From contig JAKAKJ010000004.1 in the NCBI GenBank assembly GCA_021824575.1, forward strand, positions 1-64,000: DNA of 64,000 bases, in the 5' to 3' direction. Origin of the DNA: Chloroflexota bacterium. GTDB taxonomy: Bacteria; Chloroflexota; Anaerolineae; Anaerolineales; Villigracilaceae. The stretch's first letter is position 1. Each line of letters opens with the position of its first letter. Position numbers and translations under genes: made by a program. Under the pieces are notes generated by a model. That model had not been told where the DNA came from, did no database searches, and saw only the letters and a list, made by a program, of their open reading frames with translations. Below are positions 1 to 64,000 of this stretch, piece after piece.

Positions 1-28
1 GGGCACGTGATTGCGGGAGGGTCGGAAG

Positions 29-880
29 ATGAACAAGTCTATGAATCGCGGCATTGCGGCTGTACTGGTTGTATGGTTGGCGGCCTCGGCATGCCAATTC
101 CTGACAGGTGTTCCGCAGACTTCAACGGTACCAGCACAAGATATTGCATATACGGCGGCGGCCCTGGCGCTTACTGCGCAGGCCAGTGCCATGTCCATGC
201 CAACGGCAGAAACAGCATCTCCGCCGCCGAAACCAGCAATAGAGCAGGCGCCGGTTGCGGAGGAGATGACCTGGTTCCCATCTATGGACAGTCATTGCCG
301 CTCGGGGCCTGGCATCCAGTACGAGTCGCTCACTGTTCTGTGGTCGGGTCAGCGACTTGCAGCTTTGGGTCGGGATAACAGCGGGAACTGGATCCAAGTG
401 CGGATGCAATTAAGCACGAACACCTGCTGGACCAGGTTGGAGACCGGCAACCTGTCTGGCAGCGAGGATGATCTTCCCATCGCCAGCATACCGAATCCGG
501 TCCCAATGGCAACGCTGCCGAAGCGTGCTGCATCCGGGTCGGATATTGATGTGCTCAGGGTGGGAGCAAGCCCACTGGAAGGGCGCGACATCATCTACCT
601 GGACATTCGCAACAATGGTCCCGATGATTTCTCCGGACTGGTGCGCATCGTGTGTACAGGGCAGTCAAAACTCAGGGATGAGCCATACACGCAGGCGCGG
701 ATAGGCCGCGAGGATTATGTTGATCTCACGATCTACGAAGGAACGACGGGCACGATTGACACCGATGTGGAGACTGACACGGGTTCGTACTCCTACCCAA
801 CCATTCAGTGCACCCTCACAGTGCCCAACAACCTGGATGCAAACCTGAAGAATAACAGCGGCGCGACGAGCATACCGTAG
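29..880 (+). CDS. Lipoprotein with bacterial SH3-like and CARDB-like domains
   Basis: Predicted secreted lipoprotein of 283 residues. The ATG at 29 is preceded by GGGAGG with 8-base spacing; an in-frame TTG at 11 has no such site. A hydrophobic N-terminus ends in ASAC, a plausible lipobox. A low-complexity Ala/Pro/Thr linker follows. Roughly residues 80-145 look like a bacterial SH3 domain (CRSGPGIQYE, then GNWIQVR, then CWTRLE), a fold that usually binds cell-wall peptides. The C-terminal third reads like a CARDB-type beta-sandwich (YLDIRNNGPDDFSG). The exact role is unknown. It would sit on the outer face of the membrane, probably contacting the wall. Domain calls are by eye. Confidence 0.75.
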   Translation: MNKSMNRGIAAVLVVWLAASACQFLTGVPQTSTVPAQDIAYTAAALALTAQASAMSMPTAETASPPPKPAIEQAPVAEEMTWFPSMDSHCRSGPGIQYESLTVLWSGQRLAALGRDNSGNWIQVRMQLSTNTCWTRLETGNLSGSEDDLPIASIPNPVPMATLPKRAASGSDIDVLRVGASPLEGRDIIYLDIRNNGPDDFSGLVRIVCTGQSKLRDEPYTQARIGREDYVDLTIYEGTTGTIDTDVETDTGSYSYPTIQCTLTVPNNLDANLKNNSGATSIP

Positions 881-1154
881 GGAGCGGCGGGTGGAATGCG
901 CGCGTCGAAGTAGCGGATTTTTCAATCTGTGTTAATCAGGCACCGACCATGGCTGATACCATGACCGTGATTATTTGAGTCTGACCTTTATTGTTTCAAG
1001 GATTCCAAAATGACATTTAGACAGAAGACCTCTTGCAAAAGTGCGTTAGCCTTGTTCTGGGGCAGGTCCAGGGAGAATGCACTCCACACGCTAAAAATGT
1101 TATTTCGGGCGTAGCTGGCATTCTCTAACGCCGGATTGCAAGATGATGGTTGAA
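881..1154. other. Gene-free spacer
   Basis: No credible reading frame, RNA structure or repeat was recognised between the lipoprotein stop and the DUF559 fossil. It is probably eroded sequence, like the segment that follows. Confidence 0.4.
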
Positions 1155-1349
1155 TTATGCAGGAAGCCTGGAATCGATTTTGTTCATCACATCGTTATTC
1201 CAGAAACACAGAACTTTGGAGTTCTTGGATTCAAGGAATGCGATTCTTTCTTTATCATAAACTTCCTGCTCCAAATGCTGACTTCCACCCAGTTCGATGC
1301 AGATTCTATTTTTCTTGTGGATGTGTAGAGGATACGAGTTTTTACGGCG
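1155..1349 (-). pseudogene. DUF559 endonuclease-fold fragment, 5' truncated
   Basis: Reading the minus strand gives an open segment with the signature of the DUF559 family (a small restriction-endonuclease-like or Vsr-like fold): ICIELGGSQHLEQEVYDKER, then AFLESKNSKVLCFWNNDVMN, then a stop. The usual N-terminal part (FRRQ...VDF) is absent and the fragment abuts the stop of the CarD-family gene, so it cannot be an intact gene. A second DUF559 tail lies at 5938-6075. DUF559 genes are commonly scattered as small mobile or decaying units. The family call rests on the motif order. Confidence 0.75.
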
Positions 1350-1838
1350 CTATGCGCCAGAAGAGGAGGTCAACAGGCGATTCAATTCACGCGTTGCATT
1401 TTCGGGGCTGATGGACAGCACGAATCCCCATTCTCCAACCAACATGGTTTGCATACGTTTCATGAGTGCCTGGTCGTACTCGTTCAATGGTTTGACGTGT
1501 TGAAGAGCCGCTAGGTCACGGATGGCCCGGCACAGCGTTTCGGCCCGGCCATCCTTTAGAAGCTGCTGTATGTAGAGTCTGCGCTCCCGGCCATCTTCTG
1601 GGAGAGGCTCGCTCGGACTGGACAGGATGGCAATTAATTTTTTGAATCCCGTCTCCGATGCGGGGGATCGCAGACGGCTTTCCAGGTTCTTGTCTGCAGG
1701 GACCCAAATGGTCATATCGCCAATTTTAACGGCGTAATATAGCACCGTCGCGCCGGATACGTCCCTGTTCTCCAGGCGGATGATCTTTCCTAATCCGTAA
1801 GTCCAGTGAACAACCGGGTCACCTATTTGGAATTCCAT
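1350..1838 (-). CDS. CarD/CdnL-family RNA-polymerase-binding regulator
   Basis: Protein of 162 residues whose N-terminus (MEFQIGDPVVHWTYGLGKI) matches the CarD/CdnL/TRCF interaction domain. That domain binds the RNA polymerase beta subunit, and in CdnL-type proteins the following helical domain stabilises open promoter complexes. The ATG at 1838 is set by AAAGGAGG six bases upstream; a longer in-frame extension to 2021 would read through the hairpin and promoter region and is rejected. The C-terminal part is helix-rich with LLKDGRAETLCRAIRDLAAL, typical of CarD C-terminal domains. It probably acts as a general transcription factor. The leader carries a terminator-like hairpin (1870-1902). Confidence 0.85.
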   Translation of the reverse strand: MEFQIGDPVVHWTYGLGKIIRLENRDVSGATVLYYAVKIGDMTIWVPADKNLESRLRSPASETGFKKLIAILSSPSEPLPEDGRERRLYIQQLLKDGRAETLCRAIRDLAALQHVKPLNEYDQALMKRMQTMLVGEWGFVLSISPENATRELNRLLTSSSGA

Positions 1839-1869
1839 GCGGGCCTCCTTTAATGGTCTGGTGGGAAAT

Positions 1870-1902
1870 AAAAAAGCGCCTGCCTCGCAAAGAGACCGGC
1901 GC
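1870..1902 (-). terminator. Terminator-like hairpin in the leader of the CarD-family gene
   Basis: On the minus strand GCGCC and GGCGC arms with an inner GAG/CTC pair form a hairpin followed by six T residues (plus-strand A870-875 of this kilobase). It lies about 20 bases upstream of the Shine-Dalgarno of the CarD gene and downstream of a TATAAT box, so it could act as an attenuator. Alternatively it ends transcription from upstream. Confidence 0.5.
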
Positions 1903-1932
1903 CTGGAACCGTCGATTCTGGGGTATGTGGTA

Positions 1933-1938
1933 ATTATA
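1933..1938 (-). promoter_or_regulatory. Candidate -10 box for the CarD-family gene
   Basis: TATAAT on the minus strand about 95 bases upstream of the CarD start. No convincing -35 element was seen. If used, the leader would contain the hairpin at 1870-1902. Confidence 0.4.
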
Positions 1939-2002
1939 CTACCGATCCATCCAATAATTTTTGGGGGTGTCTGGAATAGAGTTGATGAAATGTTATTGGG
2001 AG

Positions 2003-2076
2003 CCTTGAAAAGGCGAAGCAATCCCCGAATTTACAACAGGAGATTGCTTCGGTGGAAGAGCACTGCCTCGCAACGA
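2003..2076. repeat. Interspersed palindromic repeat, GAAGCAATC family, copy 1
   Basis: Inverted arms GAAGCAATC (2015-2023) and GATTGCTTC (2042-2050) are followed by a GCCTCGCAACGACA tail. Related copies lie at 7989-8056 and around 24057-24082. It resembles a short non-autonomous or REP-like element. It makes an accidental frame on the minus strand (1934-2197) that is not a gene. Confidence 0.7.
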
Positions 2077-2270
2077 CATATGGATATATCATTTCGACTT
2101 TAGGTACTCCCTTTTGAGTTTTAGAGCCATACTTTTTTATCCTTCCATCCACGCGTTTTTTGGCTTTCTCGTTCAATGTGTCCCAAACGCCATTCAAGAC
2201 CGTTTCGATTTTGAATATTTTGTCTATGGGACGCTCTCTCGCTTGCCGTCACGCTGACGTGGCTCTGCAT
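2077..2270. other. Gene-free spacer inside the fossil zone
   Basis: A minus-strand frame is open here (including DTLNEKAKKRVDGRIKK), but it has no ribosome-binding site, runs into the palindromic repeat and matches no family I recognise. I call no gene. Confidence 0.4.
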
Positions 2271-2330
2271 CATTTTTTATAAAGCGCCCACAATCAATTC
2301 AATATCTGTTCCAACCTTCCACCCCGCAAA
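2271..2330 (-). pseudogene. Decayed duplicate of the 3' end of the P-loop gene at 5211-5936
   Basis: About 50 bases here match the 3' end of the P-loop gene at 5211-5270 with only a few mismatches. In that frame the fossil reads GRLEQILN, a stop, then LWALYKK, against GRLEQTLNELWMLYKK in the intact copy. It joins directly onto the transposase head at 2331. It is dead sequence left by duplication or recombination. Confidence 0.75.
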
Positions 2331-2447
2331 TCACCAAATAGCAGCCGCGAGGATGTCAATCAGTTTGTGCTCCCTCGTTCGATCCTTGCGCGGATCTGTG
2401 ACCTTGATAAAATGCTCCTCAATCGCTTTCAGCGGCTGCTTGGGCAT
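2331..2447 (-). pseudogene. ISAs1-family transposase N-terminal fossil
   Basis: From an ATG at 2447 with an intact AGGAGGT ribosome site, 38 codons read MPKQPLKAIEEHFIKVTDPR, then KDRTREHKLIDILAAAIW, then stop. The pattern HF..-DPR-..R-HkL.DIL is the N-terminal signature of ISAs1 (H-repeat) transposases. The rest of the roughly 370-residue protein is missing and the break runs into the kinase-tail fossil. No terminal inverted repeats were recognised. Confidence 0.75.
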
Positions 2448-2519
2448 GGCTACCTCCTGTAGAAAAGCCAACTTTACCTGAATTTAGATGTGATGCTCTG
2501 AGATATAGATATTCTCCTC

Positions 2520-2548
2520 TTGAAATCAGGTAGTGAAGATGGTATAGT
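2520..2548 (+). promoter_or_regulatory. Promoter for the zinc-ribbon gene at 2674
   Basis: TTGAAA (2520-2525) and TATAGT (2543-2548) are separated by 17 bases, a good housekeeping-sigma match. The leader to the start codon would be about 118 bases. Confidence 0.6.
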
Positions 2549-2673
2549 ACAAATGTCGAGATCGAGGGGTCTATTTTAGGATTTCATAGGTCTTACTGGT
2601 CACGCAGAATATTGATCAACCGTATTCGTGTTCAGCTTGGTTCCCAAAGCGCAATAGCAAGAAGGAGGCATCC

Positions 2674-3294
2674 ATGTCTGACCAGAAAACTTTCAAAGCA
2701 CCCAGCATCAATCTAAGGGATTTTGCACAACAAATAGCCACCTTTCATCAGAACAAGGGCTACGAAGTTCAGGTCATCGAGGCTGAGGGAGGAATTATGA
2801 TTCAGTCACGCGCCAAAGACTTTATCAAGCGGGATACTGTGGCACTGACTGTCACCGCAACAGTACAGGGAGAAAATGTGCTCGTGCAAACAGGCCGCGC
2901 CAAGTGGGGGACGAACATAGCAGGTGGGGTAGCGGCCGCGCTCCTTTTCTGGCCCCTACTGGCAATACCGGCCTACACCTCGATCAAGCAGAAGCAGCTC
3001 ATTGACGATACCTGGGAGTTGGTGGACCGATATATGATGTCAATTGATGCTGTCCCGACGCTGGTGATGGGGATGCCTGCAGGAATGCCAGCAACCCCGG
3101 TAGCTGCGCCCTCCTCAAGGCAAGCTCCACAACCAGGGGGAGAAGTCTGTCCCTCGTGCGGTACACCTATTCGCGCAGACGCCAAGTTCTGTGACCACTG
3201 CGGTGCAAAGTTAGCGGCCGTTTGCGCCAAATGCGGAATGGAGTTGCGGCTCGGAGCCAAATTCTGTGACAACTGTGGTGCCCTAGTTAGTTAG
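2674..3294 (+). CDS. Membrane-associated protein with C-terminal double zinc ribbon
   Basis: Unrecognised protein of 206 residues. The start has a strong AAGGAGG site. Residues 1-85 form an uncharacterised alpha/beta region, then one hydrophobic stretch (GGVAAALLFWPLLAIPAYTS) follows, then a Pro/Ala linker. The C-terminus holds two treble-type zinc ribbons: CPSCGTPIRADAKFCDHCG and CAKCGMELRLGAKFCDNCG. Such double zinc ribbons usually mediate protein contacts or regulation. The next gene also ends in a single ribbon, so the pair is probably co-transcribed and may interact. No function can be assigned. Confidence 0.7.
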   Translation: MSDQKTFKAPSINLRDFAQQIATFHQNKGYEVQVIEAEGGIMIQSRAKDFIKRDTVALTVTATVQGENVLVQTGRAKWGTNIAGGVAAALLFWPLLAIPAYTSIKQKQLIDDTWELVDRYMMSIDAVPTLVMGMPAGMPATPVAAPSSRQAPQPGGEVCPSCGTPIRADAKFCDHCGAKLAAVCAKCGMELRLGAKFCDNCGALVS

Positions 3295-3307
3295 TGAGAA
3301 AACTCAC

Positions 3308-3814
3308 ATGCCTCAAAGTGTCACCCCACGGAAGCGCGTACCCTGGTTTCTCTGGTTTCTGGCGGCGGCGATCTTCCTTGTTGGAATAGGCATGGTCTGG
3401 TATGGCTGGTATAACGGAAGAGGACTTGTCTGGATTCTTATTGGCGGTCTGATCGTTTTGGCGTTAATCGTCTTGGTAGGCGGTACCAGGATCACCCTTT
3501 GGCTGGCGCACCGTCTGGAACGCCAGATTTTGCGTAAGCCGAGTCTGGCTTCGCAACACTTGGTACACGCCGGTCTGCAGCAGGGAGGAAAACTGGTTCA
3601 ATTGGGCGGCAGAGCATTGGGGGAGAGCGTTAATGGTGCCAGGCAAACACTGAACAGTCTTGGCCAAGAGCAGTGGAGAAAAACAGGAACAGTAACCTGG
3701 ATTTCAGCGCCGTCCCGTCGCCGGGATGGTATTTGCCCGACCTGTGGGCATGGAGTGCGCCGTGGGGCCAAGTTTTGCGATCGCTGCGGAAAACCTTTAG
3801 CGCATCTGAGTTAG
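3308..3814 (+). CDS. Two-transmembrane protein with C-terminal zinc ribbon
   Basis: 168-residue protein 13 bases after the previous gene, so probably the same operon. Two hydrophobic segments lie near residues 12-30 and 40-58, then a helical linker and a terminal zinc ribbon (CPTCGHGVRRGAKFCDRCG). The basic N-terminus (RKR) suggests the ribbon is cytoplasmic. The function is unknown. The shared ribbon type with its neighbour suggests a membrane-tethered pair. Confidence 0.7.
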   Translation: MPQSVTPRKRVPWFLWFLAAAIFLVGIGMVWYGWYNGRGLVWILIGGLIVLALIVLVGGTRITLWLAHRLERQILRKPSLASQHLVHAGLQQGGKLVQLGGRALGESVNGARQTLNSLGQEQWRKTGTVTWISAPSRRRDGICPTCGHGVRRGAKFCDRCGKPLAHLS

Positions 3815-3897
3815 CGAATGTGAAGAACATTCCGACTGGCTCCGTGCCCTGTTGAAGACAACGGTTTGTTCTCCTCCTCGAAAAACGGGAGGTTGTC

Positions 3898-5166
3898 ATG
3901 TCACGCTCTGGAAGATTGATCCTATCTGCGCTGCTTGTCATGTTCCTGTTCATGGCCTGTGTTACTTCGATGCCATCGACGGCCATTCCTACAAGTACAC
4001 CGAACAGTGTTGTCGCAGCAACGTTCACCGTTGCGCCTGCAGCGACCACGATTCCAACAGGGATACCCTCTGCTACTGCTTATATCCCAATATTTGATTC
4101 CTTCAAGCCAATAGCACGTCTCCATCTCGCTGACTCAGAACGCATCCTCAACATGATGCCAGAATCAGATGGCACCGCATGGCTGCTCACGGACCAACGC
4201 GCAATGCAGTACAGTCAGGGCACCTGGAATGAATATCTGCCGCCCTTCAGTGGAAAAATCATCGGGATAGATTCCAAGCAGCATCTTTGGGTGGTCAGCG
4301 ATGATGGGGATCAAGTTTCAGTCTGGGATGGTTCCGCTTGGACGAACATGGGGCCCGAGACCGGCTGGGAGACGCCGACTCCCGATAATGATGTGGAGTT
4401 AACCTGGAGCATTGCCACGGACGCGCTGGATCACATTTGGCTGGGTGCTAATCGTGATGTGCGCATGTTTGACGGCCTCAAGTGGAAGGTGTTCGATCTC
4501 AAGGATTTAGGAATACCCCGTCCAGAAATTGAAGATGCTTACTCGCGAACCACAGTAGCTTTCCTGAAAGTCAGCGGGTACATTTGGGTAAATCATTGCT
4601 ATTGGATCGATTTAGGTCCCGTTGGAGGTGGAGGCGCGAGGTGGTACGATGGACATAACTGGCACGGCTCGGATTCACCTGTTGCACCGGGATGTGCTGC
4701 TGTGGTGAACGAAGACAATGATGGAAACATTTGGCTCGGCTTGGACAAGAATCTTTGGCGGCTAAATACTTCCATGAACAGTTGGAAACGTTTTCCGGCG
4801 CCAGAACCTCCTGAAGATGGGTGGTTTGGTTTCTTCTCTGACCTGGCAGTAGACGCCGTTGGAAATCCCTGGCCGGAGTTGACCAGGTGCGGCGGTGCAA
4901 GCTGCTTTACGGGCAGCGTCCGGTATCAAGTTACTGGCGGACAATGGCTTCAGATTGGCGATGTCGCCTTCGATAACAGTTTCCTCTATTTCGATGCGGC
5001 CGGGCAGGGGTGGGTATTCAAATATGACACTTTCTTCCATCTTATAGACCATCAACTGATCCTTGTTGCCGAACTGCCCATTCTAGAGGTAGCTGCAGCA
5101 CCTTCAGGAAAGTTATGGTTCATAGGGAAATATAAAGGTGAGACTTGGTTGTGGGCTCAATCCTAG
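3898..5166 (+). CDS. Lipoprotein with beta-propeller repeats
   Basis: 422-residue secreted lipoprotein; GGGAGG precedes the ATG. The signal peptide ends FLFMAC, a lipobox, followed by a Thr/Pro-rich linker to about residue 60. The rest shows repeated blade-like segments such as IWLGANRDVRMFDGLKWKVF and IWLGLDKNLWRLNTSMNSWK, similar to the Reg_prop repeats of two-component sensor ectodomains. No kinase or membrane domain follows, so it is a stand-alone extracellular propeller, likely binding a ligand or partner. Substrate unknown. Confidence 0.75.
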   Translation: MSRSGRLILSALLVMFLFMACVTSMPSTAIPTSTPNSVVAATFTVAPAATTIPTGIPSATAYIPIFDSFKPIARLHLADSERILNMMPESDGTAWLLTDQRAMQYSQGTWNEYLPPFSGKIIGIDSKQHLWVVSDDGDQVSVWDGSAWTNMGPETGWETPTPDNDVELTWSIATDALDHIWLGANRDVRMFDGLKWKVFDLKDLGIPRPEIEDAYSRTTVAFLKVSGYIWVNHCYWIDLGPVGGGGARWYDGHNWHGSDSPVAPGCAAVVNEDNDGNIWLGLDKNLWRLNTSMNSWKRFPAPEPPEDGWFGFFSDLAVDAVGNPWPELTRCGGASCFTGSVRYQVTGGQWLQIGDVAFDNSFLYFDAAGQGWVFKYDTFFHLIDHQLILVAELPILEVAAAPSGKLWFIGKYKGETWLWAQS

Positions 5167-5171
5167 AAGGT

Positions 5172-5200
5172 TGGGCGCCGCCTAACACAACAGGCGCCCC
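5172..5200. terminator. Convergent stem-loop
   Basis: GGGCGCC and GGCGCCC arms 13 bases apart, between two genes that converge here. No long T-run is present, so termination may be shared or weak. Confidence 0.5.
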
Positions 5201-5210
5201 ACAATAAGCC

Positions 5211-5936
5211 TCATTTTTTATAAAGCATCCACAATTCATTCAATGTCTGTTCCAATCTTCCACCCAATGCAGCGCCGCGCTGCGTGGTCACATCATCTGC
5301 GTTATCGAACACCACATACGGAACCCGGACGCCTTGAATGGTCAGGTACTGCGGATCGTCCCTGCTGACATCATCCCAATCCACTTCCTTATACAGGCGT
5401 TCCATTTTCGCATCGTCCAGGCCGTGTTCGAGGATGCTGTCTGGCTTATTGGGATTGAAGCGCTTGCGATTCTTCCGCAGGGATTCCTCCCAGGTCACGT
5501 CAATGTACAAGACTGCCATGTTGGGAAGCATTCCCGGCGACAGGTGAGAAAAGGCCGAACGGTATCCGCCGTGTTCCGTCCCGCGCGAGAACTCGACGAT
5601 GGTCGTGAAGCGTTCGTTGTGATTCGGGATATCCCGCACTTTCTTCTGATAGTCCACCCCGATCCGTTCGATCAGCAGGTCCCAAAGATATTGATAGAGG
5701 AAAGTCCCCTGCGAATCTGTGTGCAGCCGCGGATGTCCCATTTTTTCGAGCAGCGCATCTTCCTCGAACCACGTCCAAAGCATGGGGAAGTCGTCAATCT
5801 CGTCGAATTCGCCGACGTGGAAACGTTCCGCCCGTTCTTTCTGCGGGGTTTTCTTGAGATAGTCAATGATCTCGCTTTTGCCAGCCGCGGGTCTGGCGAT
5901 CAGCAGGAGGATGTCGAAGGTGTTTTTCCCGTTCAA
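5211..5936 (-). CDS. P-loop NTPase, kinase-like, unknown substrate
   Basis: 241 residues starting at TTG with AAGGA eight bases upstream. A Walker A motif (ARPAAGKS) lies right at the N-terminus after FDILLLI, in the order of small-molecule or nucleotide kinases. A candidate Walker B-like strand is VLYIDVTWEESLRKNRKRF. It is acidic/aromatic-rich with no membrane segment. I do not recognise a named family. A decayed second copy of its 3' end lies at 2271-2330, and a DUF559 tail sits directly upstream, so this gene belongs to a mobile accessory neighbourhood. It may serve a defence or repair role, but this is speculation. Confidence 0.6.
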   Translation of the reverse strand: MNGKNTFDILLLIARPAAGKSEIIDYLKKTPQKERAERFHVGEFDEIDDFPMLWTWFEEDALLEKMGHPRLHTDSQGTFLYQYLWDLLIERIGVDYQKKVRDIPNHNERFTTIVEFSRGTEHGGYRSAFSHLSPGMLPNMAVLYIDVTWEESLRKNRKRFNPNKPDSILEHGLDDAKMERLYKEVDWDDVSRDDPQYLTIQGVRVPYVVFDNADDVTTQRGAALGGRLEQTLNELWMLYKK

Positions 5937-5937
5937 T

Positions 5938-6075
5938 TTAGTTTTCCTTTTCAGTAAGATAAGACAACATCACGGCCGGCGCTTCCAGCGCTTGATTAAT
6001 GGCAATCATAACATTCTCGATATTGTTCATCACGTCGTTGTTCCAAAAGCGGATGACTTGTTGGGGGTGTTTCAT
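5938..6075 (-). pseudogene. DUF559 C-terminal fragment
   Basis: 45 codons from ATG 6075 begin MKHPQQVIRFWNNDVMNNIE, the conserved final strand-helix of DUF559 proteins, and run to a TAA one base before the start of the P-loop gene. The catalytic N-terminal two-thirds is missing. It may survive as a small open frame that couples translation to the next gene, but its family function is lost. Confidence 0.7.
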
Positions 6076-6162
6076 GCAAAACAGTCAATAATAGCGGGTT
6101 GCATGGATTAGATTGTGCCGTAAGGAAAAGAGGATGGGAAAGTGGGGAAAAGGAATGAAGCA

Positions 6163-6195
6163 GCCCTTGAGCATTGTAACGCTCAAGGGCTTTTT
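6163..6195. terminator. Strong stem-loop with T-run (plus orientation)
   Basis: Perfect 10-base arms GCCCTTGAGC and GCTCAAGGGC with an 8-base loop and TTTTT on the plus strand. It lies 32 bases beyond the stop of the minus-strand mrp gene, so it probably ends that operon even though the T-run faces the other way. Confidence 0.65.
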
Positions 6196-6226
6196 ACCAT
6201 TTTCTACTTTCTATCTCTATTTATCT

Positions 6227-7303
6227 TTACTCCACAATATTGATCGGCAGCTCGTTCTTGCCGCCCAGTGCGGCGATGGAAATTTGCGCGGCAACCTTCT
6301 GCGCGATTTCCGTCAGCACCTTGGCGACAGGCGAATCGGGGTTGGATACGATCACGGGCTTGCCGCTGTCGCCGCCGATACGGACGTTCTGGTCAATCGG
6401 GATCTTGCCGAGGAAAAGAGTCCCGGTGGCCTGGGCGAGCTGCTCGCCGCCGCCCGAACCGAAGATGTCCATGCGCGTGCCGTCGGGCAGGTCGAGAAAT
6501 GACATGTTTTCGATCACACCCAAAATCGGGACTTCGAGCGCGCGGAACATTTGAAGTCCGCGGCTGGCGTCTTCGAGCGAAACCAACTGCGGAAGCGTCA
6601 CGATGACCGCGCCGCTGAGGGGCAGGGCCTGCGCCAGCGACAAAGCCGCGTCGCCCGTGCCCGGCGGAAGGTCAACAACCAGATAATCCAACTCGCCCCA
6701 TTCCACGTCGCCGAGAAATTGTCGGATGGCGGAATTGAGCATCGGGCCGCGCCAGATGAGCGGCTGTCCGGGCTTGACCAGCAATCCCATCGAGATCATC
6801 TTGAGTCCGTATGCCTGCGCGGGGACGAGCTTGTTGCCGTTCGGCGGCGGAAGTTTTTCCACGCCGAGCATAGTCGGGATGTTGGGGCCGTAGATGTCCG
6901 CGTCCAACAGGCCGACGCGTGCGCCGGTCTGTGCCAGCGCAACTGCGAGGTTGACGGCAACAGTTGATTTCCCGACGCCGCCTTTGCCCGAACCGACCGC
7001 GATGGCATTGCGGATCGGCATGTTGACCAGTCCGCGCATGCGGCCATCGTTGGGGACATCCGAATCGAGCTTGACCTGAACCGACTTTGCGCCGAGCGCC
7101 ATCACCGCTTGTTTGGCTTCCTTTTCAATCTGTCCGCGCAGCGGGCAGGCGGGTGTGGTTAGCATCACGGTGAATGAAACGTTATCGCCGGCGATTTCGA
7201 GATTTCGCACCATGTTCAGCGTGACGAGGTCTTTGTGAAGCTCGGGTTCCTGCACTTTGCTGAGCGCGGCGAGGATGGATTCTTGTGTAAGTTTATCTGT
7301 CAT
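6227..7303 (-). CDS. mrp: Mrp/NBP35-type iron-sulfur carrier ATPase
   Basis: 358 residues. Residues 1-85 form a DUF59/MIP18-like domain (ILAALSKVQEPELHKDLVTL). The ParA/MinD-like P-loop domain follows with the deviant Walker A GKGGVGKST and DLPPGTGDAALSLAQ. Family members hold and hand over a [4Fe-4S] cluster at the dimer interface. Here the usual CxxC after ENMS is missing: the sequence reads ENMSFLDLPDGTRMDIFGSG. Several Mrp proteins lack it, so cluster binding must differ or be absent. It is the last gene of the iscX-nuoB-nuoCD-nuoI set, which fits a role in loading the respiratory iron-sulfur subunits. Confidence 0.9.
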   Translation of the reverse strand: MTDKLTQESILAALSKVQEPELHKDLVTLNMVRNLEIAGDNVSFTVMLTTPACPLRGQIEKEAKQAVMALGAKSVQVKLDSDVPNDGRMRGLVNMPIRNAIAVGSGKGGVGKSTVAVNLAVALAQTGARVGLLDADIYGPNIPTMLGVEKLPPPNGNKLVPAQAYGLKMISMGLLVKPGQPLIWRGPMLNSAIRQFLGDVEWGELDYLVVDLPPGTGDAALSLAQALPLSGAVIVTLPQLVSLEDASRGLQMFRALEVPILGVIENMSFLDLPDGTRMDIFGSGGGEQLAQATGTLFLGKIPIDQNVRIGGDSGKPVIVSNPDSPVAKVLTEIAQKVAAQISIAALGGKNELPINIVE

Positions 7304-7327
7304 TATTTTTTATACCAATCAATGTAA

Positions 7328-7358
7328 CGTAGGGGCTGAGCGCCGCTCAGCCCCTACG
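7328..7358. repeat. Perfect palindrome between nuoI and mrp
   Basis: 13-base arms CGTAGGGGCTGAG and CTCAGCCCCTACG around CGCCG. No T-run follows on either strand. It could be a REP-like element or an mRNA-stabilising or processing hairpin inside the operon. Confidence 0.75.
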
Positions 7359-7362
7359 TCTA

Positions 7363-7968
7363 TTAAGATGCGGATGCCTCGGCTTTTGCGGCTTTGGCGG
7401 CTTCCTTTGCCTTGCGCTCTTCATCGTTGCGCTGATAGTTCAACGGGCGGATGCTCCTGTAATATGAAGCGGGTTTGAGCAATTTCTGCATGTTGAACAC
7501 ATTGCGTTGATATGAAGCGATCTCGTAATCGTGATCCATGATGATGGCGTCGAACGGGCAATACTCGGCGCAGAAGCCGCAGTTCATGCAGATGTCGGCG
7601 TCAATATAGAATTCGGTCGGCTCCGGGACCGGGCGGCCGGTCTGCGGGTCATTCGAGCGGACGATCCAGATACACTGCGGCGGGCAGACCTTGGCACAAA
7701 TTCCGCACGAGGTGCAGCGGACTTCCTTTTTGCCGTCCGCGCCTTCATCGTAAACAAGGAACGGCACATAGCGAAACTCTTCGGGCACTGGAAGTTTTTC
7801 TTCCGGGTACTGGACCGTGAATATGCCGCGCGTGTCCTTGCTCGAGCGGTGGGCGATGCCTCCGGTTTTGTAATAGCGCCGTCCCCACCACTGGATGTCA
7901 TCGAGATAGGTATCCACGAAGTGCTTGAGGGTTACACCGAGGCCTTTGATTATTCCTTTACCATACAT
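7363..7968 (-). CDS. nuoI: NADH:quinone oxidoreductase subunit I (two [4Fe-4S] clusters)
   Basis: 201-residue ferredoxin-like subunit of complex I. It carries electrons along the peripheral arm towards NuoB. Two canonical cluster motifs are intact: C85xxC88xxC91xxxC95P and C127xxC130xxC133xxxC137P. The N-terminus (KGIIKGLGVTLKHF) is the usual membrane-proximal amphipathic helix. The C-terminus carries an Ala/Lys-rich tail (EERKAKEAAKAAKAEAS) not needed for the fold. A repeat fills the 95-base gap to nuoCD upstream. Confidence 0.95.
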   Translation of the reverse strand: MYGKGIIKGLGVTLKHFVDTYLDDIQWWGRRYYKTGGIAHRSSKDTRGIFTVQYPEEKLPVPEEFRYVPFLVYDEGADGKKEVRCTSCGICAKVCPPQCIWIVRSNDPQTGRPVPEPTEFYIDADICMNCGFCAEYCPFDAIIMDHDYEIASYQRNVFNMQKLLKPASYYRSIRPLNYQRNDEERKAKEAAKAAKAEASAS

Positions 7969-7988
7969 AATTCAGTTCTCCATTTACC

Positions 7989-8056
7989 ATGTCATTGCGA
8001 GTCTTCGAGAAGCAATCTCCTCATGCAATACGAGATTGCATCGCCCGCAATGACAT
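7989..8056. repeat. Interspersed palindromic repeat, GAAGCAATC family, copy 2
   Basis: Outer arms ATGTCATTGCG (7989-7999) and CGCAATGACAT (8046-8056) with inner AGCAATCTC and GAGATTGCA pieces. It occupies almost the whole gap between nuoCD and nuoI, inside the operon. Same family as copy 1 and the half copy near 24057. Confidence 0.8.
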
Positions 8057-8063
8057 CTGGTTA

Positions 8064-9800
8064 TTATCTATCAAGTTCACCCAGCACGATATCCAGCACG
8101 CCGAGGATGACAACGAAGTCGGCAATCTTCTTTCCGACGCACATCTTCTCGAGGGCGGTGATGTTCATGAACGATGGGGCGCGCACATGATAGCGCCACG
8201 GGTTCGGCTTGCCGGTCGAGATGACGTAATAACCAAGTTCGCCCTTCGGCGCTTCGATGCGTCCGTACGCTTCACCCGCCGGGACCCGGACCTGATACTG
8301 CGGTTTCTGCGAGTTGATCGGCCCATCGGGTATTTGTTTGACGGCTTGCTGCAGGATGCGAATGGATTGGCGAATCTCATCGAGGCGGATGAGATAGTTG
8401 TCGTACAGGTCGCCGCCGTGCCGCAATGCCACATCGAAGTCGAAGCGGTCGTAGATGCCGTATGGCTGGGCGCGCCGTACATCATAAGGGATGCCCGCGG
8501 CGCGCAGTACCGGGCCTGTCACTGAATACTTGATGGCGTCCTCGCCGTCAATGACTTTCACGCCCTTCATGCGGGAGATGAAAATTTCGTTCTCGGTGAG
8601 CAGGCGGTCGAACTCGTCCGCTTTGCGCGGCAGGCGGTCTTCGACAAGTCCCCTGATTTTTTCGAGCACGCCCTCGGGCAGGTCGCGCGAGACGCCGCCG
8701 AAACGGTGATAGTTGCACATCATGCGCGTGCCGGATGTCGCTTCGAAGATATCGAGGATCAGTTCGCGTTCCTCGAAAGCATACAGCGCAGGCGTGAAAT
8801 AAGCGCCGAGATCATTGAGTAACATGCCGATCAGGATCAAGTGGTTCTGGATACGGCTGAGCTCCGCCATGATCACGCGCAGGTATTCTGCACGTTCGGC
8901 AACTTTGATATTCATCAATTTCTCGACTGCCAGCGAATAGCCCCAGTTATTGCTCATCGAATTGAAGTAATCGAGGCGGTCGGTGTACGGCATGTTTTGC
9001 AGGAAGGTGTTGCGCTCGCCAATCTTTTCGTGATTGCGATGCAGATAACCCATCACGGGTTTCAAGCTGACGATGGTCTCGCCATCGAGAACCACCGCGG
9101 CGCGGAACACACCATGCGTGGACGGATGTTGCGGTCCCATGTTGACGATGATGTGGTCGGTCTTGATGCCCGCGTCCACGGTTGTATATTTTTGCAGTGT
9201 GTCGTACAACGGGGCTTCGCCATCGAGCGTGACCTTTGCAGGGTCAAAGTTCTGCGGGAATTGCAGATTGTCCTTGTATGGATTCTTGTCTTCCGCGCTG
9301 ACGTATTTGCCGTCCGGCCAGCGGCTCTTGAGCGGCTTGAAGTCTTCCTCGTAAAACGGTTCGTGCCAGTCCTTGCGAAGCGGATGACCTTCGAAGCCTT
9401 CCCACATCAGGATGCGGCGCAGGTCGGGATGGTTCGTAAATTTGATTCCGTATAGATCCCAGATTTCGCGCTCCTGGAATTCCGCGCCAGGCCAAATCGG
9501 TGTAACCGACGGGACTTCAATCGGGTCGAGGCGTGGAACCTGAACTTTGAATAAAACGCCAGGCCCCCCCGTTGTTTTATACGCGTTGTAAACAACTTCC
9601 ATTTTGTCGGGGAAGTAATCCACGCCGGTCACGTGTGAGAGCAGATCGTACCCAAATTCATCACGCAATGCGGTCGCGACTTCGACGAGTCTATCTTTGT
9701 TGACAATCCAACCGCTGTAGCCGGGACGAGTGTCAACAGCAGCAGAACCGGGGAAACGCGCGGCAAGGTCAAGAGTCTCAGTTTCAACGAGAGTTGTCAT
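8064..9800 (-). CDS. nuoCD: Fused NADH:quinone oxidoreductase subunit C/D
   Basis: 578-residue fusion. Residues 1-190 are the NuoC (30 kDa) domain, with the family motif [20 protein letters not shown]. From about residue 215, [14 protein letters not shown] starts the NuoD (49 kDa) domain that helps form the quinone pocket, ending in [13 protein letters not shown]. NuoC/D fusions occur in several bacterial lineages. AGGAG precedes the ATG at 9800, ten bases after the nuoB stop. Other subunits (A, E-H, J-N) are not in this window, so the complex is split across the genome or partly encoded beyond it. Confidence 0.95.
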
Positions 9801-9810
9801 CTTGTCTCTC

Positions 9811-10461
9811 CTATGCCTTTGACTCAGTCGCGGGTTCGGCGGGTTTTGCGGCCAGCACCCTAATCTCGTTGTAGCGGCGCGGATCCATCAGATCGGGCCC
9901 GAGCACTGGGATTGGAAGTTCAACCGAGTCCGCACCCTTTTGATACCAGCGAACTTTGCGAATGGATTCTTTATCAATCTTCTCTTGCAGTTTCATCAGG
10001 CCAGCGGTCAGGGCTTGGGGGGTGGGTGGGCAGCCGGGAATGTAAACATCCACCGGCACGAACTTATCAACACCGGCCACAACGTTGTAGCCTTCCTTGA
10101 ATGGGCCGCCACCCGAAGCGCACGCTCCCATGGCGATAACATATTTTGGTTCCGGCATCTGGTTATACAGGCGCACGATGGCTGGGATCATTTTCTTCGT
10201 GACCGTGCCAGCCACGATCATCAGGTCCGATTGGCGCGGGCTTGGGCGCATCACTTCCATGCCGAAGCGTGCCAGATCATAACGAGCAGCCTGTGCCGCG
10301 ATCATTTCAATCGCACAGCACGCGAGGCCGAACATCATTGGCCATACCGACCAGCGGCGTCCCCAGTTATACAAACGGTCAATTGTTGTGATGCTGACCG
10401 CGTGCTGGAGGTCTTCCGGGATTTCGTAGCCCGGAGAGTTTAGTTCTTTGTTATCTGTCAT
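9811..10461 (-). CDS. nuoB: NADH:quinone oxidoreductase subunit B (cluster N2)
   Basis: 216 residues. It carries the four ligands of the terminal [4Fe-4S] cluster N2: C48 and C49 ([10 protein letters not shown]), C114 (MGACASGGG) and C144 (PGCPPTP). N2 passes electrons to quinone. The C-terminal 60 residues are an extension common in this subunit. The start overlaps the end of iscX by 11 bases, which suggests translational coupling. Confidence 0.95.
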
Positions 10462-10660
10462 TGATCAACTCCTCAAACCATTCCTGGTAGATTGCTGAAA
10501 GGATGTCGTCGTTGCAAAGAGCGGGATCATCCTCGAATTCCTGAAGTTGTAAAGTCCAATCATAAATTTGCTGCAATGTTACGTCTTCGATGTTCACATC
10601 TGAGTGCAATCGTTTTAGTTCTAAAGCGATGGCGTACGAAGTTTCCCACGTCAGTGTCAT
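10451..10660 (-). CDS. iscX: IscX/YfhJ-family iron-sulfur assembly protein
   Basis: About 69 residues from the ATG at 10660 (a TTG lies two codons upstream). [37 protein letters not shown] and the acidic tail match IscX: a winged-helix-like fold, W at the start, an acidic DDP patch, and a size of 65-70 residues. IscX binds iron and IscS and tunes cluster assembly. Finding it as first gene of a nuoB-nuoCD-nuoI-mrp operon is not the usual isc context. No clear Shine-Dalgarno is visible. Confidence 0.85.
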
Positions 10661-10733
10661 TGGCAATTTGGGCTTTGCAAAAAGGTGCGGCTAAAAGCGC
10701 TGATTGTGGTTCCTTTTGTCACAAACCTGCTGG

Positions 10734-10761
10734 ATTATAGCACTTTGGATTTTAAAGTCAA
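10734..10761 (-). promoter_or_regulatory. Promoter of the iscX-nuo-mrp operon
   Basis: On the minus strand TTGACT (10761-10756) and a perfect TATAAT (10739-10734) are 16 bases apart. The leader to the iscX start is about 67 bases. The palindrome at 10767-10790 begins five bases upstream of the -35. Confidence 0.8.
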
Positions 10762-10766
10762 TCGAA

Positions 10767-10790
10767 TTATGCAAAGATATATTTGCATAA
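10767..10790. promoter_or_regulatory. Palindromic operator between the two divergent promoters
   Basis: Perfect inverted repeat TTATGCAAA-N6-TTTGCATAA. It flanks the -35 of the iscX operon and covers the -35 region of the regulator gene. The position and symmetry fit the binding site of the dimeric regulator encoded next door. Known SufR sites are also inverted repeats with a short spacer, though of different sequence. Confidence 0.7.
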
Positions 10791-10809
10791 ACAGATTCGT
10801 GAGTATAAT
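10783..10809 (+). promoter_or_regulatory. Promoter of the SufR-like gene, probably leaderless
   Basis: TATAAT at 10804-10809 lies only six bases before the ATG; TTGCAT at 10783-10788 is a fair -35 with a short 15-base spacer inside the palindrome. There is no Shine-Dalgarno. Confidence 0.6.
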
Positions 10810-10815
10810 CACGCC

Positions 10816-11430
10816 ATGCCTGTGACAACCGCGCGCCAGAAAATTCTGACTTATTTTAAGAAACAACGCGTCGCTTCGGCGGCGCAAATCGGGCGCGGAC
10901 TCAATATGTCTGCGGCGACAGTGCGGCATCACCTGTCCATTATGTTGGCTGATGGGCGCATTGAAATGTTGGAGGAAAATCGCAAAAGTGGACGCGGCAG
11001 GCCGGTCAAATTGTATAAATTGTCCGAGAAGACATTGGGCGATAATTTAGCTTTGCTTTCAGACGCGGTTTTGCGGGAATGGTTGAACGGCTTATCGCCG
11101 TCGAAGCGGGAAGAGGCTGTGAAGAAAATCGCCAAGGCATTGATCAGCCAAATTGGGGCGGGCCAGCCCGAAGTCCCAGCCGCGAAGCGATTGGCAATTG
11201 TCGTCGAGAAATTAAACACATTGCATTATCAAGCGCGGTGGGAAGCCGGAGCCGAAGGTCCAAGAATCCTTTTTGGACATTGTCCGTATGCTGTGATCAT
11301 AAAAGATCATCCCGAATTGTGTCAGATGGATTCTGAAATGCTTTCGAGTGTTTTGCAATCCACCGCACGCCAAACTGCAAAAATTGCTGTGAACGGCGCG
11401 GCGGCGTGCGTGTTTGCATTGAGAAAATAA
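10816..11430 (+). CDS. SufR-like iron-sulfur-sensing winged-helix regulator
   Basis: 204 residues. Residues 1-75 form a winged helix-turn-helix (ARQKILTYFKKQRVASAAQI, then MSAATVRHHLSIMLADGRIE, then GRGRPVKLYKLS wing). The C-terminal half holds C156, C169 and C198, spaced 13 and 29, the same pattern as the cluster-binding cysteines of SufR, which represses suf genes when loaded with a [4Fe-4S] cluster. Motifs HCPYAVI and HPELCQMD agree. The gene is divergent from iscX-nuo-mrp with a shared palindrome, so it likely controls itself and that operon by iron-sulfur status. The target set is an inference. Confidence 0.8.
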   Translation: MPVTTARQKILTYFKKQRVASAAQIGRGLNMSAATVRHHLSIMLADGRIEMLEENRKSGRGRPVKLYKLSEKTLGDNLALLSDAVLREWLNGLSPSKREEAVKKIAKALISQIGAGQPEVPAAKRLAIVVEKLNTLHYQARWEAGAEGPRILFGHCPYAVIIKDHPELCQMDSEMLSSVLQSTARQTAKIAVNGAAACVFALRK

Positions 11431-11459
11431 AAATCCCCAAATCAATTTGATTTGGGGAT
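11425..11459 (-). terminator. Terminator of the KAS III-like gene
   Basis: 13-base arms ATCCCCAAATCAA and TTGATTTGGGGAT, followed on the minus strand by TTTTTATTTTC. It lies 20 bases past the stop of the minus-strand gene and just beyond the stop of the SufR-like gene, so it may serve both. Confidence 0.85.
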
Positions 11460-11479
11460 GGCGTTGTTACGAACGTTTT

Positions 11480-12733
11480 TTATCCGCCCATTTCCACGGT
11501 CAGCACATCGTAATAAGTTCCCGCGCCGAATCCATCAATTAACACATGGTCTCCTGGATTTAGCTTTGGCAATTCACGCAGGAAAGCAATCATGTTGGAA
11601 GCTGCACTTACATTGCCGAACTCGTTCAACAGCCAAGGCATTGGCAGAGTGATTCCCAGATTCCGCAAGTTCTTTTCTTTAAGTTTGTTGATCTTGTAGT
11701 TGGCGTGGTGGACAACGGCCACTGCCAGCGACTTGCCGGTCTCGCCGAGCTGCGCCAGGCGCGCCTGATAAGCCTGGTACGCGTCGCTCACCACCTGGAC
11801 GCCGGTGCGGACAAACAACTTGACCATTCCCATTGGCCCTGCCATCACGATGGATGATCCATCGTTTGGTTCGTGCATCAGACCCGCGATGCGGATATGA
11901 TTCCCGTTGGTTTCCGTTACTTCGATATTCGTTCCGCTCGGTGACTTTTGAGGGGAGTGGGGATAATACATTTGAACTTGCAATGTGCCGTCCTCGTCGA
12001 ATTCCTCGCGCGTGCTCCCGGCCAGGAACTTCATTGTTTTTCCGGGGATTAGTCCGACAATGCCTGCGGCATTTCCGAACAACTGTAGAGCGCTTGTGTC
12101 GTGCGACAGGCTGACAAAGCGACTCAGCCCTTCAATGCCGCCTACAAGCACTTTCTTTCCGCGCACAACTTCCGCGATGTTGTGTGAGAGTTTCTTGTTT
12201 TCGGGCAGGTCCGGATTGAGCGCCAAATGCAGACTGCTGACTGAGCCGTCGCAGGCTTTATGGACGGCGACCTTTAGCGCGTCCTCCCGGATTCCTGCTG
12301 CGTCTGTGATTCGATCCAGATAGTCTTCCGTGATCGGTGCGCTCATGCCGATCAAAATGGCCTCGACTTCAGACGGCTTCCAGCCACAAGCTTGAGCGGC
12401 CTCCTTTAAAAAGCGCGCCCCGACTTCAACTTCGACTTCGATGTTCTGTTCCTTCGACAGGGGAGCAATGTGATGCCTGCTGAGAAATCCAAGTTCGGCC
12501 AGATTCAATTTCTCTTCATTGGTAAGCGGCCGTCCCAGGCGTTTCTCCAAAAACTGCGGCAATGTTTGATTATCATAACTTTCTCCCCATGTTCCGTATG
12601 CGCCTCCCAACCCAAGAGTGGGATTGCTGACACGCATAAGCCCGTATGGAACACCTTCTCCGACTTGTATGATTCCTTTTTCAACGCCCGCTTCGTCAAA
12701 GAAGGACGTTGATGTTTTTTCTGTGGTGGTCAT
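11480..12733 (-). CDS. 3-oxoacyl-ACP synthase III-like (thiolase-fold) enzyme
   Basis: 417 residues from the ATG at 12733 (AGGAAAGGA upstream). The thiolase fold of KAS III/FabH type is shown by the catalytic Cys in KACDGSVSSLHL, His in VVHHANYKINK and Asn in FGNVSAAS. FabH is near 320 residues; this protein has about 50 extra residues at the N-terminus (GVEKGIIQVGEGVPYGLMRV) and inserts, so it is probably not the housekeeping FabH but a relative that condenses other acyl thioesters. It is transcribed alone. Substrate unknown. Confidence 0.8.
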   Translation of the reverse strand: MTTTEKTSTSFFDEAGVEKGIIQVGEGVPYGLMRVSNPTLGLGGAYGTWGESYDNQTLPQFLEKRLGRPLTNEEKLNLAELGFLSRHHIAPLSKEQNIEVEVEVGARFLKEAAQACGWKPSEVEAILIGMSAPITEDYLDRITDAAGIREDALKVAVHKACDGSVSSLHLALNPDLPENKKLSHNIAEVVRGKKVLVGGIEGLSRFVSLSHDTSALQLFGNAAGIVGLIPGKTMKFLAGSTREEFDEDGTLQVQMYYPHSPQKSPSGTNIEVTETNGNHIRIAGLMHEPNDGSSIVMAGPMGMVKLFVRTGVQVVSDAYQAYQARLAQLGETGKSLAVAVVHHANYKINKLKEKNLRNLGITLPMPWLLNEFGNVSAASNMIAFLRELPKLNPGDHVLIDGFGAGTYYDVLTVEMGG

Positions 12734-12916
12734 ATTGTTAATCCTTTCCTCGTTTATGGCCGAAACACTGCCAAACAGATAAAGTTTCGAATAAAGTATA
12801 GTCCAATAATCGTTTCCTGGCAGGTAAGTCTCAACCGGACGCAGTAAAAATTGTTGGCAAACCAGATCAAACCGCCGTAGAAACGAACCACTTTGCAATC
12901 AATTGCATTATCAAGA

Positions 12917-12950
12917 ATGAACGGCTTTCCAGAGCTGGAAAGCCGTTCAT
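12917..12950. terminator. Long perfect hairpin downstream of a lipoprotein gene
   Basis: 16-base arms ATGAACGGCTTTCCAG and CTGGAAAGCCGTTCAT with a two-base centre, 56 bases beyond the minus-strand stop at 13006. The T-run is weak (TTCTTG). Confidence 0.65.
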
Positions 12951-13005
12951 GGCTGGACTGGGGATCAATTTTGTTTTGAAACTAATGATATGGAAAGATT
13001 GCAGG

Positions 13006-13548
13006 TCAGGGAGTGGGAGTAAGAGTAGGTAAAGGAGGTAGGGATGGATTTGCTGCCGCAGTTGCTGGCATCGGCGTAATTCCAAGCAGGCGCGCCAGTT
13101 CAAGCGTATATTGATCATGCTGTTGGCGTGCCAAGGTTATACCTTGATCAATAGTTTGTTGGTCGCTTCCACGCATGAACGCAAGCAGGGTATTGATCAC
13201 GGTATTCATGTGATTGATTTGGTCCGTTTTCAGGGTCACTAGGCAGGAGGGGATGGGTTCATCTTCGGCATCACGGCGAATTTGCTGTAGGTTAGCGATT
13301 TGAGTGCTCAACTGATTAGCTGGCATACTTGCAGCTAATGCGGATGCATCATCAAACTCGCGCATGTGCCTATGAACTTTTTCAACTGAAGCGCCGATAT
13401 TTTCCGGCGCGCATGGATCCGGCGTGGATGTTATAGTTGGCGTGGCTGACGCCGCCGAAATTGTTGCGACCGGGTTGGTCCCACATCCGCTGACTGCCCA
13501 TATAAAGAAAAAGGCCGAAACGGTTAACAACAGGGCGTGTTTTTTCAT
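13006..13548 (-). CDS. Small lipoprotein, helical, unknown function
   Basis: 180 residues from the ATG at 13548. The signal peptide ends IWAVSGC, a lipobox, then a Thr/Pro linker to about residue 45. The mature part is mostly helical (PCAPENIGASVEKVHRHMRE, then HMNTVINTLLAFMRG), with a Pro/Thr tail. Two cysteines could pair. An ATG further upstream (13581) lies inside a hairpin and is unlikely to be used. I do not recognise the family. Confidence 0.65.
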   Translation of the reverse strand: MKKHALLLTVSAFFFIWAVSGCGTNPVATISAASATPTITSTPDPCAPENIGASVEKVHRHMREFDDASALAASMPANQLSTQIANLQQIRRDAEDEPIPSCLVTLKTDQINHMNTVINTLLAFMRGSDQQTIDQGITLARQQHDQYTLELARLLGITPMPATAAANPSLPPLPTLTPTP

Positions 13549-13563
13549 TAATGCTGTCCAATG

Positions 13564-13599
13564 ACAATTGAGGAACGGCATCCACCGTTCCTCAATTGT
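13564..13599. terminator. Stem-loop between the beta-helix and lipoprotein genes
   Basis: 15-base arms ACAATTGAGGAACGG and CCGTTCCTCAATTGT with a 6-base loop; TTTTC follows on the plus strand. It lies 30 bases beyond the stop of the beta-helix gene on the minus strand. Confidence 0.7.
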
Positions 13600-13628
13600 T
13601 TTCTATGATCTAACTAACGCAACAAAGC

Positions 13629-16598
13629 TCACCGAGCATATCTTGCAAACCGATCAAAGTGCATACGCATATCGGAAGATTTGCTGCACCCACATCCTCC
13701 GCCACTATATCCGTGATTGTGATTGCTGCCTCCACTGCTCGTTGGACAATTCGGGTTCACGAAAATGTTCCCAGCAGGATTGTTGAAGAAGACGGGCGTG
13801 CCATTCAAAGTCAGGGTGGCTCCAACGATCTTCAATCCATATAGGTTGTTGTTCGCGTATGTTCCGTCAATGACCAGCACGTTGTTGGTGCAGTTGCCTC
13901 TGACATCAACACCATCCAGGCTGTTATTCGTGGCTGTGACATTATCCAAGGTAACCTGGCCTGATGTTTGAATGTACAAACCGGATGTGGAACCTTGTGT
14001 GCCATTGTTATCGAAAGTGCTGTCCTGGACTGTTACGTCAGTTTGATTAATCAGCTTTGCCCCAAAATAACCGTTGTTTTGAGCAGTCACCTGGTCAAGG
14101 TTGATGAAACCAGTTGTGGTTATTTCGAGACCGGTGCCATAAGCCGTTTTTCCTGCACATGGTGAATATGTATACCCTTCATTCCCGGAGAAGAAGCTGC
14201 TTGTTACCGAGACACTGCCTGTTGCATTAATTTTTGCGCCAAAGGTCTGGTTGTTATTCGCTTCCACTTCGTAAAGCGAGACATTTCCGCTGCTGTTGAT
14301 CTTAAGCCCCTGACCAACGGGATTTTTGTTTGAGCCCGAACCGTTATTGTCAAAGGTGCTGAAAGAAACCGCAGCATCGGCCCCGGTCAGCGACGCACCG
14401 TAGAGGTAATTATTGGATGCAGTTACTCCGTCTAGGGCAATCGCGGCCGGTGTGACAATCTGCAGACCGTATCCAGTATAAGGTGTCAATCCATGGCAAG
14501 AAAAGGTGTACGCTTCGTTCCCAGAGAAGAAACTGTTGCTGATGGAAACGGTCCCATCGGCCTTGATGTTCGCGCCATAAAGCTGATTGGAATTTGCCTC
14601 AACGCTTACGAGGGATACGATGCTACCGCTGACGACATCCAATCCATGCCCAGCGGCATTGTTGCCTGGCCCCGAACCGTTGTTATCAAAGGTGCTGCTG
14701 GACACTGCAACATCGAACCCTTGCAAAGATGCGCCAAACAGATAGTTATCAGAGGCTATGGTGCTATTCACAGCAATGGATCCGGCGGTAACTACTTTCA
14801 GGCCATATCCACTTACTTTATTCCCGCCACAATAGGAATATGTATATCCCTGGTTGCCCGAGAAGAAACTGTTGCCGATGGCAACAGCACTGTTCGCCTG
14901 GACATTGGCACCATAGCTCTGGTTATTGTTGGCCTCTATGCCATAAAGTGAGACGGTCTGGCCGCTGACGATGTTCAATCCATAGCCGGAGCCATTCTTG
15001 CTAGTGCTTGAACCATTTTTGTCGAAAGTGCTGTTGGAGATGGATATATCGGATCCGGTTAGAGATGCGCCATACAGGTAGTTGTTTGACGCGGTGACGC
15101 TATCCATACTAATCGTGTCAGTTGTAATAATTTGCAGGCCGTAGCCGCCAGAAATGGATCCGCCGCCACAGGAAGAGTATTTGTAGCCGGTATTCCCAGA
15201 AAAGAAACTGTTTCCGACGAAGACAGTGCCCGCGGCCTGAATATTAGCACCATATGCGTGGTTCTCGTTGGCATATATGCTAAAGAGAGAAACATTTCCG
15301 TTGCTTGTAACATTCAGCCCCTGGCCATCGCCATTCTTTGTGTAATTGACACCATTGTTGCTGAATGTACTGTCGGATATATAAACGTTGCCGCCAGCCC
15401 GTATAACTGCGCCCGCTTTCTTATTGTTCTTAAATTGGGCATTGTTTTGGACGGTCACGTCACCACCCGCTGTAATATCTGCACCGGTCTTGGCGTTATT
15501 GAATTGGCCGCCTGAGATTGTCACATTTCCATTGGATGATGAAAGCGTTGCGCCATTCCCGTTGCTGATATTGCTGATTTGAACATTCGAGAGATTAATG
15601 TCACTCTGCGAATAAGCGGTAAGGCCATTATTGTTGCTTATATTTTGAATCTGGATATCATTAAAAGTAAGCGAACCGGCCCATGGATTTCCGCTAGTTC
15701 CAATGCTGATTGACGCGTTCAAACTTGTGCCAACGCTGTTATTGATGGTGTTACTGGTGGTATCCCAACCACCTTGGATTGTCAGGTTATATTTGTTCAG
15801 ATTGTTGAAACCATATGAATTGAAGTTGACATTGGATTCCCCGCCTGTGTAGTTTCCCATCTGAATGTAGATCGTGCCAGCCTGCTGGTAAACAACGTCC
15901 GTTTCATTGGCTTTCAGGTAAGTCAACAAGGCGTTGAAACTGGTAAAGGTTGATGTACAACCATTGGCGCCCGGTGTGGGAGACTGGCCCGCGGGGCACC
16001 AAATGGGATCGCTGGTCGTGGCAATGGCATTGGCGGCGTTCTGTGTTGCCAAAGGTACAGTAGACCCAGCAGAATCAAGAACAGTCACTGTTGTATTGCT
16101 TGGAAGCTGTGCTGTGGATGCAGAAGACGAAGATGTTGTAGCGGTTGCAGTGCTCGAAGGCTGTTGCGTGATTGCAGTTGTTGCAGTGGGTGATACAGCC
16201 GTACTCGATTCGGTTGGAGCGGAAGTCGGTTCTGTAGCCACAGCAGTTGAATCTGGAGCCGCTGTTGAAGTACTGACTACCGATTCGGTAGCCGGTGGTT
16301 CGGTGGCAGCAGGCATCGGGGTAGTTGTACCAACTGGAGCTTCTGTAGCAGGCGGATTGGTAGTCACCGAACTTGTATCAGATGCTGGGGTAGTGCTGAC
16401 CGGGGATTCAGTGGCTGGCGGATTCGTGGCTACGACGCTGGCGTCGGATGTCTGTGTAGTATTGACAGGAGCCTGCGTGGCCGGCGGGTCAGTTGCTGTC
16501 CCACCATCGGCATACGCGGTGGTTGTACCCACGACGCTGAATATTACAACAGATGTAGCCGTCAGCAACAAGAAGAAGAAACGTAATTTTCTTGACAT
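13629..16598 (-). CDS. Secreted right-handed beta-helix surface protein with long internal repeats
   Basis: 989 residues; GGAGGAG precedes the ATG. A signal peptide ends near TTTAYADG. Residues 30-175 are a low-complexity stalk with repeated PPATE/SPV units. The body is a parallel beta-helix: short N/G/S-rich coils, with four copies of a unit of about 112 residues marked by SFFSGNxGYxYSxC and VTASNNYLYGASLTG. Repeats at DNA level are near 14.2, 14.5, 14.85 and 15.2 kb. Each unit has a conserved cysteine. The end (HNHGYSGGGCGCSKS) has no LPxTG-type signal. It probably acts as an adhesin or matrix protein; a polysaccharide-binding role is possible. Confidence 0.8.
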   Translation of the reverse strand: MSRKLRFFFLLLTATSVVIFSVVGTTTAYADGGTATDPPATQAPVNTTQTSDASVVATNPPATESPVSTTPASDTSSVTTNPPATEAPVGTTTPMPAATEPPATESVVSTSTAAPDSTAVATEPTSAPTESSTAVSPTATTAITQQPSSTATATTSSSSASTAQLPSNTTVTVLDSAGSTVPLATQNAANAIATTSDPIWCPAGQSPTPGANGCTSTFTSFNALLTYLKANETDVVYQQAGTIYIQMGNYTGGESNVNFNSYGFNNLNKYNLTIQGGWDTTSNTINNSVGTSLNASISIGTSGNPWAGSLTFNDIQIQNISNNNGLTAYSQSDINLSNVQISNISNGNGATLSSSNGNVTISGGQFNNAKTGADITAGGDVTVQNNAQFKNNKKAGAVIRAGGNVYISDSTFSNNGVNYTKNGDGQGLNVTSNGNVSLFSIYANENHAYGANIQAAGTVFVGNSFFSGNTGYKYSSCGGGSISGGYGLQIITTDTISMDSVTASNNYLYGASLTGSDISISNSTFDKNGSSTSKNGSGYGLNIVSGQTVSLYGIEANNNQSYGANVQANSAVAIGNSFFSGNQGYTYSYCGGNKVSGYGLKVVTAGSIAVNSTIASDNYLFGASLQGFDVAVSSSTFDNNGSGPGNNAAGHGLDVVSGSIVSLVSVEANSNQLYGANIKADGTVSISNSFFSGNEAYTFSCHGLTPYTGYGLQIVTPAAIALDGVTASNNYLYGASLTGADAAVSFSTFDNNGSGSNKNPVGQGLKINSSGNVSLYEVEANNNQTFGAKINATGSVSVTSSFFSGNEGYTYSPCAGKTAYGTGLEITTTGFINLDQVTAQNNGYFGAKLINQTDVTVQDSTFDNNGTQGSTSGLYIQTSGQVTLDNVTATNNSLDGVDVRGNCTNNVLVIDGTYANNNLYGLKIVGATLTLNGTPVFFNNPAGNIFVNPNCPTSSGGSNHNHGYSGGGCGCSKSSDMRMHFDRFARYAR

Positions 16599-16804
16599 GA
16601 CACTCCTCCATTCAATCTCTGGTTAGTGCTGCGACCGTTATGTTCAGATACCCTAAAATTTTTTCCCACTCACATATGTATGCTTATTATGAATCAACAA
16701 AAACGTTTGTGTTTGGGGTAAAACCGAAGAGGCTTTCCGAGCGGGAAGGCCATCTTCGGTTTTATGTTAATTATTGTGCAGGTCTAACAACTGTGCGTCG
16801 GGCT
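16599..16804. other. Spacer with terminator, no gene
   Basis: Separates the beta-helix gene from the TadG-like gene. It holds the terminator at 16720-16763; no promoter with good boxes was recognised for the beta-helix gene. Confidence 0.5.
16720..16763 (-). terminator. Terminator of the TadG-like gene
   Basis: Arms AAAACCGAAGA and TCTTCGGTTTT extended by GGCTTTCC/GGAAGGCC with slight mismatch around a short loop. It is symmetric, so it can act on both strands, 42 bases after the stop at 16805. Confidence 0.75.
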
Positions 16805-18304
16805 TCATTTGACCAGTTGAACCACAGCTTTTTGGGTGGGACTCCAGTTCACCTTTGCATCGTATGACACCACGAAGCTTCCGCCGCCGTTGAAAATGAA
16901 TTTGTAGCCTACTACTTGGCTGTTTAAGGCTGCAAAGTTGCTGCCACCATTGGCTGTAATATTACTGTGGGGTGCTAGGATCGTTCCTTGAACATTCACA
17001 GTCGAACCACCATTTAAGTCGAATGGGCTCGTGTTAGACCAGGGTAAATAAATCAGCAAGCCTGCATACGGATCGCCGGCTGGTGGCCCCTGCAGATTAA
17101 TCGTTGAACCTCCATTCCACCTCACATAACCGCCAGTCATGTAGAAGAAAGCGTTACTTGAATTAAGGGTAGCGTTTCCATTGACAATGAATGTACTGGA
17201 TCCCGTTGAGTAAAAGCGGAGCCGGGTAGCCGTCATGGAGGCACCTCCATTTATGATCCAGCTTCCGTTTGTGGTGTAGATCTCAAGGTCACTGAAGTTG
17301 ACATTGACGCCGCCGTTCAAGTTGATATTGCTGTTGGTAACCAGTTGCACTTTCCCGCTTGTACCAGTGACGGTGCCACCGATGTTGAGGCTGCCGCTGA
17401 TGCAGTAAGTACCTGGGCTGAATACCAAGTTTGAGTTGCTATTGGTATTTAGATTGGCGTAATTACCCGGTGTTAGTGTTGCCGTGCCACCATTTAGATT
17501 CAGCGTGCCATTGCTGAAATTTCCATTATAGGAGCCGGATACACTGCCAGAACTGCCGCAAGTAGGGCTTGTTGGAATAGCAGGAATCGTAGCCCATGCC
17601 GGATCAGGAACAGTGAGTGCCGTTGCGCCGGTTGTGATGCCTGGCGACCATTGTGCGTTACCATTGGATTTATACCCGCCCACAACCATTGCATTTGAAT
17701 CCATGGTCAATTGCGCACCGCCGTTCAGGAACAAGGCCTGCGAGTTATTGCTGTTCACGAAGACGCCGCTTTTTTTGGTTTGAACCGTAGCGCCTCCGTT
17801 GAATAGCATGGACTGGGGGTCAGTTGGATCAATAGCAACTAGTGCCGCTCCACCATACGTGCTTCCGCTCACCGCAGGTCTGCCATAAGCAATTGCTTCG
17901 ACGCAGTTATGCATCTGGCGGATGCCAACCACCGGTGCAAATGTAGTGGGCACGTCAGTATTAATAATGACTTGAACGTATTCACTATTTCCTACGTATG
18001 AATTGGTGGCCCCACCGCATCCTGTAGATGGAGGGTTGTTGACTGTTACCACCGCATTCGTTGCACTGGAAGAGCCATTAGTCTGCGCAACATTTGTTGC
18101 CGCACTAACCACATTGGATGTGTTATTCAGTGACAACTGAAGTGCGCCTGCCAATGCTGCAGCATCGGCTGCATTTTGGGCACCTTGTCTGTTGGTGTAG
18201 GTTGCGCTTCCATCTATTGCCAACCCAGTTAGCGCAACCATCGCGACAATTCCAAAAACGATTAGGATCAGCGCCTGCCCTTTTTCAGTTAACTTTGATT
18301 TCAT
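16805..18304 (-). CDS. TadG-like pilus-assembly protein with long N/G/S-rich beta domain
   Basis: 499 residues; AAGGAGGAGG upstream. The N-terminus KGQALILIVFGIVAMVALTG followed by LAIDGS and RQGAQNAADAAALAGA is the TadG/TadE-type membrane anchor. The remaining 440 residues are rich in Asn, Gly, Ser and Thr with repeated NGG-turn units (FLNGGAQLTMDSNAMVVGG, ILAPHSNITANGGSNF), consistent with a beta-helix or beta-roll outside the cell. A paralogue with the same plan lies at 30273-31520. It probably contributes to surface fibres. It stands alone, away from the Tad cluster. Confidence 0.8.
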   Translation of the reverse strand: MKSKLTEKGQALILIVFGIVAMVALTGLAIDGSATYTNRQGAQNAADAAALAGALQLSLNNTSNVVSAATNVAQTNGSSSATNAVVTVNNPPSTGCGGATNSYVGNSEYVQVIINTDVPTTFAPVVGIRQMHNCVEAIAYGRPAVSGSTYGGAALVAIDPTDPQSMLFNGGATVQTKKSGVFVNSNNSQALFLNGGAQLTMDSNAMVVGGYKSNGNAQWSPGITTGATALTVPDPAWATIPAIPTSPTCGSSGSVSGSYNGNFSNGTLNLNGGTATLTPGNYANLNTNSNSNLVFSPGTYCISGSLNIGGTVTGTSGKVQLVTNSNINLNGGVNVNFSDLEIYTTNGSWIINGGASMTATRLRFYSTGSSTFIVNGNATLNSSNAFFYMTGGYVRWNGGSTINLQGPPAGDPYAGLLIYLPWSNTSPFDLNGGSTVNVQGTILAPHSNITANGGSNFAALNSQVVGYKFIFNGGGSFVVSYDAKVNWSPTQKAVVQLVK

Positions 18305-18591
18305 TGGAATACCTCCTCCTTGCTCGTCAGTAAATATGACAAAAACAGCTTAGTTCGTGATATGCTTCACGTTAAATATTATAACCATCCATAGCAGAGA
18401 AGGGGTTAACAGCTATGAAATGCAAGGATAGTGTAAGGTTTTTCATGTAACTTTGCAAGCCCCATGCCGACATTCCTCATCGTTGTTTTCGTTTATTGGT
18501 GCTCACAAGGCTGCCGCGCCTGTCGCTTTAGGCAAAAGCGGGAGGGGGCCAAGGCTGTTGTTTATGGTTCCGAGGAATATCGCACCCCCGT
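18305..18591. other. Spacer upstream of the TadG-like gene
   Basis: Contains a TATAAT on the minus strand (18383-18378) about 75 bases before the TadG-like start, a plausible -10 without a good -35. The remaining bases to the end of the acyltransferase gene show no gene or structure I can support. Confidence 0.4.
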
Positions 18592-20007
18592 TTATGCCCC
18601 CCCAAATAGTTTGAGCAAGGCTCGCCAAGCAATTGCAGGTGTGGATAACGTAAAAAATAACCAGCCGAGGGCAACAAAATTGAACGTCAGGAAAACCCCG
18701 CCAAGATTCAACGCGGTTTGACCGCCGCGAGTCTGCGTCCACGCGGGCAGACGCGGACGGACAAAGTCACTCCAGCGATTTTGGACAAATAATCCAAGGC
18801 CGTGCCACAAGCCCCAGGCGACAAATCCAGCCGCGATCCCGTGCCAAAGGCCAATGAGAACCATCGTACTGATTTGCGTCACGAGGATGATGATCCAGAC
18901 CGGTATGGAAATTTTGCTGCTCCGCAACGCGCGCGTCAGGGGATTGAAGAAATAAGCGCGGAACCATTGCGTCAGCGTGATGTGCCACGAATTCCAAAAT
19001 TGTGTCAGGTTGGGTTTGAGATAAGGCGAAAGAAAATTTTCCGGCAGGCGGATACCCATTAGGCGCCCGATGCCGATGGCGATGTCGGTGTAACCGCTGA
19101 AGTCAAAATAGATGCGAAACGTGTATGCGTAAAGGAAAAGCCACAACCATCCCGCGCTGTTGACTCTTGCCACCAGCACATCGCTGATTGAAATGACTGC
19201 CAGCAGATCGGCGACTACAAATTTTTTGAACAAGCCGATGAAGAGCCGCGTCCCCGCGTCGAGCCAATCTTCACTGGCAAGCGGAAGCGGCGCGCGTAGC
19301 TCTTTGATAAATCGCTCGAGGCGATCAATCGGGCCTTCGGTGAAAGAGGGGAAGAAAAGCACATAGTTGACGTACTCGGCCAAAGTCACAGAAGGGAGGC
19401 GGCCAGTCTGTCGGTCGCGAATCGTATGAAGCAAACGGAAGGCCAGATAGGAAAATCCGAGCCACGCAAATGGAATTGACGAGTCTCCAGCGTTGCCCGC
19501 CCGGATCGCCGCGACAAAATTCATTGCCTTCTGCAATAAAGCAGGCGATTTCAAAAAGATGAAAATCAGGATGATTCCAATGAATGCAACGAATTGCCAG
19601 AAATGATTCGCCCGCCGCCAACGCACCAGGCTAAAAGTGATTGTCACAACTGCAATGATTACGATTAATATGTAACGAAGGTTCGGTGTATCGGCTGTGA
19701 AAACCTGCGTCAACTTGAAGTAATGATTCAGGTCCATCAGCAGCGCAACGCCAACCATCACTGCCACCGCAGTCCAGTTTTGTTTCCAGCCGCGACTTTC
19801 CGATGTGGAAGTCAATGCCCAGGAAAAGACCACAATGGTCAGCGTTGCAAGCGGAAGCCAATAAACAAGCGTAGGATAAGGCTCCGCTGGTTGGAGCCAA
19901 AATACTACAAAAGTGCTGACCGCGAGCAAAGCCAGCAAGCGGCCCTTATGCAATTGACCAATGATGATTGCAACGATCGTTAAAATTGCAATTTGCAGGA
20001 TCGTCAT
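18592..20007 (-). CDS. MBOAT-family O-acyltransferase (AlgI-like)
   Basis: 471-residue membrane protein with about 10-12 hydrophobic segments. MBOAT signatures are in order: FFPSFTEGPIDRLERF, RIYFDFSGYTDIAIGIGRLM, QFWNSWHITLTQWFRAYFF and GLWHG (catalytic His region). Proteins of this type move acetyl or acyl groups from the cytoplasm to surface polymers, as in alginate, teichoic acid or peptidoglycan O-acetylation. A partner of AlgJ/SGNH type is not visible nearby. The start overlaps by one base the stop of a 43-residue membrane peptide, so the two are translationally coupled. Confidence 0.85.
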   Translation of the reverse strand: MTILQIAILTIVAIIIGQLHKGRLLALLAVSTFVVFWLQPAEPYPTLVYWLPLATLTIVVFSWALTSTSESRGWKQNWTAVAVMVGVALLMDLNHYFKLTQVFTADTPNLRYILIVIIAVVTITFSLVRWRRANHFWQFVAFIGIILIFIFLKSPALLQKAMNFVAAIRAGNAGDSSIPFAWLGFSYLAFRLLHTIRDRQTGRLPSVTLAEYVNYVLFFPSFTEGPIDRLERFIKELRAPLPLASEDWLDAGTRLFIGLFKKFVVADLLAVISISDVLVARVNSAGWLWLFLYAYTFRIYFDFSGYTDIAIGIGRLMGIRLPENFLSPYLKPNLTQFWNSWHITLTQWFRAYFFNPLTRALRSSKISIPVWIIILVTQISTMVLIGLWHGIAAGFVAWGLWHGLGLFVQNRWSDFVRPRLPAWTQTRGGQTALNLGGVFLTFNFVALGWLFFTLSTPAIAWRALLKLFGGA

Positions 20008-20138
20008 TAAAAGCCCTGATAAATCCAGGTCGGCGATGTATCAACAGTGAAGATGATCAGCGCAATCAAAATCAGCGCCAGCATTAGTGCCAGAAAATTT
20101 TCGCGATTGAAAATGGCGCGACATATTTTTTGCCACAT
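20007..20138 (-). CDS. 43-residue single-pass membrane microprotein
   Basis: Open frame from ATG 20138 to TAA 20007: a basic N-terminus (MWQKICRAIFNREN), one hydrophobic helix (LALMLALILIALIIF) and a short polar tail (SPTWIYQGF). It begins eight bases after the prfB stop with AGGGA upstream and its stop shares a base with the acyltransferase ATG (TAATG). Position and coupling suggest a small subunit or helper of the MBOAT enzyme, similar in idea to the short peptides found with other MBOAT (DltX-like) systems. That link is inference. Confidence 0.65.
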   Translation of the reverse strand: MWQKICRAIFNRENFLALMLALILIALIIFTVDTSPTWIYQGF

Positions 20139-20146
20139 GACATTCC

Positions 20147-21233
20147 CTATTTCACACTTTGGCGCAAATAAGCTTCCATGAGGCCGTCGAGGTCGCCGTC
20201 CAAAACAGCCTGCGTATTGCCGGTCTCAAATTCAGTGCGATGATCCTTCACCATCTGATATGGATGTAAAACGTATGAACGGATCTGGCTGCCCCATTCG
20301 GCTTTTGTATATTCGCCGCGCAGCACCGCGATTTCCTGTTCTTTTTCGGCATGCTTGATTTCCAACAAACGCGCCCGCAAAACACGCAAAGCATTTTCGC
20401 GGTTTTGAAGCTGTGAGCGTTCATTTTGACAGGTCACAACGATTCCGGTTGGAATATGGGTCAAACGCACAGCAGTCGCGTTCTTTTGAACATTCTGTCC
20501 GCCCGCGCCAGACGAACGGAAAACATCCATCTTCAAATCGTTGGGATTGATCTCGATTTCCGCGTCGTCCATCGCGACTTGCGGGAGGACTTCCACCAAT
20601 GCAAATGATGTGTGGCGGCGATGCGCGGCGTCAAACGGCGAAAGACGCACGAGCCGATGGACGCCTTTTTCAGAGCGCAAGTAACCGTACGCGTATTTTC
20701 CATCAATTGCGATGGTGACACTTTTCAAACCAGCCTCTTCGCCCTCGGTGCGGTCCAGAATTTCCGCTTTAAAACCCTGCGCGTCGGCCCAGCGCAGATA
20801 CATGCGTTCGAGCATCGCGGCCCAATCCTGCGAATCGGTCCCGCCCGCGCCCGCGTGGATGGCGAGCAGTGCGTCATCCGCGTCGTACGGCCCCGAAAGC
20901 ATCGCGGCAAAAGAGCGCTTATCCAACTCTGCTTCAAGCGCCGCGATCTCTTTTTCGAGGTCATGCCGCAGCGACTCGTCGTCGAGATTTGCAAGCTCGA
21001 TCAAATCATGCAGATGATGTTGGAATGTCCGCCACGACTCCACTTCCTCGCGCAAAGCCGAAACGATTTTCATCGTCCGCTGTGCGGCGGTGGAATCATC
21101 CCATAAATTTGGCTTTTCGATTTCCTTTTCGAGTTCGGCTAACTTGGCTTCCTTCCCCGCGAAGTCAAAGACGCTCCAAAAGTTGTGAAGTTAATTCCCG
21201 CGCGTGAGTCAAACGATCAAGCAAGTCCTGCAT
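20147..21233 (-). CDS. prfB: Peptide chain release factor 2, with programmed +1 frameshift
   Basis: Read as two joined parts: 21233-21168 (22 codons, MQDLLDRLTHARELTSQLLERL up to the site) and, after skipping T at 21167, 21166-20147, giving 361 residues, the normal RF2 length. RF2 releases proteins at UAA and UGA. The SPF codon-recognition motif (LVRLSPFDAAHRRHTSFA) and the catalytic GGQ (SSGAGGQNVQKNATAVRLTH) are present. The shift site is CTT TGA C with GGAG upstream. The start ATG at 21233 follows GGAGG by four bases. The gene sits 15 bases after ftsY. Confidence 0.95.
21164..21179 (-). promoter_or_regulatory. RF2 autoregulatory +1 frameshift site
   Basis: Minus strand TTGGAG-CGT-CTT-TGA-C. 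The in-frame TGA is the 23rd codon; slipping by one base at CTT restores the frame into the rest of RF2. A Shine-Dalgarno-like GGAG three bases before CTT promotes the slip, as in the E. coli gene. Low RF2 favours the shift, so the factor controls its own synthesis. Confidence 0.93.
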
Positions 21234-21247
21234 CATTCCTCCAAAAA

Positions 21248-22156
21248 TTATGAACCTAAAATCCCATCAACGAAAGCATCCGCATCGAATGGCTGTAAAT
21301 CTTCGGGTTTCTCGCCAAGCCCGGCAAATAAAATTGGCAAACCAAGTTCGCGTTGGATCGCAAACGCCATGCCGCCGCGCGCCGACGAATCGAGTTTGGA
21401 CAAAATCACGCCGCTGACTTTCACCGCGTCTTTGAATGCGCGCGCTTGCTGCAAAGCATTCTGTCCGGTGGTCGCGTCCAAAACGAGCCAGACGGCGTGC
21501 GGCGCGCCATCCAGCGCTTTGCCGACCACGCGATAAACTTTTTTCAACTCTTCCATCAAATTGAAGCGCGTGTGCAAACGCCCGGCAGTGTCAATCAGGA
21601 TGATGTCAATTTTGCGAGCGACTCCGGCTTGGATGGCGTTGAACGCCACCGCGCCCGGATCTGACTCGGGAGCGCCCGCAACCACCTCGACCTTCAAGCG
21701 GTTGCCCCAAACCTGGAGTTGATCCATCGCCGCGGCGCGGAAGGTGTCCGCCGCGCCGAATAAAACGGATTTTCCTTCTGCCATAAAACGCTGTCCGAGT
21801 TTGGCAATGGTGGTGGTTTTACCCGAGCCATTTACGCCGACCATGAGAATCACAAACGGCTTCGCAGAAAAATCCAAAACCGGCGGCGTTGTCAGGCGCG
21901 AACGAAGATCCGCTTTCAGCAGCGCGCCAAGTTGATCGGAGCGGGTCAGGCCGCGGTCCCGGACGAGGCGCTGTAAAGATGAAATCACATCAGCAGTGGT
22001 TTCGATTCCGAGATCGGCTTGAATCAAAAGCGCTTCCAACTCATCCCATATATCCTGCTTAATTTCAGTCGCGCCCAGCAACCCGGCCAATCGTCCAAAG
22101 GCGCTTCGGCTGGTTTTTGAAAGTCCATCGCGCCAACGCGTTAAAAGTTCAGCCAT
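21248..22156 (-). CDS. ftsY: Signal recognition particle receptor FtsY
   Basis: 302 residues, the NG domain only, with no acidic A domain. GTPase motifs: GVNGSGKTTTIAKLG (G1), DTFRAAAMDQL, DTAGRLHTRFNL (G3), SKLDSSARGG (G4 with Ser for Thr) and GLGEKPEDLQPF (G5). It docks the ribosome-SRP complex on the membrane. The short amphipathic N-terminus (MAELLTRWRDGLSKTSRSAF) could touch lipid. The SRP RNA gene lies 21 kb away at 43124-43236. Confidence 0.95.
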   Translation of the reverse strand: MAELLTRWRDGLSKTSRSAFGRLAGLLGATEIKQDIWDELEALLIQADLGIETTADVISSLQRLVRDRGLTRSDQLGALLKADLRSRLTTPPVLDFSAKPFVILMVGVNGSGKTTTIAKLGQRFMAEGKSVLFGAADTFRAAAMDQLQVWGNRLKVEVVAGAPESDPGAVAFNAIQAGVARKIDIILIDTAGRLHTRFNLMEELKKVYRVVGKALDGAPHAVWLVLDATTGQNALQQARAFKDAVKVSGVILSKLDSSARGGMAFAIQRELGLPILFAGLGEKPEDLQPFDADAFVDGILGS

Positions 22157-22164
22157 GAGGCGGC

Positions 22165-22170
22165 ATTATA
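22165..22170 (-). promoter_or_regulatory. -10 box of ftsY, close to the start codon
   Basis: TATAAT on the minus strand with eight bases to the ATG and no Shine-Dalgarno, suggesting a transcript with almost no leader. The -35 is not evident. Confidence 0.5.
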
Positions 22171-22238
22171 TCATGCGGGTTTTATGATATACTGCCTCAG
22201 CTTTCAGAAGAACCCGTGGAATTGGAAACACAAAAGGA

Positions 22239-22244
22239 TATAAT
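22239..22244 (+). promoter_or_regulatory. -10 box of trxA, leaderless arrangement
   Basis: TATAAT ends six bases before the ATG. The AAGG upstream is too far away to be a good ribosome site. Confidence 0.5.
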
Positions 22245-22250
22245 AAAAGT

Positions 22251-22595
22251 ATGATCGAAGAACCTGTTCACGTGACCGATGCCGCTTTCGAACAAACCGT
22301 GCTTAAATCACCCGTCCCAGTGATTGTTGATTTTTGGGCGCCATGGTGCGGGCCGTGCAAGATGGTTGCGCCTATTCTTGAAAAACTTGCCAAGGAGTTG
22401 GCCGGCAAAGTGGTGATTGCCAAAGTCAACACCGATGAGAATCCGGAATGGGCCAGCAAGTATGGGGTGCAGGGTATCCCAACCATGTTGTTCGTTGCGG
22501 GCGGCAAGGTTGTGCATCGCCAGGTGGGCGCGCTTCCCGAGCGCATGCTGCGGGATGTGGTCTCGCAGTTCATGGAGGTCGTTGCCCAGAATTAG
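22251..22595 (+). CDS. trxA: Thioredoxin
   Basis: 114 residues with the redox-active WCGPC (Cys33, Cys36), the preceding VIVDFWAP strand and the cis-proline loop GIPTMLF. It reduces disulfides in cytoplasmic proteins. The start overlaps no gene; the promoter region is shared with the divergent ftsY. A lipoprotein gene follows after seven bases. Confidence 0.95.
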   Translation: MIEEPVHVTDAAFEQTVLKSPVPVIVDFWAPWCGPCKMVAPILEKLAKELAGKVVIAKVNTDENPEWASKYGVQGIPTMLFVAGGKVVHRQVGALPERMLRDVVSQFMEVVAQN

Positions 22596-22602
22596 GAGAG
22601 GC

Positions 22603-23193
22603 ATGAAGGGCCTTGCCAGATTCGGCATCGCGCTCACCCTCGTCTTGCTACTTAGTTCCTGCCTGCCAGCATTACCGGGCCAAACGGCGATCCAATCCCC
22701 AGCTTCAACACCAACAGCAGGTTCGCAGCCCATCAGCGCGGCAACGGCGACCTCGACTGTCACGTCATCGCCTGAACCCTCTTTAACGCCCACGCTTGCT
22801 CCGACTCCCACTTTCACGCCCATCCCAACGTTTACGCCAACGAGCGGTCCGGTGGTTGTTACCGGTACGCCCAACGCGGTTGTCAATCTTACCGTTGTTC
22901 CGGGCGAATCGGTCAGCCTCGACAAATTACCGGCGAATACGATTTATGAAGTTATCGTCATCAACAACCAATCCGGAACCCAGGTAGATATTTCCCTGCA
23001 TTGCACAACCATTCATGGATTGCAGACGGTTCTTGAATATAATCACGTTAAGCATCTTATTATTCAAGCGCCGCAAGGGTACTATGTCTACGTGGCGTAT
23101 GTTGGCGGCAAGATGTTATCTGGAGGCTTCTCGTTCCTAACTCAATCCAAAAGAAGCATCACGATCTACAGAGATAGAGTTGTAATCCAATAG
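22603..23193 (+). CDS. Lipoprotein with Pro/Thr linker and small beta domain
   Basis: 196 residues; AGGAG upstream. The signal peptide ends LLLSSC (lipobox). Residues 25-85 are a Pro/Thr/Ser linker (TPTFTPIPTFTPTSGP). The last 110 residues look like a small all-beta domain (ESVSLDKLPANTIYEVIVIN). No family recognised. It leads a run of three lipoprotein genes on the plus strand. Confidence 0.7.
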   Translation: MKGLARFGIALTLVLLLSSCLPALPGQTAIQSPASTPTAGSQPISAATATSTVTSSPEPSLTPTLAPTPTFTPIPTFTPTSGPVVVTGTPNAVVNLTVVPGESVSLDKLPANTIYEVIVINNQSGTQVDISLHCTTIHGLQTVLEYNHVKHLIIQAPQGYYVYVAYVGGKMLSGGFSFLTQSKRSITIYRDRVVIQ

Positions 23194-23215
23194 TCAAAAT
23201 ATGGAGACGTATAAA

Positions 23216-23863
23216 ATGAAACGCATCTTTTTCGTGGTTGCCATCCTGGCTTTTCTGTTGAGTGCCTGCGGCGCAAAAGCCACTCCCACGATTGACCCCG
23301 CCCAATTGCAGGCCTCGGCAGTCGCGGCGGCCAATACGATGGTTGCCCTGACGCAGGGGGCTGTCACGCCCACACCGATTCCAACGGACACACCAGAACC
23401 CAGCCCGACGCCGCTTCCGAGTCCGACTCCGGCGCCGCTGCCCACGCTTTCAGGCTTTCCAACGGCGATGAATCCCACCGTGTCTGTGCCAACGCTTGCG
23501 GCGGCTCCTACGAGTTCCGGGTCCACAAGCAGCACAGGCGATCCATGCAACGCGCCGCTGCCTCCCAACCCGGATGGGCCAAAGATCAAGACTGTTTTGA
23601 TTGTGAACAATTCCGGCGCTCAAACCAACGGTTCCATTTATTTGAGCAAGACAAGTTTCGGACAATGCGGTTATCGCGGTTTCTCCTTGGGCAAAAGCAG
23701 TTCTGTCAGCTATACAGACTTGCCGCTTGGCTGTTATTCGTTGTATGCATGGATCAATGATCCCAAGAAACCGACGACGGTATCGGGCGGCGCGTGCGTT
23801 ACTGGTCCTGACAAGGTGACGTTTACAATTACAACCACAACTATCACGGTGAAGGGCCCGTAA
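23216..23863 (+). CDS. Lipoprotein, tandem paralogue A
   Basis: 215 residues from the ATG at 23216 (GGAG nine bases upstream). Signal MKRIFFVVAILAFLLSAC; mature part begins with the conserved PTIDPAQLQASAVAAANTMV helix, then a Pro/Thr linker, then a Cys-containing beta domain (GDPCNAPLP ... TSFGQCGYRGFSLGKSS). It shares this plan with the protein at 24304-24894, so the two arose by duplication. Four cysteines in the C-terminal domain may form disulfides. Function unknown. Confidence 0.75.
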   Translation: MKRIFFVVAILAFLLSACGAKATPTIDPAQLQASAVAAANTMVALTQGAVTPTPIPTDTPEPSPTPLPSPTPAPLPTLSGFPTAMNPTVSVPTLAAAPTSSGSTSSTGDPCNAPLPPNPDGPKIKTVLIVNNSGAQTNGSIYLSKTSFGQCGYRGFSLGKSSSVSYTDLPLGCYSLYAWINDPKKPTTVSGGACVTGPDKVTFTITTTTITVKGP

Positions 23864-23880
23864 AACGGAAATTAAATTGT

Positions 23881-23912
23881 AAAAAGGGCGAGTTCTCATG
23901 CTCGCCCTTTTT
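23881..23912 (+). terminator. Intrinsic terminator
   Basis: Perfect arms AAAAAGGGCGAG and CTCGCCCTTTTT with an 8-base loop, 18 bases after the lipoprotein stop. Confidence 0.9.
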
Positions 23913-24303
23913 GTTGTTTGCGATCAATCCAATTCTGGAAATGCCAATGCCTGCTGGTTTCTTTTATTCAGGTTCATCAGAATAGAAGTTTTCCATTGCC
24001 CTAACATCGAGTGGCGTCTAAAAGAGTGGGCAATATCGTTGGCAGCGTTCTTCCCTGAAGCAATCTCCTGTTTTGCGAGGCAAGCCTACTCAATTGGACG
24101 CTCCCTAACATCGGACCAATCGTCCTCGTTAATAAAGATGGAGTTACAATAGACGCGATTCACTGGATTGAAAATCCTTTCCCACCCATGTTCACAATTG
24201 TGGTAAAAAGATCGGCACAAATTCACGCGGGTATCCCCGGCCTGTTGAAAGATAGTAATTCGCTGGTTCCAGACAGCCAGCATAAAGAAATGGAGAGAGA
24301 AAA
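23913..24303. other. Spacer between lipoprotein paralogues, with a half repeat
   Basis: Carries one arm of the GAAGCAATC repeat (24057-24082, GAAGCAATCTCCTG then TTTTGCGAGGC). A frame from about 24063 to the next gene is open on the plus strand but has no start or ribosome site I can defend. Nothing else was recognised. Confidence 0.5.
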
Positions 24304-24894
24304 ATGAAACGTTTCGTTTTTATAACAGCGCTGTTGGCTCTTTTGCTTAGCGCCTGCGGCGCTCCAGCTGTTCCCACCATTGACCCGGCGCAGGTGCAGG
24401 CTTCAGCGGTTGCGGCGGCCAGCACGATGATCGCGCAGACGCAGGCAGCGATCCCGCCAACACCTGTTCCAACTGACACGCCCCAGGCCACACCAACTCC
24501 GCTTGATACCCCAACTGCTTTTGTGCTGCCAACTTCGGTACTTGCCTCTCCAACCACATCCAGCTCAAGCGGTGATCCTTGTAATGCACCGCTTCCAGCC
24601 GATGTCCCCGGCACGAAGACTATTATTGTGATACAGAACAAATCATCAGGACAAGCGAATGTTTCTCTGTATTTGGAGAAAACAAAATTTGGGCAATGTG
24701 GGTACCGTGGTTACCAATTACCCAAAGGAAACTCGGTAACCATCACAGATTTAACTTATGGAGCTTATGATTTATTGGTCTGGATCAACGGTTCAAAACC
24801 CAAAACATTGAGAGGGGGACCCTACTGGATCACCAGCAGCCTTAAGTGGACGCTCGTAATTGGAGACACCAATATTCAATTTTTGATTCCATAA
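24304..24894 (+). CDS. Lipoprotein, tandem paralogue B
   Basis: 196 residues; GGAGAGAG upstream. Signal MKRFVFITALLALLLSAC, then PTIDPAQVQASAVAAASTMI, then a Pro/Thr linker, then the beta domain with GDPCNAPLPADVPG and KFGQCGYRGYQLPKGNS. It is shorter in the linker than paralogue A and has lost one late cysteine (YGAYDLLVW against LGCYSLYAW). Membrane-anchored, extracellular; function unknown. Confidence 0.75.
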   Translation: MKRFVFITALLALLLSACGAPAVPTIDPAQVQASAVAAASTMIAQTQAAIPPTPVPTDTPQATPTPLDTPTAFVLPTSVLASPTTSSSSGDPCNAPLPADVPGTKTIIVIQNKSSGQANVSLYLEKTKFGQCGYRGYQLPKGNSVTITDLTYGAYDLLVWINGSKPKTLRGGPYWITSSLKWTLVIGDTNIQFLIP

Positions 24895-24914
24895 ATCAGC
24901 GGCACCGAATTCTG

Positions 24915-24946
24915 AAAAGGCGAACCTCCTCGGCTCGCCTTTTTTT
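24915..24946 (+). terminator. Intrinsic terminator, shared by convergent genes
   Basis: AAAAGGCGA and TCGCCTTTT arms with an 11-base loop and a run of seven T on the plus strand. It lies between paralogue B and murA. Confidence 0.85.
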
Positions 24947-24958
24947 GTTTCTCACAAA

Positions 24959-26239
24959 TCACTCTTTGACTCTTTTGATCTTGGCTCCGAGTGCTAACAG
25001 CTTGCCCTCCACATTTTCATAACCTCGATCTATTTGACCGATGTTACGAATCGTGGATGAACCTTTGGCTGCCAGCGCGGCCAGGAGCAAAGCCATGCCG
25101 GCTCGAATGTCCGGACTTTCGAGCTTCTCCCCGTACAAACGATTTGGGCCTTGCACGAGACAGCGGTATGGATCACATAAAATGATTCTCGCGCCCATGC
25201 CGACCAATTTATCGGTGAAATACATGCGGCCCGAATACATCCAATCGTGAAATAGAACCGAGCCGCTTGCTTGCGTTGCAACTGTGATGGCAATGCTAAT
25301 CAAATCTGTTGGAAAGGCGGGCCAGATGTTCGTTTTGATTTCGGGAATCGCTCCGTCCAAGTCGGGAACGATTGTCAGCGATTGATCCGGGCCGATCACG
25401 ATATCATCGCCGTCCACTTTCCATTGCAGTCCTAAACGCTGGAAGGCCGGAGCGATCATTTCAAGATAGCCAACTCCGGCATTGCGGATCCGCACATCGC
25501 CATGCGTCACTGCGGCCGCGCCCGCAAAGCTGACCACTTCAAGATAATCTGGTCCAATCGTATATTCGCCGCCGTGCAATTTGGGCACGCCCGTGATGTG
25601 GAGTGTGTTCGAGCCGATGTGTTTGATCTTTGCGCCCAGGCTGTTTAAGAAATGGCAGAGTTCCTGGACATGCGGCTCGGATGCCGCGTTGTGAATGAAC
25701 GTGTCGCCTGCTGCGATAACGGCCGCCATGACCACATTTTCTGTTGCGGTAACGCTGGCTTCATCGAGCAGTACTTCCGCCCCCTTTAATCCGGCTGAAC
25801 GAAAATCGAAAACGCGGTCATAAGTTACTTCCGCGCCGAGCGCCTGCAAAGCAAGAATATGGGTGTCGAGACGACGGCGTCCGATCACATCGCCGCCGGG
25901 CGGAGGTAAACGCAACTCTCCCGAACGCGCCGTTACCGGTCCGGCTAAAAGAATCGAAGCCCGGATGCGCCGGCAAAGGTCCGGGTTGAGGTCCGCCGGC
26001 CGCAGGGTCCGGGTGACGATGCGCCATGTGTTCGCGTCCAAATCTTCGATCTCGGCCCCCAAGCTTTCCACCAAAGATCGCATGTCTAGCACATCCCGAA
26101 TCCGAGGCACGTTTCGCAAAATGACCGGCTCGTCCGTCAAAAGGCAGGCTGCCAAAAGCGGTAAAGCCGCGTTCTTGTTTCCGGCGGGTATCACTTCTCC
26201 GTGCAATGGTGCCCCCCCTTCAATGACAAATTCTTCCAT
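24959..26239 (-). CDS. murA: UDP-GlcNAc 1-carboxyvinyltransferase, Asp in place of the catalytic Cys
   Basis: 426 residues from ATG 26239 (AGGAG upstream). It transfers enolpyruvate from PEP to UDP-GlcNAc, the first step towards UDP-MurNAc. Lys22 (AGNKNAALP) and the FPTDLIS region are present. The flexible loop reads PPPGGDVIGRRRLD: Asp117 stands where E. coli has Cys115. The same Cys-to-Asp change is known in mycobacterial and chlamydial MurA, which work normally but are not alkylated by fosfomycin, so natural fosfomycin resistance is expected. A distant upstream ATG at 26365 is rejected. Divergent from the prepilin peptidase gene. Confidence 0.93.
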   Translation of the reverse strand: MEEFVIEGGAPLHGEVIPAGNKNAALPLLAACLLTDEPVILRNVPRIRDVLDMRSLVESLGAEIEDLDANTWRIVTRTLRPADLNPDLCRRIRASILLAGPVTARSGELRLPPPGGDVIGRRRLDTHILALQALGAEVTYDRVFDFRSAGLKGAEVLLDEASVTATENVVMAAVIAAGDTFIHNAASEPHVQELCHFLNSLGAKIKHIGSNTLHITGVPKLHGGEYTIGPDYLEVVSFAGAAAVTHGDVRIRNAGVGYLEMIAPAFQRLGLQWKVDGDDIVIGPDQSLTIVPDLDGAIPEIKTNIWPAFPTDLISIAITVATQASGSVLFHDWMYSGRMYFTDKLVGMGARIILCDPYRCLVQGPNRLYGEKLESPDIRAGMALLLAALAAKGSSTIRNIGQIDRGYENVEGKLLALGAKIKRVKE

Positions 26240-26343
26240 TTTTTCGTCTCCTGGGGAATCTATTGGCATTGTAAGGCAGTTTAAATGAATCGCCAAGCAC
26301 ATTACAATTGGCTTACACGGATACGAATCCAATTGGTTTAATA

Positions 26344-26349
26344 TATAAT
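26344..26349 (+). promoter_or_regulatory. -10 box of the prepilin peptidase gene
   Basis: TATAAT six bases before GTG 26356 and nine before ATG 26359; no Shine-Dalgarno. Near-leaderless arrangement as at trxA. Confidence 0.5.
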
Positions 26350-26358
26350 CAAATTGTG

Positions 26359-27147
26359 ATGACACTTGTCCTTATCATCCCGATTTTGGCCGGATGGGTC
26401 AGCGGGTGGATAGTCAATTATTTGGCAGATACGCTGCCCCTCACCCGGCGGCTTTCGCGCCCTGTTTGCAGTCAATGCAATCAAGAATATTCCGTTGCGG
26501 GCTATCTGTTTTTTAGCCGTTGTCCAGAATGCGGACAAGCGCGCGGCCTGCGGCCTTGGATTGTTCAAGTCGTAATGATAATCCTCAGCTTGTACACGTG
26601 GTTCAGGCCGCACGCGATGGGATATGTGCTGGGCATGTTCCTGCTGACTTATTTTGCTGTGGTGGTCGTGATTGATTTGGAACACCGCTTGATTCTTCAT
26701 CCCACCAGCATCGTCGGCGCTCTTCTTGGACTTGGGATCGGAATCTTCGTCCATGGAATTTTTCCAACGCTGCTGGGTGGTCTCGGCGGACTCGTCATCA
26801 TGCTGGTCTTATATTATCTTGGGGTATTATTTTCGAAGATCCGCACCCGACGGATGAAGGCAACTGGTCAGGAAGCCGATGACGAAGAAGCGCTCGGAGC
26901 CGGCGATGTGATTCTGGCTTGCGTCCTGGGCTTTGTTCTCGGCTGGCCGCTCATCTGGTTTGGATTATTGCTTGGAATTTTGCTCGGCGGCATCATCGGC
27001 GTTGTATTAATTCTCGCGCTCATTGTGTCAGGGCGATATGGCAAGAATGCTTTGATGGTCTTTATTCCGTATGGCCCATTTTTTGTATTGAGCGCGTTCC
27101 TCATTTTGTTCCTCCCCAACTGGATTGTCAACGTGGTGCCGAAGTAG
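26359..27147 (+). CDS. A24-family prepilin peptidase/methyltransferase
   Basis: 262 residues, about eight membrane segments. It cuts leader peptides of type IV pilin-like proteins and often methylates the new end. Both catalytic aspartates are present: VVIDLEHRLI and LGAGDVILACVLG. The N-terminal loop keeps two CxxC pairs (CSQCNQ and CPECGQ), the zinc site of PilD-type enzymes. The start could be GTG 26356 or ATG 26359. It sits just before TadE/TadG genes, which suggests it processes pseudopilins made here or elsewhere; TadE-type proteins in this cluster carry candidate segments. Confidence 0.88.
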   Translation: MTLVLIIPILAGWVSGWIVNYLADTLPLTRRLSRPVCSQCNQEYSVAGYLFFSRCPECGQARGLRPWIVQVVMIILSLYTWFRPHAMGYVLGMFLLTYFAVVVVIDLEHRLILHPTSIVGALLGLGIGIFVHGIFPTLLGGLGGLVIMLVLYYLGVLFSKIRTRRMKATGQEADDEEALGAGDVILACVLGFVLGWPLIWFGLLLGILLGGIIGVVLILALIVSGRYGKNALMVFIPYGPFFVLSAFLILFLPNWIVNVVPK

Positions 27148-27188
27148 AATCGAATCTGCTTTGGCATTGTCAGAAGCGCAGGTATCTT

Positions 27189-29771
27189 ATGTACAAAACA
27201 TCCGCTAAACCGAAGAAGAAATCCGCTGCCCAAGCCATGGTGGAGTTTGCCCTGGCTTTGCCTGTTTTATTATTGGTTGTGTATGGCCTCATTGAAAGCG
27301 GCCGTTTGCTTTTTATTTATGCATCAGTGGTGACTGCGGCCCGCAATGCCGCACGCTATGGGTCGGCAACGGGCAACAATGCGTCTGGCATCCCATATTA
27401 TCAGGATTGCACAGGCATTACAGCATCCGCAAACAATGTAGCTTTTATTAACAGGTTCTCCAGTATCAATATCTCGTACGATGCTGGTTTAGATTCGAGC
27501 GGAAACCCTATTGCGTTTACCGGAGGTCAGGCAGGCAACGCATCCTGCTCTCAAGGCGCATCACCGTCAAATATCCAAAACGGCTGGCGCATAGACGTTT
27601 CGGTATCGGCGCAATACGCTCCGATTGTGCCGCTGGTGCCTTTTGGCCCCTTCACGATCACATCCACGAGTTCGCGCACCTTGCTGAACAGCGTTTCAAT
27701 TGGCGTCACAGCACCTCCTCAAACCTGGACCGGCAGCGGGGGTGTCAATTTGCAAGTGACGACTGATGTCTCCACATACAGCTTTGCCGGGCAGGTAATT
27801 CATTTCACATATATAATTACAAACACTTCAGGATCAAAGATTAATTCGCCCACTTATTCCATAAATGATAATCTGGCTACCAGTACAAGCTGTTCAGGAG
27901 CGGCCAGCCCGCTCAATGCAGGGGCGTCCACTCAATGCACGGGCACCTACACAATTACCCAGTCTGACATGGATAACGGCAGCATTTCAGGCACCGCATC
28001 CGCTACTGTAAATACTTTTGTTTCGAATACCGTCAATACCACGCTCTACGCAAACCAACAGCCAAAACTCTCTCTTATAAAGACCGCATCTACGTCCGCG
28101 GCTGTCGCCGGCTCAAAGATAAGCTATACATACACGATCACCAATACAGGGAATGTAACACTCTCCTCCATTACGACTGCTGACGACAAGCTTGGCAGTG
28201 TCTGTTCGGGTTCAAGCTTGGCCCCCCAAGCGCAGCTTACATGTACTGTAGGATACACAATTCAATCTAAGGATCCCAGTACTCTGGTAAATACAGCCAC
28301 GGCCACTGCCACTTTTGGAGGCAAATCCTATAATTCCAACTCAGCCAGTGCAACAGTTGTGACCACATCGCTTTATCTTGCGGTTAATGCGCCGCCGTCG
28401 GTTACCCCAGTCGTTGGTCAGCCTCTTCCCAGCATTTCCTACACTTTTTCGCTTACGAACGAAACCAATCAATCCATGCCCGCCAGTTTCAGTGTGTCTG
28501 CGGCGACATCAACAGGGACATCCATTCCCACGTCTCCTTCTCCCTGCTCAAGCAACAGCCTGGGCAAAAATAGCACGGTTTCCTGTACTGGTTCCTATGC
28601 CATAACACAAGCAGACCTTGATAACGGGATGGTTACCATAACCGCAACCGGTTATGGCGGCAGCGGAAGTATCACATCCAATACAGTTAAGATCACTGTG
28701 ATTGTGATGCAGGCCCCTGCTTTAACCCTCACCGTTGCGGCAACGCCTTCGGATCCCTCTCCCGCATTGGATATGCAAGTTGGGCAAGTGATCAATTACA
28801 CCTATACCATCCAAAACACGGGAAATGTGACGCTGCACTCTTTTGGCATCAGCGATGACAAAGTTGTTTCAGTAAATTGCTCTGGGGCCGCGGCTTCTTT
28901 GGCTCCGGGCGCTCCGCCGACAACCTGTTCCGGGACCTACACGATCACACAAGCCGATATTAATGCAGGTTCGGTTATCAATCACGCAACTGTTACGGGC
29001 TTGCTGCCTTCCGGGCAGAGTTTCACTGCCAACGCTCAAGGAACAGTCGTTACCCACAACGCGCCGCGTCTCACTCTTCAAAAGTCAGCGAATCCAACAC
29101 TTGCAAACTCTGCCGGCCAAGTGGTAACTTATACCTATACTCTTCAAAACACTGGCAATACGCCATTGACATCACCATTCACAGTAACCGATAACAAGAT
29201 TTCTGGAAGCGCAAACTGCTCTGCGGCAGTCAATCCAATCCCGGTAGGCGGTTCGACCACTTGCACCGCCAACTATACCGTTACCGCTGCGGACATTACG
29301 GCCGGTTCAGTAACCAATATTGCCACCGCCACTGCCATGGCTGGTACGAACACCCTGACATCCAACCAGGCTACAGCGACTGTTGCAACGGGTGCCATCG
29401 CCTGTGACCCGCGACATAGCGGCATACAGACCTCACCGTTCAGCATGACCATCTTTAATGAAAGTGCATCTGCCACGATTACAATTTCGCAAATCCAAAT
29501 CTACTTCAATACCAACCCCACAGGGCAGTTCATTAGTACGATGCAATATGGAGGTGTAACGATCTGGGCCGGCGCAACCACTGGCTCCCCAGGCGTGTTT
29601 ACTGCCTTTACTGGTGATGTTACCCTGCAGGCGGGTAAAAATAAACTTTTAGGACTGACATTTAACAAGAACTACGTCGCCAGCAATCCGCCTATTGAAC
29701 GAATCGTTGTTAACTTTGCTGAAAGCGGATGTCCAACATTGGATTCAGATAATAATAGCCAGCTGCCGTAA
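27189..29771 (+). CDS. TadE-anchored surface protein with five DUF11-type repeats
   Basis: 860 residues from ATG 27189 (GCAGG upstream); a longer frame from 26919 overlaps the peptidase and is rejected. The N-terminus (SAAQAMVEFALALPVLLLVV, then ESGRLLFIYASVVTAARNAA) is a TadE anchor. After a 150-residue pilus-like domain come five repeats of the DUF11/DUF7507 beta-sandwich type, marked by SYTYTITNTGNVTLSS and CTGTYTITQ-D-NGS. The last 115 residues are another beta domain. This fusion of a pilus anchor to a stack of Ig-like repeats is unusual and would project far from the cell. Confidence 0.85.
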   Translation: MYKTSAKPKKKSAAQAMVEFALALPVLLLVVYGLIESGRLLFIYASVVTAARNAARYGSATGNNASGIPYYQDCTGITASANNVAFINRFSSINISYDAGLDSSGNPIAFTGGQAGNASCSQGASPSNIQNGWRIDVSVSAQYAPIVPLVPFGPFTITSTSSRTLLNSVSIGVTAPPQTWTGSGGVNLQVTTDVSTYSFAGQVIHFTYIITNTSGSKINSPTYSINDNLATSTSCSGAASPLNAGASTQCTGTYTITQSDMDNGSISGTASATVNTFVSNTVNTTLYANQQPKLSLIKTASTSAAVAGSKISYTYTITNTGNVTLSSITTADDKLGSVCSGSSLAPQAQLTCTVGYTIQSKDPSTLVNTATATATFGGKSYNSNSASATVVTTSLYLAVNAPPSVTPVVGQPLPSISYTFSLTNETNQSMPASFSVSAATSTGTSIPTSPSPCSSNSLGKNSTVSCTGSYAITQADLDNGMVTITATGYGGSGSITSNTVKITVIVMQAPALTLTVAATPSDPSPALDMQVGQVINYTYTIQNTGNVTLHSFGISDDKVVSVNCSGAAASLAPGAPPTTCSGTYTITQADINAGSVINHATVTGLLPSGQSFTANAQGTVVTHNAPRLTLQKSANPTLANSAGQVVTYTYTLQNTGNTPLTSPFTVTDNKISGSANCSAAVNPIPVGGSTTCTANYTVTAADITAGSVTNIATATAMAGTNTLTSNQATATVATGAIACDPRHSGIQTSPFSMTIFNESASATITISQIQIYFNTNPTGQFISTMQYGGVTIWAGATTGSPGVFTAFTGDVTLQAGKNKLLGLTFNKNYVASNPPIERIVVNFAESGCPTLDSDNNSQLP

Positions 29772-29786
29772 GCAAAGGTGATTGAA

Positions 29787-30248
29787 ATGAAAAAGCGAAA
29801 CTTTTTCCAAAAATCCAAACACCAACGAGGCCAAAGCCTTGTTGAACTGGCAATTAGCCTCACCATCATTCTGATGCTGCTTTCGGGAGCCGTAGATTTT
29901 GGCATGGCTTTCTTCTCCTACACTGCTATGCGCGACGCAGCACAGGAAGGCGCATTGTATGGTTCGTTTAATCCGAGAGACATACAAGGGATCATCTATC
30001 GTGTCCAAAAGTCATCCACTAGTCCAATCAATCTTTCGGACTCCACCCAAGTTACCATCACTGTGACACCAACGAACGGAATCACCTACGAATGCCAAGG
30101 TGTTGGACCGAATGGTACAAATGCTATTCAGGTAACGGTCCATTACAAGTATCCGCTCGTGATGCCGTTCCTTGGCGCTTTTATCGGAAGCCAGACCATC
30201 CCCCTGACTGCCACCGTAACGGACACGATTCTGTCACCTCAATGTTGA
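29787..30248 (+). CDS. TadE-like pilus protein
   Basis: 153 residues from ATG 29787 with AAAGGTGA upstream. TadE signature: RGQSLVELAISLTIILMLLS then DFGMAFFSYTAMRDAAQEGA. The rest is a small extracellular domain. TadE/F/G are minor pilins of Tad secretion systems; no TadA ATPase or TadB/C is in this window, so the machine would have to be elsewhere. Immediately followed by a TadG-like gene that begins at the stop. Confidence 0.85.
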   Translation: MKKRNFFQKSKHQRGQSLVELAISLTIILMLLSGAVDFGMAFFSYTAMRDAAQEGALYGSFNPRDIQGIIYRVQKSSTSPINLSDSTQVTITVTPTNGITYECQGVGPNGTNAIQVTVHYKYPLVMPFLGAFIGSQTIPLTATVTDTILSPQC

Positions 30249-30272
30249 TTGGATCGAAAAGGACAATCCATC

Positions 30273-31520
30273 TTGAAAAGCAATCACCGCGGTGAACGCG
30301 GCCAGGCGCTGATCGTTATTGTTTTTAGTATCATCGCATTGGTTGGCGTTACCGCGCTTGCCATAGATGGGGGAAATGTTTACGCCGAGCGACGCCGTGC
30401 CCAGAATGCAGCGGATGCGGCAGCGCTGGCTGGCGCTCTCGAACGGGTCAATAACAACACACCCAGTTGGACCGACGCGGTTTTTCAATCTGCGAACAAG
30501 AATGGCTATAACAACGACGGCGTCACGAATGTTGTAAAAGTGTACAGTCCTCCCATCAGCGGCCCGTATGCCGGCAACGTTGAATATATTCAGGTTCAAA
30601 TCACTTCGTATATCAAGACCTATTTTGCATCGGTTCTCGGAATCCCGCAGATTACCAACGAAGTTCAGGCTGTCTCGCGGACGAAGACAGCCCAATATCT
30701 TCCCATATTGGGCGGCGCGGCGGTGATCAGCCTTGCGCCGGCCAGCGATTGTAACAATTTCAAGGCATTCTGGGTTTTGGGCGAGGCCACTTTGGATCTT
30801 ACGGGCGGCGGCATCTTCGTCAATTCGAACAACCCGGACTGTGCGCTCATTACCCAAGGCAGCGGCAGTATCCGCATTCGGGATAATAGCCAAATCCAGG
30901 TGGTCGGCGGAGCTTCGATCCAAAAGCCTAAACTGCTTACTCCTTTCCCGCCGCTTACTGGTGCCTCTCCGGTTTCATATCCGCCGCCATTTTACATGCC
31001 AAAAGTTGGATGCGGCAGCCAAATGGCAAAGATTCAGGAAGACGGCCATACCATGTCTCCCGGCTCGTGGAGCGATGTATTTCCGCCGCCCGGTGTGGAT
31101 CAGTTAGCGAGCGGAGTTTACTGCCTGAATGATGATTTCACATTGAACGACAATAGTCAATTGTCGGGCAATCAGGTTGTAATAAAAATGGAACATGGCC
31201 GACTCCATTTTTCTGGACACGCGCAGGTTGATCTTTCTGCACCGGGGTCCGGCCCCAATGCCGGCTTATTGATCTATCAGCCGCAGGATAACACGAATGT
31301 CATGTCGCTTAACGCGAACGAAAAATCCAGTATCAGGGGAACCATTCTGGCTCCCGGCGCGCAAATCCGAATCAAGGGCAACGGTTCCTCCTACGGTTTT
31401 CACAGTCAGATTGTCGGATATACCATCCAGGTGGATGGGCAGGATGATATTGTCTTCAAGGTTATTGACGACCAGATCTACAAGGCTCTGACCTTCCCGC
31501 AAGTTCAATTTAGTCAATAA
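30273..31520 (+). CDS. TadG-like protein with N/G-rich beta domain
   Basis: 415 residues, starting at TTG 30273 with AAGGA nine bases upstream (a TTG right after the previous stop at 30249 is also in frame). Anchor: RGQALIVIVFSIIALVGVTA, then LAIDGGNVYAERRRAQNAAD. The outer part repeats turns such as GSGSIRIRDNSQIQVVGGAS and GTILAPGAQIRIKGNGSS. Same plan as the protein at 16805-18304, whose matching segments are ILAPHSNITANGG and VGYKFIFNGGG. Likely a surface-exposed minor pilin or matrix protein. Confidence 0.82.
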   Translation: MKSNHRGERGQALIVIVFSIIALVGVTALAIDGGNVYAERRRAQNAADAAALAGALERVNNNTPSWTDAVFQSANKNGYNNDGVTNVVKVYSPPISGPYAGNVEYIQVQITSYIKTYFASVLGIPQITNEVQAVSRTKTAQYLPILGGAAVISLAPASDCNNFKAFWVLGEATLDLTGGGIFVNSNNPDCALITQGSGSIRIRDNSQIQVVGGASIQKPKLLTPFPPLTGASPVSYPPPFYMPKVGCGSQMAKIQEDGHTMSPGSWSDVFPPPGVDQLASGVYCLNDDFTLNDNSQLSGNQVVIKMEHGRLHFSGHAQVDLSAPGSGPNAGLLIYQPQDNTNVMSLNANEKSSIRGTILAPGAQIRIKGNGSSYGFHSQIVGYTIQVDGQDDIVFKVIDDQIYKALTFPQVQFSQ

Positions 31521-31572
31521 AACAACACGCGTGGGTGACCGGGACATATGAGTGGCCGCCGTTTAATCGGGG

Positions 31573-31578
31573 TATAAT
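31573..31578 (+). promoter_or_regulatory. -10 box of glmS
   Basis: TATAAT about 60 bases before the ribozyme cleavage site. No good -35 seen. Confidence 0.5.
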
Positions 31579-31599
31579 TTGTCCGCACCAGATTCTGTT

Positions 31600-31609
31600 A
31601 AGGAGGTGA
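31600..31609 (+). promoter_or_regulatory. Full-length Shine-Dalgarno-like sequence upstream of the ribozyme
   Basis: AAGGAGGTGA is a perfect complement to the 3' end of 16S rRNA. No long frame follows; GTG 31607 opens 20 codons and TTG 31619 opens five. It may drive a leader peptide that reads into the ribozyme, or be a ribosome standby site. Confidence 0.4.
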
Positions 31610-31634
31610 CCCGACAACTTGATCCGGGAAAGAT

Positions 31635-31835
31635 AGCGCATGAACCCCGCTCATCGCGGGGTTGACGAGGATGAGGGTTCTCCATCGCAGGATGGAGGTA
31701 ATCAACCACTTGGTTGAAAAAATCGAAAGTTCAGCGGAAGCCCTCCGGTTGCGCCACAACCGATTTCTTTCCCTCCAGTAATCAATTCTGCGGAAAATGC
31801 CGCACGGGCAATCGTGCGGACAAAACCGCAGAAAT
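31635..31835 (+). promoter_or_regulatory. glmS ribozyme (glucosamine-6-phosphate-activated self-cleaving riboswitch)
   Basis: Matches the glmS ribozyme core in order: cleavage site ATA/GCGC (between 31635 and 31636), P2 stem GAACCCCGC/GCGGGGTT, the invariant GTTGACGAGG (31661-31670), ATCGAAAGTTCAGCGG, the P3 partner CCCTCC, a P4 hairpin CGGTTG-CAACCG, and a final long hairpin pair (TTCTGCGG ... CCGCAGAA, inner CCGCACG/CGTGCGG). Two extra hairpins (CTCCATC/GATGGAG and ATCAACC/GGTTGA) extend P3. In known cases GlcN6P acts as cofactor, the RNA cuts itself and the mRNA is degraded, lowering GlmS. It lies directly before glmS. Confidence 0.93.
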
Positions 31836-31927
31836 GGCAAAAGGCCGATATTCGATAATCGTAGCGTCGTACACCGAATTATCGAACATCGAATCTCGAA
31901 TCTCGAATTCAAATCTGGAGGATCCCC

Positions 31928-33769
31928 ATGTGTGGAATCGTCGGATATATCGGGCCGCGTGACGCGACGCCGATCATCCTCAATGGCCTGAAGAGGCTGG
32001 AATATCGCGGCTATGACTCGGCTGGAATCGCTGTCTTCAACGGCGGCCAGCTCGAGGTCCGGAAAGACGCGGGCAAATTATCCCAGTTAATTGATCTCGT
32101 TAACAAGTCGCCCATCAACGGCGCGCCGGGCATCGGTCATACGCGTTGGGCAACTCATGGCGCGCCGTCGCAGCGTAATGCTCATCCGCATGTCAGCCGG
32201 AACGGGCGCGTGGTTGTCGTGCAGAACGGTATCGTCGAAAACTTCCTTGAGCTTAAGGAAGAGTTGATGGCCGAAGGTGTTGAGTTCCAATCGGATACCG
32301 ACACCGAAACGATTGTGCATCTCGTCGAACATTATCTGGCAACCGGGCTTGATTTGGTTGAAGCTGCGCGGCGGACATTCAACCAAATCCAGGGTGCGAA
32401 TGTTGTGGTGCTGATGTCGGCAGATGAGCCGGATAAGATCGTTACCGCGCGCATCGGCAATGCGGGCGGTGTGGTGATTGGACTGGGCGAGGATGAAAAC
32501 TTCTTGGCCAGCGACACACCAGCCATTATGGATCACACGCGCAATGTGATTTTTTTGGAATCGCGCCAGATGGCAACTGTGACCCGCAGCGATGTCTGCA
32601 TTCAAACGCTCGATGGGAACAAAATCAAACCGCAAACGCATTCGGTTTCATGGGATCCTGTGGCGGCGGAGAAAGGCGAATACCGTCATTTCATGCAAAA
32701 GGAAATCCATGAACAGGTGCGAGCGGTGACCGATACGTTGGCGGGCCGCGTGGATTTTGGCCGCGGCGAAATTCGTCTGCCTGATCTCAAACTTACAAAA
32801 GAACTTGCAAACAAAATCGAAAAGATTTACATCACGGCTTGCGGCACCGCGGCGTATGCGGGAATGGTCGGAAAATATTTGATCGAGAAGATCGCTCGCG
32901 TGCCAACGGAAGTTGTCATTGCATCCGAGTTTCGTTACAGCGATCCGGTCGTTGACGATAAAACGGTCGTGCTTGCCATTTCGCAATCCGGCGAGACGGC
33001 AGACACGCTGGCCGCGATGGAAGAAGGCCGCCGCAAAGGCGCAGTCGTCTGGAGCATCGTCAACGCGATTGGATCACAAGCCATGCGTACTGCGGACGGA
33101 TTCATCTCGATGCAAACCGGACCCGAAATCGGCGTGGCTTCGACGAAGGCCTTTGTTGCGCCGCTGGTGGATCAATACATGCTGGCGATTCTTTTAGCCG
33201 ACCTGCGCGGCGTTATTGACGAAAAGACTCGCAAAGCGCTGGTCGCCGATTTGCGGCTCATACCCGATTTGGTTGGCCGCACACTGGACCGCGAAGCCGA
33301 AGTCGAAAAAGTCGCGTACGCGTTGAAGGATGTGCGCGATTGTCTCTACCTCGGGCGCGGCATCAATATGCCAATTGCTTATGAGGGCGCGCTGAAGTTG
33401 AAAGAGATTTCATACATTCATGCCGAGGGATATCCGGCGGGCGAAATGAAACACGGCCCAATCGCGTTGATTGACAAAGCGATGCCGGTTGTGTGCCTCG
33501 CGCCGAAAGACCCGTGGCATGAAAAGATGATCTCGCAAATTCAGCAGGCCAAAGCGCGCGGCGGTACAGTGATTGCAATTGCGACCGATGGTGATGAACT
33601 CATTGACGGAATGGCAGACCACATCCTTTGGGTTCCCGAAACCCCCTGGATGCTTTTGCCGGTGGTGACCGTTTTACCTCTCCAGATGCTGGCATATCAC
33701 ATCGCCGCCATCCGGGGGTTGGATATTGATCAACCGCGCAACCTCGCAAAAAGCGTCACGGTCGAATAA
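31928..33769 (+). CDS. glmS: Glutamine-fructose-6-phosphate aminotransferase
   Basis: 613 residues, full length; GGAGG upstream. It makes glucosamine-6-phosphate from fructose-6-P and glutamine, feeding UDP-GlcNAc and peptidoglycan. The N-terminal nucleophile Cys2 (MCGIVGYIG) is in place, the amidotransferase domain runs to about 240, and two SIS domains follow (ISQSGETADTLAA, GRGINMPIAYEGALKLKEIS), ending in the conserved NLAKSVTVE. Controlled by the ribozyme upstream. Followed after 20 bases by an acyl carrier protein. Confidence 0.97.
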   Translation: MCGIVGYIGPRDATPIILNGLKRLEYRGYDSAGIAVFNGGQLEVRKDAGKLSQLIDLVNKSPINGAPGIGHTRWATHGAPSQRNAHPHVSRNGRVVVVQNGIVENFLELKEELMAEGVEFQSDTDTETIVHLVEHYLATGLDLVEAARRTFNQIQGANVVVLMSADEPDKIVTARIGNAGGVVIGLGEDENFLASDTPAIMDHTRNVIFLESRQMATVTRSDVCIQTLDGNKIKPQTHSVSWDPVAAEKGEYRHFMQKEIHEQVRAVTDTLAGRVDFGRGEIRLPDLKLTKELANKIEKIYITACGTAAYAGMVGKYLIEKIARVPTEVVIASEFRYSDPVVDDKTVVLAISQSGETADTLAAMEEGRRKGAVVWSIVNAIGSQAMRTADGFISMQTGPEIGVASTKAFVAPLVDQYMLAILLADLRGVIDEKTRKALVADLRLIPDLVGRTLDREAEVEKVAYALKDVRDCLYLGRGINMPIAYEGALKLKEISYIHAEGYPAGEMKHGPIALIDKAMPVVCLAPKDPWHEKMISQIQQAKARGGTVIAIATDGDELIDGMADHILWVPETPWMLLPVVTVLPLQMLAYHIAAIRGLDIDQPRNLAKSVTVE

Positions 33770-33789
33770 AATTTGCCCAAAGGAATCTG

Positions 33790-34038
33790 ATGCACGAAAT
33801 TCAAACTACCATTGGCGAATATATTTCGTCATCTGTGTTGAAACAGCCAAAACGTCAGATACGTTTCGACGAGCCGTTGATTTCCAGCGGGCTGGTGGAT
33901 TCTTTCAGTCTGGTTGACCTGGCTTTGTTCATCGAGGATAAATTTGGTGTTCATCTCGACGATACGGAACTGAACGCGCAGACGTTTGACACACTCGATC
34001 AATTGGCAAACCTGATCCAGAGCAGACAGTCCAAATGA
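33790..34038 (+). CDS. Acyl carrier protein, non-FabD type
   Basis: 82 residues. The phosphopantetheine attachment serine is Ser38 in GLVDSFSLVDLALFIEDKFG; the usual DSL is DSF here, typical of specialised carrier proteins. The stop overlaps the next gene by four bases (ATGA), so the carrier and the ligase are made together. Its job is probably to accept an acyl group from the ligase. Confidence 0.9.
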   Translation: MHEIQTTIGEYISSSVLKQPKRQIRFDEPLISSGLVDSFSLVDLALFIEDKFGVHLDDTELNAQTFDTLDQLANLIQSRQSK

Positions 34039-35720
34039 CGACTCTGTCGGAGCGACTTCAGTCGCTTCACGCGCGGATCCCGGAGCGGGTCGCGGTTTAT
34101 CTTCAACATTCGGGCAAACCCGATCTTCCCATCGCGTACCGGCAGCTTATGTGCGGAGCGAACGCGTACGCACTCACTTATCAACGCGAAGGGATTCGCG
34201 CGGGCGAAGTCGTCATTTTGATTCTTCAACATGGCGAAGATTTGATCTATTCATTTTGGGGCGCAATTTTGCACGGTGCGATTCCGTCCATCATGCCGTT
34301 TCTGACGGAAAAACTTTCGCCTGAGCGTTACCGCGCTGATCTCTCCGCTTTGATTTCGGTGACGAAGCCAGCCGCGGTCGTGACGTATCCCGAATTCGAA
34401 AATGATGTCCGCGAGGCGTTGAAAGGAAGCGATTCTGTTCGCTCAGTGATCGTGACGAACAAACTTGCGTCGCAATCCGATCCCGATTTTGAAAATATAT
34501 CGGGAATGAGACGTTTGCCGAACGATATTGTTTTATTACAGCATTCTTCCGGGACGACTGGCTTGCAAAAAGGCGTGGCGTTATCGCATCAGGCTGTGTT
34601 CAATCAATTGGACGCTTACAGCCGCGCCCTGAATTTGGATGATAACGATGTGATCGTTTCCTGGCTTCCGCTTTATCACGACATGGGTTTGATTGCTGGT
34701 TTTCTCATGCCGATTCTTTCCGGCGTGCCGCTGGTTCTGAGTTCGCCGTTCGATTGGGTGCGCGCGCCGTATCGCTTGCTGCAATCGGTTTCGGAATACA
34801 AAGGCACACTTTCGTGGCTCCCCAATTTTGCGTACAACTTTTGCGCGCAAAAAATCCGTGATCGTTCGCTGGAAGGCGTGGATTTGTCATCGTGGCGCGC
34901 AGTCATCAATTGCTCCGAACCGGTTCGATGGGAAAGCCATCAGGCTTTCTACGAACGATTCAAATCGTACGGCTTGAAATTGAACGCACTGCAAACTTCG
35001 TACGCGATGGCGGAAAATGTCTTCGGGGTGACGCAATCTGATCTGTCGCGCCCGCCTCAAGTCGAGGAAATTGACCGGGAAGCGTTTATGTCAGAACGCG
35101 TTGCGCGCCTGGCGTTGGATGATCGTCCGGCGATGAAAATGATGTCATCCGGCAAGCCGTTGTCGAATACGCGCGTCCGCGTTTTGGATGAACATGGCAA
35201 AGGCGTCGCCCAACGCGTTATCGGCGAACTAGCTTTGCAGAGTGATTGCATGTTGACCGGTTATTACAACCGAGCGGACGCGACGAAGAAAGCGTTCCTT
35301 GGCGGCTGGTATTTGACCGGCGATTTTGGTTATGTCTCGAATGGCGAAGTGTTTGTCACGGGGCGTAAGAAGGATATGATCATCGTCGGCGGGAAAAATA
35401 TTTATCCGCAGGACTTGGAATCGCTGACGTATGAAGTGCCGGGTGTTCACGCGGGACGGTCGGTGGCATTCGGTATTTTTGATGAAGCCGCCGGAACGGA
35501 GGATGTGGTCATCATCGCCGAAGTCGATTCGGAAGACCCCGCGCAACAGGAAGAAATTGCCGAGGCAATTCGCCGTCATGTCACGAAAAATTCTGCCATT
35601 GCTTTGCGTTATGTAAAAGTGGTCGGCCCGAAATGGATTCTGAAAACTTCCAGTGGGAAGATTGCGCGTTCAGCCAATAAAGAAAAATTCTTGAAGGAAT
35701 TGGATGCGGAAAATAAATAA
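34035..35720 (+). CDS. Fatty acyl-AMP ligase-like adenylate-forming enzyme
   Basis: 561 residues. ANL-superfamily motifs: LLQHSSGTTGLQKGV (P-loop), WLPLYHDMGLIAGFL (a motif typical of fatty-acyl-AMP ligases), GDFGYVSNGEVFVTGRKKDM and the catalytic Lys region KTSSGKIARSANKEKF. It activates a carboxylic acid, likely a fatty acid, as acyl-AMP and passes it to the adjacent carrier protein. The coupling to glmS suggests a role in acylating an amino sugar or a surface lipid, but no acyltransferase is adjacent, so the end product is unknown. Confidence 0.88.
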   Translation: MTTLSERLQSLHARIPERVAVYLQHSGKPDLPIAYRQLMCGANAYALTYQREGIRAGEVVILILQHGEDLIYSFWGAILHGAIPSIMPFLTEKLSPERYRADLSALISVTKPAAVVTYPEFENDVREALKGSDSVRSVIVTNKLASQSDPDFENISGMRRLPNDIVLLQHSSGTTGLQKGVALSHQAVFNQLDAYSRALNLDDNDVIVSWLPLYHDMGLIAGFLMPILSGVPLVLSSPFDWVRAPYRLLQSVSEYKGTLSWLPNFAYNFCAQKIRDRSLEGVDLSSWRAVINCSEPVRWESHQAFYERFKSYGLKLNALQTSYAMAENVFGVTQSDLSRPPQVEEIDREAFMSERVARLALDDRPAMKMMSSGKPLSNTRVRVLDEHGKGVAQRVIGELALQSDCMLTGYYNRADATKKAFLGGWYLTGDFGYVSNGEVFVTGRKKDMIIVGGKNIYPQDLESLTYEVPGVHAGRSVAFGIFDEAAGTEDVVIIAEVDSEDPAQQEEIAEAIRRHVTKNSAIALRYVKVVGPKWILKTSSGKIARSANKEKFLKELDAENK

Positions 35721-35810
35721 TGGATTCAAATGTAGAGCCGATAGCATCCCACTCTACCGCGGTTGATTGCTTCTATTCAGATAACCTTGATTGGTTTACA
35801 GGGTCATGCT

Positions 35811-35834
35811 CTCGGCGGCGTCCTCGCCGCCGAG
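35811..35834. terminator. GC-rich hairpin after the ligase gene
   Basis: CTCGGCGGCG and CGCCGCCGAG arms around TCCT, 90 bases past the ligase stop. No T-run; possibly a repeat or a factor-dependent stop. Confidence 0.45.
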
Positions 35835-35888
35835 GACGGCGGCTGAAGCAGAAGTTAGTTGCCAGGCAATTTATGTTAACCGGAATAA

Positions 35889-35916
35889 TAAAAAATCCCT
35901 CGCTTGATTGCGAGGG
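35889..35916 (-). terminator. Terminator of the S1-domain gene
   Basis: CCCTCGC and GCGAGGG arms with a 6-base loop, followed on the minus strand by ATTTTTTATTATT. It lies nine bases after the stop. Confidence 0.9.
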
Positions 35917-35924
35917 GTTTCGTT

Positions 35925-36692
35925 TTATGCGCCTGTGGGGAGCCGCTTTTCGAGCGTGCGGCTGAGAATATCTTCCTGTTCTGAAGACGCAGATTTAAAT
36001 CGCTTGGCTCTCCGATTCTTCTCTTTGCTGTTTGCGCGTTCCTGCGCCATTTGCCAGGCAATCTGCATGGCAGTCAACTCTGGTTCCATCTGCTCTGCAT
36101 TGACCTCGACTTCAACTTCTTCGTGCTTCTTGCCGCGCTTGCGGCGTTTGTTCTCGCGTTCGGGTTTTGGTTCTTCGACGACTTCAGGCTGCAGAGCTTT
36201 CATGCTCAAACGGATCTGTCGCTTCTTGCGATCCACATTCAGGATGACGGCTTCGACTTCATCGCCTTCTTTCACAACTTCACTTGCGCTCTTGACAAAG
36301 CCGCGCGCGAGTTCGCTGACATGAATCATACCCGGGCGCTCTGCGCCGATGTCAACGAAGGCGCCGTACGATTCGAGCCGCACCACTTTGCCCTTGACGA
36401 TCATTTCGGGATTGAGGTCCTTCCAATCATATTTCAATGGTTCGATCATGGTGAGTTCGATTCTATCTTTGCGGGCCTTGCGAACCCAAACATCCACAGT
36501 TTGTCCCTCTTTTATAACATCTTCCACCTTGTTGACTGGATCTTTTTGAATCTGTGAGATGTGCAGCACGCCGGGAATGGGCTGTCCTACGTCAATCAAA
36601 GCGCCCGCCAGTGTAGTCTTTAGAACTTTACCTGTCAATTTTGTTTTCGGTTCGACGGCGACAGGCGTGGTGGTGGTATCAGTTGTAATCAT
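35925..36692 (-). CDS. Two-domain S1 RNA-binding protein
   Basis: 255 residues from ATG 36692 (AGGAG upstream). Two S1 OB-folds: KLTGKVLKTTLAGALIDVGQ through GVLHISQI, and VKGKVVRLESYGAFVDIGAE through GMIHVSELARG. The tail (KRRKRGKKHEEVEVEVN) is highly charged. It may act as a short ribosomal protein S1 or a general RNA chaperone. A strong role of S1-type proteins would fit a genome that mixes leaderless and leadered mRNAs, but that link is conjecture. Confidence 0.85.
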   Translation of the reverse strand: MITTDTTTTPVAVEPKTKLTGKVLKTTLAGALIDVGQPIPGVLHISQIQKDPVNKVEDVIKEGQTVDVWVRKARKDRIELTMIEPLKYDWKDLNPEMIVKGKVVRLESYGAFVDIGAERPGMIHVSELARGFVKSASEVVKEGDEVEAVILNVDRKKRQIRLSMKALQPEVVEEPKPERENKRRKRGKKHEEVEVEVNAEQMEPELTAMQIAWQMAQERANSKEKNRRAKRFKSASSEQEDILSRTLEKRLPTGA

Positions 36693-36858
36693 ATTTTTAC
36701 TCCTACGAAACAGGGATAATGCCGACGGACGATTATACCTGTCTGACATCCATGCGTCAATGTGAAATTTGGTTCAGCCCTTACAGTCAGTTGTCATTTT
36801 ATCTGTTCTCGATTAGATTCAAGCGCATACGTCAAATCTTTTCGAGAAGGTTGTATTG

Positions 36859-37452
36859 ATGAATTTCGCAATCCTGATCGGCTCGATTGCATTATGGGGA
36901 TGTGTTCATTCGTGGCTGGCTTCGCTGCGCACAAAAGATTTTTTGGCGCGTGTTGTTGGAAAAAGCATGATGCGCATCTATCGGCTTGCCTATAATATCT
37001 TTTCTGTTTTGAGTTTTGCGCCGATCCTTTTGCTGGCGCGCTTCCTTCCAGATCAAAATCTTTACAGCATTCCTGCGCCGTGGCTGTTCTTGACACTGAC
37101 AGGACAGGGACTTTCTGCGCTTCTTTTGCTTATCGGAGTCTTGCAGACGGACGCACTTTCTTTTGCCGGACTGCGCCAACTGTTCGAACCGGATGAAAAA
37201 GCGGACGCGCTTACTACAGGCGGACTCTACCGCCTCGTCCGCCACCCACTGTATCTTTTCGGCCTGCTCTTCATCTGGCTGACTCCAATCATGACGGTGA
37301 ACATGTTGATTGTTTATGTCTCGCTCACCATCTATATTTTTATCGGCGCATATTTTGAAGAACGCAAACTGTTGCGCGAATTCGGCCAGGCTTATGCGGA
37401 CTATAAATCGCGCACGCCGATGATCATTCCGGGATGGATTCTCCGGCGTTGA
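36859..37452 (+). CDS. ICMT/PEMT-family membrane methyltransferase
   Basis: 197 residues, five or six hydrophobic segments; GAGAAGG upstream of ATG 36859. The C-terminal SAM-binding signature of isoprenylcysteine or phospholipid methyltransferases is present: RHPLYLFGLLFIW, EERKLLREFGQAYADYKSRT, then PMIIPGW. These enzymes methylate lipids or small membrane substrates. Substrate unknown. Confidence 0.75.
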   Translation: MNFAILIGSIALWGCVHSWLASLRTKDFLARVVGKSMMRIYRLAYNIFSVLSFAPILLLARFLPDQNLYSIPAPWLFLTLTGQGLSALLLLIGVLQTDALSFAGLRQLFEPDEKADALTTGGLYRLVRHPLYLFGLLFIWLTPIMTVNMLIVYVSLTIYIFIGAYFEERKLLREFGQAYADYKSRTPMIIPGWILRR

Positions 37453-37457
37453 ATGAT

Positions 37458-37479
37458 CGTCTGCGTTAAGACGGTTTTT
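37458..37479 (+). terminator. Small terminator after the methyltransferase gene
   Basis: CGTCT and AGACG arms with a 6-base loop, then GTTTTT. Confidence 0.6.
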
Positions 37480-37490
37480 AGCCAGCCGGA

Positions 37491-37496
37491 TATAAT
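37491..37496 (+). promoter_or_regulatory. -10 box of the VanW gene
   Basis: TATAAT nine bases before the ATG, with no ribosome-binding site between. Confidence 0.5.
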
Positions 37497-37505
37497 AGAA
37501 AACTT

Positions 37506-39398
37506 ATGAGCGCATTATCTTACCCGTTCCCTCGACGTTTCCCTGTAGTGGCGCAAATTTTGACCGCCGCAATCGGCGGGCTGATGTTGTTCTTCGGCGT
37601 CATCATCATTTGGGTGCTGGGGTATCAACTGCTTTATGCCGGACGAATCTTCCCGGGAGTCTCTGTGGCTGGTGTGGACCTTTCGGGCTTATCGCCGGAA
37701 GCGGCAGCCTTGAAATTGAATCAGACTCTTTCGTATCCGATCAACGGCAAGGTTCTATTCCAGTACGGAGACAAGGCGTGGGTGGCGTCTCCGGCACAGT
37801 TAGGCATGGCCTTCGATGCGTCGTCCAGCGCGCGCGCCGCTTATCGTCTTGGACGAAGCGGCGGATTGTTTGCGGCCCTCGATGGTCAAATCCGCGCGCG
37901 CGGGTTCGGCTATGATGTCGCACCTGTTATTCTTTTTGATCAACGCGTGGCGTATCAATATCTTCAGGGACTTTCACAGCAAGTCAACCAGCCGGTTGTG
38001 CAAGCCAGCATCCGTTTGAATGGAACAGATGTCACCGCACAGCCGGGACAGCCGGGACGCACTTTGAACGTAAGCGGCACGCTGTTGGTGCTGAGCGCAC
38101 AATTGCAGACTTTCCGCGACGGGGAAGTGCCGCTCGTTGTGGATGAAGTTCAGCCGACGGTTGCCGATTTGACATCACAAGCGAATCTTGCCCGGCAGAT
38201 ATTGAGTGCGCCTTTGGAATTGGTCATCCCGAATGCCCAGGCGGGCGATGCGGGACCGTGGGTTTATGATCCGCAGGTTTTGGCAAACATGATCGGTGCC
38301 CAGACTGTCCAAAACGGAAATAAAGTTGATGTGCAATTGACGCTCGACCCAAATGCACTTCGTCAAATTTTGACGGGCATCGAACCGCAGATAGATCGCG
38401 CCGCATCGAATCCTTTGTTCCATTTCAATGAGACAACCAAACAATTGGTTCTCCTTTCTCCATCGGTGACCGGAAGATCTCTGGATGTGGATGCCAGCCT
38501 CAAAGCCATCACCGATGCGCTGATGCAGGGCCAGCATACAGTTCCGTTGGCGGTGAAAGAGGTCCAGCCTGCCTTGACCGGTTCTGCCACGGCGCAGCAA
38601 TTGGGAATTACACAAGTTGTTTCCCAGCAGACGACTTATTTCTGGGGTTCGGATCCCGCGCGCATTCAGAACATTACAACCGCCGCAGCGCGCTTCGACG
38701 GCGTGCTGGTCGCGCCGGGTGAAACTTTTTCGATGGGGCAGACATTGGGCGATATAAGCCTAAATAATGGCTATGCTGAGGCACTGATCATCTATGGAAA
38801 CCAGACGATCAAAGGTGTGGGCGGCGGAGTTTGTCAGGTCAGCACAACGCTGTTCCGCACGGTGTTCTTTGGCGGGTTTCCGGTTGTCGAGCGTATTCCT
38901 CACGCTTATCGCGTTTCCTACTATGAAGAAACGTCAAGCGGTTCAGATAACGTGAAAATGGCTGGTCTGGATGCCACCGTCTATTTTCCGTTGGTGGATT
39001 TTCAGTTCAAGAACGACTCGCAATATTGGATTTTGATGGAGACCAATGTTGATGTTGGTTCCCGCTCCTTGACATGGACTTTCTATTCAACGGCGGACGG
39101 ACGCTCGGTGCAGTGGAATACCACTGGTCCGCAGAACGTTGTCCCCGCGCCGGATGCCAAATTTGTCGTGAATCCCGATTTGAAGGCCGGTCAGATGAAA
39201 CAGACAGATTGGGCTGCCAACGGTGCGGATGTGGATGTGACGCGCACTGTGATGAAGGACGGAGCGGTTTATTTCCAGGATGAATTCAAAACGCATTATG
39301 AAGCGTGGCAGGCAGTTTGTGAGTACGCACAAGGTATGCCGAATCCCAAGCAGATTGCCAAGAACCGGAATATGTGCCAGCCGCCTGCGTCTTCCTAG
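37506..39398 (+). CDS. VanW-family protein with peptidoglycan-binding-like domains
   Basis: 630 residues. One membrane anchor (residues 22-48), then outer domains: YAGRIFPGVSVAGVDLSGLS begins a PG_binding_4-type domain and a second follows (residues 80-330). The VanW core is at 375-510: FDGVLVAPGETFSMGQTLGD, GVGGGVCQVSTTLFRTVFFG and GLDATVYFP. VanW proteins occur beside vancomycin resistance genes and in many Gram-positive-type walls, with unclear chemistry. No vanA/H/X genes are near. Probably wall remodelling. Confidence 0.88.
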   Translation: MSALSYPFPRRFPVVAQILTAAIGGLMLFFGVIIIWVLGYQLLYAGRIFPGVSVAGVDLSGLSPEAAALKLNQTLSYPINGKVLFQYGDKAWVASPAQLGMAFDASSSARAAYRLGRSGGLFAALDGQIRARGFGYDVAPVILFDQRVAYQYLQGLSQQVNQPVVQASIRLNGTDVTAQPGQPGRTLNVSGTLLVLSAQLQTFRDGEVPLVVDEVQPTVADLTSQANLARQILSAPLELVIPNAQAGDAGPWVYDPQVLANMIGAQTVQNGNKVDVQLTLDPNALRQILTGIEPQIDRAASNPLFHFNETTKQLVLLSPSVTGRSLDVDASLKAITDALMQGQHTVPLAVKEVQPALTGSATAQQLGITQVVSQQTTYFWGSDPARIQNITTAAARFDGVLVAPGETFSMGQTLGDISLNNGYAEALIIYGNQTIKGVGGGVCQVSTTLFRTVFFGGFPVVERIPHAYRVSYYEETSSGSDNVKMAGLDATVYFPLVDFQFKNDSQYWILMETNVDVGSRSLTWTFYSTADGRSVQWNTTGPQNVVPAPDAKFVVNPDLKAGQMKQTDWAANGADVDVTRTVMKDGAVYFQDEFKTHYEAWQAVCEYAQGMPNPKQIAKNRNMCQPPASS

Positions 39399-39430
39399 CA
39401 TGGTAAAATTTTGGCTTGATTGGAGAGAAA

Positions 39431-39649
39431 ATGGTCAGTCAGGAATTGCTCGAAATTCTGCGTTGTCCGAACTGTGTTCGAGAGAAAGATGGAATGCTCA
39501 AATTGTACAAAGATACCTGGCTGGTCTGCCAGGATTGCGGACGGAAATATCCAATTGTGGATGACATCCCGGTGATGTTGATTGATGAAGGGGACAAGTG
39601 GATTCAAACCGCTGAAGAGAAGCTTCCTGTTCCTCCGCCATCCAAATAA
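39431..39649 (+). CDS. Trm112/YcaR-like small zinc protein
   Basis: 72 residues; GGAGA upstream of ATG 39431. Motifs LLEILRCPNC, CQDCGRKYPIVDDIPVML fit the Trm112p family, which binds zinc and partners methyltransferases or other enzymes. The four cysteines (CPNC and CQDC) are intact. Confidence 0.88.
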   Translation: MVSQELLEILRCPNCVREKDGMLKLYKDTWLVCQDCGRKYPIVDDIPVMLIDEGDKWIQTAEEKLPVPPPSK

Positions 39650-39658
39650 CGAGGCGGC

Positions 39659-40234
39659 GTGAATTCTCTGGATAATCTGCTGGCTGACCTGACCAGCGGA
39701 GATGAATCTTTGGCTGAGGCCGCATCCAACGCGCTCGCGCAAATCGGCGAGTCGGCGTTGCCGCGGTTGAAGCAACTGCTCGAATCGCTTGATGCGGATC
39801 ATCGCTGGTGGGCCGTCAGGACGCTGGCACAGTTTGATGAGCCGCCCGTTGAGTGGCTGGTCGGCTCGTTAAACGATCCCTCGCCCGAAGTCCGGGAGGC
39901 CGCGGCGCTTGCGCTGTCATCGTATCCCAATGAAGAATCCGCCCCAGCTCTCATCCGCGCCTTAAGCGACAGCGATAGCATGGTGGGTACGCTTGCCGCG
40001 AACGCGCTGGTTCTGATTGGCAACGCGGCTGTTCCGTCGTTGTTGGATGCGTATGAGAGCGCACCATTGAACGCGCGAATCCATATCCTGCGCGCCCTGG
40101 CAGAAATCCGCGATCATCGCGCCATCCGATTATTGATGAAGGCGATGGACTCCGATTCGGCCATGTTGAATTATTGGGCCAAAGAGGGCATCGAGCGCCT
40201 TGGACTGAATATGGTATATATTAAACCCGATTAG
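39659..40234 (+). CDS. HEAT-repeat protein
   Basis: 191 residues starting at GTG with GAGG upstream. At least five helical repeats of about 31 residues, e.g. ASNALAQIGESALPRLKQLL, WLVGSLNDPSPEVREAAALA, LIRALSDSDSMVGTLAANAL. HEAT proteins serve as docking scaffolds. It lies between a Trm112-like gene and an LCP gene in one run, perhaps an operon. Confidence 0.85.
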   Translation: MNSLDNLLADLTSGDESLAEAASNALAQIGESALPRLKQLLESLDADHRWWAVRTLAQFDEPPVEWLVGSLNDPSPEVREAAALALSSYPNEESAPALIRALSDSDSMVGTLAANALVLIGNAAVPSLLDAYESAPLNARIHILRALAEIRDHRAIRLLMKAMDSDSAMLNYWAKEGIERLGLNMVYIKPD

Positions 40235-40237
40235 CCT

Positions 40238-41722
40238 ATGGATAATATTCTTGACTTTCTGAAAAACATCAAACTTCCCAAACTACAGAAATTGCCGGTG
40301 GGGAGGATTATTTTCTGGGCAGTCATCGTCATTGCAGCTGTGTTTGTTTTCTCCTTTATGCGCGAATTCACAGCCTGCTGGGCGGTTACCTCGCTACCCG
40401 GCATTCCGCCTTCCAGTTGCGCGGATGCCCAATCCAGTGTACTGAGTACGCCTGCGCTTAATTTGAAGGGAACGCCTGAAGCCACGCTGCCGCCTCCAGC
40501 CGTGGATGCGCCGAGCGTTCAGGCTCCATCGTGGGATGGCGGCAGCCGCATCAATATTGCGTTCTTTGGATTGCGAAGCGGCGGCGAGCCGATCAGCAAC
40601 CCGGACTGTCCGGCATGTACAGACACGATTATTGTGGTTTCTGTGGATCCGGTCACAAAAACTGCGGCCATGCTTTCAGTACCGCGCGATCTTTTTGTCA
40701 ATATTCCCGGCTTTGGATACAGCCGCATTAATACGGCTTGGACAGATGGCGAAGGCGCCAAACTGCCAGGCGGCGGTCCAGGCCTGGCGATGAAGACGGT
40801 TTCACAAGTGGTCGGTGTTCCGATCCAATATTATGCCAACGTTGACTTCAACACCTTCATATCGGCCATCAATACCATTGGCGGCGTGGATGTGTTTGTT
40901 CATCAAACGCTCGTGCTGGATCCGACTGGCACGGGTCTGGATCATGTCAAAGTCACTTGCTGCGGCATGCGCCACCTGGATGGGAAAGTGGCTCTGGCGT
41001 ATGCGCGCACGCGTGATGTTAGTCAGGGCGCGACCAACGGTGACTTTGGCCGCGCACAGCGCCAGCAACAGGTGATCCTTGCGGTGCGCAACAAGGTCTT
41101 CAGCCCCGAATATTTTCCAACGTTTATTACCAAAGCGCCGGAGTTATATCGGGAGTTTGCATCGGGTATTCACACCAACCTGACTTTGGATGACGGCATC
41201 AAGCTGGCTTATCTGTTGAAAGATATCCCGGTGGATCAAATCAAGTCCGGGGTGATTGACCAGACCATGACGATTCCGACCAGTGTGACTTTGGGCGGGC
41301 AAGCCGCGTCGGTGTTGATCCCGATCCCGGATAAAATCCGCGCGATGGTGGATGATTTATTTCAAACGGGCGGAGCGATCAGCCCGATGGCGCAAGGCGA
41401 CCCTGTTTCTTTGATGAAAGCTGACAATGCGCGCGTTGCTGTATTGAATGGAACGCATACTGCCCAGTTGGACACGCGCACTGGCAATTATCTGCTTTCG
41501 TTGGGCGTGCCGGTCGTTGCAGTAGGCAATGCGCCTACCGGCTACAGCCAGACCACGATCATTGTTTACAAACCAAAACTCTATACCTTGCGTTTTTTGA
41601 TCAGCCAGTTGGGTATCACCAGCAACAACCAGATTATCTTCAAGAACGACCCGTCTTCGACCGTGGATATTGCCGTGATGCTGGGAACCAACTGGGTCAG
41701 CAAACTGCCTGCCGGTTATTAG
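40238..41722 (+). CDS. LytR-CpsA-Psr (LCP) family wall-polymer ligase
   Basis: 494 residues. One membrane helix (24-40), a short linker, then the LCP domain: DTIIVVSVDPVTKTAAMLSV, PRDLFVNIPGFGYSRINTAW, VDFNTFISAINTIGGVDV, and the catalytic-site Arg region YARTRDVSQGATNGDFGRAQ. A LytR_C domain follows (ARVAVLNGTHTAQLDTRTG). LCP enzymes move polyprenyl-linked glycopolymers onto peptidoglycan, so it could attach the polymer made by the locus at 57.5-62.8 kb. Confidence 0.92.
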   Translation: MDNILDFLKNIKLPKLQKLPVGRIIFWAVIVIAAVFVFSFMREFTACWAVTSLPGIPPSSCADAQSSVLSTPALNLKGTPEATLPPPAVDAPSVQAPSWDGGSRINIAFFGLRSGGEPISNPDCPACTDTIIVVSVDPVTKTAAMLSVPRDLFVNIPGFGYSRINTAWTDGEGAKLPGGGPGLAMKTVSQVVGVPIQYYANVDFNTFISAINTIGGVDVFVHQTLVLDPTGTGLDHVKVTCCGMRHLDGKVALAYARTRDVSQGATNGDFGRAQRQQQVILAVRNKVFSPEYFPTFITKAPELYREFASGIHTNLTLDDGIKLAYLLKDIPVDQIKSGVIDQTMTIPTSVTLGGQAASVLIPIPDKIRAMVDDLFQTGGAISPMAQGDPVSLMKADNARVAVLNGTHTAQLDTRTGNYLLSLGVPVVAVGNAPTGYSQTTIIVYKPKLYTLRFLISQLGITSNNQIIFKNDPSSTVDIAVMLGTNWVSKLPAGY

Positions 41723-41740
41723 TGAAACTTCCCGATGAAA

Positions 41741-41771
41741 AAAACGCCGCAGTGCTGAACTGCGGCGTTTT
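41741..41771. terminator. Bidirectional terminator
   Basis: AAAACGCCGCAG and CTGCGGCGTTTT arms with a 7-base loop between two converging genes; T-runs on both strands. Confidence 0.92.
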
Positions 41772-41773
41772 CG

Positions 41774-42655
41774 CTATGGCTGTTGGAAGGTGAGATGCAA
41801 ACCGCCCAAATAAGTTTGGTTGTTTGCGCCCGGGCAAGTCGGGGCCGTAAGGTTTGGAACCGGCGAACCAGAATCGGCAACGCGCACCGTGTAACTGACG
41901 CCCGTTTGCATAATGTAATCTGCGTATCCGTTTGCGATCTCAGGCTTGAGGCCGGTGAAGATGTGTTCTTCGCCGCCGTTCCACGTGATGACAATTTCCA
42001 CGCCGGGCATTTGATGGCGGGCGCCATCCAAAGTTGTGATCTGCATCAGCCCATCGGTCAGGTCGGGATTGCAGATCGATTCCTGGCTGACCAATTTGAA
42101 CGGCGCACCAAGAGTTGGAGTTGGTGTGTATGTCGGACGCGGTGTGGGCGTATCGAAGATTTGCGGTGTGCTGGTTGACTCGACTGCTGTGGGCGATTCA
42201 TTCATGGCGGTTGGCGTTTCACTCGCGGCCGTTGAAGTGGCTGCCGTTTCAACAGCCATCGCGGCACTGACAGTTGGAGCGATGGCTGTCGGTGTGTTGG
42301 TTATAGTGGGTAACATGCTGGCAACTCCCGATTTCAAATCGCTGGCAAGTGCGGCCACCTGTTGAATCGACTCGAACGACGCACCGGATGCCAGCATGCG
42401 CTGCGCTTGTGCTGTCAACGCCTGAACGGGATCCGCATCACCGAGCAGGGCGAGGCGCGCTTTGGCGCGGTCGAGGTTATGTGTTGCTGAATACGATGCG
42501 GCAATCGCAACGCGGAATTGATCTTTGAAGTCTGTGCGCAGTGTGTTTGGAAGGGTGTTGACATAACGGACAGGCGCGACCGCCCACGCGTAAGCCAGGC
42601 CGATTCCGAATCCCACCAGCAAAGCCAGCAGCCATATCCACCAATCGCGTTTCAT
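41774..42655 (-). CDS. Membrane-anchored protein with Pro/Thr linker
   Basis: 293 residues. N-terminal membrane helix (WWIWLLALLVGFGIGLAYAW), then a segment shared with the neighbouring gene (PVRYVNTLPNTLRTDFKDQF ... AKARLALLGDADP), then a Ser/Thr/Pro linker (residues 115-185), then a beta domain with two cysteines. The start overlaps the stop of the upstream paralogue by one base (TAATG). Function unknown. Confidence 0.72.
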   Translation of the reverse strand: MKRDWWIWLLALLVGFGIGLAYAWAVAPVRYVNTLPNTLRTDFKDQFRVAIAASYSATHNLDRAKARLALLGDADPVQALTAQAQRMLASGASFESIQQVAALASDLKSGVASMLPTITNTPTAIAPTVSAAMAVETAATSTAASETPTAMNESPTAVESTSTPQIFDTPTPRPTYTPTPTLGAPFKLVSQESICNPDLTDGLMQITTLDGARHQMPGVEIVITWNGGEEHIFTGLKPEIANGYADYIMQTGVSYTVRVADSGSPVPNLTAPTCPGANNQTYLGGLHLTFQQP

Positions 42656-43017
42656 TAGGGTGCGCTCCCCGCGGCTGTTGGCGCAGGCTGATAAGCCTGC
42701 ATGGCGCGCGTCAAATCTTGCAGGAGTTCGATGTCATTTGGGGCGTACCCGGCCACTCGTCCGGTTTGAAGCGCCTGCGACGCGATGGAGTCTGGCGGGT
42801 CGCTGCCAAAGATTGCCAGTCGCTGTGCGGCAAGCTGTGCATTTTGGTCTGCATGATAAGCCTCAGCCACCATCAACACATAATCGGCGCGGTAATCTGC
42901 GCGCAATGATGCGGGTGTGGTATCCACGAATTGAACCGGACTGACGACCCATCCATAAAACAATCCAAGCGCAACGCCGAGGATGATCGCAATGAGAGGA
43001 GGAATCCAGCGCGGCAT
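42655..43017 (-). CDS. Short membrane-anchored paralogue of the next gene
   Basis: 120 residues from ATG 43017: anchor IPPLIAIILGVALGLFYGWV then VSPVQFVDTTPASLRADYRA and AQLAAQRLAIFGSDPPDS, parallel to the N-terminal half of the protein at 41774-42655. It lacks the linker and the outer domain. The two are translationally coupled and may form a heterodimer. Function unknown. Confidence 0.7.
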   Translation of the reverse strand: MPRWIPPLIAIILGVALGLFYGWVVSPVQFVDTTPASLRADYRADYVLMVAEAYHADQNAQLAAQRLAIFGSDPPDSIASQALQTGRVAGYAPNDIELLQDLTRAMQAYQPAPTAAGSAP

Positions 43018-43123
43018 GGATTTATTTTGCCATAGGAATGAAAATCTCGACAGGGCGCAAAGAAAGATCCGAAGTCTTCGCGAAGCACTCCGTAAGGAGC
43101 CGGACTTCGAATTCCGGATTCCC
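43018..43123 (-). other. Spacer between SRP RNA and membrane genes
   Basis: On the minus strand TTCGAAGTC and GACTTCG arms with an inner CTCC/GGAG hairpin and TCTTTCTTTG after them look like a second, weak stop downstream of the SRP RNA. Confidence 0.4.
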
Positions 43124-43236
43124 CACAAAAATATCCGGGCAGGAGACCGGCGGCACCCAGAAACACTTCCTTACCGTTGCTATCTTTCGATCCTGGCGGG
43201 GTTCGAAAGGTTCTGCCGCGCCGGGCCTGCCCGGAC
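43124..43236 (-). ncRNA. ffs: Signal recognition particle RNA (small, 4.5S type)
   Basis: About 113 bases. The SRP54-binding domain IV is clear on the minus strand: GCCAGG-ATC-GAAA-GAT-AGCAACGG, i.e. the conserved CAGG/AGCA asymmetric core around a capped stem whose usual GGAA loop is GAAA here. Outer stems pair CCGGGCAGG (43234-43226) with CCTGCCCGG (43143-43135) and CGGCA with TGCCG. A T-run follows at 43130-43127. A near-consensus promoter lies at the right distance upstream. It pairs functionally with FtsY (21248-22156). The Alu domain is absent, as in Gram-negative-type SRP RNA. Confidence 0.88.
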
Positions 43237-43243
43237 GGTTCAC

Positions 43244-43272
43244 AGGATACACGACTTGTCGGGAGATGTCAA
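43244..43272 (-). promoter_or_regulatory. Promoter of the SRP RNA gene
   Basis: TTGACA (43272-43267), exactly 17 bases, TATCCT (43249-43244) on the minus strand. The predicted start falls at 43236-43237. Confidence 0.85.
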
Positions 43273-43284
43273 TCAAGACGCTGT

Positions 43285-43914
43285 TTAATTCCAATGTGGT
43301 GGCGAGGCTTGGTTTGTAGCCGGTTCAGCGATTACGAAGAGCCGTCCCCAACTTGAGTTACCGTTATTTGCGATACAAGTTTGGAACGTTACATGATGTG
43401 CGCCTGTATAAACTTTGGCGAACAATTGATCGGCAGTGAGTTTCTCCCCTGTGTTCAAATCGATAAAATTACTTCTGGTGCTATTCGGCTCGGTGGCTTG
43501 ATAACGATATATATGGGTGATTCGAAAAGTTTGAATGCTTCCATCCCCATAGATTAAAACAACTCTTTCACCGGGGATTAGCTGGAGGAAAAATTGTCCA
43601 CTCAAATAATTATGTGCCAGCAATCCAACATTTCCGTATTGTGTTGCCAGACCGAACTGAGTTACCGTATTGGCTATGGTCGAAACATATCCGGCGTTCG
43701 ATGGTGGCTGCTGGACAACAGACAACGCAAACGCGCCGTCAACATAGACTCCGCTCAAACTGTCTGCGTTCCCATTTTCAACGGAGGAGATAAAGGTTTT
43801 TAGATCTGGAAGAGCCGAAGCTGCGGCGACTGGATTTGGAATGAGCGTTGCAACGATCAGCAGGAGAAGACTGAAGGTTATTGCGAGACGGCGTAAGTCC
43901 GTTTTGGATGCCAT
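43285..43914 (-). CDS. Sortase-like transpeptidase, riboswitch-controlled
   Basis: 209 residues. A signal peptide or anchor (residues 10-32) precedes a domain with the sortase triad in the right order: His101 in LLAHNYLSG, Cys180 in VTFQTC and Arg191 in WGRLFVIAEP, plus YGDG strands between. Sortases cut surface proteins at a sorting motif and link them to the wall or to each other. No LPxTG tail was seen in the window, so its substrates are unknown. AGAAGGA precedes the ATG, and AGAAG/CTTCT could hide it. The long leader holds two GEMM riboswitches. The stop is 12 bases from the SRP RNA promoter. Confidence 0.75.
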   Translation of the reverse strand: MASKTDLRRLAITFSLLLLIVATLIPNPVAAASALPDLKTFISSVENGNADSLSGVYVDGAFALSVVQQPPSNAGYVSTIANTVTQFGLATQYGNVGLLAHNYLSGQFFLQLIPGERVVLIYGDGSIQTFRITHIYRYQATEPNSTRSNFIDLNTGEKLTADQLFAKVYTGAHHVTFQTCIANNGNSSWGRLFVIAEPATNQASPPHWN

Positions 43915-44004
43915 AGAAGTTTCCTTCTGATAAGGGCACCCGCAACAACGCCAGCGCTGTCAACATGAGATGTGGTTTGTGAGAGTATGGTTTTCATGTT
44001 GTTT

Positions 44005-44087
44005 TCGGCGGCCTGGCAATCATGGTCACTTTCGTGACGTTAGACCCATTGGCTTTGCGTCCCCGGCTTTCACCGGGTTTGCCCTTA
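44005..44087 (-). promoter_or_regulatory. GEMM-type (cyclic di-GMP class) riboswitch aptamer, proximal copy
   Basis: Minus strand matches the GEMM consensus in order: GGGCAAACC, a CCGG-tGAAAg-CCGG hairpin, GGACGCAAAGCC, GGGTCTAA, a GTCAC-GAAA-GTGAC hairpin, then ATGATTGCCAGGCCGCC. It lies about 90 bases before the sortase-like gene. GEMM aptamers sense cyclic di-GMP, or cyclic AMP-GMP in a subclass; which one cannot be settled by eye. Confidence 0.9.
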
Positions 44088-44107
44088 TCGAACAAATGAA
44101 GATTGTG

Positions 44108-44140
44108 AAAAAAAGCGAGCCTGAGTATTTGCAGGCTCGC
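44108..44140 (-). terminator. Intrinsic terminator between the two aptamers
   Basis: GCGAGCCTG and CAGGCTCGC arms, 8-base loop, then seven T on the minus strand. It is placed as the expression platform of the distal aptamer. Confidence 0.9.
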
Positions 44141-44171
44141 CGCGACAAAAACAATCATTGAATTTTTTACT

Positions 44172-44253
44172 TCGGCGGCCTGGCGATCATGGTCACTTTC
44201 GTGACGTTAGACCCATTGGCTTTGCGTCCCCGGCTTTCACCGGATTTGCCTTT
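44172..44253 (-). promoter_or_regulatory. GEMM-type riboswitch aptamer, distal copy
   Basis: Nearly identical to the proximal copy over about 80 bases; only a few positions differ (GATCGCC for GATTGCC, CAAATCC for CAAACCC). It is the first element of the leader and is followed by the terminator at 44140-44108. Confidence 0.9.
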
Positions 44254-44393
44254 TTCGGATATTTTCTTTTAACAGTATTTTATGCTGTTTCTTTTCCTTT
44301 GGTATCTACGTTTTCGTTATTTGATGATTTCAGATTTGTAATTGGATTTAGTTGCTCTGGTCATGCCGTGTCGGCTTTGAGCGGACGCGCCGC
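44254..44393 (-). promoter_or_regulatory. Promoter region of the riboswitch-sortase unit
   Basis: AT-rich, with TAAAAT at 44282-44277 as a candidate -10 placing the start about 17 bases before the distal aptamer. The -35 is poor. No gene here. Confidence 0.35.
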
Positions 44394-45782
44394 CTATTGT
44401 TTTCCTTCCTTTTCGATCAGATCCAGAAACAGCTCGACCAAATGCGGATCGAAAAGCCGTCCCGCTTCCTCTTTGAGATAGGCAATGACTGCTTCCTTGG
44501 AGGAAGCTTTGCGATATGGGCGGTCGGTGATCAAGGCATCCCAGACATCAATGATTGCGAACATGCGCGCTGTCAATGGAATCTCTTCGCCTTTCAGCTT
44601 GCGCGGATAGCCGCTTCCATCCCAGCGCTCGTGATGACAATATGGGATGTCGAGAGCCGGTTTGAGATAGGCAATGGGCGACAGCATTTTGTAGGCATAG
44701 ACCGGGTGCATCCGCATTTCATCCCATTCATCTGCGGTGAGCGGACCCGTCTTCTTTGTAATTTCGTCTGGGATGGCAATCTTGCCGATATCGTGAAGCA
44801 GCGCGCCGCGGCGGATGTGGACGATTTCAGATTCGGGCAGACCAAGGGCGCGCGCCACCAGCATGGTCATTTCAGTGACGCGTTTCGTGTGGCCTTCGAT
44901 CTCGCGGTCGCGCAGGTCGAGGGCGCGAATCCAACCTTCGATGGTACGGTCATAAGCGTCCTGAAGCTCGCGATGCGCGATCTGCAATGCTTCCTCGGCG
45001 CGCTTTCGTTCGGTGATGTCGCGGGAGGCAGCCTGGATTTCGGTAACGTCACCCGTCTTCTCGTCCAGGATGGCGCGGGCTGACGTTTCCAGCCAGACGT
45101 ATGAGCCATCCTTGCGCCGCGCGCGGTATGAGATGGTGTAGACAGAGTTATTTCTCGGCTTGACCGTCAGCATCGCCTTGATTTTGGGAAGATCTTCGGG
45201 ATGCACGAAGTTAAAAGCGCGCTGGTCAGCCATTTCCTTCTGGCTGTAACCGAGAATGGTTTGCACCGCGGGCGATATGTAAAAGAAACGTCCCTGCGTA
45301 TCATTTCTCGAAATCATGTCACTTGAATTCTCGGCGAGAAGGCGAAACTGCGCTTCGCTTTCGGAAAGCGCTTTCTGCATCCGAATCTGTTCGGAGCGCG
45401 CCATGCCCTGTTCGATGGCGCGTTCGGCAATGTGCGGCATGTCCATCATGGACTCGGATGATTTGACCACATAATCCAGCGCTCCCTGTTTGAGCGCTTC
45501 GACAGCGAGGCGTTCGTTGCCGTAGCTGGTCATGAAAATCACCGGGATATTTTTTGAATCTGCAACGGAAGGCAGAAGTTCCATGCTGTCGCCGTCCGGA
45601 AGGCGCCAGTCTGCGATGATCAGATCCGGCTGGCTCGAAGTGAGGAAGCTCCTGGCATCGGACAGTGTCTGCGCGTGATGCAGACGAATGTGCGCACCTC
45701 GGTTTTCAAAAGCGCGCTGAATCAATTCCGCATGGGAAAGTTCATCCTCGACCAAAAGAATCAGAACAGGTTTATTCAACAT
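44394..45782 (-). CDS. Response regulator with PAS and HD-GYP domain (cyclic di-GMP phosphodiesterase)
   Basis: About 462 residues from ATG 45782 (a GTG at 45842 is an alternative; neither has a clear ribosome site). REC domain 1-125 with the phospho-acceptor Asp in LIIADWRLPDGD. PAS/PAC domain about 150-265 (FRLLAENSSDMISRNDTQGR). HD-GYP domain to the end: LLHDIGKIAIPDEI, PYCHHERWDGSGYP, DVWDALITDRPYR. HD-GYP enzymes hydrolyse cyclic di-GMP. Directly upstream of a GEMM-controlled sortase, it could set the local signal. The frame starts close to the stop of the response regulator upstream, same operon. Confidence 0.92.
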   Translation of the reverse strand: MLNKPVLILLVEDELSHAELIQRAFENRGAHIRLHHAQTLSDARSFLTSSQPDLIIADWRLPDGDSMELLPSVADSKNIPVIFMTSYGNERLAVEALKQGALDYVVKSSESMMDMPHIAERAIEQGMARSEQIRMQKALSESEAQFRLLAENSSDMISRNDTQGRFFYISPAVQTILGYSQKEMADQRAFNFVHPEDLPKIKAMLTVKPRNNSVYTISYRARRKDGSYVWLETSARAILDEKTGDVTEIQAASRDITERKRAEEALQIAHRELQDAYDRTIEGWIRALDLRDREIEGHTKRVTEMTMLVARALGLPESEIVHIRRGALLHDIGKIAIPDEITKKTGPLTADEWDEMRMHPVYAYKMLSPIAYLKPALDIPYCHHERWDGSGYPRKLKGEEIPLTARMFAIIDVWDALITDRPYRKASSKEAVIAYLKEEAGRLFDPHLVELFLDLIEKEGKQ

Positions 45783-45817
45783 TCGCGGATGGGAAGGGCA
45801 TTTGTTTGAAGATTCTT

Positions 45818-46261
45818 TCAAACCTGTGGGTGTGTGTTCCACCCAAGCCAGTAGAAGCCCAAATCCTCCATCAATTTGCGAAACTCTTCATAACCCAGTG
45901 GCTTTACGAGATAGCTGTTGGCGTGATTGTAATAAGCGCGCGTGACATCCTTCTCGGCTTCGGATGTTGTCAGGACGACGACCGGGATGCCTTTCAGCTT
46001 TTCATCTTCCTTGACGATTTTTAGCACTTCGAGCCCATCCACACGCGGCAGGCGCAAATCCAGCAGGATGACATGCGGACGCGGGCTGGACTCCGGATCA
46101 CTGTATTCCCCGCGTCGAAAAAGATAGTCCAAGGCGGATTGCCCGTCAGTAAAGTGCTTGATCTTGTTGGCGATGCGGTGATCTTCGAGCGTACGCATGA
46201 CCAGCTCTGCGTGGTCAAGGTTATCTTCGACAAGCATTACGAGGATGGGTTCGCCGTTCAT
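45818..46261 (-). CDS. Single-domain response regulator (Rcp1-like)
   Basis: 147 residues from ATG 46261 (AGGAG upstream). REC domain with the acidic pair VMLVEDN, phospho-Asp in VILLDLRLPRVDG, Thr in VVVLTTS and Lys in SYLVKPLGYEEF. The insert FRRGEYSDPESSPRP before the Asp strand is typical of Rcp1-type regulators that pair with membrane or phytochrome-like kinases. The kinase encoded just upstream (46331-48556) is the likely partner. Confidence 0.9.
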   Translation of the reverse strand: MNGEPILVMLVEDNLDHAELVMRTLEDHRIANKIKHFTDGQSALDYLFRRGEYSDPESSPRPHVILLDLRLPRVDGLEVLKIVKEDEKLKGIPVVVLTTSEAEKDVTRAYYNHANSYLVKPLGYEEFRKLMEDLGFYWLGWNTHPQV

Positions 46262-46330
46262 CTGCCGCTCCTGGGGAATAGCCACGAGCTTATTGTAATC
46301 CTTAAAAAAGTTTGCAGATGATAACGCACT

Positions 46331-48556
46331 TTATACTTTTGTTGGGAGGGAAAAGTAAAAGGTGGATCCGCCTTTGCCGGAGGACTCGACCCAGATTTTT
46401 CCGCCATGCACTTCGATGATTCTTTTAACGAGGGCCAAGCCAATGCCTGTGCCCTCGCTTTGGAAATTCAATTTGTCGAACAGGCCAAAGATACGTTCCT
46501 GGAATTTCGGTTCAATGCCGATCCCGTTATCGCGGACAAAAAAAGTGGCGTATCCGTCTGCGCTGGCGCCGGACACCCCGATCTCGATCAAAGGCTGTGG
46601 CTGGTCGCCCATGAATTTGGATGCGTTATCAACCAAATTCTGCACGACCTCGATCAGGCGGGTCGGGTCGCCGCGGACGATGGGCAGGTTCTCCTGCGCC
46701 ATCACCTTTACGCGGCGGCTTTCCAACTGTCCGCGTACGCGTTCGAGCGCTTCCTCGACAATGGAATTGAATGCTATATCCTGTGTCGGATTCATGACCC
46801 GGCCAACGCGTGATAGCTCCAGCAATTCATTGAGCAGCTGCTGCATCTTGTCGGTGGCGGTGACGATGCGGTTCACATCCTTCTTGAGTTGCTCGGTATT
46901 GCCGGATGCGGCATCTTCGGCCAGGAAGCCTGCAAAGCCGCGCATGGTAATCAGCGGCGAACGGAGATCGTGCGAGACGGTATATGTGAATCGTTCGAGT
47001 TCCAGGTTGCGGGATTCGAGTTCCTTGATCAGTGCCGCGCGCTCAGTAAGCAGGCGCGCATTCTCGATGGCGTTGGCGATTTGCTCCGTCATGGTTTGCA
47101 GGATACTGATATCTTCGTCCGAGAAGGCTGCCGGCTCCGCAGATTGAATCGTCATCGCGCCGATGACATTCCCGCGCGAGATCAATGGCAGCGCCACCTC
47201 GGAGCGCGTTAGCGGAAGAAGCGGATTCTTGAATCGAACGGCATCCATCCCCACGTCGAGGGCGATGCGAGGCTCCTTGTGGACGACGCACCATCCGACC
47301 ATGGATGATTCGGTAAGCTCGAGCGCGTGTCCGGCCTCCAGCATTCTTTTTCCCGTGTCGCCTGTGGCTGCCTGGAGGACTGCGCGGTTCCTGACGTTGT
47401 CAACGAGGAACAGGCCCACATAATAATAATTGAAATGATCCCTGATTAGCTCCACCACTCTGGGCATGAGTGTGTCCAAATCCAACATGGAGGAAACTGT
47501 GCGGGACACCTCTGCGGCAGTGTGGAGCTGCAAGTTTCGCAGGTTCATTTTTGCCAGCAGTTCATTCTGTTCGTTTTCGATTTGTTTCTGCCTGGTCAAA
47601 TCGGTAATAACGGTTATGGTTCCCTCGTATTTTCCATCTCTGATGTGCGGCACACCGGTGATCAGCGCGTGGACAACTTCGCCGGTTGATTTCTTTAATC
47701 GCAATTCATGCGAGGATGCTTTGCCCTGTCTCCTCTCGCTGAGAGCCTGCGCAACGACAGGGTAATCATCGGGCAGGACGATGTCGTATGGCGATTTGCC
47801 GATCAGATGCAATGGGTCATAATCAACCATTCGGGCCAAAGCGGAATTCACATATTGATATTTTGCATCTTTGCCGGTCACCGTTATACCCTGGCCAAGC
47901 TCATTCATTGCCTGAATGGCAAAATCCCCCTGTTCCTTTATATCCAGCTCCATCTTCTGTCGCCCGCTCAATTCGGCTTGGGCTTTCTGAAGCGCGAAGC
48001 GGACGCTCTCTGTTGCCATGCGTACGAGCGTCACGCCGATCGTAAAATAGATAATATCTGCCAGCCAGAAGGAGAAAGGCATATTGAACTGCTGCGATGC
48101 GTAAGGCAGATATCCCGCTGCCTGGCCCAACATTATCGCGAGGCCGCTAATGGCGCTGAGAACGATAAACAACGCGGCAATCGAATAATTCAACAATACC
48201 GCCGCGCACAGAATGATGATGATATTGCCGGTGAACGCCGGCGACTGTGTGCCGCCGCTCCATGCCGCCCATGCGAGCAAAGCCAGCCACATTCCCGTTA
48301 CCGTCAGCAAACTGGCTGCCTGGATTTTTCTTTTGTGGATCAGCCAGTACGCCAGCGCAGCGATCAAATATATTGGGATGACCAGCCCCATGCGCGGCGT
48401 TAGTTGCGGAGCGAAAATTGGTATCAGCACGGAAAACGCGAGAGCGGTAAAAAATATAGCTTGGACAATAACGACCAAATGCCTGGCTCTCAAAGTTCCT
48501 TCATCATCATTTTCGAATACCGGGGCGGCCAAAAATCTACGAATAAGTTGGAGCAT
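46331..48556 (-). CDS. Membrane histidine kinase with PAS and GAF domains
   Basis: 741 residues from ATG 48556 (AGGAAAAG upstream). About six membrane helices (residues 20-190), a PAS domain (NELGQGITVTGKDAKYQYVN), a GAF domain (residues 345-490, ELIRDHFNYYYVGLFLVDNV), then HisKA with SHDLRSPLITMRGFAGFL and an HATPase with NLVDNASKFMGD, DNGIGIEPKFQERIF and GTGIGLALVKRIIEVHGGKI. It starts two bases after the stop of the related kinase upstream. The kinase class matches phytochrome-like sensors that pair with Rcp1-type regulators. Confidence 0.92.
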   Translation of the reverse strand: MLQLIRRFLAAPVFENDDEGTLRARHLVVIVQAIFFTALAFSVLIPIFAPQLTPRMGLVIPIYLIAALAYWLIHKRKIQAASLLTVTGMWLALLAWAAWSGGTQSPAFTGNIIIILCAAVLLNYSIAALFIVLSAISGLAIMLGQAAGYLPYASQQFNMPFSFWLADIIYFTIGVTLVRMATESVRFALQKAQAELSGRQKMELDIKEQGDFAIQAMNELGQGITVTGKDAKYQYVNSALARMVDYDPLHLIGKSPYDIVLPDDYPVVAQALSERRQGKASSHELRLKKSTGEVVHALITGVPHIRDGKYEGTITVITDLTRQKQIENEQNELLAKMNLRNLQLHTAAEVSRTVSSMLDLDTLMPRVVELIRDHFNYYYVGLFLVDNVRNRAVLQAATGDTGKRMLEAGHALELTESSMVGWCVVHKEPRIALDVGMDAVRFKNPLLPLTRSEVALPLISRGNVIGAMTIQSAEPAAFSDEDISILQTMTEQIANAIENARLLTERAALIKELESRNLELERFTYTVSHDLRSPLITMRGFAGFLAEDAASGNTEQLKKDVNRIVTATDKMQQLLNELLELSRVGRVMNPTQDIAFNSIVEEALERVRGQLESRRVKVMAQENLPIVRGDPTRLIEVVQNLVDNASKFMGDQPQPLIEIGVSGASADGYATFFVRDNGIGIEPKFQERIFGLFDKLNFQSEGTGIGLALVKRIIEVHGGKIWVESSGKGGSTFYFSLPTKV

Positions 48557-48557
48557 T

Positions 48558-49988
48558 TTACTTTTCCTGTTCCCTGACGGCAGGCAGGGTAAATACGAAT
48601 ACCGATCCCGTTCTATGGCCTTCAGACTCAACCCAAATTTTTCCGCCGTGGACCTCGATAATGCGTTTGACCAGCGCCAACCCGATGCCCGTCCCTTCAC
48701 TGGACGGATCGAGTTTGTCGAACAAGCCGAAGATGCGTTCGTGGTACTGCGGATCAATCCCAATGCCGTTGTCGCGAACGAACAGGATTGCCTTTCCTGA
48801 TTTATCGAAGCCGCGTGTCCCAATTTCGACGGTGGGATTCGTTTGATCGCCCATGAACTTGACCGCGTTATCCAGTAGATTTTGGATCACCTCGATAAGA
48901 CGCTCGCGGTCAACGCGGACGATGGGCAGGCCCTCCGCTATTCTGACATATGCGCCTCGCTGGCGGATTCTCCCGCCGGCGCGTTCAGCGGCATCGGCAA
49001 CGATTTCATCAAACGGAACATTTTCCGGCGGATGAACAATGCGCCCAACGCGGGAAAGATTCAGCAAATCATCCAGCAGGCGGCGCATTTTTTCGGTTGC
49101 ATCCGTAATCCGCTGCAAATCGGCTGTGATGCGCGCCTTGTTATTTGCCATTACATCGCGTTCCAGAAAACCCAAAAAGCCGCGGATGGTGATGAGCGGC
49201 GATTTCAAATCGTGCGAAACGGTGTAGGTGAATCGTTCAAGCTCTTCGTTCTTCGTTTCCAGTTCGCGGATCAAGTGCGCCTGTTTTGCTTCCATTCTCT
49301 CCGAAGATTCTTTTTTTGCCAGGACTTCTCTTCGCCGGTCAGCCTCCACTTTTTCGCGGTAAATGATATTGATGATAATCAGGGCCGCGGATGCTGAAAG
49401 GAATCCGATCACAGGCAGCAGGTTGATGTACGTGATTTCTGGATTTATAAAAGGCAAAAGAAGCGTCCCCCCGATTACGCAGGCGATCAGGACCATGGCC
49501 GATTGTAAAGTCAGCAAGGAGACCGCCAGCAAAAAACTTAGAATGAGCCACATCAATGTTGGAAGAAAGTCTTCCGGCCTGTATTCCTTCAGGCTGAATA
49601 AAGCTGCAAAAGGAACGATCACCGTCAGGGCAACCGCCAGGAACATCGTAATGCGATACCAGCGTGACCGGCTGAGGAAGTACAAGCCGAGCGAGATCAG
49701 AAACAATCCGCCCAGGAGCCAGCAAAATATGAAGGCGCTTTCGACGTTCAACAAAGGGATACACGCGAGTCCGATCAGCGAGAAGAGAACCACGAGCAGC
49801 GTAAGCGACGCCAGCAATTGCATACGGCGGCGGACAAGCGGTTCTTTGACCGGGACAAATGGCCTCACAATGGCCCCGATGTTTTGCTGCGCGAACCTCA
49901 CACGCGTGCTTCTATCCCTGGGTTTCACAATGCGCCTCCACGCTCCACAAAGCAAGTATAGCATTTTGCGGAGTTTGTATTGTCTCAT
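48558..49988 (-). CDS. Membrane histidine kinase
   Basis: 476 residues; the start is uncertain (ATG 49988, or a GTG about 25 codons in), as no ribosome site is clear. About six membrane helices (residues 55-205), a coiled link, then HisKA (TVSHDLKSPLITIRGFLGFL) and HATPase (LLDNAVKFMGDQTNPTVEIG, GIGLALVKRIIEVHGGKIWV). Its kinase half is very like that of the next gene, so the pair arose by duplication, with this copy lacking PAS and GAF. Confidence 0.88.
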   Translation of the reverse strand: MRQYKLRKMLYLLCGAWRRIVKPRDRSTRVRFAQQNIGAIVRPFVPVKEPLVRRRMQLLASLTLLVVLFSLIGLACIPLLNVESAFIFCWLLGGLFLISLGLYFLSRSRWYRITMFLAVALTVIVPFAALFSLKEYRPEDFLPTLMWLILSFLLAVSLLTLQSAMVLIACVIGGTLLLPFINPEITYINLLPVIGFLSASAALIIINIIYREKVEADRRREVLAKKESSERMEAKQAHLIRELETKNEELERFTYTVSHDLKSPLITIRGFLGFLERDVMANNKARITADLQRITDATEKMRRLLDDLLNLSRVGRIVHPPENVPFDEIVADAAERAGGRIRQRGAYVRIAEGLPIVRVDRERLIEVIQNLLDNAVKFMGDQTNPTVEIGTRGFDKSGKAILFVRDNGIGIDPQYHERIFGLFDKLDPSSEGTGIGLALVKRIIEVHGGKIWVESEGHRTGSVFVFTLPAVREQEK

Positions 49989-49990
49989 GA

Positions 49991-49996
49991 TATAAT
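49991..49996 (+). promoter_or_regulatory. -10 box for the anti-sigma antagonist operon
   Basis: TATAAT on the plus strand, about 44 bases before the start, followed by a proper AGGAGG site. No convincing -35. Confidence 0.45.
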
Positions 49997-50039
49997 TTTG
50001 GCCTGCCGGTTACGACAGATATTTGGCAGGAGGATGAGC

Positions 50040-50375
50040 ATGGACGTCAGCACCAAGGAATTCAAGCACTGCAATCTGATCAAAGTCAACGGTCGCGTCG
50101 ACAGCGCCACCGCGCCAAAATTCAGTCAGGCTTTGGACGCCAATTTTGATAAAGGTGTCTACAAGCTTGTGATTGATATGAGCGGCTTGGAGTATATGTC
50201 GAGCGCGGGATTTCGCGCCCTCCTGGCGGCGCAGCGCAATTGCAAGCGCTACAATCGCGGCGAAGTCCTGCTGGCTTCGGTGCCGGATCGGATACGGGAG
50301 GCGCTCGAACTGGCTGGTTTCACGGAGTTGTTCAGAACCTACAAGGACCCGCTCGAAGCGGTCGGTAGTTTGTAG
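50040..50375 (+). CDS. STAS-domain anti-sigma factor antagonist (RsbV/SpoIIAA type)
   Basis: 111 residues from ATG 50040 (AGGAGG six bases upstream; a nearer ATG abuts the site). Phosphorylatable serine motif LVIDMSGLEYMSSAGFRALL. Unphosphorylated it binds the anti-sigma kinase and frees the sigma factor or other target. First gene of the rsbV-rsbW-rsbU-like set. Confidence 0.92.
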   Translation: MDVSTKEFKHCNLIKVNGRVDSATAPKFSQALDANFDKGVYKLVIDMSGLEYMSSAGFRALLAAQRNCKRYNRGEVLLASVPDRIREALELAGFTELFRTYKDPLEAVGSL

Positions 50376-50407
50376 TCTGCGCCAGTTTGGAATAGTTTCT
50401 TGAAGGG

Positions 50408-50438
50408 AGGCCGCCTCCAGTCGAGGGTGAGGCGGCCT
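50408..50438 (+). terminator. Perfect hairpin between the antagonist and kinase genes
   Basis: AGGCCGCCTC and GAGGCGGCCT arms with an 11-base loop and a short T-run (TTTG). It may lower expression of the downstream genes or stabilise the upstream mRNA. Confidence 0.6.
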
Positions 50439-50448
50439 TTGATTGCCT

Positions 50449-50856
50449 ATGCCTGCATTAACGTTCCCAGCCAGCTTTGATTATCTTGATGAGATTCGGG
50501 AATATGTCGGGGAAAAGGCGCGCGCCGCCGGCTTCTCGGACAGGGATGTTTATTCCATCCAGCTTGCCGCTGACGAGGCCGCGTCGAACGTCATCGAACA
50601 CGCGTATGCCGGCAATTCCAAAGCAACCTTCGAATTGAGTTGTGAATTCGATACCAATCGGCTTGTCATTACATTGCTCGATCATGGCAAACGATTCGAT
50701 CCATCCAAAGTGCCTCAACCCGATGTGGAAGCGGATCTTTCCGAACGCAAGATTGGCGGGCTGGGAATTTTCCTGATGCGAAAATTGATGGATGAGGTTC
50801 GCTACGAAAGCACGCGCGACGGGAATCGTTTAACGCTGGTAAAGCGGAAGGTTTAG
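50449..50856 (+). CDS. RsbW-type serine kinase/anti-sigma factor
   Basis: 135 residues. HATPase motifs: QLAADEAASNVIEHAY (N box), LDHGKRFDPSK (G1), GGLGIFLMRKLMDEV (G2). Such kinases phosphorylate the STAS partner and sequester a target protein. No sigma factor gene is adjacent. The hairpin at 50408-50438 precedes it, and a ribosome site is weak. Confidence 0.9.
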   Translation: MPALTFPASFDYLDEIREYVGEKARAAGFSDRDVYSIQLAADEAASNVIEHAYAGNSKATFELSCEFDTNRLVITLLDHGKRFDPSKVPQPDVEADLSERKIGGLGIFLMRKLMDEVRYESTRDGNRLTLVKRKV

Positions 50857-50857
50857 C

Positions 50858-53800
50858 ATGAGCGCAGCGAATCGCTCTCCCGATTTTTCTGACTGGCGGG
50901 AAATCGCCAGCCTTGGGGAACAATTGGTTAACACCACTTCGCTGCTTGCCCAGCGCGACCGGATCGTTTCGATCACCAGCCGGTTGATGCCTGGCCGCGT
51001 GGATGTCTGGCTTCATGAGAATTTGTTCCGCCTGCCCGATTGGGATTCAAAGCGTCAGTTCCCGCTCCGGCCTCCGCTCGAGGGATTGCAGCGAGTCATC
51101 AAAACGCGCAAACCGTTTAATCGCCGTGTGGGGAAAAAATCCAATTCGAAAAGGACCTTTGCCGCGGTTCCAATCGAAGATCAGGGTTTCCTGCTCGGCG
51201 CGCTGCAAGTCACACGGTCGCGCGGCCCCAATTTTGAAAAAGAGGAACTCGAACTTCTCGAAAGCATCGCCAGCATTGTCGCTGTTGCGCTCTATGCTTC
51301 GCATCGCGTCGAAGTGGAACGTTTCCGGCTCGGGCAATTAAATCTCGTCCGTGAGGTCAGCGCGCAGATTGCCAATGTGCTGGATGTGAACGAGCTTGCG
51401 CGCCGTGTCACTGAACTCATTCAAAAAACATTCCATTATTATTATGTCGGCATTTTTACGCTGAGACCCGGCGCTACGCGCCTGCGGTTCCGCGCCAGTT
51501 CGAGTGTGCCGCACAAAGGACGCCGAGACAACGTGCTGGGATTCGAAGTCGAGGTGGGACAGGGATTGATCGGCGAGGTCGCGGCAACCGGCGAGCGCAT
51601 CGTGGCCGCGGACGTTCGGTCGGACCCGCGTTACAGATATATCGAGCGCCTGCCCGAAACCCGTTCCGAGGTTGCCATCCCGTTGAAGCTTGAAGACCGC
51701 GTGCTCGGCGTCATGGATGTTCAATCGGATCAGCTGAATGCTTTTCATCCAAATGATTTGCTGCTGCTGGAGGCATTGGCTGATAACATTGCCCGCGCCG
51801 TTGAAGGGGCGCGGCTGTATAACGATGTCCATCGCCGCGCAGAGCAATTGGCGCTTGTGGCTGAAGTCAGCAAAAGCGTAACATCCACACTAGACTTGAA
51901 CCAGTTGATGGGCGAGGCGGCAGGGATTATCCGTGAGAGATCCAATCATCCATACGTTCATTTGTTTACGGTGCACCCGAATCGCCGGTTGATCGAATAT
52001 GAGGCGGGCAGCGGCAAGAGAAGCCAGTCACTCAAAGGTTATTCGATTCCGCTGGACGATTCGAAAGGCATTATTCCATGGGCGGCGCGCGAAGGCAAAA
52101 CCGTGCTTGCAAATGATGTAAATGCCGACCCGCGTTACCATCCATCGCAATTGCCTCCGAAGAACACGCGCTCCGAACTGGCTGTCCCGCTTATGTTTGG
52201 CGAACGCGTCCTCGGCGTGCTCGATATTCAATCTGATCGCTTGAACGCATTTACCGAAGACGATTTGGTTTTATTCGAAGCCGTCGGCGGGACAATCGCC
52301 GCCGCGATTCGCAACGCGGACCTGTATCAGTCCGAGCAATGGCGGCGTCAGGTAGCCGACAGTTTACGCGAAGTTGCTGGTTTGCTTTCGGAATATGTCG
52401 GCGTTGACGAAGCGCTTGAAATGATTCTGACCGAGCTTGAACGAAACCTGCCTGTGGATGCTGCCGCCATCTGGTTATTCGATGACGGCGAACTTTATCT
52501 CGCCGCGGCGCATGGCGGCGACGCGGAAATCATCGAGCAAATGCGGCTTGCCTCTCCGGAGGCAGACATTGCTTTGACACAGATCATGTTTGCAGCTCAG
52601 CCGGTCATCCGCAAACCGTCTGATCCGATGTGGCCTTCTGCTTTAGCTGCCGGTTTTGACCCCATGCATTCGGCGCTGGCCGCGCCGCTGCGCGTCAGCG
52701 ATCAACCGGTGGGCGTGATCTCATTGGCGCACCACCAGCCGGGACGTTACGGTCACGAAGCGCAAGCTATGACGACCACATTTGCAAGTTATGCGGCGGT
52801 TGCCATCGAAAACGCGCGGCTTTACGATTTGGCGCAGGAGCAGGCGTACGCATCCGCAGCGTTGTTGCAGGTCGCGCAAGCGGTGGTGAGTCTGAGCGAC
52901 CTGGATGAAATCCTTGGCACGATCATTCGCATCATGCCAATTTTGGTCGGCGTGGGCCGCGCTGCGCTGTATCTTTGGGATTCGGATCGCGAAGTATTTC
53001 TTCCAAAAGAAGAATTTGGTTTGGATGACGCGGCGAAAGAATTAATTTGGAATCGCGAGTTCGCGCCCGATGAATTTCGCATGCTCAGCGCCGCGCGCAA
53101 GCAAGGCCAAACTGTTGTGCGTGTTCTCAAAGCCAAAGACGCGCCCGAAAATTGGCTGCGTTTCCATCCCTCCGCTAAAACTGATGAAGCATTACACGCC
53201 GGCCGGCACTTATTGTTTGCGGTTCCGCTCCTGATCAAATCCGATCTGTTTGGCGTCTTGTTGGCGGAAGAAGCGGATGGCGGGCGGCGTTTCCGCTCGC
53301 GGCGGCTTGAGATCATCAACGGCATTGCACAGCAGGCCGCGCTCGCGATTCAAAATGATCGTTTGCAGCGGGAAATGGTGGAGCGCGAACATCTCGAAAC
53401 GGAAGTTCGATTAGCGCGGCAAATCCAGCAAACGTTCATCCCGGATACATTGCCTGAACGTCCCGAATGGGAATTGGCCGCGCGTTGGAAGACTGCGCGT
53501 CAGGTCGGCGGTGATTTTTATGATGTGATCGAATTACCGAATCACAAGCTGGGACTCTTCATCGCGGATGTGGCCGACAAAGGCATGCCCGCCGCGTTGT
53601 TCATGGCGCTCACGCGGACGTTGGTGCGGGCTGCCGTTATCGAGAATCCATCTCCCGCTGACGCCTTGCGCCGCGTCAATGAACTGCTGATTCCAGATAC
53701 GCACCAGGGCATGTTCGTCACAGCTGTCTATGCGGTGCTGAACGAAAATACCGGCGAATTGACGTATGCCAACGCCGGGCATAATCCACCGTTCTGGGTT

Positions 53801-54112
53801 CGCACCGACGGACGAATCGAGAAATTGACCCGGACGGGCATAGCTCTTGGCGTTGTTGAAATGGATACCATTTCGCAAAGAACCATCCAGATTTTTCCGG
53901 GAGAAAGCCTCCTTCTCTATACAGATGGATTGACCGAAGCCTTCTCGTCGAACGGCGATATGTTTGGCGAAGAGCGCCTGCTTGCGGCGCTTCAATGCAA
54001 GGCTTCATCAGCCGAAGCGTTGCTCGACGACATCGAGATGCGCGTGAATGAATTCGTCGGCACGGAACCGGCCTCCGATGATTTGACGATGCTGGTCGTT
54101 CGCCGAAAATAA
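50858..54112 (+). CDS. Multi-GAF PP2C (SpoIIE/RsbU-type) phosphatase
   Basis: 1084 residues; GGAAGG six bases before ATG. Five GAF or GAF-like domains in tandem (about 20-155, 180-325, 345-490, 510-660, 680-835; e.g. SEVAIPLKLEDRVLGVMDVQ and SELAVPLMFGERVLGVLDIQ) followed by a PP2C domain: ARQVGGDFYDVI, LFIADVADKGMPAALFMAL, TYANAGHNPPFW and PASDDLTMLVVR. It would dephosphorylate the STAS protein when its sensory domains bind ligands or partners. Cytoplasmic, no membrane segments. Confidence 0.93.
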   Translation: MSAANRSPDFSDWREIASLGEQLVNTTSLLAQRDRIVSITSRLMPGRVDVWLHENLFRLPDWDSKRQFPLRPPLEGLQRVIKTRKPFNRRVGKKSNSKRTFAAVPIEDQGFLLGALQVTRSRGPNFEKEELELLESIASIVAVALYASHRVEVERFRLGQLNLVREVSAQIANVLDVNELARRVTELIQKTFHYYYVGIFTLRPGATRLRFRASSSVPHKGRRDNVLGFEVEVGQGLIGEVAATGERIVAADVRSDPRYRYIERLPETRSEVAIPLKLEDRVLGVMDVQSDQLNAFHPNDLLLLEALADNIARAVEGARLYNDVHRRAEQLALVAEVSKSVTSTLDLNQLMGEAAGIIRERSNHPYVHLFTVHPNRRLIEYEAGSGKRSQSLKGYSIPLDDSKGIIPWAAREGKTVLANDVNADPRYHPSQLPPKNTRSELAVPLMFGERVLGVLDIQSDRLNAFTEDDLVLFEAVGGTIAAAIRNADLYQSEQWRRQVADSLREVAGLLSEYVGVDEALEMILTELERNLPVDAAAIWLFDDGELYLAAAHGGDAEIIEQMRLASPEADIALTQIMFAAQPVIRKPSDPMWPSALAAGFDPMHSALAAPLRVSDQPVGVISLAHHQPGRYGHEAQAMTTTFASYAAVAIENARLYDLAQEQAYASAALLQVAQAVVSLSDLDEILGTIIRIMPILVGVGRAALYLWDSDREVFLPKEEFGLDDAAKELIWNREFAPDEFRMLSAARKQGQTVVRVLKAKDAPENWLRFHPSAKTDEALHAGRHLLFAVPLLIKSDLFGVLLAEEADGGRRFRSRRLEIINGIAQQAALAIQNDRLQREMVEREHLETEVRLARQIQQTFIPDTLPERPEWELAARWKTARQVGGDFYDVIELPNHKLGLFIADVADKGMPAALFMALTRTLVRAAVIENPSPADALRRVNELLIPDTHQGMFVTAVYAVLNENTGELTYANAGHNPPFWVRTDGRIEKLTRTGIALGVVEMDTISQRTIQIFPGESLLLYTDGLTEAFSSNGDMFGEERLLAALQCKASSAEALLDDIEMRVNEFVGTEPASDDLTMLVVRRK

Positions 54113-54113
54113 C

Positions 54114-54176
54114 CCGCAGATTTCCCGGATTTTTTCGTTTGATCTGTGTAATCCGCGAAACCTGCGGATGGTTTTT
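54114..54176. repeat. Imperfect palindrome after the phosphatase gene
   Basis: CCGCAG-TTTC-GGATT arms pair with AATCC-GAAA-CTGCGG across a 17-base loop, followed by GTTTTTG. It may terminate the operon; the sequence style also resembles dispersed CCGCAGATT palindromes. Confidence 0.6.
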
Positions 54177-54264
54177 GAATTTACAAATTTTTTACATCCT
54201 CACCATATTGCCATAACCGACCCACCCTAAAATCATCGTTGTAAATCGAACAAAGGAGGTTCGA

Positions 54265-54843
54265 ATGTCAACGATAACCATGTGGTTCAGAAAGACTTTG
54301 TTGGTGGGGCTTGTCGCCGTGCTGGGACTGGTTTCCGCTCCGCTTGCGAATGTATACGCACTGGGACAATTTGATACGGGAACGCCGCCCACGCCAACCC
54401 AGACAACTACGCCAACCGACCGGCTTCAACGCGCATTTTCGAGAGAACAAACGATTTACGGCAAGCTGGGTAAATTGTTGAATAACGCCGGTACGCGCAT
54501 CTCGAAATTCCAGAATTTGATCAACAAGGCCAAAACCAACGGCAAGGACGTTTCCAATTTGCAGTCCGCGTTGGACGCGTTCAGCAGCGCCGTCACACAG
54601 GCGCAATCCATCTACAATGACGCGCAAAGCCTGATCGCTTCCCATCCCGGCTTCGATGCCTCGGGCAATGTCACAGATCAAACTACTGCGCTGCAGACGG
54701 TCAGGGACTTGCGCGGCAAATTACGGGAAATCCGCCAGACAGTATTGCCTCCCTTCAGGGCATTGCGCCAGGAGATTCGGGCTTACCGCGAAGAAAATTC
54801 CCCGAATAACGTGATGCCGGCTCCGACCCAAAGCGGCGGATAA
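54265..54843 (+). CDS. Secreted helical protein, unknown function
   Basis: 192 residues; AAAGGAGG upstream. Signal peptide to about residue 33 (SAPLANVYA), a short Pro/Thr linker, then a long helical region likely to form coiled coils (RISKFQNLINKAKTNGKDVS, LRGKLREIRQTVLPPFRALR). No cysteine or lipobox. Proteins of this plan are common in Chloroflexota genomes but I cannot name a family. Confidence 0.75.
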   Translation: MSTITMWFRKTLLVGLVAVLGLVSAPLANVYALGQFDTGTPPTPTQTTTPTDRLQRAFSREQTIYGKLGKLLNNAGTRISKFQNLINKAKTNGKDVSNLQSALDAFSSAVTQAQSIYNDAQSLIASHPGFDASGNVTDQTTALQTVRDLRGKLREIRQTVLPPFRALRQEIRAYREENSPNNVMPAPTQSGG

Positions 54844-54861
54844 TTTTCCACTTGTTCGAGT

Positions 54862-54889
54862 CAGAGGCACGGCTGCAGCCGTGCCTCTG
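54862..54889. terminator. Perfect hairpin between the helical protein and ridA
   Basis: CAGAGGCACGGC and GCCGTGCCTCTG around TGCA, 19 bases past the stop. No T-run; could be a repeat unit or a weak terminator. Confidence 0.55.
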
Positions 54890-54907
54890 CGCCTTCGACT
54901 GCGCGTC

Positions 54908-54936
54908 TTGCCTGACGTGCTTCTCGGTTGTATACT
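54908..54936 (+). promoter_or_regulatory. Promoter of ridA and the two-component pair
   Basis: TTGCCT (54908-54913), 17 bases, TATACT (54931-54936). About 42 bases of leader precede the start, including GGAG. Confidence 0.6.
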
Positions 54937-54978
54937 GGCTGAAAATTCCGATTGAGGATTTCGCGATAAGGAGCAGCT

Positions 54979-55389
54979 ATGTTCACAACTGAAGGCAAAA
55001 AGATCATCCAAACCGAAAAAGCGCCGAAGGCAATTGGCCCGTATTCGCAGGCCATCCGCTCGGAGCATTTGGTGTTCACTGCCGGTCAGATTGGGTTGAA
55101 TCCGGCGAGCGGCGAACTTGTCGAAGGCGGAATCGAAGCACAGACGCACCAGGTTTTGTCGAATCTCAAAAATGTTTTGGAAGCTGCCGACTCGGGCATG
55201 AATTACGTTGTGAAAACGACCGCCTTTTTAAAAGACATGAATGACTTCGCAAAAATGAACGCCATCTACGCAGAATTCTTCGCGGAGAATCCGCCGGCAC
55301 GCAGCACCATCGCGGTGGCCGCTTTGCCAAAAGGCGCGTTGGTCGAAATCGAAGCGATTGCCATGCTGCGGCCTCCACGCGGCGAATGA
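54979..55389 (+). CDS. ridA: RidA family enamine/imine deaminase
   Basis: 136 residues, slightly long at the N-terminus. Family motifs KAIGPYSQAIRSEHLVFTAG, QTHQVLSNLKNVLEAADSGM and the catalytic Arg in PPARSTIAVAALPKGALVEI. It removes reactive 2-aminoacrylate released by PLP enzymes. The stop overlaps the response regulator start (ATGA). Confidence 0.92.
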   Translation: MFTTEGKKIIQTEKAPKAIGPYSQAIRSEHLVFTAGQIGLNPASGELVEGGIEAQTHQVLSNLKNVLEAADSGMNYVVKTTAFLKDMNDFAKMNAIYAEFFAENPPARSTIAVAALPKGALVEIEAIAMLRPPRGE

Positions 55390-56075
55390 CCCCCATGCCT
55401 TCCGAACTCGTCCTGCTGGTGGATGACGAACCATCCATCCTGCAACTGGCGCGCATGTATCTTGAGCGCGACGGATTTCATACACAGGAAGCTAGAGACG
55501 GCGAAGCCGCGTTGGACGCTGTTTCGCGGCTGCGTCCTGCGTTGGTCGTTCTGGATGTGATGCTTCCCAAGCTGGACGGCTTCGAGGTCTGCCGACGCCT
55601 GCGCGCGGCCAACAACAAGATTCCCATCCTGATGCTGACCGCGCGGGATGAAGACATTGATAAAATCCTCGGCCTTGAGTTGGGTGCTGACGATTACCTG
55701 ACCAAGCCGTTCAATCCGCGCGAACTGGTGGCGCGCGTCAAGGCGATTCTGCGCCGCGCGGATGCCAAACTGGAAACGAATGACAAGCCGGTTCATCTCG
55801 ATAATTTGACCATTGATCCGGCCAGCCGCGAAGTCCGCCTCGGCTCGCGGACGCTGGATCTGCGTACGCAGGAATTCGATTTGCTCTTCACCCTCGCCGG
55901 TCAACCCGGACGCGTCTTCACGCGTGAGCAATTGCTCCAACTTGCCTGGGGTTTTGACTTTTACGGCCAGACGCGCACGGTGGATGTTCACATCGCGCAT
56001 CTTCGTAAAAAACTGGAGGGCGGCACGGTGAAGATCGAAACAGTCACAGGAGTTGGTTATAAGCTGGTAGTTTGA
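55386..56075 (+). CDS. OmpR/PhoB-family response regulator
   Basis: 229 residues. REC domain with phospho-Asp in LVVLDVMLPKLDGF and Lys in DYLTKPFNPREL; winged-helix DNA-binding domain from about 130 (LDLRTQEFDLLFTLAGQPGR, TRTVDVHIAHLRKKLE, VTGVGYKLVV). It starts inside the ridA stop codon and is followed by its sensor kinase. Confidence 0.94.
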   Translation: MTPMPSELVLLVDDEPSILQLARMYLERDGFHTQEARDGEAALDAVSRLRPALVVLDVMLPKLDGFEVCRRLRAANNKIPILMLTARDEDIDKILGLELGADDYLTKPFNPRELVARVKAILRRADAKLETNDKPVHLDNLTIDPASREVRLGSRTLDLRTQEFDLLFTLAGQPGRVFTREQLLQLAWGFDFYGQTRTVDVHIAHLRKKLEGGTVKIETVTGVGYKLVV

Positions 56076-56098
56076 TATTGTTTGTGTTTTTGTTTTAT

Positions 56099-57475
56099 AT
56101 GTTTTCCTCCCTTCGTTCCCGTCTCTGGTTGAGTTATGCATTTTTGATCGTCACAGCTCTTGTGGTTGTGGCGATTGTTTTGATTCTTTATATTGCCAGT
56201 AACCCGGTGCTGTATCGTCAGACGGAAACGCGGCTGCGGGCTGCACAGGAAATTTTGGCGGTGCAACCGGCGCTTCTGACTCAGACCCAGCCGGTGGACC
56301 GTCTTGCGGTGATCGCTCAGGCTTTTAACGTTCGCGTTCTGGTCTTCGCAAAAAATGGCGCGCTGCTGAGGGACAGTTCCAGCAGTGATGCCGCGATCTC
56401 CCTCCCGATTGCGCCGATCATTCCTCGAGTCGCTCCGTCCATTCGCGATTTTTCGGGAAAGGTCTGGTTGTATTCCTTGAAGCATTTGCCAGACGGAAAT
56501 TGGTTGATGGTCGCGGCGGCGCGGCCCAAAGTCGCCGTGCTGGCGGTGTTGACCGATGAACTGCTTGTGCCTTTGGCTGAAGGCGGACTGATCGCCTTGC
56601 TGCTGTCGTTGATCCTCGCGTACGCGATTGCGCGGTGGGTTGCTGATCCTTTGCAGCAGATCATCGCGGTTTCGCGGACGATGCCAGCGGATGGCGTCCG
56701 CGCTGTTTCGGAAGGCGGCCCGCATGAAGTCCGGGCATTGACGCGGTCTTTCAATGCCATGCTGGCGCGCGTCGCATCCGCACAGCAGTCCCAGCGCGAT
56801 TTTGTAGCCAATGTCTCTCACGAATTGAAAACGCCGCTGACATCCATCCAGGGATTCGCGCAAGCCATTCTGGATGGAACTGCCGGTACGCCGGAAGCGC
56901 GTCAACAAGCCGCGCAGGTGATTTATAACGAAGCCGGACGGATGCATCGCATGGCGCTCGACCTGCTCGATCTGGCGCGGCTTGATTCCGGCACCGCGGA
57001 TTTGAAGGTTGCCCCGGTCAACATGACCGCTTTATTGAACGGCATCGCGGAAAAATTTTCGCCGATGGCATCCAAGTCTGGCGTCAATTTGAATATTGAT
57101 TTGGCAAATGATTTGCCGATATTGAACGGCGATGGCGATCGGCTGGCGCAGGTTTTTACAAATCTTGTGGATAATGCGTTGAAGTTCACGCCGCGCGGCG
57201 GGACGGTTTCCATCCGCGCTGTGCAGGACCGCGGTGAGGCGCAGGTTTCCGTCAGCGATACCGGCGAGGGCATCCCTGCCGATGCCATCCCGCATATCTT
57301 CGACCGCTTCTATCAAGCCGACTCCGCGCGCTCTGGCGGAGAAAAACATGGCGCGGGATTGGGACTGGCCATCGTTCATGATTTCGTGGTCGCGCACGGT
57401 GGTAGAATCAGCGTCCGCAGCGCCCCCGGGCGGGGAACAGCTTTCATTGTTCACTTGCCGCTGAATCGAAATTAA
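56099..57475 (+). CDS. Sensor histidine kinase with HAMP
   Basis: 458 residues from ATG 56099; TTG codons at 56072-56078 overlapping the regulator stop are alternatives, and no ribosome site is clear. Two membrane helices (about 12-32 and 160-180) flank an outer sensing domain, then HAMP (VADPLQQIIAVSRTMPADGV), HisKA with His in NVSHELKTPLTSIQGF, and HATPase with NLVDNALKFTPRGG and GLGLAIVHDFVVAHGG. It likely phosphorylates the OmpR-type regulator just upstream. Confidence 0.92.
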   Translation: MFSSLRSRLWLSYAFLIVTALVVVAIVLILYIASNPVLYRQTETRLRAAQEILAVQPALLTQTQPVDRLAVIAQAFNVRVLVFAKNGALLRDSSSSDAAISLPIAPIIPRVAPSIRDFSGKVWLYSLKHLPDGNWLMVAAARPKVAVLAVLTDELLVPLAEGGLIALLLSLILAYAIARWVADPLQQIIAVSRTMPADGVRAVSEGGPHEVRALTRSFNAMLARVASAQQSQRDFVANVSHELKTPLTSIQGFAQAILDGTAGTPEARQQAAQVIYNEAGRMHRMALDLLDLARLDSGTADLKVAPVNMTALLNGIAEKFSPMASKSGVNLNIDLANDLPILNGDGDRLAQVFTNLVDNALKFTPRGGTVSIRAVQDRGEAQVSVSDTGEGIPADAIPHIFDRFYQADSARSGGEKHGAGLGLAIVHDFVVAHGGRISVRSAPGRGTAFIVHLPLNRN

Positions 57476-57498
57476 CTCCCGATCGGATTAACTGGAGA

Positions 57499-58515
57499 AT
57501 GCCTGATTCCATGCCCCCTTTCGTGTCGGTTATTGTCCCATGTTACAATGAACAGGCGACCATTCGCTTCCTTCTGGATGCGCTTTTCGCACAGACATAT
57601 CCGCGGGCGCAAATGGAAGTGGTGATCGCGGACGCACTTTCACAAGACAATACGCGCCAGGAACTTGCAGCATTCCAACAGGAACATCCGGATTTCGTGC
57701 TGCACGTTGTAGATAATGCGCGGCGTACGATTCCATCCGGGTTGAACCTGGCGATTGCCGAGGCACACGGTGAAATTATCATCCGACTTGACGCACATTC
57801 GATGCCGATCCCGGAATATGTGGAGCGATGTGTATCCGCCTTGGAATCTGGCCGCGGCGATAATGTCGGCGGCGTGTGGATGATCCGTCCCGGCGGCGAC
57901 GGTTGGGTGGCGGAATCCATTGCGGCGGCAGCCGCGCATCCGCTGGGCGTAGGCGACGCGATGTATCGTCTTAAAGCTAATGCGGGCGCAGTGGATACAG
58001 TCCCGTTCGGCGCGTTCCGCCGCGAGCTGATCCAAAGGATTGGCGGCTTCGACGAAACGTTGTTGGCAAATGAAGATTACGAATTCAACACGCGGATACG
58101 CAGGTCAGGCGGCATCGTCTGGCTTGATCCGCAAATCCGCTCCACATATTTTGCGCGCGCTTCGCTGATCGAACTTGCAAGGCAGTATTGGCGTTACGGT
58201 TTTTGGAAATTCAAAATGCTCAGGCGTTATCCCGGCACGCTGCGCTGGCGGCAGGCGTTGCCGCCTTTGTTTGCGGCGAGTCTGATTTTCTTTGTTTTGT
58301 TTTCTTTTTTCTTTGCGTTGGCAGGATGGATGCTGCTCTTTGAAATTTTCATTTATCTTCTTGTGCTGATGGCTGCAGGTATCCACCTGTTCCTCCGTCA
58401 GCGTAGACCGCTCCTCGTTCCGGGTTTGATGCTTGCGATTGCCGTCATGCATCTTTCGTGGGGGAGCGGATTTTTATGGAGCCTGGTTTCGACACTCTTC
58501 ACCAATCATGGCTGA
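57499..58515 (+). CDS. GT2-family glycosyltransferase (ExoA-like)
   Basis: 338 residues; TGGAGA upstream. GT-A fold: SVIVPCYNEQATIRFLLDAL, DALSQDNT, the acceptor-side RLDAHSMPIPEYVE, and EDYEFNTRIRRSGG. Two or three membrane helices at the C-terminus. It adds a sugar to a lipid-linked chain, similar to ExoA of succinoglycan synthesis. The end overlaps the next gene by eight bases. Confidence 0.88.
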   Translation: MPDSMPPFVSVIVPCYNEQATIRFLLDALFAQTYPRAQMEVVIADALSQDNTRQELAAFQQEHPDFVLHVVDNARRTIPSGLNLAIAEAHGEIIIRLDAHSMPIPEYVERCVSALESGRGDNVGGVWMIRPGGDGWVAESIAAAAAHPLGVGDAMYRLKANAGAVDTVPFGAFRRELIQRIGGFDETLLANEDYEFNTRIRRSGGIVWLDPQIRSTYFARASLIELARQYWRYGFWKFKMLRRYPGTLRWRQALPPLFAASLIFFVLFSFFFALAGWMLLFEIFIYLLVLMAAGIHLFLRQRRPLLVPGLMLAIAVMHLSWGSGFLWSLVSTLFTNHG

Positions 58516-59950
58516 ACCATTGCGTCCCGGCCTGCGATTACGGCCCAATGAACATCGCTTTCTCCTTCTGCTGGGAGATTTGGCTGCTTCCATCTCGGCG
58601 GCCTTCCTCGCGTTATATGTCTGGAAGCAATACTCCATTTATCGTTTGATCGAATTGGGCACGAGGCCGGAGCGCGCTGAACTGCTTGTGCGAATCAGCG
58701 TGCCATTTTGGTTTTACCTGCTCCCGCTCGGCTGGCTTTTGTTGATGGTCGAACTTTACGAGCCTCACACCGCGAGCAACTGGCGCAGAACCTTGCGCGG
58801 AATTGCGATTGCGGCGTTTGTTGGAATAGCGATCTATGCTTTGGTTTTTATTCTCAATCAGGATCCGGGATATCTGCCGCGCATTGTCGTCGGCGCGTTT
58901 ATTCTGCTCGCCTCTTTCCTGACCTTGATCTGGCGCGCGGCCTATATTCGACTTTACACCTCGTCCGGCCTCCAGCGGCGCATGTTGATTGTCGGCGCGG
59001 GCAAAGCGGGTCTGACTTTGGCGCGCGTGTATCAAAAGTTGAACCCGCCGCCGTTCAGCATCATCGGTTTCATTGACGACGATCCAAAGAAATCAAAGCG
59101 CGCTTATGAAGGCATCCCTGTGCTTGGCTCCAGCCGGCATTTGCTCGAGATCATAGATCGTTACCGCATCTCCGATCTTGTGATGTCCATTACCGGCGAG
59201 GTGGAGGGGACCACATTCCAAACGATCCTCGACGCGCAGGAGCAGGGTGTGGAAGTGACGCGCATGCCGATCCTTTATGAAGAGATCGCGCAGCGCGTCC
59301 CGATCCATCACCTCGAATCGGATTGGTTGATTCGTTCGTTCGTGGATCAACTGCGGATCAGCGTCACTTATGAAGTATTCAAGCGTTTGCTCGATATCGT
59401 CGGCGGGCTGGCCGGTCTTTCGATGTTTATCCTGACCTTTCCTTTCATTGCAATTGCGACGGCGATAGACAGCGGCGTGCCGATTATCTATGCCCAGACG
59501 CGCCTCGGCAAAGGCGGACGTGTGTTTCGCATTTATAAATACCGCACGATGCACCAGGATGCCGAAGCGGATGGTGAAGCAAAGCTTGCCGAGGAAAATG
59601 ATCCGCGCGTGACGCGCGTGGGAAATTTTTTGCGCCGCACGCGGCTTGATGAACTGCCGCAATTCTGGAATGTCTTGCACGGGGAAATGAGTCTGGTTGG
59701 ACCGCGCCCCGAACGTCCCTCGCTGGTCAAGGAATTCCAAAAGGAGATTCCGTTTTATCGCGCCCGGCTGCTGGTCAAGCCGGGGCTGGCAGGGTGGGCG
59801 CAGATCAATTATGGTTATGTTGCCAATGTCACCGAAACGGCTGTTAAATTGGAATATGATCTTTATTACATCAAGCATCGTTCTTTTATGATGGATTTGA
59901 TGATTGTGCTTCGCACGGTCGGTACGGCATTGAGCATGAAGGGAAGATAG
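58508..59950 (+). CDS. Polyprenyl glycosylphosphotransferase (WbaP/CpsE type)
   Basis: 480 residues from ATG 58508. Four N-terminal membrane helices, a CoA-binding-like middle domain ([20 protein letters not shown]), a re-entrant helix ([20 protein letters not shown]) and the catalytic cytoplasmic domain: [52 protein letters not shown]. It starts repeat-unit assembly by loading a sugar phosphate on undecaprenyl phosphate. Confidence 0.92.
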
Positions 59951-60892
59951 ATGGAACGTTATCTTGTTACTGGCGGGGCTGGATTCATCGGTTCGCACAT
60001 CGTGCGGACGTTGCTCGAGCAGGGCGCGTTCGTCCGCGTGCTGGATAATTTTTCGAGCGGCAAGCGCGAAAACCTCGAGGGGCTGGCCGACTCAAAAAAC
60101 GGAAGCCGCTTTGAAGTCCTGGAAGGAGACGTGCGCGACGCATCCAAAGTCGCGGACGCGGTTCGTGATATCGAAATTATCTTTCACGAAGCTGCGTTTG
60201 TCTCCGTCCCCGAATCGATGGAGAGGCCGCAGGATTGTTTCGATGTCAACATCAGCGGCACTTCGACTTTGTTCGAAGCCGCGCGCAAGGCCGGAGTGCG
60301 CCGCGCGGTGATTGCATCCAGCGCGGCGGTGTATGGCGATTCGGATGCGCTGCCGTTGGTGGAAGATACGCCGCTTCGACCGATGTCGCCTTATGCGGTG
60401 TCGAAGCGCGTGGATGAAATGTACGCCGCGTTGTACACGCAATCGTTTGGACTCGAAGTGGCTGCGTTGCGCTACTTCAATGTATATGGCCCGCGCCAGC
60501 GCCCGGACTCGATGTATGCCGCGGCCGTCCCGATTTTTATCCGCCGCCTGCGCGATGGCAAGCCGGTCACGATCTTTGGCGATGGCGGCCAGACGCGCGA
60601 TTTGATTTTTGTCGGCGATGTAGTGCGCGCTAATTTGATTGCATCCAAGCATCCCGCCGCGGCCGGGCAAATCTTTAACATTTGTACCGGCGCGGAAACT
60701 CGCATCCTGGACCTGGTCAATGTGCTGTATGAACTTTTTCCAAAAACGCCGAAGCCAATTTTCGATGCGCCGCGCGCGGGAGATATTTATAAATCGCTTG
60801 GCTCTCCGGGCAAAGCCGAAAAAGTCATCGGCTTCAAGGCGCAGACTTCGCTGGCAGATGGATTGAAGGAAACGGTTGAATGGATGCAATAA
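59951..60892 (+). CDS. NAD-dependent sugar epimerase/dehydratase (UDP-GlcNAc or UDP-Glc 4-epimerase-like)
   Basis: 313 residues starting at the base after the previous stop. Extended SDR: NAD motif VTGGAGFIGSHIVR, Ser in SSAAVYG and Tyr/Lys in YAVSKRVDE, substrate loop GPRQRPDSMYAAAVPIFIRR. It probably makes the sugar nucleotide used by this locus. The substrate cannot be fixed from sequence. Confidence 0.88.
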   Translation: MERYLVTGGAGFIGSHIVRTLLEQGAFVRVLDNFSSGKRENLEGLADSKNGSRFEVLEGDVRDASKVADAVRDIEIIFHEAAFVSVPESMERPQDCFDVNISGTSTLFEAARKAGVRRAVIASSAAVYGDSDALPLVEDTPLRPMSPYAVSKRVDEMYAALYTQSFGLEVAALRYFNVYGPRQRPDSMYAAAVPIFIRRLRDGKPVTIFGDGGQTRDLIFVGDVVRANLIASKHPAAAGQIFNICTGAETRILDLVNVLYELFPKTPKPIFDAPRAGDIYKSLGSPGKAEKVIGFKAQTSLADGLKETVEWMQ

Positions 60893-62769
60893 AACGAAGG
60901 CCGCATTTTCGCAACCGCTATGTTTTGATTGGCGATATTGCGCTCATCGTCGTCTCGGTGATGGGCAGTTTTGCCTTGCGGCTTGATGTGGGTCAATTGC
61001 CATTTTATTTTCCGGCAATTCTTTTTATGTGCGTTGCGGCGTTGATTGTCAAAATTCCGACATTCTACTTTTTCGGTTTGTATCGCCGCATTTGGATTTA
61101 TGCCAGCACACATGAACTTCGCTTGATCACTGCCGCGGTAACAACCGGCTCAGTTATTACCTCCGGCGTGATGTTGATCTTTTTGTCGTTGCATGTTGTA
61201 TTGCCGGGTATGCCGCGTTCGGCGCTTGGCATTGATTGGCTGTTATCGCTGGTGTTGATCGGCGGCTCGCGGTTTGCTCTCCGCATTCTGGCAGAACAAT
61301 CCGCCGCGCCGAAGAACGGGAAAACGCGGCGCGCACTGATTATCGGTGCGGGCGACGCGGGCGCGCTGGTCGTGCGCGAACTTCAAAAATCTTCGCAACT
61401 CAATTTGATGCCGATTGGATTTCTCGACGATGACCGCGTCAAACAGCGGCAGGAAATCTATGGCGTGCCGGTCATTGGTCTTGTCAGCGATATTGCGGAT
61501 ATTCTCGACAGCCAGCATGTTGACGAAGTCATTTTTGCAATTCCGTCTGCACCGGGACGCGTGGTGCGGCTTGTCAATGATGCATGTCGGATCAAAGGCA
61601 TTCCGTCGCGCACGATGCCGGGCATTTATGAACTCATCGGCGGCAGGATCAGCGTCAGCCGTCTGCGCGAAGTGGACATCACCGACTTGCTTCGCCGCGA
61701 ACCGCGCCGCATTCACGAGGAAATGATCGGGACTGCGTTGAGTGGCAAGCGCGCTCTTGTCACTGGTGCAGGCGGTTCGATTGGGCGCGAGTTATCGCGT
61801 CAAATTGCGCGTTGGAATCCGGCAGAGTTGGTCATTCTTGGTCACGGCGAAAATAGCATTTTTGAAACATTGCTCGAACTCAAAGAAGATTATCCAACGT
61901 TAAAACTTGAACCGGTCATCGCGGACGTCAAAGATAAATCACGTTTGCTCGAAGTTTTCCGCGAACATCAAATCGAAGTCCTGTTTCATGCCGCGGCGCA
62001 CAAGCATGTTCCGTTGATGCAGGCCAATGTTGAAGAAGCAATTTTGAATAACGTCATGGGCACGCGTAATGTGGTCGAAGCCGCCATCGAATCAAATGTC
62101 GAACGGCTGGTGCTGATTTCGACTGACAAGGCGATTCGCCCCGCGAGTGTTTATGGCGCAACCAAACGTCTCGCTGAAATGATCGTGCTCGACGCGGCTC
62201 ATCGCACAAAACATGCGTATTCCGTTGTCCGTTTTGGAAATGTGCTTGGCTCGCGCGGCAGTGTCATCCCGATTTTCAAACGCCAGATCGCCAGCGGTGG
62301 ACCGGTCAAGGTCACGCATCCCGACATGGAACGTTATTTCATGACAATCCCTGAGGCAGTGCATCTTGTTTTGCAGGCCGCTTCGATGGGGCAGGGCGGC
62401 GAGGCCTTTCTGCTTGACATGGGACAGCAGGTTCGCATTCTCGATCTCGCCGAAGATTTGATTCGCCTGTCTGGCCTCGAGCCGGGCCGCGATATCGAGA
62501 TCGAATTCACCGGCATTCGTCCGGGCGAGAAATTGCGTGAGGAACTTTGGGAAAAAGAAAAGACCTACGAGAAGACGCCGCATCCCGATATCTTCCGCTC
62601 GGACAATGAAGATACTGTTATAAACGGCGATCTGCGTTCGACATTGTCCCGCCTCGAATCTCTGACCCGGAGCGGGCGTGCCGACGAAATCATCTCCCTG
62701 CTCGATGAGTCCATCCCCGGCGCCGCGATACGCGAGACGCCATCACTGGAAATTACATCTGTAGTATAG
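60880..62769 (+). CDS. CapD/PglF-type UDP-sugar 4,6-dehydratase, membrane-bound
   Basis: 629 residues, overlapping the previous gene by 13 bases. Four N-terminal membrane helices, a first nucleotide fold (RRALIIGAGDAGALVVREL), then the catalytic SDR domain: VTGAGGSIGRELSRQIARWN, FHAAAHKHVPLMQANVEEAI, VLISTDKAIRPASVYGATKR and RFGNVLGSRGSV. Enzymes of this type make 4-keto-6-deoxy sugars for capsules and glycoproteins. The catalytic triad centres on the STDKA loop as in PglF and WbpM. Confidence 0.92.
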   Translation: MDAIKRRPHFRNRYVLIGDIALIVVSVMGSFALRLDVGQLPFYFPAILFMCVAALIVKIPTFYFFGLYRRIWIYASTHELRLITAAVTTGSVITSGVMLIFLSLHVVLPGMPRSALGIDWLLSLVLIGGSRFALRILAEQSAAPKNGKTRRALIIGAGDAGALVVRELQKSSQLNLMPIGFLDDDRVKQRQEIYGVPVIGLVSDIADILDSQHVDEVIFAIPSAPGRVVRLVNDACRIKGIPSRTMPGIYELIGGRISVSRLREVDITDLLRREPRRIHEEMIGTALSGKRALVTGAGGSIGRELSRQIARWNPAELVILGHGENSIFETLLELKEDYPTLKLEPVIADVKDKSRLLEVFREHQIEVLFHAAAHKHVPLMQANVEEAILNNVMGTRNVVEAAIESNVERLVLISTDKAIRPASVYGATKRLAEMIVLDAAHRTKHAYSVVRFGNVLGSRGSVIPIFKRQIASGGPVKVTHPDMERYFMTIPEAVHLVLQAASMGQGGEAFLLDMGQQVRILDLAEDLIRLSGLEPGRDIEIEFTGIRPGEKLREELWEKEKTYEKTPHPDIFRSDNEDTVINGDLRSTLSRLESLTRSGRADEIISLLDESIPGAAIRETPSLEITSVV

Positions 62770-62772
62770 CGA

Positions 62773-62842
62773 TGGTCGAGTAGGCGGCGGGATTTCGATA
62801 CAGCCTTCGGCTTACTCAATCACCGCCGCCGTATCGAGACCA
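62773..62842. repeat. Imperfect palindromic repeat
   Basis: TGGTC...GACCA outer arms and GGCGGCG/CGCCGCC inner arms with a CCTTCGG centre. Of the dispersed type GGTCGAGTAG...GTATCGAGACC. It fills the gap between the dehydratase and the FemAB genes. Confidence 0.6.
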
Positions 62843-62852
62843 GATTATTAAC

Positions 62853-63848
62853 ATGCCCGAAGTTTCCCTCACCGAGTGGAATCAATTTCTTCAACATCAC
62901 CCCAACGCCCATCTTTTACAAACTGGCGAATGGGGCGAATTGAAATCTGCGTTTGAATGGGAAGCTGTCCGCGTGATCGTCGGCGATCTCGGCGCGCAGA
63001 TTCTTTTTCGAAAATTGCCATTGGGTTTTACGATAGCTTACATTCCTAAGTTAGCTGTTGGCAATCAGCCATTGGAAAATAGCGAAGAGTTTTGGAAAGA
63101 AGTTGATTCGATTTGCGAAAAGCATCGCGCTGTCTTTCTGAAAATCGAACCTGATTTGTGGGACGATCAGCCACTTGACACCTGGAACCTGAAGCTTGAC
63201 ACATCTCTCCACAATATCCAGCCGCCTCGCACCATCGTTGTTGATGTTCGCGGAAGCGAGGACGAAATCCTTGCACGCATGAAACAGAAATGCCGCTATA
63301 ACATTCGTCTCGCGGAAAAGAAGGGCGTGACGGTCCGTGCGTGGGATAATTTCGATGAATTTTATCAAATGATGCAGGTCACTGGCGGACGCGATAATTT
63401 CGGCGTTCATTCTCTCGAATATTATCGCCGCGCTTATGAATTGTTTCATCCAACCGGAATGTGCGAGTTGCTGGTTGCTGAATTTGAAAGCAAACCGCTC
63501 GCGGCTTTGATGGTCTTCGCGCGTGGACGGCGTGCCTGGTATATCTATGGTGCATCTAACGATGAAGAACGCAATCGCATGCCGACGTATCTTCTGCAAT
63601 GGGAAGCGATGCGCTGGGCCAAAGCGCGCGGTTGCGAAGAATACGATCTATGGGGCGTGCCCGATGAAGACGAAGCGACTCTTGAAGCACAATTTGAGAA
63701 TCGAAGCGATGGTTTATGGGGCGTCTATCGTTTCAAACGTGGATTCGGTGGTGAACTGAAGCGCGCTGCACAAGCGGTGGATAAAGTATATAACCCACTG
63801 CTTTATAAATTTTATTTATGGCGTCTGGCTGGACGCGAGGGCGGATAA
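62853..63848 (+). CDS. FemAB-family peptidoglycan bridge ligase
   Basis: 331 residues. Two GNAT-like halves typical of FemX/FemAB: HLLQTGEWGELKSAFEWEAV at the start, KQKCRYNIRLAEKKGVTVRA in the middle and YLLQWEAMRWAKARGCEEYD near the end. Family members add an amino acid from aminoacyl-tRNA to the lipid II stem peptide. A second such gene starts on its stop codon, so a two-residue cross-bridge is likely. Confidence 0.9.
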   Translation: MPEVSLTEWNQFLQHHPNAHLLQTGEWGELKSAFEWEAVRVIVGDLGAQILFRKLPLGFTIAYIPKLAVGNQPLENSEEFWKEVDSICEKHRAVFLKIEPDLWDDQPLDTWNLKLDTSLHNIQPPRTIVVDVRGSEDEILARMKQKCRYNIRLAEKKGVTVRAWDNFDEFYQMMQVTGGRDNFGVHSLEYYRRAYELFHPTGMCELLVAEFESKPLAALMVFARGRRAWYIYGASNDEERNRMPTYLLQWEAMRWAKARGCEEYDLWGVPDEDEATLEAQFENRSDGLWGVYRFKRGFGGELKRAAQAVDKVYNPLLYKFYLWRLAGREGG

Positions 63849-64000
63849 TGCAAAGGCATATAGAAATACAAATCTGGAATCTTCTAATTACATTATTGCC
63901 CAATCCACACTTCCTCCAAACTTACGAGTGGGCGCAAGTCAAATCAAAATATGGATGGAAGCCGATCTATGTCGTTTGGTCTGACAGGTCTTTCAAGTCT
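63848..64000 (+). CDS. FemAB-family ligase, 5' end only (cut by window edge)
   Basis: 51 codons from ATG 63848, overlapping the previous stop (TAATG). PNPHFLQTYEWAQVKSKYGW matches the FemAB N-terminal motif HLLQTGEWGELKS of the gene before it. The remainder lies outside the window. Confidence 0.8.
   Translation, partial: MQRHIEIQIWNLLITLLPNPHFLQTYEWAQVKSKYGWKPIYVVWSDRSFKS

Follow-up and report, generated by a model that had tools for sequence, protein, structure and literature searches.

The leader of glmS in an Anaerolineae genome of the Chloroflexota raises the question of what self-cleavage of its RNA would do to the gene that follows. The glmS ribozyme is the model of a ribozyme that is also a riboswitch, and its textbook output is the decay of the mRNA alone. 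A leader of this type was analysed within a 64,000-nucleotide stretch of contig JAKAKJ010000004.1 (the window), and among the papers searched none joined glmS, ribozyme and Anaerolineae.

Identity, host range and gene context

The RNA is a member of the glmS ribozyme class and a lineage-specific structural variant of it. An earlier note on this DNA had recognised a glmS ribozyme directly before glmS and named a covariance search with RF00234 as the check, the search matches positions 31624-31843 with 49.3 bits (gathering cutoff 37, E 2e-8), the only RF00234 match that it gave in the 3.6-Mb genome. The downstream gene is indeed glmS (TIGR01135, 771.6 bits against a cutoff of 418), with its nearest named relatives in Chloroflexi MAGs (87, 83 and 81% identity) and an Anaerolinea MAG (74%). 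The same note had stressed a host outside the Firmicutes, which is true but ordinary for the lineage. RF00234 has matches in 183 of the 396 class genomes, in 115 of 150 of the family (E<=0.1) and in 90 of the 301 drawn from the phylum, therefore the host range is unsurprising. The helix P0, the pairing of J3/4 with the glmS Shine-Dalgarno (SD) and the genomic paralogue described below are additions to what that note had observed.

Upstream of the ribozyme the TATAAT box was left unflagged by a consensus promoter scan that also requires a -35 element. It is followed by AAGGAGGTG, which is almost perfectly complementary to the 3' end of the 16S rRNA and stands about 35 nt upstream of the cleavage site, with no evident start codon. 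Of 129 relatives, 85 have GGAGG between -75 and -13, usually at -39 to -32, and in some of these a very short ORF is present. A leader peptide read from AAGGAGGTG was considered and rejected, as start codon and frame are inconsistent across relatives when compared by eye. Elsewhere in the window, on the reverse strand, are two tandem c-di-GMP-I-type riboswitches (44003-44260, 75.8 and 67.2 bits) and a bacterial small SRP RNA (43134-43232, 66.5 bits).

Table 1. Positions of the features of the glmS leader within the window.
Feature	Positions	Strand	Basis
-10 promoter-like box TATAAT	31573-31578	+	sequence; TATAAT also before many relatives' leaders
AAGGAGGTG, strong SD-like element, no evident gene	31600-31608	+	sequence; GGAGG in relatives
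P0 5' strand GGGAAAGA, ending 2 nt before A-1	31626-31633	+	flank:J3/4 covariation
Predicted cleavage site A(-1)/G1	31635-31636	+	RF00234 alignment
P2.2 5' strand GCGCATG	31636-31642	+	sequence and RF00234
P1 hairpin	31643-31663	+	sequence and RF00234
GACGAGG, including active-site G (31667) and P2.1 5' strand (31666-31668)	31664-31670	+	sequence; numbering of PMC11602151
P2 5' strand, partner 31741-31745	31673-31677	+	covariation
H1, extra hairpin in joint J2/2.1	31680-31697	+	7/7 pairs with two-sided changes
H2, extra hairpin in joint J2/2.1	31702-31717	+	7/7 pairs with two-sided changes
ATCGAAAGTTCAGCGG, P2.1 3' strand and P2.2 3' strand	31722-31737	+	sequence and RF00234
P3, CGGTTG/CAACCG, loop CGCCA	31746-31762	+	sequence
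P0 3' strand TCTTTCCC, in J3/4	31766-31773	+	flank:J3/4 covariation
Anti-SD strand CCTCCAG in J3/4, 2-nt overlap with P0	31772-31778	+	complementarity and covariation
P4 domain, purine internal loop (ACAAAA), GCAA tetraloop (31808-31811)	31786-31833	+	sequence and RF00234
glmS Shine-Dalgarno CTGGAGG, complement of 31772-31778	31915-31921	+	complementarity and covariation
glmS, 613 aa	31928-33769	+	TIGR01135, 771.6 bits

The catalytic core and two extra hairpins

The core elements are complete and in the correct order, at the coordinates that the earlier note had given, and the RF00234 alignment predicts cleavage at the same A31635/G31636 step. In the B. subtilis numbering used in PMC11602151, P2.2 is formed by C2-G66, G3-C65 and C4-G64 (C31637-G31736, G31638-C31735 and C31639-G31734). 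The fourth pair is replaced, with A5 facing A63, or with A5 bulged if U6 pairs with A63, a bulge shift similar in kind to one that PMC7125110 proposes on the basis of mutants. P2.1 (CGA/UCG), which includes the active-site G, is present between 31666-31668 and 31723-31725, and the P3.1 pseudoknot joins GCCA of the P3 loop (31753-31756) to TGGC at 31835-31838.

P3 itself is an ordinary hairpin of 6 bp that is wrongly stretched in the Rfam alignment, and the extended P3 arm that had been suggested is rejected, the insertion being in J2/2.1 instead. The two additional hairpins that the earlier note had described do exist and covary, what has to be moved is their place. H1 and H2 lie in a joint of the catalytic core, between the P2 5' strand and the P2.1 3' strand. 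Among 40 relatives two-sided changes occur at all 14 pairs of the two hairpins, and with P2 included 94.7% of cells are paired, compared with 68.2% in shuffled and 39-53% in slid controls; RNAalifold recovers the same helices. An insert of at least 30 nt in J2/2.1 is carried by 117 of the 129 class members and a short form of 10-12 nt by the other 12, with an insert in 1 of 19 members of other classes. The joints around H2 (A1 columns 30-33 and 57-61) are near-fixed as CTAA ... GAAAA in the insert-bearing relatives, hinting at a defined tertiary motif beside P2.1.

A helix between the 5' flank and J3/4

Within the window the flank just 5' of the cleavage site can form 8 bp with J3/4 (GGGAAAGA/TCTTTCCC). 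This long-range helix, P0, appears lineage-specific, is newly inferred here and is well supported by comparison of relatives. Across 129 Anaerolineae the pairing score of each flank with its own J3/4 is 19.0, against 16.3 when flanks and J3/4 are combined crosswise (sd 0.19), and a control window shifted upstream by 30 nt had no preference for its own J3/4 (12.7 against 13.0). The signal is clearest in the 42 sequences without TTTCCC (18.1 against 13.9, sd 0.42). The permutation z-values of these comparisons ignore phylogeny. The safer test takes a single representative from each of 18 families; in it the scores were 21.3 and 15.9 (sd 0.71), and none of 20,000 permutations was as high (p<5e-5). 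Two control windows in the 18 family representatives gave no such excess (p 0.81 and 0.43).

P0 takes the form of 58 distinct helices, for example AGGACAAT/ATTGTCCT, AGGGCAAA/TTTGCCCT, GGAGAAGCA/TGCTTCTCC and CCATGACG/CGTCATGG. As many as five pair types occur at one position, and the 5' strand ends at -3 or -4 in 99 of 121. Preference for the own partner was not found in 19 sequences of other Chloroflexota classes, nor was flank:J3/4 pairing in 31 loci of Bacillota (p=0.44). Chance complementarity of flank and J3/4 is ruled out by the control windows, the cross-pairings, the other classes and the Bacillota.

Pairing of J3/4 with the glmS Shine-Dalgarno

The 3' part of the same joint is complementary to the SD of glmS. 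GGAGG and CCTCC are nearly fixed, thus the flanking positions alone are informative. Over 91 leaders the first flanking position has A-T 49, G-C 9 and T-A 6 times with A-C 16 times, the second A-T 28 and G-C 27 times with A-C 10 and G-T 8 times, and at the third pairing was not found. When independent evolution was simulated on the glmS tree the excess of pairs had p<0.0005 at the first position and p=0.001 at the second, with no excess at the third. The phylogenetic simulation supports a conserved and covarying anti-SD:SD pairing, as would be expected of an SD-occluding switch, and this long-range helix, like P0 newly recognised, is well supported. An A-C mismatch stands beside the SD core in 16 of the 91 relatives, which counts against the switch proposed below. 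In Bacillota (31 loci) J3/4:SD pairing was not found (p=0.44). The upstream GGAGG was also considered as the covarying partner of CCTCC and rejected, since its 5' neighbour is mostly A regardless of J3/4 (by eye).

It is apparent that the two helices draw on the same nucleotides, with the P0 and anti-SD strands overlapping in 99 of the 100 sequences where both helices are present; the overlap is 2-3 nt in 81 of these.

A proposed cleavage-triggered switch

We lean, with some caution, towards a GlcN6P-dependent self-cleaving ribozyme in negative feedback on glmS, in which J3/4 is the switch strand and cleavage would hide the SD, in addition to decay of the mRNA. Before cleavage the 5' half of J3/4 would be held in P0 by the nucleotides just upstream of the cut, which would occupy part of the anti-SD; the P0 strands are transcribed before the SD, thus the order of transcription probably favours P0 first. 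GlcN6P would trigger the cut at A31635/G31636, after which P0 would be the sole hold on the 5' piece. That piece would then be free to leave, so the freed J3/4 could pair with the SD and block translation. Against this, P0 might keep the 5' piece in place, so that it comes off slowly. The direction would match feedback, with high GlcN6P leading to cleavage and a closed SD. In parallel the 5'-OH mRNA may be degraded by RNase J as in Bacillus; an RNase J is encoded in the genome (605 bits), therefore decay of this type is also likely. Comparison of relatives shows the fold of the ribozyme, H1 and H2, P0, the J3/4:SD helix and the overlap of the two strands; from this layout we infer cleavage here, the exchange of strands and its direction, and how the output would be shared between decay and SD occlusion.

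The computed strengths of the two helices are similar (P0 -10.7, SD:J3/4 -11.2 kcal/mol). In a folding model without pseudoknots, Mg2+, GlcN6P or co-transcriptional order, removal of the 5' piece raises the median SD:J3/4 pairing of TTTCCC-type relatives from 0.35 to 0.92, with a rise of more than 0.1 in 56% and a fall of more than 0.1 in 5%. Shuffling the P0 strand alone raised mean SD pairing from 0.46 to 0.57, compared with 0.73 for cleaved RNA, so the effect is partial. For the window's own sequence the pairing goes from 0.82 uncleaved to 1.0 without the 5' piece; its SD is already 82% paired with J3/4, thus the predicted change is small here.

An SD that is mostly paired even when uncleaved would also suit an ordinary glmS ribozyme, in which the decay of the 5'-OH mRNA is the only output, P0, H1 and H2 are peripheral stems with a part in folding or in keeping the scissile strand in place, and the J3/4:SD helix sets a constant level of translation. 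Such a ribozyme is a possibility that we treat with some doubt. It accords with the intact core, with the encoded RNase J and with H1 and H2 as covarying structural stems that have no evident switch partner, but a structure that stays the same gives no reason for the P0 and anti-SD strands to overlap in 99 of 100 sequences, or for paralogues to repeat the layout with a terminator-like strand replacing the SD. It seems improbable that P0 keeps the 5' product after cleavage, for protection or re-positioning, and so serves retention or religation instead of switching; its 8 bp at -10.7 kcal/mol and its end just 2-3 nt from the cut would fit such a role, which leaves both the covarying J3/4:SD helix and the overlap unexplained. 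A degenerate ribozyme without catalysis, suggested by A5 opposite A63 where C-G is usual in the family, is most improbable, as every other core position is kept, the U6-A63 shift is a rearrangement of the type already proposed and GCGCAUG...CAGCGG is widespread among glmS-linked relatives.

If the cleavage-triggered switch is true it would explain how feedback is possible without dependence on a single nuclease. A covarying P0 beside the scissile phosphate is also a natural test of the effect of the 5' flank on catalysis.

A GCGG-type paralogue

The ribozyme of the glmS leader is not the only RNA of this kind in its genome. In some relatives RF00234 matches stand before genes other than glmS and have AGCGGCTG at the site, and a second glmS-like RNA with AGCGGCTG at the cleavage side is found in the genome of the window (G000:C79:11831-11950; locus L346, from 1501, + strand), about 100 nt downstream of a 6S RNA and followed by an AraC/Ada-like ORF. 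The RF00234 search of the genome did not find this locus; a pattern search did. Among 152 family genomes the pattern search gave GCGG-type RNAs in 23, one of them the genome of the window, and the sequences listed for the class, when read, give seven places that are real by structure and others that look like chance matches. The pattern fixed AGCGGCTG and TCAGCGG, therefore their conservation is partly by construction. When site classes were tallied with the GCGC anchor left out, mis-anchored sites made the result noisy. At a separate locus (L218, G034:C134) an RF00234-type RNA has the usual GCGC site and the next long ORF is FAD-linked oxidase-like, not glmS.

The ORFs downstream of 28 GCGG-type loci are glnA-like in 10 and AraC/Ada-like in 18 (one of the latter assigned by eye). 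Of 25 loci that were scanned, 17 have a 6S RNA immediately upstream, and only six pass the RF00234 cutoff. Beside the 6S RNA there is thus a paralogue mostly below the Rfam cutoff with a base change in its cleavage-side helix, C4 to G4, for which a bulged G4 would make room (C5-G64, U6-A63). P0 is retained (for example GGAGAA/TTCTCC and AAGATT/AATCTT), and in most of these RNAs (L341-L347, L361-L381) the partner of CCCTTCC in J3/4 is a downstream GGAAGGG with a T-rich tract after it; the flanks of the two match as well, for example CCCTTCCGAA/TTCGGAAGGG and CCCTTCCAAA/TTTGGAAGGG. On sequence, the switch strand appears to be the same one, facing a terminator instead of the SD.

A broader proposal, plausible and more tentative, is that the Anaerolineae glmS ribozyme is a cleavage-triggered riboswitch built as a modular platform, in which the freed J3/4 would seal one of two targets, the SD of glmS or a terminator stem, the latter in the paralogue that has 6S RNA upstream and glnA- or AraC/Ada-like genes after it. 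In that paralogue the rate or the ligand may have changed, or cleavage may have been lost. In a separate family (f38; L255, L257, L277 and L279) J3/4, for example GCCCCTTCA, is complementary by eye to a downstream element, TGAAGGGGC, and this pairing is possibly another platform.

Comparison with known systems

The ribozyme in the window shares with the RF00234 ribozymes of B. subtilis, T. tengcongensis and B. anthracis the elements GCGC, P1, ACGAG, P2, TCGA, GCGG, P3/P3.1 and P4 with its purine loop and GNRA tetraloop, as well as the position before glmS and the predicted A/G cleavage site. It differs from them in H1 and H2 within J2/2.1 and in a long J3/4 complementary to the SD. The RF00234 consensus has an unpaired 5' flank, which with a short J3/4 characterises the Firmicutes type, whereas in the window the flank is in P0. 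Both P0 and the J3/4:SD pairing are absent from the Bacillota copies (31 loci).

Additional core stems were reportedly described by McCown, Roth and Breaker in 2011 in glmS ribozyme variants of Deinococcus-Thermus. The Deinococcota copies examined here also have stems in J2/2.1, like the ribozyme in the window. Their P0 would be at most 3-6 bp (by eye, five copies) compared with 8 bp in the window, and P0 was rejected for them.

A further close system is within the genome itself: L346 has the same P1, H1, H2, P2.1/P2.2 motifs, P0 and J3/4 switch strand. It differs in the C4 to G4 change, the lack of a downstream glmS, the 6S RNA upstream and the partner of J3/4, which is GGAAGGG with a T-rich tract.

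We know of no natural SD/anti-SD system in which the competing helix contains a self-cleaved 5' product. Translational riboswitches of this type have an anti-SD strand that is shared by two mutually exclusive helices, as is proposed for the leader in the window, whereas its competing helix would include the 5' fragment that a self-cleaving RNA leaves. If so, the strand that is cleaved off would be half of the switch, and a ribozyme would be joined with conventional riboswitch logic.
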